Source: a virus. From it: DNA of 38,836 nt. Shown piece after piece: positions 1-38,836 of this stretch (its first letter is position 1; every line of letters begins with the position of its first letter). The notes under the pieces were generated by a model that was not told the DNA's origin, did not search any database, and was given only the letters and a program-made list of their open reading frames with translations. Both the position numbers and the translations under genes were made by a program. The stretch spans positions 1 to 38,836 of IMG/VR virus record IMGVR_UViG_3300010883_000115, one strand, 5' to 3'.

Positions 1-52
1 GGTGATAGTATAGTAGGTTGTCCCCAGTGTGCTGACTATAGTCATTTAAAGC

Positions 53-100
53 CAGTAGAGTCTACTGCCTTTCCCAATCCGTTTCAGAGAAGGCAGGTGA
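53..100 (+). promoter_or_regulatory. Structured leader with two competing hairpins
   Basis: Two hairpins can form just before the first rightward gene. One is a palindrome at 53-59/61-67 with a single central base. The other pairs CTGCCTT (65-71) with AAGGCAG (90-96), which overlaps the start of the ribosome binding site (AGGTGA, 95-100). Both use bases 65-67, so they exclude each other. The 11-base core GTAGAGTCTAC at 55-65 recurs exactly at 3383-3393. A role in translation control is inference. Confidence 0.35.
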
Positions 101-104
101 CATC

Positions 105-449
105 ATGAAGATAAAACCATTAACACATGAATTATATTTAGACTTACGAGGTGTATGTTTATCAGACTTTGACCCTGAATGGGCAGAATATGAATTTGAA
201 GATACCAATGGATTTAAGGTATTCGTAGAGGCACAGCTAAGAATGGCATCTACTAACTTTGCGTATGAACTAGAATATGAGCCCCTTGACCTAGCTCTCT
301 CTACAATAGAGAGTATGTGTTGTCTAGCTGATATGCTAACTACACCCACCGAAGATATGGATTTACTAATAGCCGAGGACATTTGTTACCTTCGCTTTAT
401 AACAACAGTTAAGAGATTAGCTTTAAGAACTTACAGAAAGGATTTGTAG
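105..449 (+). CDS. Hypothetical small acidic protein
   Basis: A 114-residue protein of no recognised family. The ATG at 105 follows AGGTGA with about 4 bases between. The composition is acidic and aromatic in the first half (SDFDPEWAEYEFED) and more basic at the C-terminus (TVKRLALRTYRKDL). No signal peptide or membrane segment is visible. It ends one base before the next gene starts, so the pair is probably co-transcribed. Its place at the end of the window, away from the structural operon, suggests an early or accessory phage protein, which is inference. That it is a real gene is supported by the ribosome binding site and by the tight spacing to its neighbour. Confidence 0.6.
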   Translation: MKIKPLTHELYLDLRGVCLSDFDPEWAEYEFEDTNGFKVFVEAQLRMASTNFAYELEYEPLDLALSTIESMCCLADMLTTPTEDMDLLIAEDICYLRFITTVKRLALRTYRKDL

Positions 450-450
450 A

Positions 451-759
451 ATGATTCAACAAATCAATATTGATGGTACTTGGTACTATACATATGATGA
501 CGTGTTATATACTGATAAGGGGATTGTGATTAAGTTCCCGAACCGTCGAGCTGTCTACGAAATGCGTGCTTGTATTCAGCCAAAGTGGTGGGATATGGAG
601 AAGGGTGATTTAATAAATCAAGATACTCGGAAATTGGGCAAACATAGTGGTGGCTCTGAACCTAGAGATACCAGCACTATTGCTGAGATCACTTCTAATA
701 GTGCTGACAGCCCCATGAAGGACGTAACTATAGACCCCAGTAGTTTTACCCCGATGTAA
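451..759 (+). CDS. Hypothetical small protein
   Basis: A 102-residue protein of unknown function, preceded by AAGGA at good spacing and lying one base after the upstream stop. The N-terminal 50 residues look folded, with alternating aromatic and hydrophobic positions (GTWYYTYDDVLYTDKGIVIKF). The second half is rich in Ser, Thr, Asp and Pro and is probably disordered. No family was recognised and no catalytic motif is visible. It shares its transcript with the gene before it. About 490 bases without a gene follow before the leftward block. Confidence 0.6.
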   Translation: MIQQINIDGTWYYTYDDVLYTDKGIVIKFPNRRAVYEMRACIQPKWWDMEKGDLINQDTRKLGKHSGGSEPRDTSTIAEITSNSADSPMKDVTIDPSSFTPM

Positions 760-1086
760 GTGGTTGTGCATTGTAGCCCGTTCTGAGAGGTTTACAATTA
801 GTAACCTTATTTTAAATAGTAACTACACTTGGGTTACTATTTACTACAACTGGAAATAATGTGAAACCCTATAGTAATAATTTAAATATATTTTCCCTAT
901 AATATACTCTATTAAAAGTAGTAGTAAGTAGTAGAAGTAGTAGAAGGTACTGATGACACTACACTTAAGTGCTATTATTAGCTGTAGACAGTAGTAGATT
1001 ATTATTTAGCGAAAAAACGAGTAGGAACTGTTTACGAGGCGATTATATCCAATGAATTAGATTGGACAAATCAAGTCACACGAATA
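760..1086. other. Non-coding gap with hairpin and GTA-rich tract
   Basis: No credible gene is seen here. It holds a perfect 10-bp hairpin (814-823/833-842, 9-base loop) without a T-run, a TATAAT hexamer at 898-903 without a good -35 partner, and a low-complexity tract of GTA and GAA triplets near 917-948. A smaller hairpin follows, TCCAAT and ATTGGA around a 7-base loop near 1048-1066. The gap could carry the end of the 105-759 transcript and a weak promoter, but neither is firmly supported. Confidence 0.4.
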
Positions 1087-1100
1087 TGATTTTTTAAATC

Positions 1101-1141
1101 AAAAAAAGCCCACAACTATCGTAATTTGACAGTTATGGGCT
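1101..1141 (-). terminator. Rho-independent terminator, second of a tandem pair
   Basis: A stem with AGCCCA and TGGGCT ends and inner ACTATC/GACAGT pairing (1107-1141) is followed, read leftwards, by seven T. Read rightwards it is followed by GATTTTTT, so it may work in both directions. Both terminators abut a copy of the same 21-base sequence (1087-1107 and 1141-1161, with a TGATTTTTTAAATCA core), which points to a local duplication. Confidence 0.8.
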
Positions 1142-1153
1142 GATTTTTTAAAT

Positions 1154-1196
1154 CAAAAAAAAACCCTTACAATGTCAACAAGACACTGTAAGGGGT
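1154..1196 (-). terminator. Rho-independent terminator, first of a tandem pair
   Basis: Read leftwards, a 13-position stem (1164-1176 with 1182-1194, one mismatch, 5-base loop) is followed directly by nine T (1155-1163 on the complement). It lies about 50 bases after the stop of the ParB-fold gene and is a canonical end for the leftward transcript. Confidence 0.85.
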
Positions 1197-1246
1197 AATT
1201 TAGACACTCAACGGATAGGCTTTACTTAGTTATTTATTTAGTGCCT

Positions 1247-2608
1247 CTACTTGGACACCTTATTAGCCAGTTTTCGCTTAACTGACTTTTTAGACGGAGT
1301 ATCATTAGCTGTAACGTCCTTAGCTTCAGGCACGTTAGCTTCAGGTACTACTAATGTATCAACTGCTGTACGTACAATATCTAAGATATCGTTACGGTCA
1401 ACAGTAGGTAACGCATACTTACGCCCACCAATGAGAATTTCAATCTGACTCATGAAATCATGGTCAATTTTATGAGCTTTTTCAGACTGTAGAACATCAT
1501 CTAACAGTGAGGGTAAGTTAGCAATGGCATTTTGATTACCAAGAACGGCATTGAACAGAGTTTTACCAACCTTGCTCTTGGTTTCATCTTGATGAGTTTT
1601 AATCACCTGAGCCGATAAAGGTTTATCAGGTGGATTTAACTTATCAGAGTCGACCTTAGCCATAATCTTGGCATATGCCATGAGGACACCTTTCCCAGGA
1701 GTCTGTTTAGACACCAAGAAGTCGTTATCCTCTTTATCCTGTTTCACGTCAGCTTCATGAGCTTTAACCAGAGTAGCCAAATCTTTTGCCTTTAACTTGT
1801 AAGCCAATGGCGAAGAGTCTGAGAACTCGATAAAGTTCATTTCAAGGTCGTGCTTCAGGGGTAGACCACGAACACCTTGTTCCCAATGACTTCTTACGAA
1901 GTCAGGAACACGCCAAGCGTCCCGTAATAATTGCATATGTCCCCGACAAGCCGTCATAATACTATTTTGCATTTCTCGTTTCGAGTCAACGGTATGAGTG
2001 CGCCATTGTGAATATAACGACATTTTCGTAGGGGTTGAACATAATACTTCAACTATCAAACGCCACTGAGCAATTCTCACTTGAGTATCAGACATACCTT
2101 TCACGTAATACTGTTCCAATACGTGTAAGACTTCAATTGCATCACGTAGTGATTGTTGAAATCTTGATGAGTCATTTCGTAAGTTGAACACGTTATCAGC
2201 TTCAAGAGCAGTATACACTTGTGTGTTAATACCTTCATTGAAACCAAGGCGTACCCAGTCTTCAGGGTGTTCATCACGTATTAGCTTCAATGTCGCTATA
2301 CGATGATGAGCGTCCAACATTTGAAAGATACCATCTTTGGTATGATTAACTTTAGGCGGAGTGCTTAAACCAGTAGCAAGGATACTTTGAAGTAAAACAT
2401 TAGCATCAGTGCGGTCACGAGGTTGCCAGCCCGAAATGGCGGTGAAGTCATCAATGTCAACGAGCTTCATTTCAAACGGAATGTTATGAATTGGAACACC
2501 CGTAATTCGACTTTGCTCATTGAACTCTTCTTGACTCATCGACATTAAGTTCGCAAGTTCTAGATCGTTACGTGATTGTTTAGCCATATTACTTTTACCA
2601 ACTTTCAA
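1247..2608 (-). CDS. ParB/sulfiredoxin-fold domain protein
   Basis: A 453-residue protein whose N-terminal third has the ParB-type pattern. It has an SILATG segment near residues 75-80, and MLDAHHRIATLKLI at about 97-110 corresponds to the phosphate-binding G-x-H-R loop of the family, here with Ala for Gly. The rest is mostly helical, with a Lys-rich tail suited to DNA binding, and matches nothing I recognise. Family members act in DNA partition, as CTP-dependent clamps, as nucleases or as regulators. No ParA-like ATPase is nearby, so partition is not shown. The TTG at 2608 has AGGA 8 bases upstream. An in-frame ATG at 2587 has only a weak site, and either could be used. It is the last gene of the leftward block, ahead of two terminators. 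Confidence 0.75.
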   Translation of the reverse strand: MKVGKSNMAKQSRNDLELANLMSMSQEEFNEQSRITGVPIHNIPFEMKLVDIDDFTAISGWQPRDRTDANVLLQSILATGLSTPPKVNHTKDGIFQMLDAHHRIATLKLIRDEHPEDWVRLGFNEGINTQVYTALEADNVFNLRNDSSRFQQSLRDAIEVLHVLEQYYVKGMSDTQVRIAQWRLIVEVLCSTPTKMSLYSQWRTHTVDSKREMQNSIMTACRGHMQLLRDAWRVPDFVRSHWEQGVRGLPLKHDLEMNFIEFSDSSPLAYKLKAKDLATLVKAHEADVKQDKEDNDFLVSKQTPGKGVLMAYAKIMAKVDSDKLNPPDKPLSAQVIKTHQDETKSKVGKTLFNAVLGNQNAIANLPSLLDDVLQSEKAHKIDHDFMSQIEILIGGRKYALPTVDRNDILDIVRTAVDTLVVPEANVPEAKDVTANDTPSKKSVKRKLANKVSK

Positions 2609-2620
2609 GGACGTAGTCCT
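2608..2620 (-). promoter_or_regulatory. Palindrome over the ParB-fold ribosome binding site
   Basis: AGGACgtaGTCCT is a perfect 5-bp-arm palindrome. On the leftward strand its first arm contains the AGGA that serves the TTG start at 2608, and its second arm ends at the start codon. It could be an RNA hairpin that masks the site or an operator for self-control. Both are inference. Confidence 0.3.
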
Positions 2621-2736
2621 ATAAATTAAGTGAAAGTAAAGCCTAACCTACGATAGCCTATACATTTGATTTAATCAATCGCCCTAACAAATACACGCAA
2701 ATGTACGTACCAGAGAGAAGATAGAATGTTTATGCA

Positions 2737-3263
2737 GGCAAGAGCCAAGACACAAGACACTTAGAAGTTAATGACTAAAAAGCGGACAAGTGTTTGAGGA
2801 ATTTATAACTTAAGCGGAAGTCAACTAAGTTGCTGACAGCACCACTAAGGGCTTTTGATGGTTGCCAATGACTTACTATGCCATTGGTACAGTCAATGAT
2901 ACCACAATTACTTATATGGTCAGTGTAGTAACAAACGAACTCCAGATTTATAAAATCTAGTAGTAGCTTGTTGAAAATTGGATAAGGTGCGCACTCGAAC
3001 GTATCGAATTGCACGTAGCCTTCACCCCAAACAGTATGAAAAGCGTTGTTTGGAGTGTTCCAATTATCACGAAACCAGTCAAGGTTGTTGGTAACTAAGG
3101 GGCTTGGAATAATCTCTTGAAAGTCTACGTCACCATTGCCGTTGGAAATACTCTCGCCAATGGTATCGTAGCCACTTTTGAAGTAGATTACGTTAGTTTT
3201 TATTGTTTTATACATAAGATACCTACCTTTGTAAGATAAGTGTCTTGTGTCCTAGCCCTTGCC
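2737..3263. repeat. 27-bp inverted repeat bracketing the 2775-3215 gene
   Basis: The arms 2737-2763 and 3237-3263 match at 24 of 27 positions as inverted copies. All three differences are A-C or C-A on the + strand, so all become G-U pairs in leftward RNA, where the helix would be continuous. The arms lie 21 bases before the start codon and 11 bases after the stop. The 3' neighbour of the right arm is the hairpin beginning at 3264. Confidence 0.85.
2775..3215 (-). CDS. YubB/Api92-like ferredoxin-fold small protein
   Basis: A 146-residue protein. The segment WFRDNWNTPNNAF (about residues 47-59), followed by a strand and FDTFECAPYPIFNKL, resembles the family of plasmid and phage proteins known as YubB or Api92-like (DUF1281). 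In that family an NWGTKW motif precedes a substituted WSPP-like element. The family's function is not established. ATG at 3215 is preceded by AGGTAGG on the leftward strand at good spacing. It has no signal peptide and no membrane segment. The gene lies inside a 27-bp inverted repeat, so in the transcript its start and stop would be brought close together. It is probably an early accessory gene. Confidence 0.6.
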   Translation of the reverse strand: MYKTIKTNVIYFKSGYDTIGESISNGNGDVDFQEIIPSPLVTNNLDWFRDNWNTPNNAFHTVWGEGYVQFDTFECAPYPIFNKLLLDFINLEFVCYYTDHISNCGIIDCTNGIVSHWQPSKALSGAVSNLVDFRLSYKFLKHLSAF

Positions 3264-3362
3264 GAACCGAGAACCAAGGTTCGAATACCTAAGAGAGGCA
3301 ACACGTACACGTAAATGCACGTGTTGCTCAGGGGTAGGTATCTGAACCAAGGTTCTCGGTTC
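3264..3362. repeat. 99-base hairpin element
   Basis: Four stacked helices are seen: 3264-3275/3351-3362 (12 bp), 3278-3282/3344-3348 (5 bp), 3285-3290/3336-3341 (6 bp) and 3298-3306/3319-3327 (9 bp). A symmetric AA/AA internal loop separates the first two. The terminal loop (3307-3318) holds a second CACGT that could register-shift with the last helix. It starts directly after the 27-bp repeat arm. There is no T-run, so it is not a terminator. It could be a structured RNA, an RNase III site or a DNA cruciform. Confidence 0.75.
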
Positions 3363-3385
3363 TAGACTATCGTTGAGTGCCGTAG

Positions 3386-3569
3386 AGTCTACGCTTAAGA
3401 ACCAATAATCGTACGTCTTATAGAGTAGCTGTCAGCTGGTTTCCGCACTGAGACTGCTCGGCAACTATTGCAATACAAGGCCGTTAGTCATAGCTAGCAC
3501 GTTAAGGGGTATGCTGTTGTCGCTACGAGTATAAGACGTAAGATAATTGGTTCTTAAGTGTCGTAGACT
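3386..3569. repeat. Long-range 35-bp stem enclosing a 107-base loop
   Basis: The arms 3386-3422 and 3530-3569 pair in four runs: TACGTCTTATA (3412-3422) with 3530-3540, ATC with GAT, CTTAAGAACCAAT (3394-3406) with 3546-3558, and AGTCTACG (3386-3393) with 3562-3569. They are separated by A-A and G-A mismatches and a 3-base bulge. The enclosed loop can pair further (GTAGC with GCTAC, CAGC with GCTG). No ORF is enclosed. CGTAGACT (3562-3569) is also part of the next inverted repeat, so the two structures compete. Confidence 0.7.
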
Positions 3570-3858
3570 TCACGCTTACTAAAAGGGGTTAGTTACCATT
3601 GTAAGTGGTATGGTATGGTATCGTTTTGATATACGTGTATAGCTTTATATCTCTTGATATCCTGCGTAAATACTTCATAATGGTCACCACTACCCCTAGA
3701 CCATTGCCTTACGTCCGATAATTCACGATTGACGGTAGGGCGATAATAATTAGGGGTAGGGGTCATTGTAGACATACGTTTACTTGCAAAGCGTGCCTTG
3801 CGTAATTGTGCTTTCGTCATATGTAGCTCACAATCTGTAAGCGTAAAGTCTACGACAC
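3558..3858. repeat. 22-bp inverted repeat bracketing the 3593-3820 gene
   Basis: The arms 3558-3579 and 3837-3858 match at 21 of 22 positions as inverted copies. The one difference is C-A on the + strand and therefore G-U in leftward RNA. Pairing can extend outward by A-T and then a further A-C, which is again U-G in leftward RNA. The arms lie 16 bases before the start codon and 13 bases after the stop. Confidence 0.85.
3593..3820 (-). CDS. Hypothetical small basic protein
   Basis: A 75-residue protein with a basic N-terminus (MTKAQLRKARFASKRM) and an aromatic C-terminal half (DIKRYKAIHVYQNDTIPYHLQW). No family was recognised. The ATG at 3820 has only a weak GAG-type ribosome binding site. 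Support for its being a gene comes from its agreement in strand with the block and from the inverted repeat that encloses it exactly, as for the next gene. The basic start could bind nucleic acid, but that is a guess. A 66-residue rightward reading frame overlaps its 5' end and looks like a chance frame. Confidence 0.5.
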   Translation of the reverse strand: MTKAQLRKARFASKRMSTMTPTPNYYRPTVNRELSDVRQWSRGSGDHYEVFTQDIKRYKAIHVYQNDTIPYHLQW

Positions 3859-4300
3859 TCCATCGAAATTTCGTAAGCCTAGAGGCTATAGAATTTAACG
3901 TCCTCGTCGGACGTAGGTATATAATCGGAATATACCATAACCTTGCAACAATTGTTGCTTTTTACTATATGGCATTGGTTTGCTTGCCACCTCAATAATT
4001 CATTTTACCGCTTGCCTCATTACTCATATTAATTTTCGATATTTTCTTGCCCTCGATGTCGTGAGGGTTGCGCAACTAAGTGATAAAATTTATATTGTCT
4101 CCTGCGAGATTATAACCGACTTCTATATAGTCTAATTACTGTTTTAAAGCGGTATTTTTTATCCCCAACTATTGTTGGTTACGTCCTTTACCGCCAAAAC
4201 TAATGTCACACCGCAAAGCGTGGCACTAGTAGAAGTATTGCAAGCGCCATGCCACCCATGCCAAAACAGTAAAATAAAATAAAATAAAAAATAAAATTGC
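3859..4300. other. Palindrome-rich non-coding DNA
   Basis: No credible gene was seen. Perfect or near-perfect palindromes follow one another. They include AGCCT/AGGCT at 3876-3887, ACGTCC/GGACGT at 3898-3914, GGTATAT/ATATACC at 3916-3936, GCAACAATTGTTGC at 3945-3958, CCCTC/GAGGG at 4050-4067, GTTGCGCAAC at 4067-4076 and CCAAC/GTTGG at 4165-4178. The last sits inside GCGGTA/TACCGC at 4149-4194. GCAAGCGCCATGCC at 4240-4253 is a 12 of 14 inverted match to 4357-4370. An A-rich low-complexity tract lies at about 4265-4296. The region probably holds the leftward promoter, but none could be placed. Confidence 0.6.
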
Positions 4301-4873
4301 TGTAAGTCCTTGCTACATAAGGACTTATGAAAAATCTTTTTGTGGCACGCTTTTTAGGCATGGTTCTTGCATATAATTCATAAGTCCTTATGTAGCAAGG
4401 ACTTATGAAATCATATTCATAAGTCCTTACTACATAAGGACTTATGAGATTAACCTACCATATGGTAGGACTCATTCGGGTTTAGAGCGTATAGTGCTGT
4501 AAGTCCTTGCTACATAAGGACTTACAACTATTGAAAAAACTACCATATGGTAGGACTTTTTGCATTAAAGCGTGCATTTATAGCGTATAGTGTTGTAAGT
4601 CCTTATGTAGCAAGGACTTATAATACCTACCAAAGCGTAGTATTTATAAGTCCTTGCTACATAAGGACTTACAACAGATTTCTTAAATCAATTGTAAGTC
4701 CTTGCTACATAAGGACTTATAGCAATACCCTCTATTTTGCTTCAGGTTGGCTCAGGTTGCATAGTTTGCTATAGATATACATTTTAGCCTTTATAGCGAA
4801 TCATTGCTTATTTCGAAATAAAATTTGCCCTCTTCAAAAATCGTCATAAGTCCTTGCTATATAAGGACTTACA
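4301..4873. repeat. Eight copies of a 29-bp palindrome
   Basis: Copies lie at 4301-4329, 4379-4407, 4418-4446, 4498-4526, 4594-4622, 4645-4673, 4693-4721 and 4845-4873. Each has arms AAGTCCTT and AAGGACTT extended by three variable outer bases, around a 7-base centre. The centre is GCTACAT in four copies, ATGTAGC (its inverse) in the second and fifth, ACTACAT in the third and GCTATAT in the eighth. Outer bases co-vary (CAT with ATG, TGT with ACA) or differ by transitions. Spacing runs from 10 to 123 bases. The copies lack T-runs, so they are not terminators. They could be protein-binding sites, replication hairpins or a mobile palindromic element. Confidence 0.9.
4455..4604 (+). repeat. Direct duplication of a composite unit
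   Basis: CTACCATATGGTAGGACT, itself containing a palindrome, occurs exactly at 4455-4472 and 4540-4557. It is followed at different distances by a 28-base direct repeat (4481-4508 and 4577-4604, 26 of 28 matches) that runs into the fourth and fifth 29-bp palindromes. The two units are direct copies except that the palindrome centre is inverted in the second. Confidence 0.8.
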
Positions 4874-5070
4874 GCGGTTTCAGCTAAAAGGCTTTCCCCT
4901 GTATTGCATTATCTCACCCCTATTAATACTATAGTACCTAAAAAGTAGTTATTGCAATACAAGGCAAACTGAGCCATTCTAGAGCATAAGACTTAAAGTG
5001 TAGGGGTCAAATTTTAGTCTTTAAGCACATAGTCTACATTCCTGCAGGGAGTGGTGGACCGACAATCTGT
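4874..5070. other. Non-coding DNA with long-range hairpin and GC-rich patch
   Basis: TGTATTGCA (4900-4908) can pair with TGCAATACA (4953-4961). The 15-base ATTGCAATACAAGGC at 4951-4965 is repeated exactly at 3467-3481, inside the loop of the long stem there. A GC-rich patch containing CCTGCAGG lies at about 5041-5063, just before the repeat arrays. Its place upstream of the terminase genes would suit a packaging cut site, but no known cos sequence is recognised. Confidence 0.35.
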
Positions 5071-5151
5071 ATTTCGGATTTTCTAAATCGACATTTTGAA
5101 ATTTTCAGATTTTCTAAATCGACATTTTGAAATTTTCGGATTTTGTGAATC
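5071..5151 (+). repeat. Tandem repeat array A, 30-31 bp units
   Basis: Two full units (5071-5100 and 5101-5131) and a partial one (5132-5151) share ATTTTCGGATTTT and TAAATCGACATTTTGAA segments. Units differ by one base and one indel. The array is AT-rich, lies about 200 bases upstream of the terminase genes and runs straight into the next array. It is a candidate for terminase binding sites or replication iterons. Confidence 0.8.
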
Positions 5152-5255
5152 AAGAACCAAGATACTTAACATCTTAACCAAGAACCAAGATACTTAACAT
5201 CTTAACCAAGAACCAAGAATCAAGATACTTAACATCTTAATCAAGATACTTAACC
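5151..5255 (+). repeat. Tandem repeat array B, 28 bp units
   Basis: Two identical 28-base units (5151-5178 and 5179-5206) start CAAGAACCAAGATACTTAAC. A third unit (5207-5241) carries a 7-base insertion, and a truncated fourth covers 5242-5255. Each full unit holds a small inverted repeat, AAGAT and ATCTT around 7 bases. A perfect 7-bp-arm palindrome (5272-5286, TGATTCA/TGAATCA) follows before the coding region. Confidence 0.85.
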
Positions 5256-5359
5256 TTTATCTCTTTACCCTTGATTCAGTGAATCATATCACCTACTTAA
5301 AAAATGGTCGAACAAATATTCCTCTGCCGATTTAATTGATTTATAGTCACTTGTATATT

Positions 5360-5896
5360 ATGCAACATACCTTAACTAAAACGAAAGCCAATGACCCCAC
5401 TAGATGTCAATTTGAGCATTGTGTCTTTAAGTCTGTTGAAGGTACTGAAAGATGTCCTAAGCATGGTGGGGCTAACATAGCACTATCAAACGAGAAACAA
5501 AGTATTCGTACTTATCGTTTGTCCAAATTTCAAGCACGACTAGAAGAGTTTGCCAATGATCCTAATGTAAAAAGCTTGAGAGAAGAAATTGGGATTCTTC
5601 GAATCTTGATGGAAGAGAAATTCAATAGTATAGCAACTGACTTGGACTTAATTGCTCAAGCAGGTGGCATAAGTGACTTATGTATGAAGATTGAAAAACT
5701 TGTATCTTCATGCCAGAGAATTGAAAAGAGCATGGGGCAGTATCTGGATAAAAACCAGGTAACTCAGCTTGGAACTGAAACAGTTCAAGTTATAGCAGAA
5801 AATATTAAGGACCCTGATGTGATTGAAGCAATCACAGATGGGATTATTACGATAATGAAAAGATTACTAAATGAATCTAAAAATACAATTTCTTGA
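5360..5896 (+). CDS. Putative small terminase subunit
   Basis: About 178 residues from the ATG at 5360. A frame without good ribosome binding sites extends upstream to TTG at 5336. Near the N-terminus is a probable zinc-binding cluster, C-x4-C-x10-C-x2-H followed by GG, of the kind seen in small phage proteins ending in an HGG motif next to terminase genes. The rest is predicted helical, with a likely coiled coil over the middle. Its position directly before the large terminase, overlapping it by 26 bases, is the main reason for the call. By analogy with lambda it would bind the DNA packaging site, and the repeat arrays just upstream are candidates. It could instead be an unrelated zinc protein. 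Confidence 0.5.
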   Translation: MQHTLTKTKANDPTRCQFEHCVFKSVEGTERCPKHGGANIALSNEKQSIRTYRLSKFQARLEEFANDPNVKSLREEIGILRILMEEKFNSIATDLDLIAQAGGISDLCMKIEKLVSSCQRIEKSMGQYLDKNQVTQLGTETVQVIAENIKDPDVIEAITDGIITIMKRLLNESKNTIS

Positions 5897-7532
5897 GGCT
5901 TTACAGACAGGTCTTACAAGAAAGACTTTAAGTAAATGTAGCAAATGGACAGAGCAATGTCGGGTTATGGGAACACCATATCCAGGACCTTGGTCTTTTG
6001 CTCATCACCCATGGACACGTGAAATGCATGATACAGACCACGTGTTCTGTATAGGACAAAAAGCAGCGCAAATGGCATATACTGAAACAGTATTGAATAG
6101 GACGTTTTATAAGATTGATATCCGTCAGATATCAGCACTGTATATCCTTCCTGCCAAAAATCCTGATGCGTCTGATTTCTCTGCATCACGGTTTGATCCC
6201 GCCCTAGAATTATCCACTTATCTTGAGCATCTGTTCTCAGACGTAAAAAACGTAGGTCACAAGCGTGCTGGCGGCGTATCCTTATATATTCGTGGTAGTC
6301 GCTCACGCTCTGGCTTAAAGTCTGTTCCGGCCGGCTTTTTAGTTTTCGATGAGGTTGACGAAATGACTCAAGAGAATATTCCATTAGCGTTTGAAAGACA
6401 GAGTGGTCAGGTTGAGAAACAAACATGGATGATTTCTACCCCAACAATAACAGACTATGGTATTAATACTTATTTCCAAAAGTCTGACCAAAGACATTAC
6501 TTTTTTAAATGCCCAGCGTGTAACCGTAGCACACAATTAGAATTTCCCGAATGTTTAGAGATTACAGGTGATAGTCCCTTTGACCCAAACCTAAAGGATA
6601 CTTTTCTAAAATGTAAGGAGTGTGATCAACGTCTTAATCACGAAGATAAGCCAGAGTTTTTAGCTGGTGGGGAGTGGGTCCCTAAAGAAGGTATGGTTTC
6701 GGCTTATCGGGGCTATCACATTAATCAATTATACAGCTGCACAATTGAGCCATGGAGATTGGCTGAATCATTCTTACAGAGTCAAACAGATGCTGCGCAT
6801 GAACAAGAATTCTTTAACAGTAAATTAGGGTTACCTCATATTGTTAAGGGCGCAAGAATCGATGACGTTCAACTTAACAGTTGTATGGGTGAACATAAAA
6901 ATAGATCACAACCACAGGAAAATACTATAGTCACAATGGGCATTGACGTTGGTCGTTGGCTCCATTATGTTGTCAATGAATACAAGTTTGTTAGACAAAG
7001 CAATGATGTCAATATAGCTAGTGATTGTCGTTGTATAGAAATTGGTAAGGTTATGGATTTTAGTGATTTACATGAGATTGTAAGACGTCAACGTCCTACC
7101 GCTGTTGTTATTGACGCTAATCCTGAACGCCGAAAAGCATATGAGTTTGCTGACGCTTTTTTTGGTCATGTTTGGGTTTGTTTTTATGGTAACAGTATTA
7201 ATGGTAAAATGATTAGTAAAACAAAAGACGATAGAGGCGAAGAATTAGAATATTCTGTAACTGTTGATAGAACATCATGGCTAGACGCTTCATTAGGAAG
7301 GGTACATAATAATTCTATTAAATTACCACTGCAAGATGAAATCACAGCTGAATATAGAGGGCACATGAAAGCATTAGTAAGAAAACCTGAATTTGACAGT
7401 AATGGTAATCCCATTGCAAAATATATAAACGTAGCTGATGATCACTTCGCACACGCTAATAATTATGCAGAGATAGCATTACCTTTAGCAGCTAAAATGT
7501 CAGCACCTAAAAATATAGGAAATCCATTATGA
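5871..7532 (+). CDS. Terminase large subunit, GpA type
   Basis: A 553-residue packaging motor. It cuts concatemeric DNA and pumps it into the prohead using ATP. The N-terminal ATPase has a degenerate Walker A (GQKAAQM, residues 62-68) typical of the lambda GpA group, and Walker B LVFDEVDEM with D160-E161. A zinc-ribbon-like insert has CPAC at 214-217 and CKEC at 248-251, also usual in GpA proteins. The nuclease domain shows acidic residues at D359 (GIDVGRW), D415 (VVIDANPE) and D523/D524. The length is a little below lambda gpA. It overlaps the putative small subunit by 26 bases and the portal gene by 4. Confidence 0.92.
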   Translation: MNLKIQFLEALQTGLTRKTLSKCSKWTEQCRVMGTPYPGPWSFAHHPWTREMHDTDHVFCIGQKAAQMAYTETVLNRTFYKIDIRQISALYILPAKNPDASDFSASRFDPALELSTYLEHLFSDVKNVGHKRAGGVSLYIRGSRSRSGLKSVPAGFLVFDEVDEMTQENIPLAFERQSGQVEKQTWMISTPTITDYGINTYFQKSDQRHYFFKCPACNRSTQLEFPECLEITGDSPFDPNLKDTFLKCKECDQRLNHEDKPEFLAGGEWVPKEGMVSAYRGYHINQLYSCTIEPWRLAESFLQSQTDAAHEQEFFNSKLGLPHIVKGARIDDVQLNSCMGEHKNRSQPQENTIVTMGIDVGRWLHYVVNEYKFVRQSNDVNIASDCRCIEIGKVMDFSDLHEIVRRQRPTAVVIDANPERRKAYEFADAFFGHVWVCFYGNSINGKMISKTKDDRGEELEYSVTVDRTSWLDASLGRVHNNSIKLPLQDEITAEYRGHMKALVRKPEFDSNGNPIAKYINVADDHFAHANNYAEIALPLAAKMSAPKNIGNPL

Positions 7533-9253
7533 GTATTATTGTCGATGCAAGACATCCCGAATATAAGGATAAGATTACAGACTGGAGAAAGTATGAGGCA
7601 ACATACACAGCTGGCAAGTCTTTTGTTGAAGAGTATGTAGAAAAGTTCTCTGAGCGTGAGTCTACGACGGCTTTCGATATCAGAAAGAAATATTCTTATT
7701 GTCCAGCTTTTGCTAAAGGTGCTATTAATGAGGTTAAAAACTCAATATTCCAACGGATTTCAGCAATCACACGTGAGGGTGGTAGCGACTCATATAAGCA
7801 AGCTTTTCTAGGCTTAATGGGTGGTGTCGATCTCAACGGTGCAAGCATGAATGCTTTTATTGGTAGAGAAATATTACCACAATTATTAATTAAAGCCAAG
7901 ATAGGTGTGTATGTGGATATGCCTGTAATTGATGGTACCAATAGAGCTAATGAAGTTAATAAAAGACCATATCTTTATGCCTATAAAGCTGAAGACATCT
8001 TGACTTGGGACATTGCTTATAATGACAAGGGTTATTACTTCACACTACTTCTACTTAAAGATACTATCAATACTTACGATAAAGAATCAGGATTACCTGA
8101 TGGTCAGTCTGACTTATATAGATTGTATAAATCCACTGACGGTGTAGTTACTGTGAATTTTTATAATGCCGACGGTGTCCAGGTTGATATCGCTGGCGAG
8201 GAATCATCGGAAACTACAATCTTAGATTTAGAAATGATACCTTTTGCTATTGCTGGTTTAACAGACAGTCTAATGACAGATACAGCTGATTATCAGGTTG
8301 CTCACACTAATTTAGCATCATCAGATATGAGTTATGCTTTAAGAAGTAATTACCCATTCTATGTTGAGCAGGTCGATCAAAGAATGAATTCAGCTTATCT
8401 TAAAAATAGTGACGGTTCAGGGGTGACAGATAATAATGCCAAAGACACAAGTAGGTCAACAGGTGTAAGTGGTGGACGTGAATATGCTATGGGTGCTGAA
8501 AAACCAGACTTTATACATCCAAGTCCTGAGCCTCTTGAAGTTAGTATGAAGAAACAAGAACAATTAAAATTTGATATTAGACAATTGACTCATTTAGCTT
8601 TAACTAATGTTGCCCCTAAAATGGCCTCAGCAGAAAGTAAAGACCATGATCAACAAGGTCTTGAAGCTGGACTATCCTATATTGGCTTAGAGCTTGAAAC
8701 ACTTGAACGAACGATTGCTCGAATCTGGGGAATGTATGAGAATACTTCAGAAGAAGTTACAATTACATACCCTAGACGATATAGTCTTAAGAGTGATCAA
8801 GATCTTAGAAAAGAAGCTGAGGAACTTAAAAAGTTACTACATAGTTCACCGTCGCGGAGTTACAAGATAGAATTATGTAAAAAGATTGCGTCAATCTTAT
8901 TGAGTAGTACAGTTACTTCAGTTACATTAGAGAAAATTAGTTTGGAGATAGATAGTGCAAAAGTCATTGATGTTGACCCTGAAATTCTTATTAAAGATAT
9001 TGAAGCTGGTCTCGTGGATTTGGAGACTGCCTCTCTTGCTCGTAATTACCCCGAAGGTAGTGTTGAAAAAGCAAAAACAGATCATGCCGAACGTATTGCC
9101 AGAATCAAAGAAGCCCAAGAAAAATCACGTCCCGATGGTAATAAAGACGAGTCGGAAAGTCCAATTAAGGAAGGGCAAGAAGAAAAGGCCTTAAGTAAAG
9201 AAACTGATGAAGATAGTGTTGTTAAAGATAAACAAAGAGGTGACGCTAAATGA
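7529..9253 (+). CDS. Portal protein
   Basis: A 574-residue protein, the expected next gene after the large terminase (ATGA overlap). The N-terminal pattern (ARHPEYKDKITDWRKYEATY, then repeated Tyr-rich helices) resembles the DUF4055-like portal family of P22-type coat phages. Portals form the dodecameric ring at one capsid vertex through which DNA passes and to which the packaging motor and connector bind. The C-terminal 60 residues are highly charged (many Glu, Lys, Asp) and probably disordered. No protease or other domain is fused. The family call rests on pattern and position. Confidence 0.8.
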   Translation: MSIIVDARHPEYKDKITDWRKYEATYTAGKSFVEEYVEKFSERESTTAFDIRKKYSYCPAFAKGAINEVKNSIFQRISAITREGGSDSYKQAFLGLMGGVDLNGASMNAFIGREILPQLLIKAKIGVYVDMPVIDGTNRANEVNKRPYLYAYKAEDILTWDIAYNDKGYYFTLLLLKDTINTYDKESGLPDGQSDLYRLYKSTDGVVTVNFYNADGVQVDIAGEESSETTILDLEMIPFAIAGLTDSLMTDTADYQVAHTNLASSDMSYALRSNYPFYVEQVDQRMNSAYLKNSDGSGVTDNNAKDTSRSTGVSGGREYAMGAEKPDFIHPSPEPLEVSMKKQEQLKFDIRQLTHLALTNVAPKMASAESKDHDQQGLEAGLSYIGLELETLERTIARIWGMYENTSEEVTITYPRRYSLKSDQDLRKEAEELKKLLHSSPSRSYKIELCKKIASILLSSTVTSVTLEKISLEIDSAKVIDVDPEILIKDIEAGLVDLETASLARNYPEGSVEKAKTDHAERIARIKEAQEKSRPDGNKDESESPIKEGQEEKALSKETDEDSVVKDKQRGDAK

Positions 9254-11241
9254 TTTTTGGATGCATAACAGACATTCATGTGGGCCAAGCCAGTGGCAAT
9301 TACATATCCTCAACTGATGAAGCTTTTACTGAGCCTCATGATCGCTATTGGGGTAGTCAAACTGGACATGATAACCGTTGGTATAGTAATGGTGTTCAGC
9401 GTTGCCGCGATTTTGGTTTAGCTATGAAAAAAGCAGGTGTAAAAACTGTCTGGGAATTAGGTGATTTAGTAGATGCACAGCATACAACTGTTACTAATGA
9501 TGACGCTAAGAATGGTGTCGATGCTATTAGAGAGAATTATACTGGAGATATGTATCATGTGATTGGTAATCATGAGTTTGCAGTTTTTGACAATCACTAT
9601 ACTAATAGTGCTAATGACTGGAGCCTATACTATGATGAGATAGGATTTGATAAATCTAAGCTAAATAATAAGAATACAGATAGTGATTGGACGGGTGATC
9701 CTGCTACTAGCTATAGTGTAGATATTGATGGTATACATTTTGCTGTTTGTACTGGTAAAAGTGTTGAAGCAGGCTCAGGTGTTGACTCTACTAAAAGCTG
9801 GCTTCAAGAGGATTTGGATACGACAGATCTTCCAATTATACTAATTAGCCATTATGGTAGTTTCCACGATGATACATTTATGCATATAAATTTTGCTTTT
9901 GGTGTAATACATTCTCCAGGTGCTCAAGTAGCTGGTAAACGTGAAGTATTTAGATTATCAACCGAAAAGTATAATATTCAAGGTCATTTAAGTGGGCATA
10001 TACATACTGCACCTATGCTTGGTGTGCCTACTATGATTATGGATCAAGGCTACCCACATTACCCTTTAAGATCTAATATGATAACTTTTGAGTCCACAGG
10101 TGTTGCTAGACAAAACGAGGCTGCTTACTATATTTTTGACATTGAGCCTAATTCTTATTACAAAGATGGAAGATGGTATGCAGATATTAATGTACAACAA
10201 TTTAATTGTTTAGGTACAGAGTTGAATTCATTACCTGCTAAAAAAAGATTAATAGTATCTAATAAAAAGGATTTAGGGGATCTAGGTCCAATAGGTTTTG
10301 AGTGGGACACTACAGTTCAAACATCTGTTACTGTAAATGGTAGTGATAGAGTTCAGACATGGGACGATCAAGGTAGAAACAAATATCAGTTTGCCTTGAA
10401 AGCACCTGTTAATTATTCAACAGGCGATGATGCTACAAATATACCACCTGCAGACTTACAAACTTATGCCCCATTGTATATTCCTAGTGAAGCTGCTATA
10501 GGGAATCAGCCATGTATTCATTTTGACAACGATGGTACTTCAACACTTAGGCAAATGGCTTGTTTGTTCCCGACACCAACAGATGAAAATCCTCACTTAC
10601 GAAGAAACCCCGAAACTTTTTTCTTTGTTTTAAATTCTGTTTCACTTCATGATACAACAAGTTTGCCTTTACCTTCAGGTAATTTTATTTTAGATAGTAT
10701 TTATGGTGACCATTGTCCAACATTGCCTTTGATTGAGGCACAAAGACCTAGTGGTAATGGTTGGGATGAATACCGTAGAATCATGAATCCTAGAACAAGT
10801 CACGATCCTGAATTAATGAATTATTCAGCTTACTCTGGAATAGTAGGTGCTCAAAAAACTTGGGGTCAAGTATATCCTAATCATGTTGATAAGTGGGAAG
10901 TGCATGCTTTAACATTTGCATCAGCTAGTGGTCTTGCTATAGATCATGCTGGTGATAGTCGTATTGATTATTATGGTAACAGTGATAGATATTATATAAA
11001 TGGTATTTCTGACATTGATTCACCTGATCACCCTGAAACTGGTCAGGTAGTAAATTCTCACTGGGATACAGAATACTATAACACTTTAGTTATGGGTAGT
11101 CGTGGTATTTACAGTTCAGATAATCAGGAATTACATTGTGGTAACTTTAAAATAGCTTACTTTGGTTGCGTAGAAAAAGCATGTAATCAAGATGAAGTTA
11201 GATGGTACACTAAAAAATTACGAGAAAGGTTTAAAATATAA
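9250..11241 (+). CDS. Metallophosphoesterase fused to a lectin-like domain
   Basis: A 663-residue protein. The first ~330 residues are a calcineurin-like phosphoesterase with all metal motifs: D8-x-H10, GDLVD 71-75, GNHE 106-109, H201 (SHYG) and GHLSGHIH 245-252. It should be a two-metal hydrolase of phosphate esters, substrate unknown. The C-terminal ~330 residues have features of a concanavalin/LamG-like jelly roll (a TWDDQGRNKYQFAL start, TFFFVLN, and an ending of the ACNQDEVRWYTKKL type). Such domains usually bind carbohydrate. No signal peptide is seen. The gene overlaps the portal gene (ATGA) and the next gene (TAATG). An enzyme here is unusual and suggests a virion-bound protein. Confidence 0.8.
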   Translation: MIFGCITDIHVGQASGNYISSTDEAFTEPHDRYWGSQTGHDNRWYSNGVQRCRDFGLAMKKAGVKTVWELGDLVDAQHTTVTNDDAKNGVDAIRENYTGDMYHVIGNHEFAVFDNHYTNSANDWSLYYDEIGFDKSKLNNKNTDSDWTGDPATSYSVDIDGIHFAVCTGKSVEAGSGVDSTKSWLQEDLDTTDLPIILISHYGSFHDDTFMHINFAFGVIHSPGAQVAGKREVFRLSTEKYNIQGHLSGHIHTAPMLGVPTMIMDQGYPHYPLRSNMITFESTGVARQNEAAYYIFDIEPNSYYKDGRWYADINVQQFNCLGTELNSLPAKKRLIVSNKKDLGDLGPIGFEWDTTVQTSVTVNGSDRVQTWDDQGRNKYQFALKAPVNYSTGDDATNIPPADLQTYAPLYIPSEAAIGNQPCIHFDNDGTSTLRQMACLFPTPTDENPHLRRNPETFFFVLNSVSLHDTTSLPLPSGNFILDSIYGDHCPTLPLIEAQRPSGNGWDEYRRIMNPRTSHDPELMNYSAYSGIVGAQKTWGQVYPNHVDKWEVHALTFASASGLAIDHAGDSRIDYYGNSDRYYINGISDIDSPDHPETGQVVNSHWDTEYYNTLVMGSRGIYSSDNQELHCGNFKIAYFGCVEKACNQDEVRWYTKKLRERFKI

Positions 11242-12578
11242 TGATACCAATATATACCCAAACTAATCCTAGTAATGGATTATATGCATCAGCATTTGTA
11301 TTGTTCAGATGGAATCCATCTAAAAGCGGTAAGTACGTTATGCGTGTTAAAATAACAGATATGGATGATTCACAACCCGCAGACACGACATTTAATTACA
11401 TATTATACCAAACTGATTTAGCCGATCTGACCGAAAGGGGTATAATGGTTGAGAGTTCTCGTATATTCTGGATCGATCAGGATGACCATATCCACCCTCA
11501 TACGGTGGATTTCGACGCTCCCAATGTTGAAACGTCTAATTTGAATACAGCGCCTTGGACGACGTTAAGCGGATTGCCAACGATCATTGCTGGCTCAGGA
11601 ACGAATACGTCAAATGTACTGAAGCTTGATAGTGAAGAGCAGGTAAAAATGGACATTCCTGTAGCGAGTCAGCATGCTACCGGTACCCTGGAGTTTGACG
11701 CGTATATACCTACTGGTGGCGGAGTTCTAGTGCAAGTCCTGACCTCCGTAGGTTGGGTGTTTGCCAATTTGTATATCAGTTACGGCTGGGCGACGCAACC
11801 CGATGTTTGTGATCACATCGGAACCGGCGCAAACGCTGTTGCTTCGGTGGTGAATTTCAACGAATGGGGCACTTGGAAGTTAGAATGGTTTGGTAATAGT
11901 AAAACCATGAGCCTGACCGTTGACGGTGTGGCGGTATGGACCGACATTGATTGGACAGAAAAAGACTCTGGCCATCCCGGTGGACCAGTGACCCAACTTA
12001 AGTTTTTTGCCTGGAACGGCAGGGAAGTACAGATTGATAATATCGTGATATCACAATATCAAGGTACAGAGACAATACGTACGATGATAGCTGATACAAC
12101 TGGACGCCCAGTTACGTGGAAGCCTGGATCTATGTATAATGAATCAATGATTTTTTATACAGGCGAATTTTATGCTAGAGTTGATGAATTAATAGCTTTG
12201 AAAGTCACATCAAGTAATAGTGCTGACGATGGAGATACACCTAATACTTGTGCTTCGATTGTAGAAATCTACCCTGCAGACAATATAAATTATATTTCTG
12301 ATAATGTTCCAGCTGACTCAGCAGATATTTTTGAAGCATCAACAGGTGAGCCTGGATATGGTTCAGTAGCTCATATTTATAATGTAACATCAGCAGGACT
12401 GCCATTGGCAAACGTATATGTCGTAGCTACAACAGACGCAGCTGGCTTGAATAAAGTAGCTAAAGGCTATACTGATGTTTTTGGTAATATAACATTTAAC
12501 TTAGACCCTGGGAGCTATTATTTTACGAAATATTTAGCTGGGTACGCAGGTGGCGTAGATATTGAGGTGGTTGTATAA
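11241..12578 (+). CDS. Virion surface protein with lectin-like and transthyretin-like domains
   Basis: A 445-residue protein made of parts. An N-terminal beta-rich region of ~60 residues comes first. A concanavalin/LamG-like domain spans about 65-270 (LEFDAYIPTGGGVLVQV, then WKLEWFGNSKTMSLTVDG and VTQLKFFAWNGREVQIDNI). A further beta region follows, then a C-terminal carboxypeptidase-regulatory-like domain at about 370-445 (AGLPLANVYVVATTD, then VFGNITFNLDPGSYYFTKY). Such domains are found in phage head decorations and fibres. The DNA of the lectin part is clearly richer in G and C than its flanks. Its place before the connector and coat genes suggests a head-bound adhesin, by inference. Confidence 0.6.
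   Translation: MIPIYTQTNPSNGLYASAFVLFRWNPSKSGKYVMRVKITDMDDSQPADTTFNYILYQTDLADLTERGIMVESSRIFWIDQDDHIHPHTVDFDAPNVETSNLNTAPWTTLSGLPTIIAGSGTNTSNVLKLDSEEQVKMDIPVASQHATGTLEFDAYIPTGGGVLVQVLTSVGWVFANLYISYGWATQPDVCDHIGTGANAVASVVNFNEWGTWKLEWFGNSKTMSLTVDGVAVWTDIDWTEKDSGHPGGPVTQLKFFAWNGREVQIDNIVISQYQGTETIRTMIADTTGRPVTWKPGSMYNESMIFYTGEFYARVDELIALKVTSSNSADDGDTPNTCASIVEIYPADNINYISDNVPADSADIFEASTGEPGYGSVAHIYNVTSAGLPLANVYVVATTDAAGLNKVAKGYTDVFGNITFNLDPGSYYFTKYLAGYAGGVDIEVVV
11425..12055 (+). other. Base-composition island within a gene
   Basis: Counting by hand, the 60-base lines starting 11521, 11701, 11761 and 11821 hold about 45, 53, 48 and 53% G+C. Lines just outside (11261 and 12181) hold about 33 and 35%. 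The reading frame is continuous across both edges. The island matches the lectin-like domain and suggests a domain gained by recombination. The edges are approximate. Confidence 0.7.
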
Positions 12579-13060
12579 TGGGTGAAATGGATCTAATTGA
12601 TGTAGGTAGTACAGTTTTAACAGCTTACGTTGCAAACGTAGGTGAAGCTGATACTTTTCTAGCTCAACGATTGCCTGATACGGCTTGGACAGCTGCAGAT
12701 GAAGTAGCCAAGACTCAAGTGTTGAATATGGCAACACAAGCAATAGATAGACTAAATTTCGAGAATAATAAGACTGTTGACAGTCAGGTTCTTGAATTCC
12801 CTAGGGATGGAGATACTGTTGTTCCTAGTAATATTATAGATGCGTGTATTTTATTAAGCGTAGAGTTTCTAAATGGTACAACAGTTAATGATTTAAGAAA
12901 TCAAGCTGACTATAAGCTTCAAGCTTATGCTAGAGTAAAAACAGAATATAAAGAAGGTAACTCACCGCATTATATGGCGGGCATCCCAAGTGCGGAAGCT
13001 TGGGATTTGTTAAAGCCCTATCTTAGGCAATCAAGTATAACCCTCAACCGCATTTCCTAG
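12578..13060 (+). CDS. Head-tail connector, DnaT-like fold
   Basis: A 160-residue protein. The order of features (Y-x-E/EAD start at VANVGEADTFLAQR, TAWTAADEVAKTQVLNMAT, a QVLEFPRDGD motif, IPxxIxxA-like SNIIDACILLSVEFL) matches the phage proteins labelled DnaT-like in databases. These sit beside portal and coat genes and probably act as head completion adaptors between portal and tail. True DnaT function in replication is unlikely here. It starts directly at the upstream stop (AATGG). About 70 bases follow before the scaffold gene. Confidence 0.65.
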   Translation: MGEMDLIDVGSTVLTAYVANVGEADTFLAQRLPDTAWTAADEVAKTQVLNMATQAIDRLNFENNKTVDSQVLEFPRDGDTVVPSNIIDACILLSVEFLNGTTVNDLRNQADYKLQAYARVKTEYKEGNSPHYMAGIPSAEAWDLLKPYLRQSSITLNRIS

Positions 13061-13067
13061 CGGGAAC

Positions 13068-13115
13068 AGAGATATGAGAACCTACACTTATATCTCTATA
13101 GAAAAAAACTGTAGG
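13068..13115 (+). promoter_or_regulatory. H-type pseudoknot before the scaffold gene
   Basis: Stem 1 is AGAGATAT (13068-13075) with ATATCTCT (13090-13097), a perfect 8 bp. Stem 2 is CCTACA (13081-13086), inside the first loop, with TGTAGG (13110-13115). Loop lengths are 5, 3 and 12 bases, and the long third loop (ATAGAAAAAAAC) is A-rich, as in known pseudoknots. The scaffold gene's AAGGA follows 3 bases later and its ATG is at 13130. Translation control is the simplest role. A relation to known riboswitches is not shown. Confidence 0.55.
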
Positions 13116-13129
13116 GTAAGGAATGTATT

Positions 13130-13894
13130 ATGAAGAAATTAATTATTACACCAGCTAGTTTTAGACCTGTATTTGATGACCCTCCTAAAGAGGATCTTCC
13201 TAAAGATGATCTTCCTGAAGAGGCTTCTCAGGGAACATTTACTCAAGAACAGGTTAACGCTGCTGTAGCTAAAGAACGTCGTGAAGCTGAGAGTAAATCA
13301 GCTAAACGTATTTCTAGTCTTGAAGGACTTCGGGATGAAGGTAAGTTAGACAAAGATCAACTTGATGCAGTAAATCAGCAGCTAGAAGATATGAGATCTG
13401 ATTACAAGACTAAAGAACAGTTAGCTAGTGATGAAAAAGGCAAGACTAAGAAAAATCACGATAAAGCTTTGAAAGAGTTGAGTGATGAATCGTCATTATG
13501 GAAAGGTCGTTACACAGCACAGACCATAAATAATGCTATTATTGCCGCTAGTGTTGTTGAAGATGCTTTTGATACCGATCAGGTTGTTGCATTATTATCA
13601 CCTAGTACTCGGCTTGTTGATGAAGTCGATGAGGATAGTAAGAAAACAGGCAAACTCATTCCTAGAACTAAGTTCAAAGGTTTGGATTCTGACGGTAAAG
13701 AAGTTGAATTAGATTTAGCACCAGCTGAAATTGTAAAGCGTATGTCTGGTATGGATAAGTATTTTAATCTCTTCAAAGGTAAAAAGGTAAGCGGTCTTGG
13801 CGGTCAAGGCGGTAAAGGCGGTAAAGGTGGAGTAGGTGATCTTACTAATACTGCCAATTATTTAGAACAACGTAAAAAAGGTAATATATTATGA
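13130..13894 (+). CDS. Capsid scaffolding protein
   Basis: A 254-residue, highly charged protein just before the coat gene, with which it overlaps (ATGATAA). A Pro/Asp/Glu-rich N-terminus is followed by a long helical, coiled-coil region (about residues 35-125) rich in Lys, Glu, Gln and Ala. A more globular part comes next, and then a Gly/Lys linker (GLGGQGGKGGKGGVGDL) with a basic C-terminus. This is the usual make-up of phage scaffolds, which template prohead assembly and then leave or are digested. No protease is encoded nearby, so exit without cleavage, as in P22, is likely. AAGGA lies 6 bases before ATG. Confidence 0.75.
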   Translation: MKKLIITPASFRPVFDDPPKEDLPKDDLPEEASQGTFTQEQVNAAVAKERREAESKSAKRISSLEGLRDEGKLDKDQLDAVNQQLEDMRSDYKTKEQLASDEKGKTKKNHDKALKELSDESSLWKGRYTAQTINNAIIAASVVEDAFDTDQVVALLSPSTRLVDEVDEDSKKTGKLIPRTKFKGLDSDGKEVELDLAPAEIVKRMSGMDKYFNLFKGKKVSGLGGQGGKGGKGGVGDLTNTANYLEQRKKGNIL

Positions 13895-15285
13895 TAAATA
13901 AATTTGTTAATAGTTTTAAACCTGTATATGATAATACAGTTGACGCATGGGTTCCAGAAGTCTGGGCGAATGAAAGTATCGCTATTCTTTTAGAGAACAT
14001 GGTTATTGCTAATCTAGTTCACACAGACTTTAAAAATGAAATTGCTCAACATGGTGATGTGGTTAATACTCGTAAGCCTAGTACTTTTTCAGGTAAACGT
14101 AAAGGTATAAATGATAATGTAACTATTCAAGACGCGTCAGCAACTAATATTGCTGTCAAACTAGATCAACATTTACATGTTTCATTTTTAATTCGTGATG
14201 GTGAAGAAAGTAAATCTTTCCAAAGCTTGGTAGCAGAATATCTTAATCCAGCTGTTGTCGCTATTGCGCAGTCGATTGACAAAATCTTATTAGGTCAAGC
14301 CATTCAGTTTAAAGAAAATTTAGGTGGTGGCTTAGGTAGGATGGCAAGTGTTGGGTCTAAAGAGAGTCTTTTAGATCTGCGTAATGTCATGAATAAGAAT
14401 AAAGCTCATGCTACGGGCCGTAACTTAATCTTAACACCTGATATGGAAACAGAGTTACTTAAAGACGATGCATTTACAGACGCTGATCGTGTCGGTGATG
14501 AAGGAACTGCTATGCGTGAGGCCAGCTTAGGTCAAAAAGCTGGTTTCAGTACATTTATGAGTCAGAATAATCTCACATCACCTAAACCTACTAATGGTAC
14601 ATCAGATACAAATACTTCTCAGGCTGAAGTAAAAGGATCTTTAACTGTTAATGTCGATTCTGTTAGTGGTATGGCAGCTAGTCAATACATTGTAGTTACT
14701 GGTGATGACCGTCCAAGACGTATTGTAAGTATTTCTACTCTTGCAGTCACAATAGAAACAGCTTTAGAAGCTGATGTTGCTGACAATGCTGTTGTTCAAA
14801 TAATAAACGCCGCTACGATAGATCAGGCTGCTGGTTATGCCATCGGTTATGACGGTTTTATTGAAATGGATAGTGCCGATATTGTTGCAAGTACATCTGA
14901 ACTTTACACTGGTATGCACTTAGAAATATCTGGATACTGGTATACTGTTATTGATACTGAAGATATATCTGGTCCGGGTCATCTAAGGGTTCAATTAGAC
15001 CGACCACTTGAAGCTGCTATTGCAGATGATGCAGCTGTTTATTATTACCCTCATGGTGATTATGGCTTCGCTTTTCATCGTAATGCTATATCGTTTGTTA
15101 GTCGACCTTTGGCCAAGCCAAAAGACGGTACTGGCGCATTGTCAGCTGTTGTTGACTATGACGGCGTCGGTATTCGCGTGGTTATTACTTATGATGGCGA
15201 TAAACAAGGTCACTTAGTGACTGTTGATGTTCTTTGTGGTGTTAAGGTTCTTGACACTGATCTCGGTGGTTTACTTTACAACTAA
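13891..15285 (+). CDS. Major capsid protein, P22 coat family
   Basis: A 464-residue protein that builds the icosahedral head. The start (VWANESIAILLENMVIANLVHTDF, then GDVVNTRKPSTFSGKR) and the DQHLHVSFLIRDGEESKS and LNPAVVAIAQSIDKILL helices follow the P22 gene 5 coat pattern on the HK97 fold. A beta-rich insertion at about 245-345 (VKGSLTVNVDSVSGM, VVTGDDRPRRIVSIS) would correspond to the extra I-domain of this family. The length is slightly greater than P22 gp5 (430). It overlaps the scaffold stop by 4 bases and is followed by a strong hairpin that may separate its expression from the genes downstream. Confidence 0.85.
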   Translation: MINKFVNSFKPVYDNTVDAWVPEVWANESIAILLENMVIANLVHTDFKNEIAQHGDVVNTRKPSTFSGKRKGINDNVTIQDASATNIAVKLDQHLHVSFLIRDGEESKSFQSLVAEYLNPAVVAIAQSIDKILLGQAIQFKENLGGGLGRMASVGSKESLLDLRNVMNKNKAHATGRNLILTPDMETELLKDDAFTDADRVGDEGTAMREASLGQKAGFSTFMSQNNLTSPKPTNGTSDTNTSQAEVKGSLTVNVDSVSGMAASQYIVVTGDDRPRRIVSISTLAVTIETALEADVADNAVVQIINAATIDQAAGYAIGYDGFIEMDSADIVASTSELYTGMHLEISGYWYTVIDTEDISGPGHLRVQLDRPLEAAIADDAAVYYYPHGDYGFAFHRNAISFVSRPLAKPKDGTGALSAVVDYDGVGIRVVITYDGDKQGHLVTVDVLCGVKVLDTDLGGLLYN

Positions 15286-15322
15286 TCAGACTTAGGAGCT
15301 GTATTGTTGGGTTAGTATGGCT

Positions 15323-15350
15323 TGGTGTGTGGGTTAATCCCCACACACCA
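15323..15350 (+). terminator. Strong hairpin after the coat gene, probable partial terminator
   Basis: An 11-bp perfect stem (TGGTGTGTGGG with CCCACACACCA) has a 6-base loop and is followed by CATTTTGG, a short T-run. The next gene's ribosome binding site comes right after. It probably attenuates transcription or protects the coat mRNA rather than ending the operon. Confidence 0.55.
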
Positions 15351-15367
15351 CATTTTGGAGTAGTAAT

Positions 15368-15748
15368 ATGGTACAATTTGGATTTATACAATCAAACCTT
15401 AGAGCAATGAAACGCCAATATGGCGTGAGTTTATTGCTTACTAACGCTCTTAATGCAGCAACTATAGACTGGTCATTAGGCACAGCGTCTGGACGGAACA
15501 TAGTTACAAAAGATATTATGCGTGCAACAGTCATGCCTATCACACAAAGTAGGTTAGCTGTTGGTGTTGGTCAGGTAAGTTTAGCTGACATAGAAATTAT
15601 TATTGATAAAGGCGATTTGGGTAGTTTCATACTATCCAAACAAACTGTTATAACTTATAATAATTCTACTTATGGTATAGAATCTCTTGAAGATTACTTT
15701 GAGGGAAATTCTTTTGTGGCTGCTTGTGTCAGGATGGAGGCTTCCTAA
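15368..15748 (+). CDS. Putative head-tail joining protein
   Basis: A 126-residue protein in the slot usually held by head stopper or head-tail connector proteins, between coat and tail tube genes. It has a helical N-terminal part and a beta-rich C-terminal half (LADIEIIIDKGDLGSFILSK, then YNNSTYGIESLEDYF) of the kind seen in small tail or neck beta-barrels. GGAG stands 8 bases before ATG. Its stop overlaps the next ATG by one base. No specific family was recognised, and the role comes from position. Confidence 0.5.
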   Translation: MVQFGFIQSNLRAMKRQYGVSLLLTNALNAATIDWSLGTASGRNIVTKDIMRATVMPITQSRLAVGVGQVSLADIEIIIDKGDLGSFILSKQTVITYNNSTYGIESLEDYFEGNSFVAACVRMEAS

Positions 15749-16188
15749 TGGGTTTAAAAGGTACATTACCAAAATGGACATTACTGTCTATTATGAAACA
15801 CTTTACAGATTCTATTACCTTACATACATTTGTTGAAGGTACTGAAAGACGTACTGAAGCACAAACAGATTATTGTGAGATACGTTTGGATGGTCCAGAC
15901 ATGGCTGAAGGGTCAAAAGGTACTTTTGTATCAAACTGCACTGTACAGACTTTGGTTGTGACAAAGATTGATTTAACCAATCCAACCAAGCATATTGAAA
16001 ACATACAGCAAGTGAATGAAGCATTTGCTAACTGTATATTACTTTATAATGGGACAACTGAAGTCGGGATGTTACAGTTAAATAATAAAGAAGGTATTAA
16101 TATTGAAAATCTAGGCCAAATAGATCAGAGTCTAGATATATTACAAGCTAACATTGTAGGTGACTACAAGGTAATAATTAACGAATAA
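15748..16188 (+). CDS. Putative tail terminator or neck protein
   Basis: A 146-residue protein starting at the ATG inside TAATG, with GGAGG 7 bases upstream. The frame is open further 5' but that part overlaps the preceding gene. It shows alternating strands (YCEIRLDGPDM, GTFVSNCTVQTLVVTK) and a helix (NIQQVNEAFANCILLY), a size and pattern like tail terminator proteins that cap the tail tube. It lies directly before the tail tube gene. No motif settles the call. Confidence 0.45.
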   Translation: MGLKGTLPKWTLLSIMKHFTDSITLHTFVEGTERRTEAQTDYCEIRLDGPDMAEGSKGTFVSNCTVQTLVVTKIDLTNPTKHIENIQQVNEAFANCILLYNGTTEVGMLQLNNKEGINIENLGQIDQSLDILQANIVGDYKVIINE

Positions 16189-16205
16189 TTTTTGGAGACT
16201 TAATT

Positions 16206-16676
16206 ATGAGTCAAAGAACACTCGCGGAAGCGACAATTAAAATTAAGGACGGTACAGGTACACCGTTAGAAATTGTAGTAAAGATTGGAGAAGGCAATAT
16301 TACTTTCTCTGAGAAAAGGGCAGTAGAGTACACTTTAGACAGGGGTACCCTAGATACTGTTCGTTTAGGTGATGAAGAACCAGTTGATGTAAGTTTTGAC
16401 TTTACATGGGAATGGTTGAAATCATCTACATTGACAACAACGTCTGATAATATTCGGGATATAATTAAAGGTGTAACCCCATATGTATCGACATCAAGTG
16501 ATGATTGTGAGCCATATGCGTGCGATATAGAAGTCGCTTTTGACCCTGCATGTGGTGATATTGATGAAACAATCGTATTAGCCGACTTTCGTTATGAGGA
16601 AATGTCTTATGACTTGAGTGCTGGTACGGTATCTGTAACAGGTAAATGCAATTTGTCAACGTTGACATTCGCATAA
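16206..16676 (+). CDS. Major tail (tube) protein
   Basis: A 156-residue beta-rich protein. It has features of a tail tube subunit: an early KIKDGTGTPLEIVVKIGEGNI strand pair, FSEKRAVEYTLDRGTLD, then DVSFDFTWEWL and a final VSVTGKCNLSTLTFA strand. The subunits stack as hexamers around the tape measure. Its place just before the frameshifted chaperone gene is the usual one. GGAG lies 9 bases before the ATG. Two clustered Cys pairs (DDCEPYACDIE, DPACGD) are present, possibly for stability. Confidence 0.7.
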   Translation: MSQRTLAEATIKIKDGTGTPLEIVVKIGEGNITFSEKRAVEYTLDRGTLDTVRLGDEEPVDVSFDFTWEWLKSSTLTTTSDNIRDIIKGVTPYVSTSSDDCEPYACDIEVAFDPACGDIDETIVLADFRYEEMSYDLSAGTVSVTGKCNLSTLTFA

Positions 16677-16719
16677 ATTTAATTAACGTACTAACCCAAC
16701 TTTTTAAGGATTAACTATT

Positions 16720-17220
16720 ATGAAAATTGCAGGAATAGACCTAAGTATCACGACCAATATTATCGTCCCGATTATTCGAGGAGATAGTGAAGTTATTTTT
16801 GAATGCTGTATTATCGAAAGTTATGATGATTTCGATAGATTATGTCCAGCACCAGAAGCACCTAAAGTATTAAGACGGGGTGATTCTGCTCCAACACCTG
16901 ATGAAACCGATAAGGATTATCTTGAAGCATTAGAAGCTCATAGTAAAAAACGTGTAGCCTATATGTTCATTGTGTCTGTTGAACCTACTGAGGGTTTAAC
17001 TTGGGACAAGGTTGATTTAGCCAATCCTGATACATGGGAGTTTTATGAAAATGAGCTAACAGAAGCTGGCTTTAATACTGTCCACATGGGGCAGATTCTC
17101 CAAGGTGTTATGGAAGCAAACGGTCTTAGCGATACTCGAATCGAGGAAGCAAAGAAACGTTTTTTAGCAGCGCAACGGGCGGCACAGTCTCAACCAAGCT
17201 CCCCGACGGTAGAAAGTTAG
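16720..17220 (+). CDS. Tail assembly chaperone, gpG-like
   Basis: A 166-residue protein in the slot of lambda gpG, between tail tube and tape measure. It is acidic, with a central helical region and a C-terminal tail rich in Ala, Gln and Ser. Chaperones of this class coat the tape measure and recruit tube subunits. Near its 3' end is a slippery heptamer in frame, and a second frame continues past its stop, as in lambda G/GT. AAGGA stands 9 bases before ATG. Sequence similarity to lambda gpG is not obvious, and the call rests on architecture. Confidence 0.7.
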   Translation: MKIAGIDLSITTNIIVPIIRGDSEVIFECCIIESYDDFDRLCPAPEAPKVLRRGDSAPTPDETDKDYLEALEAHSKKRVAYMFIVSVEPTEGLTWDKVDLANPDTWEFYENELTEAGFNTVHMGQILQGVMEANGLSDTRIEEAKKRFLAAQRAAQSQPSSPTVES

Positions 17221-17390
17221 AGTATACTATCTGGCAAGTCTGTGAGCGTTTCAATATGAAACCTCCAGGCGTGCGAGATAAGTTTGAAGAATGTAGCCCT
17301 TGGATTCAAGCTATGTTAATTAGCTTTAATCAGATAAGGTGTTACGAAGAAATGGAAATGGCAGCAATAGGAGTTCCAAGACAATTATGA
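16720..17390 (+). CDS. Frameshifted tail chaperone, gpGT-like fusion
   Basis: After 149 codons a -1 slip at 17160-17166 would add 74 codons, giving about 223 residues. The added part reads SSATGGTVSTKLPDG and continues with EYTIWQVCERFNMKPPGVRD, then FEECSPWIQAMLISFNQI. It is a compact helical domain with coding character that is otherwise left without a start. In lambda the T domain binds tail tube subunits while the G part binds the tape measure. The fusion ends in ATGA, overlapping the start of the next gene at 17387. The product is predicted from the sequence, not observed. Confidence 0.75.
17160..17166 (+). other. Programmed -1 frameshift site T TTT TTA
   Basis: The heptamer is in the right register (CGT TTT TTA in the gpG-like frame). 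It lies 54 bases before the zero-frame stop and leads into a -1 frame that is open to 17390. This is the canonical X XXY YYZ form and the usual arrangement in siphovirus tail chaperone genes. I did not identify a clear downstream stem that would stimulate slipping. Confidence 0.8.
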
Positions 17391-17905
17391 GTGGTTTTAT
17401 TAGTTTAAATATATCAGGGTTTATACCCCAAATAGATGTCGAGAAATTTGCTAAAGCTGCTATGCGTAAAAATAAAAAAGTTGTTAAGAAAGCTGCACAA
17501 CAGTTTTTTATAGTGGCTTCTGAAAAAATACCCGTCTGGAGCGGTGAGGCAAAAGGCTCACTACTTCGGGGCGCGGTATTATGTGGTGCACAAATAGTAG
17601 TAGGAAACCCAGTGGCAACAAAAAAGGCATTTGGTCAAACAGTAATAATTAACAATATTGCTAAAGGACGTGCACAGGGTGAAGCAAGATTTATTAAATC
17701 AAAAAATAAAGTGCGTTTTCATTTTAGATCAAATGTAAGGCACTTAAATATATTAGATAAGTACCCAAGTAACAAACCGTTAAAGCACCATACACCGTGG
17801 GAAGCTTTTCAAGCTGGTCGATTAGCTGCTAAGAAGTATCTGGAGGCTAATGCTAAATTGCCGGAAATTACTAAACACATTACATCTGTAAGACATTTTA
17901 AATAG
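17387..17905 (+). CDS. Putative tail completion protein, HK97 gp10-like
   Basis: A 172-residue basic protein from the ATG at 17387, which overlaps the stop of the frameshift product. A GTG at 17339 in the same frame would add 16 residues but lies within the frameshift domain. Features are an N-terminal helix rich in Lys (MRKNKKVVKKAAQQFF), then IPVWSGEAKGSLLRGA. This resembles the P-x-x-T/S-G-x-L-R-x-S/A segment of gp10/minor tail proteins, which help join head and tail. Its place between chaperone and tape measure is unusual for that family, which normally lies before the tube gene. AGGAG is 12-13 bases upstream. Confidence 0.45.
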   Translation: MSGFISLNISGFIPQIDVEKFAKAAMRKNKKVVKKAAQQFFIVASEKIPVWSGEAKGSLLRGAVLCGAQIVVGNPVATKKAFGQTVIINNIAKGRAQGEARFIKSKNKVRFHFRSNVRHLNILDKYPSNKPLKHHTPWEAFQAGRLAAKKYLEANAKLPEITKHITSVRHFK

Positions 17906-17916
17906 GAGCCTAAATA

Positions 17917-20900
17917 ATGGCTAGTGAAGATACAAATGACTTTAAATTGGACTTGGATGCTTCTGGTGCCATAAAAGCCCTTACACATCTAAACAAGGCT
18001 CTCAAAATACATGAGACTTCAATCCATAGTCTCACAAGTGTTTATAGCAAAGGGGAAAAAGGTACTAAGAAATACAGAATTAGAGTAGAAGGTTTAACTG
18101 AGGACGGTAGAAAAGTTGGATTAAGCTTTAGACAAACAGAAAAGACTCTTAGATCATTAGCGGACACGTTTAAATTAGCGGAAACAGCAGCATCAAAACT
18201 GGCATTATCTCAAAAAGAAGCAAAGGATTCTGCTGAGTCTCTGACAGCAGCTAACGTTAAGTTACAACAATCTTTAGCAGATAACAACAAACAAGCTAAA
18301 GAATTTGCTAAAAGTCTGAAAAATAATGCTAAAATTGAAAATAACAGGAAAAAGCTGAGTGACCTCAAGAAGTTCTCACGTGGTGTTCTAGACGCCAAAT
18401 CAGATGAAGAGAAATTGGCTTTAGCTAAAGAGAAAGCGGCTAAAGCCGCAAGAGCTAAAGCAGAAGCACTCAAGAAGGAAGCAGCGGCTCAAGCTGCTCT
18501 ATCTAAAAGACATAAAGCATCTAATAAATGGTTAGCTGAACAGCAAAAGGCAAGAGACAAAGCAAAAGCGGCATTGGAGAGGCAGGCTAAAGTAACTAAA
18601 AAAGCAGCTGCAGCCCAAGATTTATTAAATCGAAAGATGGAGAAGAATAAAGCTGATAAATTAGCAGCTGATTTAAAAAAGTCTGCTCTAGCAGCTGAGA
18701 AAACAAAACATGCAATGGATAGGGTGTCTGCAAGTGCCCAAGGTATGGCTCAAATTTTAGCTATATTTTTAATTCGTAGAGCTTTATATGCTTTGCAAGT
18801 AGCGTTAGCAGAATCTGTTAGAAAGTTAATTGAATTTCAAACAGCGATTTCTGAAATCAAAACAATATCTCAAGAGAATAATGCGACCACAGAACAATGG
18901 ACTGCATCTTTAATTAAACTATCTAATGAATTTAATATAGATGCTGTTGACGCGGCAAATGCCCGTTACCAAATACTCTCTAATCAGGTTGCTAAGGGTG
19001 TCCAGGAGACAGAAAACTTCTCTAGAGCTGTTTTCAAATTTGCTAAAATAACAAAATCTTCTGCTGAAGATTCAGTGAATCTTTTGACAGCAGCGATTAA
19101 TGCTTATGGTATGACTGCTTCAGATGTTGAACCAGTCGCAGCTTTATTCTTTAGAACAATTGAATTAGGTCGTGTGCGTGCTCAAGAGTTAGCTAATACT
19201 TTTGGTAGGGCTGCTGTACCTGCTGCTCAATTAGGTTTATCACTTCGAGAGTTGTTAGGTTCAATAGCAGCAATAACTATTCAAGGTGTTAAAGCAACTG
19301 AGGCTGTAACCTTGATGCGCGGAATCATGATGAAGTTAGCCCAGCCTACAGATGCAATGTTAGAATTATATGATAAATGGGGTGTTAGCTCAGGTGAAGC
19401 TGCTATTCAGACTTTTGGTTGGGTAGGTACACTAGAGAAACTAAGCATTGCTACAGAGGGTTCATCAACAGAGATTGCTAAATTACTTGGTAGGATTAGA
19501 CCATCAACTGGTATTGCCGCTCTGGTTAGACAGATGGACAAGTCGATAGGTACTTTTAATAAGTTAGGTGAATCAGCTCAAGTCGCATATGATGAAGCTT
19601 TTTCATTCCAGTTCCAAACTCCAGGTGAAAAATTATCTAAGGCTGTGAATGAGATTAGTAACTTATTCCAGAGTACCTATACTCCTGTTCTTGTTGAAGC
19701 TATTATGGCTGTTTCAGATGCTTTTGCTCAAAATAGTAAAGACGCCTTGGGCAATGAAGTCCGTATAAGTGGCTTAGCAGTTGTTACTAAGAAACTAATA
19801 AGTTTACTTTTCATCGGTGGTGGATTAATAGCAGGCTATAAAGTTTTGTCGGTATTAATACCATTGGTAACCAAACAATGGCTCCGAACTACAGCAATAC
19901 TGAGAATGAGTAATGTTCTTATGTTAACCGCTACTCAAAGAATACGAGTACTTATGATAGCGTGGAAATCAATGCTAGCTACTATGGTTATTACTGTAGC
20001 TATAGTCGGTATCGCATTACTTATTGAAAAGCTAATTAGTGCAGCTGTTAAAGCTAAAAATGCTAGAGATGCGATAAGGGAGATGAATGCTGAGTTAGCG
20101 AGAACCAAAGCCGTATCTGAAGAGCTTGAAGCTATTGAATCTATTCTTGATAAATTTAAGGATGTTTCTCGTGAGGTTAATATAACTGCTGCTGATATAA
20201 TAGGTAATTTTGGAGGCCAAGTACAGATAGCCAAAGACAACGTTGAAGAATTAGAAATTAAGTTAAAGGAATCTTTAAAAACTTTAAACCCTCTAGCTAA
20301 TGATATCATATCAAAAATCGCAGGCGTAGCTGCTGACGTTACAAGTAGAGTTAAACTACTGCAGAAAGAGATTCAAGATTTAGAAAATCTACTTGGCAGG
20401 ATGACTGTCTCTTTTGATAGTTTACGAACTTCTATTAGAGAAGGTTTATTAGAAGAAGATGATGTTGAACCTTATATTCGTAGGCAGATAGCTAAGGCTG
20501 AAGCAACGATGAAAACAAAAGGTCTCTCTGCAGAGGATTATACAAAAGCTGCTGACAAATTTCTGGATTATCAAAATAGATTGAAAGACCTTCTGACAAA
20601 CGGCTTAAAAGACCGTGTGAAAGCTGTAAAAGCGGCAATAGAAAAAGAAGAAAAGATAGTCGAACAAGCAAGGAAGAAACTAATTGCTGCAGAGAATAAT
20701 CAGCTTGATAGAGACGATAAGAATAATGCTAAGAAGGAAAAGAATCAGAAGAACACTACACCAGGCAGAAATACGCAGCTTAGTGTTCAGACAGCTCAAC
20801 AAAACCTATCCACATCTATAGACAAACTTCAGGGATTAAGAGATGAACTTAGTAGGATACCATTAAACAAAACTCTCGAAAGTCAGTTAATTGCCGATGT

Positions 20901-22287
20901 TGACCAATTTGAAAAAGTAGCTAATAAGGCTATAGATGACGCTATAAAAGCAGCAGATAAGCAAATTAGCGTCCACGCTGCATTCTTAAAGGAATTAAAG
21001 ACAACAGCAGATGTAATAAGTGCATCTCTCGCAGGTATCACTGATAAATTTGGTATAGCTATAAGTAACATTCCGTTTGATCCTATTGAAAAGAATATAA
21101 GTCATATAACGGATATGCTGACAGCTTTACATGGTACTGATCTTACTAAAGCTGTCCAAGGTTTAGCCAAAGGATTCACAGAAGCAGTTAAAGATGGTAC
21201 AGCAATCAAGACTGAGTTGGATGAAAATAAGGCAATAGTTGATGGTCTTGATGGCGTAGTGAATGGTCTATCAGATACCAGAGATGCTTTGTTAAAATTG
21301 CAAACAACTTTAGAAAAATCTGTTAAGTCATCTGTAAAAACTTTAGATACAGCAGATCAAGCTAATAAAGGTCTTTCTCAACAGCTAGCTGGTGAATTGC
21401 TCAAAATTAAAGATCTGAACTTATCTTTCCGAGAAGTAGATTCTGACAATCTGTTTGGCAGAGAAGAGAGGTTTAAGACTACAAAGCTAGCCCCAGATGC
21501 ACAGGCTATAATAGATATGCTTGTTGCGTTTCAAGAACTATCACCTAAAAAACAAGTAGAGGGCATCAATGATTTAGTTGCAGCTCAGAGTAAGTTTTCT
21601 GAACTATTTAAAACTATACAAACTAAGATTCCTGAAGAGGCTAGTGGTAGCCCAGACTTCTATAATAACTTGATTAAACGTTTTCAAGATTTAATCAGAG
21701 AAACTGAAAATTTAGAACCTAAGATTGATGCTATAGCTGAACAAGAAAAGCTTTTGGTAAAAGCTATAGAAGCTGAAGTTATAGCCAATACAGAATTGTT
21801 AAAGATACATAATGAATATAATGGTACTTTGGAAAGTGGTATTACCGTTGTCGGTGAGGCTAACTTGGCTCTCGAGAGGTTAAACCTATTACTAGAAAAT
21901 TTTGCTAACGCTTCTAATAAGGTTAATATTGATGCTGCTAAAGCTGCTAAAGGATCGAATCTTGGTGGTAAAATTAAAGGATATGCTACAGGGGGTAAAG
22001 TTCAGTATGCTAACAAAGGTATGTTTATTAGTAAAGGTACAGATACTGTTCCTGCTATGTTGACCCCAGGTGAGTATGTCATGGATAAGGCATCTACATC
22101 CCGATTCTATGGTAAATTAGTTCCAATGAATTACGGTCAAAGAACACCTCAACAAACATCTAATACAACTAACCATACAGTTGGAGATATTAATGTGAGC
22201 ATGCCTGATTCTGGGGCACCAATGTTGACTGCAGGTCAATTAGCTAGAAACATTAAAGCTGAAATGCGGAAAGGTATGTTAAGATGA
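17917..22287 (+). CDS. Tape measure protein
   Basis: A 1456-residue protein that sets tail length and probably helps DNA cross the host envelope. The first ~260 residues are coiled coil rich in Ala, Lys and Glu. Hydrophobic segments lie near 277-297, 627-655 and 686-704. A TP901-type core spans about 305-530 (SEIKTISQENNATTEQW, then RAQELANTFGRAAVPAAQLG). Further coiled coil follows, then a typical end near 1355-1400 (YATGGKVQYANKGMF, GTDTVPAMLTPGEYVMDKAS). By the lambda ratio of about 0.15 nm per residue the tail would be roughly 200 nm. AGGAG precedes the ATG, and the stop overlaps the next gene. Confidence 0.93.
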   Translation: MASEDTNDFKLDLDASGAIKALTHLNKALKIHETSIHSLTSVYSKGEKGTKKYRIRVEGLTEDGRKVGLSFRQTEKTLRSLADTFKLAETAASKLALSQKEAKDSAESLTAANVKLQQSLADNNKQAKEFAKSLKNNAKIENNRKKLSDLKKFSRGVLDAKSDEEKLALAKEKAAKAARAKAEALKKEAAAQAALSKRHKASNKWLAEQQKARDKAKAALERQAKVTKKAAAAQDLLNRKMEKNKADKLAADLKKSALAAEKTKHAMDRVSASAQGMAQILAIFLIRRALYALQVALAESVRKLIEFQTAISEIKTISQENNATTEQWTASLIKLSNEFNIDAVDAANARYQILSNQVAKGVQETENFSRAVFKFAKITKSSAEDSVNLLTAAINAYGMTASDVEPVAALFFRTIELGRVRAQELANTFGRAAVPAAQLGLSLRELLGSIAAITIQGVKATEAVTLMRGIMMKLAQPTDAMLELYDKWGVSSGEAAIQTFGWVGTLEKLSIATEGSSTEIAKLLGRIRPSTGIAALVRQMDKSIGTFNKLGESAQVAYDEAFSFQFQTPGEKLSKAVNEISNLFQSTYTPVLVEAIMAVSDAFAQNSKDALGNEVRISGLAVVTKKLISLLFIGGGLIAGYKVLSVLIPLVTKQWLRTTAILRMSNVLMLTATQRIRVLMIAWKSMLATMVITVAIVGIALLIEKLISAAVKAKNARDAIREMNAELARTKAVSEELEAIESILDKFKDVSREVNITAADIIGNFGGQVQIAKDNVEELEIKLKESLKTLNPLANDIISKIAGVAADVTSRVKLLQKEIQDLENLLGRMTVSFDSLRTSIREGLLEEDDVEPYIRRQIAKAEATMKTKGLSAEDYTKAADKFLDYQNRLKDLLTNGLKDRVKAVKAAIEKEEKIVEQARKKLIAAENNQLDRDDKNNAKKEKNQKNTTPGRNTQLSVQTAQQNLSTSIDKLQGLRDELSRIPLNKTLESQLIADVDQFEKVANKAIDDAIKAADKQISVHAAFLKELKTTADVISASLAGITDKFGIAISNIPFDPIEKNISHITDMLTALHGTDLTKAVQGLAKGFTEAVKDGTAIKTELDENKAIVDGLDGVVNGLSDTRDALLKLQTTLEKSVKSSVKTLDTADQANKGLSQQLAGELLKIKDLNLSFREVDSDNLFGREERFKTTKLAPDAQAIIDMLVAFQELSPKKQVEGINDLVAAQSKFSELFKTIQTKIPEEASGSPDFYNNLIKRFQDLIRETENLEPKIDAIAEQEKLLVKAIEAEVIANTELLKIHNEYNGTLESGITVVGEANLALERLNLLLENFANASNKVNIDAAKAAKGSNLGGKIKGYATGGKVQYANKGMFISKGTDTVPAMLTPGEYVMDKASTSRFYGKLVPMNYGQRTPQQTSNTTNHTVGDINVSMPDSGAPMLTAGQLARNIKAEMRKGMLR

Positions 22288-22742
22288 TTGATTTTACAAA
22301 TCCTTTAACTTGTGATGAGTGGTATGAAGGACGAGGTGGTAGCGGTATATACCATGATGGTAACTCCCTAAGTGGGTTTGGATTAGTTAGGGTTCAGGAT
22401 GAAGATAACCAGAGTACAGGTATTATAATTAAAGTACCAGAGTTCGGATCTACAGTAAGTATGTTTGGTTCTAAATATATACAGTTTAGTTTAGGTGGAG
22501 TCCCTAATGCAATTAAAGGTGGCCAAGAATACTATAAATTTGACTGGTCCTTTTCGGGTATTGCTGATGTAGATATTGAAGTCTACCATGCATTCTTTAA
22601 ATTAACTGTGGGTAAAAAGCTTCTTGTGACTGATCAGACTGGAGAAACATATAGTATGATCGCTTTACGACAACCTGCTTATATTCAAAAAGGTAAAGAT
22701 TATAATACCTTTTTATTAGAGTTAGAGGGGATTCTAGAATGA
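22284..22742 (+). CDS. Minor tail protein (distal tail, first)
   Basis: A 152-residue protein that overlaps the tape measure stop (ATGA). It is beta-rich (GFGLVRVQDED, TGIIIKVPEFGSTVSMFG, YYKFDWSFSGI), matching the small distal tail proteins that follow tape measure genes and form the ring between tube and tip. No specific family was identified. It is closely coupled to the next gene by another ATGA overlap, so both are likely made in equal amounts. Confidence 0.55.
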   Translation: MIDFTNPLTCDEWYEGRGGSGIYHDGNSLSGFGLVRVQDEDNQSTGIIIKVPEFGSTVSMFGSKYIQFSLGGVPNAIKGGQEYYKFDWSFSGIADVDIEVYHAFFKLTVGKKLLVTDQTGETYSMIALRQPAYIQKGKDYNTFLLELEGILE

Positions 22743-23167
22743 TTGTTAATGGTATTACTTTAAGAAATCCAGATTGGGGTGATTCATTCAGTATTGACCC
22801 ACCTGAGGGTCTGCAGATTTATAGAACTCGAGGAGGAGATAGATATACCTATATTAAAAGACCGGGCTATACTTACTTCACTTGGGATATTGGCTTCAAT
22901 CACTATGACGATATATTATCATTATTTAATTCATTAAAAGACAATATGGCTGAATCTATAACTATTGTAGATTGGGCAGGAAACACTTGGATAAATTGTA
23001 GAATATTAACTAACCCCTTCTCGCTAGTAGGTAGCAAAAGTATGTGTACCCCTACTTTACAGGCAGGTGAAACTCATCAGGATAACCATGTTAATATCCC
23101 TGAGGATTTTAATACCGAAGGTTACTCAATCACAATAGAATTTATGGGAGTGTTAGACGAATCATGA
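22739..23167 (+). CDS. Minor tail protein (distal tail, second)
   Basis: A 142-residue protein. The start RNPDWGDSFSIDPPEGLQIYRTRGG and WAGNTWINCRILTNPF resemble the strand order of lambda-like distal tail proteins. The size, the overlaps on both sides (4 bases each) and the position between tape measure and hub gene support a role in the tail tip. It carries two Cys in separate strands and no catalytic motif. Confidence 0.55.
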   Translation: MIVNGITLRNPDWGDSFSIDPPEGLQIYRTRGGDRYTYIKRPGYTYFTWDIGFNHYDDILSLFNSLKDNMAESITIVDWAGNTWINCRILTNPFSLVGSKSMCTPTLQAGETHQDNHVNIPEDFNTEGYSITIEFMGVLDES

Positions 23168-26100
23168 GAGATGAATTAACTGAACTAGCGAAAACTAAAA
23201 TAGGTACAGAGCCTATATATAAAATTACTATAGATGATATTGTTTATGCAACTAAAGTCATAACGCTTCCAGCTGCAGTAGAAAAAGCTAATATCCTATC
23301 TATTGAGTCTATCAATTATCGTACTGATTCAATAAACAGTGCACACTCTACAGCTATATCATTTACTTTAACAGATTCAGAGAATCAGGACGAGTTCCTT
23401 TCTAAGTTAGCATCAGATGATTGGTATGAACTACCTGTTATAGTAGAAATGACTTTTGATACTACTGGAGAAGGGGTCGAAGATACAGGGTCTATCGAGT
23501 TACTTAAGGGTAGATTAGATTCAAAACCGATATGGTCAGAAACAGGACAAAAGATACAGTTGTCGATTTCTGAAATCCAATATAATGAATCTATGGGGTA
23601 CCAACCCGATAATAAAGATTATATCAATGCCAACTCAGACTATAATCCTGGTGGCTGGCCTCTTTGCTATGGTAGTGTTAAGCGTATCAAAGCTGTTAAG
23701 GTTACTAATATTTTACAAGGTGTAACCGAAAAAGACTTGAATTCGTCGGACCCTACTATAGTAGTCCCTGTAACTAATGGTGCTGATTTTGGTACAGGTA
23801 GTAAGAACCTTTATCTTGCAGATGCAAAGTTTACGGGAACCTTCAATAACGATAATCTTACAATGTCTTCTACTTTGTTGCCAAATTATCCTACAGTACA
23901 ATGGGGCCCAAGAGACCCTGATCAAATTTATGGCGAAACGAGTCATAGCCGATATTTTGCATGGATAACTCAAGCACAGTTTGACGCTGGTATGCGTTTA
24001 CGTGGAATGTGGATGATTCGCACAAGTACCGAGGACGAATACGAACTGGTGAATTATTGTACGAAACAAGAAGGCCTAAGATGTATCTTTGCCTATGGTT
24101 GGGAGAAAGATTTAGATGAGACTGACACAGATGCAACTGAAGCAGGTAAAGTAGCACAATTAGCTTGGGGTTTTAGAAAAACAATAATATTTACCTTAGG
24201 CAAATTCTATTTTATGAACCTTAAGGTTAATTCTGATTGGACGTTACCCGTAGGAGCATCAGTAACATTGCAATCTGAAAATGCCAATGTATATTATATT
24301 GCTAACATAACACCAGGTAGCAATGTTAGGGAAGTTATGGCTTATAGGACAATAGATGGCGAAAAGATATTATCCCATGTACCCTCGTCTTACTTTGAGG
24401 TTGTAAGTGCTTATAACCCCTCAGGCAAAATGAAGCCTACAGCAGGATCACCAACTTCGGTAACAGCCATTAAAATGTATAATGACCTGACTTACTATAT
24501 TGGTGAAGAGTGGGAAGATGATATTTATGTATCTTTAACAAGTTCTGATACGGGTAACGCTGCTAAGATTGTCAAAATCATTGTTGAAGAACATTATAGG
24601 CAGGTAGCAGTCGGTGACAAGCCAATACAATATACATTACATGCGAACAATGAAGATGTAGAAGATTCTTTAGAGGATTTCAAGGTTGGCTTTGTAATAC
24701 GAGAAAAACGTGAGGTGATGACTGTTTGCCGTGAATTAGCTTATCAATGTGGTTGCGCTCTTAGAATAACTGGCACTGAGATTGAATTAGTTAATTTAAT
24801 AATTGATCAATCAGGTGAAGTTCATCCAATCTTGGAAGGTGGGGAACTAGTTAATTTTGATAAAACTTTAACTGATGATCATATTGAGCTTGATTCCATA
24901 AGTATTGGTCAGACTGATTATTATGATATTGATACAGTTATGGTTTCTGAGTACAAAAAAGACCATAGCCAAGAAACTAAAGTAACAACTCTTAAAGAAA
25001 ATGTTGATAAATTTGGTGAGATTGATATTGCTGAATCCTATTGGGCCTATTGGAATGTAAAGTTAATTAAAGAAGTTATGGCATATTGGCTTGGAAGAAT
25101 GTCGCGCTCATGGAGAACTATTACATTTAATTGCTTTCTTGACCAAATGGATCTTCAAGTCTTTGATGTCGTGAAATTAGATTTATCAGATAACATTCTA
25201 AATCTTCCTGAAATTGGGTTTCCTGCTGTAGCTGAATTTGCATTTGGACGTATCACAGAAATTGTATTGGACACTGTTGCTAACAGATTGACAGTAACTG
25301 TTTTACTATCAATTGAAGCTGGTACAGATGCTTTCTCTGATAAGTCTTATGTAGAGAATGTAATTGAAGGAGAAGTAAATCCAGAGAATAGGTTTTTAGG
25401 TGATTCGACCGATCTATTGGCTGGAACATCTCTACATGACTACAGAGTTGCTGTAACAAGTGAACCACGATCTTCACGAAGGGGAACTGGAATTAAAAAA
25501 AGACCTAGCGGGAGCGCTTTGCAAACAACTGATCAAGAAATATTAGAAGATCCAGACAATCCGTCTGAGTTTATAAAAGATGGCTCTGGCGCAAACTTGT
25601 ACCATGCTGTAGTAATATCCGTCCCAGAAACGGGCGATACTTTCAGAATAAAAATAGCCGATGATTTAGGAGCTTATGGTTCTGAACAGGATTGCAAAGC
25701 TACCTTACCCTTAGATGTAGCTAACATTATAGATTGTCATCCTCTCCTTAAGCCAGATGATGATATTATGGTCTCTTTTAGGGTAGATGACGGATGGTAT
25801 TTAGTTACTCCAACTTTAATTGACGGTACCGAAGTTGGTAGTGGCGGTGGCGACGGTGGTGGTAATGTAGTATGGGCTGAGGTTATAACTGAATTAAATT
25901 ATGCTGACCCAGCTGTAGACCCTCCTACAGCTGAAAATTCATCTTACACACTTAGGCTAGCTACTGATTTATTAGCTGGGTGGGCTACTGTTACATATGA
26001 AAATAATTATATATTAGGGGTTGTCGTTAAAGGTTCAGATAATGCATCATATAGATGTATTAAAACCATTGATCCTGATCCTTTAATAGTATTACCGCCA

Positions 26101-26385
26101 ACAGAAACACAGTATGCCGGCGGTGTTGAGGCCGATCCTGCAACAGGAAGTGTAGGAGGTATATTCTGGGTTCTTCAAAATGATATAGTTATTAATGAGT
26201 CTTTAGCAGGTGACCCTTTGATTGACTGTATACCTTGGTTCCCTGAGTCAACTTATATACCTCTTGTCCAAGACCCAGTCACACCAGGTACATTTTTTAT
26301 ACTATCAGCCTTAATACATGTCGGGAGTGAAGGGTCACTTAAATGGCATGCTGATGAGAATAGAGCAATGGCGGTGTTCAGATGA
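23164..26385 (+). CDS. Tail tip hub protein
   Basis: A 1073-residue protein in the place of the central tip or hub protein (gpJ-like, gp27-like fold). The first ~150 residues describe strand-rich domains. A GGWPLCYGSVKRIKAVKV segment near 160-177 resembles the WP-x-x-x-G-x element that recurs in phage tail-tip proteins. A second hub-like part covers about 480-720. A Gly-rich linker (GSGGGDGGGN, about 892-902) leads to a C-terminal domain of ~170 residues that may contact the fibre or giant protein encoded next. Both ends overlap neighbours by 4 bases. Confidence 0.65.
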   Translation: MRDELTELAKTKIGTEPIYKITIDDIVYATKVITLPAAVEKANILSIESINYRTDSINSAHSTAISFTLTDSENQDEFLSKLASDDWYELPVIVEMTFDTTGEGVEDTGSIELLKGRLDSKPIWSETGQKIQLSISEIQYNESMGYQPDNKDYINANSDYNPGGWPLCYGSVKRIKAVKVTNILQGVTEKDLNSSDPTIVVPVTNGADFGTGSKNLYLADAKFTGTFNNDNLTMSSTLLPNYPTVQWGPRDPDQIYGETSHSRYFAWITQAQFDAGMRLRGMWMIRTSTEDEYELVNYCTKQEGLRCIFAYGWEKDLDETDTDATEAGKVAQLAWGFRKTIIFTLGKFYFMNLKVNSDWTLPVGASVTLQSENANVYYIANITPGSNVREVMAYRTIDGEKILSHVPSSYFEVVSAYNPSGKMKPTAGSPTSVTAIKMYNDLTYYIGEEWEDDIYVSLTSSDTGNAAKIVKIIVEEHYRQVAVGDKPIQYTLHANNEDVEDSLEDFKVGFVIREKREVMTVCRELAYQCGCALRITGTEIELVNLIIDQSGEVHPILEGGELVNFDKTLTDDHIELDSISIGQTDYYDIDTVMVSEYKKDHSQETKVTTLKENVDKFGEIDIAESYWAYWNVKLIKEVMAYWLGRMSRSWRTITFNCFLDQMDLQVFDVVKLDLSDNILNLPEIGFPAVAEFAFGRITEIVLDTVANRLTVTVLLSIEAGTDAFSDKSYVENVIEGEVNPENRFLGDSTDLLAGTSLHDYRVAVTSEPRSSRRGTGIKKRPSGSALQTTDQEILEDPDNPSEFIKDGSGANLYHAVVISVPETGDTFRIKIADDLGAYGSEQDCKATLPLDVANIIDCHPLLKPDDDIMVSFRVDDGWYLVTPTLIDGTEVGSGGGDGGGNVVWAEVITELNYADPAVDPPTAENSSYTLRLATDLLAGWATVTYENNYILGVVVKGSDNASYRCIKTIDPDPLIVLPPTETQYAGGVEADPATGSVGGIFWVLQNDIVINESLAGDPLIDCIPWFPESTYIPLVQDPVTPGTFFILSALIHVGSEGSLKWHADENRAMAVFR

Positions 26386-29300
26386 GTAATTATTGGTACC
26401 AGTATGATTTTGACAATCTAAGTAGCGGGTCAGAAATCGACCATATGATGGCAGAAGATATACGCAAAGTATGTTTTACCATCTATAATGACGATGCTCA
26501 CCCTATATATGCAAGAGATTTTATTATGGTGACTGACGTTAAAAAAGAAAATGGTAGAGTATATTGGAATCCTAAAAATAAAACTGGTGTTCGTATTCAA
26601 GGCAATGGGGATGACGTTCCTGATGAGCATTGGAAAGAACACCGTTATAATTCTAAACACTTTTTTGATAGAATGTTACCTTTTGGTACTTGTCAGAATA
26701 TAGTAGAAACTGAGGAGTTAGACAAATTACCATACCCATCTGTGCGTCCTTATTTTGAAGAGGTGCTTGGACCGCCCGATCACCCGCCCCACGACAGTTA
26801 TCAAAATGGCATGGATTGGTTTTATCCTGGCTCTGAAATATGGGGTAAAGAACCTAGTACCCCTTATAAAGCAGTTTCAACTAATAACGGTGGCTGGGAA
26901 GGACGCATTAGCGGTAGTTTTGGTGGGCCTCTAACGGTATATTATGGTGAGAAGTGGGAGTATCCAATAGATGGGATTGATTTAGTGAATCAACAGGTTA
27001 GTATCGCTGATACAACTTGGGAAGATAAATATGGTTGGTTTAGAAAACATACCCCTTTTAAGATTGTTGGCTCTCAGTTTGCAGATGGCTTTTATCGTGT
27101 AAACGATTACACTACTACAGGTGGTACTGTGATAGATATTAAATCTGATGAATTAGATAAGATTAAATCATATCCTGCTTGGATAGCGGGAGTAACATAC
27201 CTTACTAACCCAGGAATCTGGCCGTATGAAGAATGGGTTTATGATGACCAATTACGGTTATTCTATAAATGTATTAAAGACCATTATGCAAGTGAAACTA
27301 CTAAATACCCAAATGAAGAGTTCTGGTCAGGAGGTCAAGCTGCTGACCCTCAGCAACTTGTTAATGAAGCTGGCGACCCTGCTAAAATTGTACATAATTT
27401 TCGTGGCGATCTTTATACCCTTACAAAACCATTACAGTTTGGTAGTAGTAATTATAATAATGGTGCGCCACCTGAGAGAGAGAATCATCCATTGGCTCAT
27501 GCTGTTCTTGATCGGCCGAATCCTTTTCTGTTTGATGAGGGCAATCAAGACCTGCCATATCTAATTACAGAAGATGAAGAAACTGGTTTACCATTGATGG
27601 ATCTACCACTATGGAATAGACCTCCAGCAGGTGGTAAGCAGAGTTGGGATACTAATGAAGATGACGCTTGGGGTTACGGACATTGGATTCGAACAGTCAA
27701 TCCTCATTTATACCATCATTTTGACAGAAACAGTCATAGGAAAATGGTATGGGCTACATATCAATATGCTAATTGTGCAAATCCATTAGAAGATAATCCT
27801 GATTATGAGTTTGTGTGGAATTGTTTTATGGTGGACTCTTCAGCGATGTTCCCAATCAGTCTTGACCCAAGAGAACATCGACGGCCTCTAACCTATGTAG
27901 ATACAGGTAGGACCCATTGGTATAAAGACCATTATTCCCTTGAAGCTAAACAAATTACAGATATAGATAAGCTCGGTCCTCAAGATGCCATTGCTTCTTA
28001 TCACTGGTATGATGTTTCAATTGGTTATAGGAGTTATGTCTCAACTGAACAGCAATATTATCCTTGGGCTTATAGGGGTTTAATTGGAGGTACCGATGGT
28101 GGCACAGGTCGAAAAATTAAAGTCGGTCTATCTAATATGCCCACTATATTCTCAGGATATGATATTGATGATCCATCGTCACCCTCATGTTTTAAGGATT
28201 TATATGGTGATGAGATTATGACTGCTATACAGAATAATATATATACCAGTGCTAGAACCAATGATCATAATTATGGTAGCTATCAATCTTACGTTCAATA
28301 TTTTACATCCTTACCTCAATGGGAATTCATAATCAATCCTGATTGGAAGGAAATCTATAATAAACAGAATCCTCTTTTTCAATGGGGTAAAGGTGATAGT
28401 GGTACTTGGTATTATGGTGAAGAAACTTGTGATTCTGAGGGTTGTGATTTTGACAGTTATCGTGAGAGCCAGGCTCATAATATCCAGAAAGGCAGTCTTG
28501 AAACATGGGGACATAATTCTTCAAGTTTTGAGTTAGGCTTATCTTTACTTTATGATTCAGCGAATCAGACTGAATATATAGAGGGTGAATGGGGTTTTGA
28601 CTGGTGGTTAGATACAGAGACTCCGTGGGCACCAGAAGCTATTCTTAAAGCTAGAGAAGAGTTTCGTGCTTCTTACCATGAAAACCCTTGTATAAATGTT
28701 GTAAATATAGAATGTGATCCCCACTCGAATCTTTGGCATCAATTCAATCCAGATATTAATGACCCAACTGATGCAATGGCTTTTGTTACTTTCCCAGACG
28801 GCGGTTCCGTTAGATATTGGCCCAACACTTACAACAAGGATGTCGACGATGACACAGCTGGTTACGGCGATGCAAGATTTTCAACTGGTGATCAAGCTAT
28901 GGAGGGTTTCTTAGCTGACGTCATGCCTATTACTTCGGCGACATGGAGAAAGATTTATCGTTACACGTTAGGCAGAAAGCCTTATATGTGGCCAGGTGAA
29001 AAGTCTGGTGAGAGACCATTCACAGACGTATACCCTGGCTGGTATAATGTATCGACATATGTTGTAGAAATTGAAGTTGGCGAGGGTACAATATATCCAG
29101 ATGTATCAGGACCAGGACAATACTACTGGTACAATGATACTTACAACGATTATAGCTTTTATCCTGAACATAACTCTAGATGGTTTCGATTTGCAGGTGA
29201 CCCTGAAGAAGAGATTTATGAAATCATCACTTTAGACACAGCTATATTTAATGCTGATGATGTGGATGGTAAACCCATCTTACCTGTTAAACCACCAGAA

Positions 29301-31904
29301 GGTGACTTTGATTCAGCAGGTGGTTATGGTAGGGCCTTAATGTGGCGTCATCAGGATCAACATGATTTTAGTTCAGCCGGTGAGAACCCTAACACTGATC
29401 CACTGTGGGAAGGGCATTGGAGAATGTTCAAAGATATGCAAGAATTATTTGACTTATTTAAATTTAAAAATGTGGCACCTTCAAGTGTTAATAGATTTAA
29501 TTTTACCTCTGATAACCTTAGACCTGATCCCCGTTATAATAGTATTACTATTGGTTCCCCATCTTCGTGGGACCTTACAATGTATGATAGATTGTTTGGT
29601 GTTGATACTTATCAAAGTGATGTATATATTATAGAGATGGAAGATAAATTTAGACCTAGAAAGCATGATTTAGAGACTGCTATGAGTTTTGCTTATGATA
29701 CACATAAAGACCTGTGGTTACCTTCTGGAACTGATTATCTTAGAGAGCAGGGTAACCCTATATATAATAAAGCTTCTGAGACTGATATAATTTATGTAAA
29801 AGAGCAGCCTGCTATTGAGGATGTAGAGACTTGGCTAGCTGAAGATAAGCAGCCATTTGGTACATACCCAACCACTGATTTATTTTATGCTGTGTATATT
29901 CATCATTGGGGTCGAACCTACCCTGCGCAATCTAATGCAATAGATTCGTGTGCACCCAACTGTGGTCCAGCGGGAACAACAGCCGAAAGGGTCATAGTTA
30001 GAGGTGATGATGGTCTGGTGTATCAAGAACCAAGACACGATGAGCCAGGTTATTCAGTCATTGGTTGTGGTATGGCAAAAATGGCTTATGAGCTAGAGCT
30101 AAATGAAGGGCAATATGATCCTGCTTCTGAAGATGATGCTAGTGATAATAGTAATACAGGTCTTATTAATGCTATATCCATAACAACTCTAGTAAGGATT
30201 CACAACATCGCTACACCAAGCTATGTTGAAATGGATACTGACACTAGATTACATACTGATTTTGAGGTTCGTGGACCAGCTGGATTAAAAGAGCTTTTTA
30301 AACCTAGACACATGGTCCCTCATAATGGTGAGCCAGCTACAGAAAAGAATTACCGTTATGTCAATGTTACAACACCAATAGCCCCAGAAAATATTGATTC
30401 TAAGAAATATGTAATAGAAATTTACAACCCCCAAGATATTATACCTAATATGCAATCAGGCTTTGGGACACAGCAACCAACTAATTGGCGTGGTAGCAAC
30501 GGTACAATCTCGCCTCAACCTGGTTCTGAGTCTGATAATTTCGCTTTGTCTATCGAAGCTGACGTATCTATGGACACAGAAGTGGTTTCTATCGAATTCG
30601 ATAGAGACATACTTTATGCCAATACCTGGTGGAGAGACAATACACGAAGCTGGTGGTTAGCTAAAGACCCTACTGGTGACATCTCACCACCTCGCCCCAA
30701 TCCTAGATGGCATGTTCAACCACGTTTAAGTATTCTAAGTAACTATAAGCAAATGTGGCAACCTGTTATTAAGACAGAGTATGGTGGTGTTGATGAGGGT
30801 GACATTATAACCTTGGGCGATGTTTTAGTTAATTGGCACCCCGAAACTGCACAAATAAGACTCACTCAAAAATCTATGTATGATTCTTTAGGTATTTTAG
30901 TTCAGCCTAGTTTTACAGGGGTCTATACAGTTGATACGTGGGTATATGATGCAGAGGATCAAACTATCAAAGTATGGTTAGATGATGACACTCCCCATCT
31001 ATACAACAATGTTGAAAATGATCCCTTACTTGAAGAATTTTATGGTATCCCATTCAAGCATCCTGGCTCGACACCTAAGGGTGTTGGTCTAATTGATTTT
31101 AAGTTGGGAGATACTGATACGTTATGGGGGATTTATGGGGAGTCTACACTCTGTGAAGATATGTCCTTAATACATGGTGTTGATTATAAGTTTCAACATA
31201 TGGGAACTGAGGATTGGCTGGAAAATGATTTATACTCTCAGGAAGGTAGTAGTCGAATTTTAAACGCTGCGATTGGAGGGACCTATTTAGCAACATTATA
31301 TTTAATATATAGTGGTAGTAATTATGATAATCCAACTAGCTATTTATTGTCTGCAGTAGATACATCATCAAATCAAAATGAAACAGATTCAGTCCAAAGC
31401 GATACAATTTTTCTGGATAGTAATTTACTAAATTATTACAGTGAAGAACATAATGTTATTAGATCTGAATGGGTAGATAGTGAGGCTGAAGAGGAGGCTA
31501 ACTACTTCTTTCCACCTTATTATATTAGTCCTCTATTAACAAAGTGCGAAATTGAAGATTACGAGGGTTATAGTTACTTAGATTTGTATGTATCGCCTTT
31601 TTATCATGTTGATGGTCCAGATGTTATGTATATCTTACACAACGTTGACAGTCCTGAGAATGTAATTTTCACCTTTGGAAATGCTGCATCAGCTAGTACG
31701 TGGTATTATGAGAATGGTTTTAGTTGGCTTGTTGATTCTTGGTTCTTATTCAACGATGAAGCTGCACATAACCCACTGTATGTTGATTTCGGTAATAAGT
31801 TAGAGACTTACGATAATGATAAAAAACTATATTTAGAAGTAACTAATGGATCACTAGCGTCACTATTTGAAATAGAAGTGGACCACATCCCATTACCAGA
31901 GTAA
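26382..31904 (+). CDS. Giant aromatic-rich tail protein, putative adhesin
   Basis: An 1840-residue protein, the largest in the window, unusually rich in Trp, Tyr, Asp, Pro and Asn throughout. No repeat unit stands out. Residues about 264-316 look like a small carbohydrate-binding module of the CBM5/12 type (AWIAGVTYLTNPG, then EEWVYDDQLRLFYKC and later EEFW). Acidic loops with Asp/Asn runs suggest many metal-binding turns. Its place after the hub gene (4-base overlap) suggests a tail fibre, tip or receptor-binding protein. No lysozyme, peptidase or depolymerase motif was recognised, but an enzyme could be hidden in it. No signal peptide or membrane segment is seen. Confidence 0.55.
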   Translation: MSNYWYQYDFDNLSSGSEIDHMMAEDIRKVCFTIYNDDAHPIYARDFIMVTDVKKENGRVYWNPKNKTGVRIQGNGDDVPDEHWKEHRYNSKHFFDRMLPFGTCQNIVETEELDKLPYPSVRPYFEEVLGPPDHPPHDSYQNGMDWFYPGSEIWGKEPSTPYKAVSTNNGGWEGRISGSFGGPLTVYYGEKWEYPIDGIDLVNQQVSIADTTWEDKYGWFRKHTPFKIVGSQFADGFYRVNDYTTTGGTVIDIKSDELDKIKSYPAWIAGVTYLTNPGIWPYEEWVYDDQLRLFYKCIKDHYASETTKYPNEEFWSGGQAADPQQLVNEAGDPAKIVHNFRGDLYTLTKPLQFGSSNYNNGAPPERENHPLAHAVLDRPNPFLFDEGNQDLPYLITEDEETGLPLMDLPLWNRPPAGGKQSWDTNEDDAWGYGHWIRTVNPHLYHHFDRNSHRKMVWATYQYANCANPLEDNPDYEFVWNCFMVDSSAMFPISLDPREHRRPLTYVDTGRTHWYKDHYSLEAKQITDIDKLGPQDAIASYHWYDVSIGYRSYVSTEQQYYPWAYRGLIGGTDGGTGRKIKVGLSNMPTIFSGYDIDDPSSPSCFKDLYGDEIMTAIQNNIYTSARTNDHNYGSYQSYVQYFTSLPQWEFIINPDWKEIYNKQNPLFQWGKGDSGTWYYGEETCDSEGCDFDSYRESQAHNIQKGSLETWGHNSSSFELGLSLLYDSANQTEYIEGEWGFDWWLDTETPWAPEAILKAREEFRASYHENPCINVVNIECDPHSNLWHQFNPDINDPTDAMAFVTFPDGGSVRYWPNTYNKDVDDDTAGYGDARFSTGDQAMEGFLADVMPITSATWRKIYRYTLGRKPYMWPGEKSGERPFTDVYPGWYNVSTYVVEIEVGEGTIYPDVSGPGQYYWYNDTYNDYSFYPEHNSRWFRFAGDPEEEIYEIITLDTAIFNADDVDGKPILPVKPPEGDFDSAGGYGRALMWRHQDQHDFSSAGENPNTDPLWEGHWRMFKDMQELFDLFKFKNVAPSSVNRFNFTSDNLRPDPRYNSITIGSPSSWDLTMYDRLFGVDTYQSDVYIIEMEDKFRPRKHDLETAMSFAYDTHKDLWLPSGTDYLREQGNPIYNKASETDIIYVKEQPAIEDVETWLAEDKQPFGTYPTTDLFYAVYIHHWGRTYPAQSNAIDSCAPNCGPAGTTAERVIVRGDDGLVYQEPRHDEPGYSVIGCGMAKMAYELELNEGQYDPASEDDASDNSNTGLINAISITTLVRIHNIATPSYVEMDTDTRLHTDFEVRGPAGLKELFKPRHMVPHNGEPATEKNYRYVNVTTPIAPENIDSKKYVIEIYNPQDIIPNMQSGFGTQQPTNWRGSNGTISPQPGSESDNFALSIEADVSMDTEVVSIEFDRDILYANTWWRDNTRSWWLAKDPTGDISPPRPNPRWHVQPRLSILSNYKQMWQPVIKTEYGGVDEGDIITLGDVLVNWHPETAQIRLTQKSMYDSLGILVQPSFTGVYTVDTWVYDAEDQTIKVWLDDDTPHLYNNVENDPLLEEFYGIPFKHPGSTPKGVGLIDFKLGDTDTLWGIYGESTLCEDMSLIHGVDYKFQHMGTEDWLENDLYSQEGSSRILNAAIGGTYLATLYLIYSGSNYDNPTSYLLSAVDTSSNQNETDSVQSDTIFLDSNLLNYYSEEHNVIRSEWVDSEAEEEANYFFPPYYISPLLTKCEIEDYEGYSYLDLYVSPFYHVDGPDVMYILHNVDSPENVIFTFGNAASASTWYYENGFSWLVDSWFLFNDEAAHNPLYVDFGNKLETYDNDKKLYLEVTNGSLASLFEIEVDHIPLPE

Positions 31905-31932
31905 AGAGATAACTACCATAAAGGAATAATAC

Positions 31933-32352
31933 ATGGCAGGAAAAGCAGATTCAAATGGTAACATTAAATTGATTGCATTGCTTGGAGCAATGGGATTATT
32001 AGCAGGATTAGTTCATCAATTACAAGAACCTAGCAATATGCGTATTGACGCAAATAGGCTAGAGATTGGAGAAATCGACAAGAAAATAGCTGAGGATGAT
32101 AAGCGTGAAATAGAAGATAATGGTAGAGTTGCCACTATAGAAAAAGGTCAACAAGGCTTACTTAAAAGTATTAAGGCTGAGGAGCGTTTCTTTTTAGAAA
32201 AGATTAATAGCTTAGAATTGCGTATAAATGTTTTAGAACAAGACTCAAAAACATTAAGAGACACTAATATAAAATTAATGCAAAACAATTACGATACCCA
32301 AATTAGGGAATTAACACGTGAATTAAACCGTAAAAAACATACTACCCCTTAA
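31933..32352 (+). CDS. Single-pass membrane protein with coiled coil, possible i-spanin or holin
   Basis: A 139-residue protein with a hydrophobic segment at about 11-27 (IKLIALLGAMGLLAGLVHQL). It is followed by a long charged coiled coil to the C-terminus (IGEIDKKIAEDDKREIED, then FLEKINSLELRINVLEQDSK). An N-terminal anchor with a coiled-coil stalk is the form of inner-membrane spanins, which link to an outer-membrane lipoprotein to fuse membranes at lysis. A small lipoprotein is encoded 1 kb downstream. It could instead be a holin-like protein or a tail accessory. AAAGGA precedes ATG. Confidence 0.45.
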   Translation: MAGKADSNGNIKLIALLGAMGLLAGLVHQLQEPSNMRIDANRLEIGEIDKKIAEDDKREIEDNGRVATIEKGQQGLLKSIKAEERFFLEKINSLELRINVLEQDSKTLRDTNIKLMQNNYDTQIRELTRELNRKKHTTP

Positions 32353-32360
32353 GGATAATT

Positions 32361-32468
32361 ATGGTAATAATTTATATGGCAGTTACACTGTTCTGTTATG
32401 TAGGTTTATTTGAACCACATTGGATAACAAATCACATGGCCCATTGGCTTGGATACAAAGATAATTGA
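32361..32468 (+). CDS. 35-residue membrane microprotein
   Basis: A short gene with a good ribosome binding site (AAGGA, 5 bases before ATG), placed 8 bases after the upstream stop and 16 bases before the next start. The product begins MVIIYMAVTLFCYVGLF and ends HWLGYKDN, a single hydrophobic helix with a polar, aromatic tail. Size and setting suit a small lysis accessory or membrane regulator. The case rests on spacing, ribosome binding site and hydrophobicity, and no family is known to me. Confidence 0.5.
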   Translation: MVIIYMAVTLFCYVGLFEPHWITNHMAHWLGYKDN

Positions 32469-32484
32469 AAAGGAAATAACTATT

Positions 32485-33297
32485 ATGGAAATTATTAAAG
32501 CTGTAGGACGTTCAGCCAAAAGAGTGGGTAGAGGTGAAAACCCAGTAGCAACCAAGGAACAAGCTGCTGAACGTATGGCTATTTGTACTAATTGTGACTC
32601 TTTGAGAAACGATAAATGTATAGAGTGTGGTTGTTTTATGAAGGTTAAAACTAAAGTGGCAGAAGAAAGCTGTCCTATTGGAAAGTGGTTAAAAATTGTA
32701 CCAGACGTAGGGGGCAAAGTCTTAATCTTAGTTAATACTATTGGGACAGAACCTCACCTTGAGAAAACCATTAATGAATTACAGATACAGGCTCAAGGTG
32801 AGGTTCAAATTATTAAATATGATTCATGGGATCATAAGTCAGATGCTCAATTTATTATGAGTGTTGATGCACCTATTAAAATGTCAAAAGGATATGACCT
32901 CGCTCTAAAATATCATTGTAGAGCTAATACAGTTTGCGTCCCCAGATTAAGAACCTTGATTCCTGGTTCTTGGATATCTCTATCACGTTATCACGACTTT
33001 CAATATTTTGATAAAAATTATAAAATTAATCATTGGGAAGCCAGAGAACCTAAAAAGACAGAAACAGAATTATTAATGACTCATACAGCTTGTGGTTGGA
33101 TGTGTAATGTTGATCTGTGGAATCGTTTAGGAGATACAATAATGTCTGGTATGGACTTGACTGTTAAAGTAATGAAGATACAAGGTAGGCAACTACTTGT
33201 AAAATCAGCCGTTATGGACCATCATTTTAAGGCATTAAAACCATACACATTAGGTGATATAGATTGCACCTCTTTAACCAATAAATTCAGGAGATAA
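32485..33297 (+). CDS. Zinc-ribbon protein with glycosyltransferase-like domain
   Basis: A 270-residue protein from the ATG at 32485 (AGGA 9 bases upstream). The frame is open further 5' but that part overlaps the microprotein gene. At about 34-63 lies a Cys cluster (CTNCDSLRNDKCIECGCF, then C of ESCPIGKW) that would bind zinc. From about 77 a Rossmann-like start (GKVLILVNTIGTEPHLEKTI) and later features resemble family 2 glycosyltransferases (VPRLRTLIPGS, TACGWMCNVDLWNRLGD with an acidic end). A clear DXD motif is not seen. The position in the late operon suggests modification of a virion or host surface sugar, which is inference. Confidence 0.4.
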   Translation: MEIIKAVGRSAKRVGRGENPVATKEQAAERMAICTNCDSLRNDKCIECGCFMKVKTKVAEESCPIGKWLKIVPDVGGKVLILVNTIGTEPHLEKTINELQIQAQGEVQIIKYDSWDHKSDAQFIMSVDAPIKMSKGYDLALKYHCRANTVCVPRLRTLIPGSWISLSRYHDFQYFDKNYKINHWEAREPKKTETELLMTHTACGWMCNVDLWNRLGDTIMSGMDLTVKVMKIQGRQLLVKSAVMDHHFKALKPYTLGDIDCTSLTNKFRR

Positions 33298-33298
33298 A

Positions 33299-33517
33299 AT
33301 GAAGAAGCTCTTATTATTACTACTATTAATTTTACCAGGTTGTGGAGGTGTTCAATTATCTCCAGAATATAAAGATTTGCTACATCAAAACGTATTACTG
33401 TCCCAGAAATATGCTACTGACGCACCCGCCATGACCAATGAACAAGCTGTTGAGGCTTTAAAAATAAACGCCTCTTGGTGGTTACAGTTTGAGGTAGCAA
33501 GTAATGACTCAAATTAA
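33299..33517 (+). CDS. Small lipoprotein, possible o-spanin
   Basis: A 72-residue protein with a textbook lipoprotein signal: MKK, eight hydrophobic residues, then LPGCGG with the lipobox Cys at residue 15. The mature part is 58 residues without many Pro, unlike Rz1 of lambda. As an outer-membrane lipoprotein it could pair with the coiled-coil membrane protein at 31933-32352 in lysis. AGGAG precedes ATG, and its 3' end overlaps the next gene by 14 bases. An alternative is a superinfection-exclusion lipoprotein. Confidence 0.6.
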   Translation: MKKLLLLLLLILPGCGGVQLSPEYKDLLHQNVLLSQKYATDAPAMTNEQAVEALKINASWWLQFEVASNDSN

Positions 33518-33839
33518 TATTGACTATTATCTTCAAAAGGCACCGCCTTATTTAAGGCCTGCACTTCAAGCTTATCTTACACCTTTACTAAAACAAAATG
33601 TCAGCACTATTGACAGTTACTTTCAAGATTATTTAAAAGGTGATTATGGTGTCGTTTTAACACGTATAATTTCAAATATGTCCATTGAAGATTCTTTAAA
33701 TGCAGGTATTAAATTAAATGAATCTTGGGAAGCAGCAAATAAACTTAACAAAACTCAGACTGAATTTAAACAAGAGTTGCTAGGTTCAATGTGGAACATA
33801 GCTTTAAACGCAGCATTATCCTCTATAAAGGTTATATAA
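33504..33839 (+). CDS. Hypothetical helical protein
   Basis: A 111-residue protein that overlaps the lipoprotein gene by 14 bases and has GAGGT upstream of ATG. It is mostly helical by pattern (PPYLRPALQAYLTPLLKQ, SMWNIALNAALSSIKVI), with a hydrophobic C-terminal helix that is too polar for a sure membrane span. No family was recognised. Its place between a lipoprotein and a sugar-enzyme-like gene at the end of the late operon suggests a lysis or host-surface role, but nothing in the sequence proves it. Confidence 0.55.
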   Translation: MTQINIDYYLQKAPPYLRPALQAYLTPLLKQNVSTIDSYFQDYLKGDYGVVLTRIISNMSIEDSLNAGIKLNESWEAANKLNKTQTEFKQELLGSMWNIALNAALSSIKVI

Positions 33840-33840
33840 A

Positions 33841-34593
33841 ATGGAAAAATTACCGCGTGGTATTAGACATAATAGTAAGTCAGGAACATTCTTTATTATT
33901 AGAAAGAATACAGATTTAGAAAAATACTTAAACGGTCGTGATGACTTATTTAAGAACCCAAATGAATTGCAGTGGCTACCTTGGAATAATAGTCTCCCTA
34001 TTAATAAGGATTCTTGTCAAGGTAAAACAGCTTTAATAATTGGTAAGGGGCCATCATTAGATTTAATCACTAAAGAGATGATTGACCCTAACATGGTGGT
34101 TATTGCTTGTAATGAGGCTATTAATATTGTAGAAATGCTTGATTTACCCAATCAGATCTTTTGGGCTTGTATAGATGTCGTTGTCCCTGCTTGTACTTTT
34201 GACGGGGATGTTCTAACTTCAATGTTTGTAAAACCTAAGTTTGAAGATACGAACCAATGCTACATTCATCCAAATACTAGCGGTTTGTCTCTTGTTGGTA
34301 GTTTTGCTGCTTCATGTGCTAAGTTATTAGGTATAAATAACATTGTATTAACGGCATTTGATGGAGCATTTGGAGGCAGCGTTAATGTTGCAGCTTCCCT
34401 AAATGTGCATAAAAAAAACCGTTCAAATGATAGCTACCGTAAGCACGGCGCTATCATAAAAACGGCATTAGTTGATACTAAATGGGAACATGTTAGCCTA
34501 GTAGAGAACCAAGACGTAACATTTTGCGATATACTTCAGCAGTCGCAAGACAATCTCCAATCGCTGTATGAGCAGACTGATTCTCAACATTAA
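33841..34593 (+). CDS. DUF115/sialyltransferase-like protein
   Basis: A 250-residue protein. After a ~60-residue lead it shows TALIIGKGPSLDLI and VVIACNEAINI, then later TSGLSLVGSFAASCAKLLG and NIVLTAFDGAFGG. This matches the order in DUF115 and CST-type sialyltransferase-like Rossmann proteins (G-x-GPSL, CN, SG, then G-x-D near the end). Such proteins transfer or handle sugars or nucleotide-linked groups. The substrate is unknown. It is the last rightward gene, starting one base after the previous stop. Its last ~100 bases overlap the end of a leftward exonuclease gene. Confidence 0.5.
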   Translation: MEKLPRGIRHNSKSGTFFIIRKNTDLEKYLNGRDDLFKNPNELQWLPWNNSLPINKDSCQGKTALIIGKGPSLDLITKEMIDPNMVVIACNEAINIVEMLDLPNQIFWACIDVVVPACTFDGDVLTSMFVKPKFEDTNQCYIHPNTSGLSLVGSFAASCAKLLGINNIVLTAFDGAFGGSVNVAASLNVHKKNRSNDSYRKHGAIIKTALVDTKWEHVSLVENQDVTFCDILQQSQDNLQSLYEQTDSQH

Positions 34594-35101
34594 GTTCCCT
34601 GCAACAATAAGCTAGAGATTGTTTAGAAAACGGTTGTTTTTCATTTCTAAAATAAGCTCTATCATTGAGATAGTGAGCAGCTATAACTGAGTCTCTGACA
34701 TGATAGTCAAACATTAAGTTATAGAGGTCATCACCCAACCACTTGGTTATAAAGGATTTATCAAATCCATAATTATGGCCAAGTGGTGCTATCTTTTTAC
34801 CTTTAGCAAGATTCAACGAATCGAACCATTCACAGAATCTATCAATAGCTTTCATAGAATCCATACCTCTATTAATAGCTTCAGGTAATGTTATTCTGTT
34901 TACTTTCAAGGCTTGACGTTGTGCATTCTCAGGACGATCAGGGCATATATAAATTTGCAACGGAGTTCCTGTTGGTTTTATATCAGCGTCCAATTCAACA
35001 GCACAAATTTCAATAATATCGTGTTCATCAGGGTTTAGTCCTGTTGTTTCTACATCAATCACACATAATGCGTGACTATTTAAATGAGGCATATCTGCCA
35101 T
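34493..35101 (-). CDS. DEDDh 3'-5' exonuclease, DnaQ-like
   Basis: A 202-residue protein from the ATG at 35101 (AAGG upstream). An open extension to 35251 runs into the methylase gene and is not coding. All exonuclease motifs are present: D16-x-E18 (VIDVETTGL), N110...D114 (HNYGFDKSFI) and H178-x4-D183 (HTAIGDCLATAEVY). The enzyme should remove nucleotides from 3' ends of DNA or RNA. It may act in replication, proofreading or host DNA breakdown. It is the last gene of the leftward operon. Its last 33 codons, including the third motif, lie opposite the end of the rightward gene at 33841-34593. No terminator is obvious there. Confidence 0.85.
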   Translation of the reverse strand: MADMPHLNSHALCVIDVETTGLNPDEHDIIEICAVELDADIKPTGTPLQIYICPDRPENAQRQALKVNRITLPEAINRGMDSMKAIDRFCEWFDSLNLAKGKKIAPLGHNYGFDKSFITKWLGDDLYNLMFDYHVRDSVIAAHYLNDRAYFRNEKQPFSKQSLAYCCRELNVENQSAHTAIGDCLATAEVYRKMLRLGSLLG

Positions 35102-35105
35102 ACTC

Positions 35106-35996
35106 TTACCTTTCTTTCTTGATCCACAATACTTCGTTAGCATTGTTTCGCAGTTCGGGTTTATCTTTACGATTTTCGGCATGAAAAGCCATAGGTTTAA
35201 CACTAACAATAACGTCCCAAGTGTGTCGCTCATCCCAGTCGAAGCTGTCATACAATGTATTTGGGTAGCCTGATACAGCTACAAATCCATCCATCGCAAA
35301 TACCTTGTTTAACATATCTTTATGATCTTGAGGCTTAATCTCATCTTTATATGTCCCAGTGTAAGCGTCCATGTAAGGTGGGTCAAGATAAAATATAGCA
35401 TCATGATTGTCAAAATCTTCAAGAATGTTTCGCCAGTCTTGGTTCTCGATTAAACAGTGCTTCATTCTAGCATGAATTTTATCAAACTCAAGAACGTGAC
35501 GATGGAACTTTTTAGTCAACTGATTGTCACCCTTAATAGAGCGACCAAAGTTACGCCCAAGAGATGAGAAAGAATAGGCTGTCATATAATACCAACGTGC
35601 TGCTCTTTCAACATCATCGTGAATGTTCTCATTCCATGTATCTCGACACCAGATAAATTCTTCCCTAGAATGTATTGTATCTTCTAAGCGATTAACTAGC
35701 TTCATTATCTTTTCAGAATCTTGAATACAACGGTAAAAAGCAACTACACCTGCGAATCGGTCATTGTAAACGTCTAACTTACTAGGGCGTCTTGCAATCA
35801 ATACTGCACCAGACCCACCAAAAGGTTCAATATAACTTTCCCGGTAAGGTAAGTGTGGTAATATGTTCTTCAAGCTCTTTGATTTCCCGCCAGGATAAGC
35901 AAAAGGTGCTCGTTGATATTCTTCACGCTTAGCTTTTATCATGGTGCTATCGTCTATTTCTTGAAAAGCCGCAAATAGGTCAAAGGGCTTTGTCAT
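35106..35996 (-). CDS. D12-class DNA adenine methyltransferase
   Basis: A 296-residue protein from the ATG at 35996, with AGGA 8 bases upstream. The longer frame to 36038 lacks a comparable site. It has FAYPGGKSKSLKNILPHLP near 32-50, the S-adenosylmethionine motif EPFGGSGA (57-64) and the catalytic DPPY (205-208), in the order of Dam-like enzymes. It would methylate N6 of adenine. The target site cannot be read from the sequence, and GATC is only the family's commonest target. Likely roles are evasion of host restriction or timing of replication. It lies between the primase-helicase and exonuclease genes with almost no gaps. Confidence 0.88.
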   Translation of the reverse strand: MTKPFDLFAAFQEIDDSTMIKAKREEYQRAPFAYPGGKSKSLKNILPHLPYRESYIEPFGGSGAVLIARRPSKLDVYNDRFAGVVAFYRCIQDSEKIMKLVNRLEDTIHSREEFIWCRDTWNENIHDDVERAARWYYMTAYSFSSLGRNFGRSIKGDNQLTKKFHRHVLEFDKIHARMKHCLIENQDWRNILEDFDNHDAIFYLDPPYMDAYTGTYKDEIKPQDHKDMLNKVFAMDGFVAVSGYPNTLYDSFDWDERHTWDVIVSVKPMAFHAENRKDKPELRNNANEVLWIKKER

Positions 35997-36055
35997 TTTT
36001 GTAATCCTTTCTATAGCTATCGTGACATAAAGTATCAAGCCTAGCTTCTTTAATT

Positions 36056-38722
36056 TTATTTAACAACACTTACCAACTTTCCTTGCTTCAAAACTAATTT
36101 AGGCTTTGTTGCCTCTATCTTCTGAAATGCTATGTTACCGTAAATCCATGTACCATCTCTTTGACGGCCTTTAGGAAACTTAGTAGGCATACGTTTACCA
36201 ATTACAATCTTACTCCAGTTTTGAGCTTCATCAGGATCAATCCAGTTATTGAATTCTCTAAAAAAGTCAGCAATAGTAATAATCTCACCCTGAATATAGT
36301 GGCAACATTCCTCTAAGAAACATTCAAGAGGTGAGGAATTAAGCTGTTGCATTTGTTCTTTATCCCCTGTAGTTATGACTGGTAGATTTAACCGATCACG
36401 ACTTTTAGGTATTTCAAGATGGATACAAGAAGCCATGAAGTCTGGTGCTTCTTTAATTAGTCTGGCTATCAATTCTCTTTTAGGGATAAGAATGTCAAGA
36501 TCCAACGAATCAACAAAGCATAAAGTAATCCTTGTATCACCACTAAATACTGGGCAGTAATCTATATCGTTAGCACACTGAATCCAATGAGTAGAATTAG
36601 GAACATGATAAGGAGTGTGATACATCTTACGGATATTTATCTGCCGTGACGTAACCCAGTCCTTAATTCGATTGTATGCTGTTTTACTCTGTGAGAGATT
36701 AGTTTCTTCAATAATACAAACGATAGCGTTTTCTAACTCTCCATTAAAGCCTGATTGAGACTCAATAGCATGGTCAGCACGAACATACCCTCTAGTAAGT
36801 AACAAGCTCATAGCTTCATGGAAGATACTCTTACCACTATTCTGAGGGCCGTACATAAATAGGTAGGGCAATGGTTCGAGTGGCTCTTGAAAGATTGCTG
36901 AAATCCAACACTTTAGATAGTCAGCCCCACAAACGATACTATTACTACTACACCAATTATCACCTTTAATAGCTTCATTTAAACCTTCACCACAGTGGTT
37001 AAGAATAAGTTCCCACGATGGGTACTTTAAGTTATCTAATTCTTCTGTAGGCTTATACATAAATTGCGCAGCATTACGATTCCATTTACGGTCCCCAGGG
37101 TATTGATCCTGAAAAGGTAAATTAACCAGTTCCCAACATTTAAGAACCGAGTTCCCTAGTAGACTCTCAGTATCTTTAGCATTGTAACCCATTGCTTTAA
37201 GAGTTAGCTTAATATGCTGTAATGGTTCTGTTCTCCATTGAGCATCAGTCTTAATTGTCCAACCATAATCATCACCAGTTGACGTTGTCAAATGACGTAT
37301 GAAATCATCTTGAGCAGCAGTCTCTGGTTCAGATATATCTTGGACCTGAGCATTGTAAATACGCTTCCAGTTACCTTTTTCAGTCAACCAACCCCGCATA
37401 TCATCAGCTTTGTCAGTATCCTCACGCTTGATTTTGACAATCAGTCTACCATCTTTATGGCGTTTCAATTCTGTCTTACGTTGTGTAGCCCAACTAGGTA
37501 GGTCAATATGTGCACCTAACGTGGCCATAGCTTTAGCAGCCATCTCAGCTTCATTAAAAACAAAGCCACCTTTCTCAAGCTCAACACCTGAGAATGTACG
37601 TGACGCAATAGTGAGGTCAGGTTGCTTATTAAAATAACAACGTGTCCAGCCTGACGTGTCTTGATCCCACGAATCAGCTTCTTGAGCACCACGTGAGAAT
37701 CGTCTAACAATCCACGAGCCTTTGCTTAATGGGAACATGAAGCAGTTTTGTTCATTAATATTCTTTGCATCTGTATTAGTCTTAAAGATGCCAGACATAT
37801 TTAAATCCTCAAAAGCTTTAGTAAGCCAATGAGTATGTGTAACAAGCATATGATGATCATTATCCCACCACCATAAAGCATTGTTCTCTTTAAGGTAGTT
37901 AATGAATTCACGATGCTTTGAATCTAACTTAACATTTGAGCGTTGACCTGTAAGTTCTTCAAATAAATCTTCTTCAGAGCTATTTATAACTTGAGGGAGA
38001 TTCTTTCGTCGAGTGTTTTTAATAACAGGAACATGATCTTTCCAGTTGGGAGGCGGTTCTAGTAGTTTTATACCTTGCTTGATTAATGTTAAACCGTCTG
38101 TCCCTTTCATCTTACGATGCCATACCCACATATTACCACCGCACGTATCCACCTTAGAGGTGAAGTCGAAACCTGATAATGCTGACATCTGACCTAGAAT
38201 TGCTCTAGCTAAAGCTGCATGTTCTGTATGGGTGGCTGTTGCTATGTCATCTAAGAACACATATAAATGAATACCGCCACCTGACGTACTCTTTCTAACT
38301 GTGATCCATTCAATCTGTTGAGCTTGATTTAGTACAGCATCCATTTCAGCTACAGTAAGTCCTACTGCATGTCCAACGATACCATCAAAATCGAAAGCAA
38401 CCCAGCGTGAGACTTTTGCTTCCCAGTCCCACCCTGACATTCCTACCCCTAATACATGATTTTCAAAATCAAACGACATACTTGATTCTTTGTCAAAAGT
38501 TGGGGTTGAATTAGCTCCCCAAGGGATTCTAAAAGGTTTCCATGTTTGATAGCCGTCTGTCCAACCATGCCATTGCTTACCTTTATAATCACCTTCTACT
38601 CTTGTGCCGCTATCCTGTGCGACATTTACCTGACACTCCATGCTTTCATTATATAGATTAGACAAATCCGAGACAGTCTCAGATTTTAGAAAATTTTGTA
38701 TTACTGTAATTTTAGATGCCAC
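36056..38722 (-). CDS. PrimPol-type primase fused to SF3 helicase
   Basis: About 888 residues from the GTG at 38722, which has GGAGT 7 bases upstream. A TTG at 38743 in the same frame lies within an inverted repeat and is less likely. The N-terminal archaeo-eukaryotic primase domain has AFDFDG (D111, D113) and STSGGGIHLYVF (about 147-155), the metal and nucleotide sites of the family. The C-terminal helicase has Walker A GPQNSGKS (625-632) and a Walker B region AIVCIIEETN (about 666-675), typical of D5/SF3-like phage helicases. It would unwind and prime phage DNA, and is the first gene of the leftward replication operon. Confidence 0.85.
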   Translation of the reverse strand: MASKITVIQNFLKSETVSDLSNLYNESMECQVNVAQDSGTRVEGDYKGKQWHGWTDGYQTWKPFRIPWGANSTPTFDKESSMSFDFENHVLGVGMSGWDWEAKVSRWVAFDFDGIVGHAVGLTVAEMDAVLNQAQQIEWITVRKSTSGGGIHLYVFLDDIATATHTEHAALARAILGQMSALSGFDFTSKVDTCGGNMWVWHRKMKGTDGLTLIKQGIKLLEPPPNWKDHVPVIKNTRRKNLPQVINSSEEDLFEELTGQRSNVKLDSKHREFINYLKENNALWWWDNDHHMLVTHTHWLTKAFEDLNMSGIFKTNTDAKNINEQNCFMFPLSKGSWIVRRFSRGAQEADSWDQDTSGWTRCYFNKQPDLTIASRTFSGVELEKGGFVFNEAEMAAKAMATLGAHIDLPSWATQRKTELKRHKDGRLIVKIKREDTDKADDMRGWLTEKGNWKRIYNAQVQDISEPETAAQDDFIRHLTTSTGDDYGWTIKTDAQWRTEPLQHIKLTLKAMGYNAKDTESLLGNSVLKCWELVNLPFQDQYPGDRKWNRNAAQFMYKPTEELDNLKYPSWELILNHCGEGLNEAIKGDNWCSSNSIVCGADYLKCWISAIFQEPLEPLPYLFMYGPQNSGKSIFHEAMSLLLTRGYVRADHAIESQSGFNGELENAIVCIIEETNLSQSKTAYNRIKDWVTSRQINIRKMYHTPYHVPNSTHWIQCANDIDYCPVFSGDTRITLCFVDSLDLDILIPKRELIARLIKEAPDFMASCIHLEIPKSRDRLNLPVITTGDKEQMQQLNSSPLECFLEECCHYIQGEIITIADFFREFNNWIDPDEAQNWSKIVIGKRMPTKFPKGRQRDGTWIYGNIAFQKIEATKPKLVLKQGKLVSVVK

Positions 38723-38734
38723 AAATCTTACTCC

Positions 38735-38774
38735 ATAAATCAAATCAAAATTGGGGTAAATTGATTTGATTTAT
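38735..38774 (-). promoter_or_regulatory. Perfect 14-bp inverted repeat before the primase gene
   Basis: ATAAATCAAATCAA (38735-38748) and its exact inverse (38761-38774) flank a 12-base spacer with TACCCC on the leftward strand. The inner end of the leader touches the GGAGT ribosome binding site. It could be an operator for a repressor or an RNA hairpin next to the site. A related palindrome TTGATTtAATCAA lies at 2666-2678 upstream of the ParB-fold gene. No clear -35/-10 pair was seen in the remaining 62 bases. Confidence 0.55.
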
Positions 38775-38836
38775 CGTAATACAAGATATAAACTACTACA
38801 ATTTACAAGTGACTATTTCCTAAGTATAGTGGCGCA

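Follow-up and report, generated by a model that had tools for sequence, protein, structure and literature searches.

Upstream of the terminase genes of a 38.8 kb virus record, leftward genes are enclosed by long inverted repeats that stand back to back, and many related uncultured phages carry the same anatomy. The sequences themselves support the presence of the stems, the close fit of each around a single leftward gene, the fact that they recur at one genomic place and a bias of their G-U pairs. We propose that the polycistronic transcript of these phages closes every cistron with its own stem of ~25 bp, each abutting the next, and that this transcript may be matured into separate, end-protected mRNAs; as a whole we hold this proposal to have slightly less than an even chance of being correct. 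Throughout, the window denotes the whole 38,836-nt stretch of DNA that was analysed.

A sequence-only reading of the window had described a 27-bp inverted repeat that seals one leftward ORF, and reading the repeat position by position bears this description out. Its arms lie at 2737-2763 (the 3' arm in mRNA sense) and 3237-3263 (the 5' arm in mRNA sense), on the minus strand. Watson-Crick pairs are found at 24 of the 27 positions, and the three others (2743, 2746 and 2748) are A-C on the plus strand, which equals G-U on the leftward strand, so that 27 of 27 positions pair when leftward G-U is counted. The distances given in that reading are also correct, with the arm edges 11 nt past the stop and 21 nt ahead of the start of the ORF at 2775-3215 (minus strand). 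This ORF, preceded by a Shine-Dalgarno-like AAAGG, encodes a 146-aa protein that has a partial match to PHROG 12644, a family of unknown function. The surrounding region (2601-4250) contains three repeats scoring at least 18 and one scoring 16; for repeats scoring at least 18, none of 1,000 dinucleotide shuffles of this region reached the repeat's score, and none of 100 shuffles of the whole window produced a comparable repeat. When the leftward RNA of 2730-3270 (541 nt) was folded, the predicted structure contained the full 27-bp stem, with z=-8.5 relative to shuffles; the rightward strand gave z=-3.7. Read directly, the sequence around 2737 and 3263 has no direct repeat that could be a target-site duplication.

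The sequence-only reading had presented this as a lone sealed ORF; the enclosure is real, but the unit shares its operon with others of its kind, arranged in tandem. Four repeats follow each other upstream of the terminase genes, at 2737-3263, 3264-3362, 3391-3561 and 3557-3859, with arm sequences that are essentially different from each other and have no other copies within the window. The second unit (minus strand, arms 3264-3291 and 3335-3362, Watson-Crick at 24 of 28 positions) begins at the base directly after the first and holds no gene in its 43-nt loop. The third (minus strand, arms 3391-3422 and 3530-3561, 29 of 32 Watson-Crick) has a 107-nt loop, and a search of 3391-3561 for an ORF with a Shine-Dalgarno site found none. 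The fourth, which shares 5 nt with the third, is formed by a 3' arm at 3557-3579 and a 5' arm at 3837-3859 (minus strand, 22 of 23 positions Watson-Crick and one leftward G-U) around a 75-aa ORF at 3593-3820 (minus strand), 13 and 16 nt from the arms, for whose product no relatives were found. The predicted fold of the leftward RNA over the chain is a row of stems.

The same leftward operon includes a ParB-like gene of 453 aa (1247-2608, minus strand), past which two leftward hairpins resembling intrinsic terminators (1107-1194, minus strand) mark the probable end of the operon transcript. A scan for terminators, defined as a short hairpin with a T run behind it, placed none on the four repeats. 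We also considered that the arms might be tRNA-like or belong to a known RNA, and rejected this, as there was no tRNA match and no Rfam family matched within 2700-3900 up to E=5.

Other repeats occur close to this operon. Between it and the terminase genes (window 4303-4871) lie eight palindromic units in both orientations, each composed of TAAGTCCTT, then GCTACAT or ATGTAGC (with one variant), then AAGGACTTA; this array is possibly an origin, a partition site or a regulatory site, and the exact unit was absent from the other viral contigs in which it was sought. Tandem direct repeats (TTTTCTAAATCGACATTTTGAAATTTTC and AACCAAGATACTTAACATCTT) are located at 5060-5260, just ahead of the gene for the terminase small subunit, and a CGGATTTTCAAAATC stretch in the contig L004 resembles them. 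At the corresponding place upstream of its terminase genes (1-700), L004 has dense short CATATG palindromes every 16-20 nt. In L016 / L025 (G019), and also in L027, the palindrome TTGATTTACTAAATCA is found at several places of the genome, in the manner of a dispersed operator.

Relatives of the virus were located through its terminase. Among isolated phages these are only distant (~25% identity), and scans of IMG/VR yielded more than 100 contigs, with terminases mostly ~45-55% identical; a scan with an alignment of ParB-like proteins added no contigs. The family set used for repeat statistics comprised 99 contigs (2.09 Mb), and near-complete or whole records were obtained for 17 relatives. No relatives of the 146-aa protein or of the ParB-like protein of the window were found in the viral contigs, the two queries giving weak matches only, among other phages and plasmids, and a DNA search of the region against phages gave no match.

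Many relatives show the same anatomy in the few kb upstream of their terminase genes. In L076/G031 the units are 2514-3745, 3745-4080 and 4084-4674, and in L053/G032 they are 559-1621, 1626-2008 and 2015-2263; L018/G007 has four consecutive units and L188 has seven, and further cases are L032/G009, L060/G028, L088/G014, L164 and L170. At a strict threshold, chains of abutting repeats are present in the window and in eight more contigs. There is no arm sequence common to the whole family. Five gene-enclosing stems of L188 (2071-4357) have a common inner half resembling GGCCTCCGGCCTC and unique outer halves, which deserves attention. Pseudoalteromonas phage KB12-38 (L203) was considered as a further case and rejected, since most of its repeats prove to be copies of a single palindrome, GGGGTAACGTTACCCC, which has 8 copies within the first 50 kb and mimics gene-enclosing repeats.

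The units are built to a common plan. Of 31 arms, 27 have a length of 23-29 nt, and in most units the 5' arm of the mRNA is followed by the start codon after 12-28 nt, and the stop codon by the 3' arm after 2-33 nt. A Shine-Dalgarno-like motif is located between the 5' arm and the start codon in most units, outside the arm and thus in the loop, so that sequestering of the Shine-Dalgarno site by the 5' arm is not a general feature. Some units have no evident gene or only a tiny ORF. Since spacers of a few nt are too short to hold promoters, the units are probably read from one transcript.

To compare the flanks of genes we used ungapped Watson-Crick scoring; RNAduplex energies were dropped, being noisy and showing no contrast with swapped partners. 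Flank complementarity of at least 18 was found for 22 of 2,204 ORFs, against 0.7 per 1,000 in controls in which flanks of different genes from the same contig were combined, and 20 of these 22 genes run opposite to terL. With a fixed threshold, the 99 contigs yielded 58 repeats in 31 contigs; 23 of these repeats fit tightly around a leftward ORF, and a single one around a rightward ORF. The spacings between consecutive repeats within a contig ranged from -2 to +6 nt in 15 of 27 cases and fell between 7 and 129 nt in none. Scans of T7 and lambda detected no gene-enclosing repeat of such kind.

The repeats were scored by Watson-Crick pairs only and symmetrically for the two strands, and G-U and A-C are therefore treated alike. 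In 31 units, each either chained or placed around a leftward ORF, mismatches are G-U on the leftward strand in 29 cases and on the rightward strand in 9 (p=0.0017), or 16 to 4 when counted per unit (p=0.012), with 19:17 for all other inverted repeats. Contigs gathered after the hypothesis had been formed gave 14:2 in favour of leftward (p=0.004); the chain units of the discovery subset alone gave only 8:6, so the total excess is one of modest numbers. The sequence-only reading had taken the three G-U pairs of the first repeat to suggest selection on an RNA helix, and not on DNA alone. That bias is present across the family (29:9), but three of three in one repeat is weak, as two other repeats of the chain have plus-strand G-U mismatches, and the strand bias is convincing only at the family scale. 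Part of the excess could come from a mutation bias (C to T, A to G) that affects the transcribed strand. At four-fold sites of the enclosed genes T exceeds A by 0.18, and G relative to C stands at -0.05; in the absence of a G-over-C excess, mutation bias is an insufficient explanation, though not one to be dismissed.

Pairing is also kept where the arms diverge. L164 and G017 are the only orthologous set suitable for base-level covariation, with a ParB-like gene that is 61% identical, a next gene that is ~45% identical, the same order and a small unit between them. Both arms of these units have diverged between the two phages, and pairing is nevertheless kept in all three. In alignable arms, compared by eye, one pair is C-G versus U-A and another U-A versus C-G, and other pairs are A-U versus G-U and U-G versus U-A. 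Covariation in the arms, which had been suggested as a check, is thus seen as double substitutions in this pair of phages, but the arms are not alignable between most phages.

ParB-like genes are enclosed in phage after phage. A stem scoring at least 17 surrounds 13 of 18 leftward ParB-like genes, and two more (G008 and G012) lie within a stem common to a neighbour gene. Among 16 rightward ParB-like genes no stem reached a score of 17, an imperfect control because several of these genes are a shorter paralogue. Not all relatives show stems: at the ParB-like gene, only weak stems are seen in G010 and in the window, where there is just a 12-bp exact stem (1216-1227/2634-2645), in contrast to the strong stems around relatives of this gene. 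Seven genomes (G001, G008, G009, G010, G013, G014 and G028) have a second ParB-like gene of ~280 aa in the other direction, which is never stem-enclosed.

The wobble bias towards the mRNA strand and the compensatory changes together indicate that selection most likely acts on RNA. Taken jointly, the unrelated but self-complementary arms, their placement exactly outside the translated part, their abutment and the G-U bias are explained best by selection for RNA pairing. The suggestion that a helix joins start and stop of the gene's own mRNA therefore agrees with the family tests of G-U bias, kept pairing and arm placement.

How such helices would work is a matter of analogy. We give about even chances to the idea that the operon yields a single RNA in which closed domains follow one another, with stems that act as processing stalks like those of rRNA. 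This transcript would span the leftward operon that lies upstream of the terminase genes. Within each domain, the sequence before the ribosome-binding site would pair with the sequence after the stop, nearly perfectly over ~25 bp, leaving the ribosome-binding site free in the loop, and the next domain would start within a few bases of the previous one. Host RNase III or a similar enzyme could then cut the stems, and cutting inside a stem would make each gene a separate mRNA with both ends base-paired and, in the proposed model, therefore protected from decay. A 12-bp stem is already enough for RNase III cleavage, full complementarity permits cleavage of both strands, and the duplexes that flank 16S and 23S rRNA are cut by RNase III (PMC8708148). 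The phages themselves encode no recognisable RNase III that we could find, and a search for RNA ligase / RtcB returned a single weak match or none. The best mechanism that we can offer would have both mRNA ends protected by rRNA-like stalks, whether or not RNase III cuts them.

The main rival is a purely structural closed loop that is never cut, in which the stems insulate cistrons by preventing translational coupling and leaving no exposed spacer to endonucleases, and keep start and stop close for re-initiation. At either end the stems do begin just beyond the ribosome footprint, with almost no single-stranded spacer between cistrons, and in E. coli operon mRNAs ORF-wide structural units predict translation (PMC5318159). 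However, near-perfect stems of 23-29 bp are expected to be RNase III substrates in most bacteria, and a loop-back of more than 1 kb, as the ParB-like genes would need, seems ill suited to coupling stop and start. We regard the uncut loop as rather unlikely, though worth keeping in mind.

Another possibility lies at the DNA level: the repeats might bound single-gene cassettes that move or are shuffled, serving as their ends or as sites of recombination, in the manner of integron arrays or of small elements that end in inverted repeats. Single small genes of unknown function in one orientation, with tight boundaries, a fixed place and contents that vary between phages, would fit such cassettes, as would the inner GGCCTCCGGCCTC-like motif that five arms of L188 have in common. 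Yet most units, and different phages, have no arm sequence in common, no homologous unit was found in changed order, a G-U strand bias would not be anticipated at the DNA level, and the recurrent enclosure of ParB-like genes also speaks against shuffling. No tyrosine integrase or resolvase was found in the 17 phages; PF00589, searched in these 17 phage records (possibly fragments), was absent, and control genomes were positive, although an integrase supplied by the host is conceivable. With neither integrase nor resolvase found and the arms unique, the mobile-cassette explanation is unsupported, and we consider it improbable.

Equally improbable, in our judgement, is negative control, in which the helix forms once the 3' end has been made and leads to RNase III decay or blocked initiation. 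There is a precedent in icaR mRNA, whose 3'-UTR pairs with the Shine-Dalgarno region, blocks initiation and feeds RNase III (PMC3868564). Repression of this type fits less well here because the Shine-Dalgarno-like motif is mostly free, being in the loop and outside the arm, and it is hard to explain why each gene of an operon should inactivate itself. Finally, although the region is fast-evolving and contains other repeat arrays, it is very improbable that the repeats are a by-product of inverted duplication by template switching or of chance, which would account neither for a score reached in 0 of 1,000 shuffles nor for gene placement, abutment, G-U strand bias and the lack of such repeats in T7 and lambda.

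A full-text literature search, which covered few subscription papers and so is no proof of absence, found no description of tandem gene-enclosing stems in operons. If the stalk model is true, viruses of bacteria wrap entire genes in closed domains of RNA, and operon mRNAs can follow a design rule, absent from the papers searched, by which cistrons become separate and end-protected without separate promoters. This would bear on the gene-by-gene stability and translation of polycistronic mRNAs, and could serve synthetic biology as a portable insulator.

Several known systems resemble this architecture in part. Integron cassettes likewise line up single small genes in the same orientation, bounded by inverted repeats, but an attC site folds upon itself next to its gene and depends on IntI, whereas the phage arms pair across the gene; and unlike transposable elements ending in inverted repeats, or MITEs, the phage arms are unique and not common among copies. 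In Staphylococcus aureus icaR mRNA the start and stop regions (5'-UTR/3'-UTR) pair as well; there, however, a 7-nt motif pairs with the Shine-Dalgarno site and represses, whereas the phage units have ~25 bp, a mostly free Shine-Dalgarno site and a tandem arrangement. The RNase III sites of phage T7 (R1.1 etc.) likewise place double-stranded RNA at gene boundaries of a polycistronic mRNA, but they are local hairpins between genes, and our scan detected no gene-enclosing repeat in T7. In the ORF-centric operon structure of E. coli each ORF is its own structural unit, but this structure is diffuse, statistical and within the ORF body, whereas the phage stems are discrete, near-perfect and outside the ORF. 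Bacterial pre-rRNA stalks differ in that the phage RNAs enclosed are protein-coding, with abutting stems, unique arms and cutting that is presumed. As in those stalks, a long helix is formed from both flanks of a gene and successive genes of one transcript each have a stalk; in the phages the helix arises from both flanks of the unit, and selection for pairing appears to act at the RNA level, as judged from small numbers and one orthologous phage pair.
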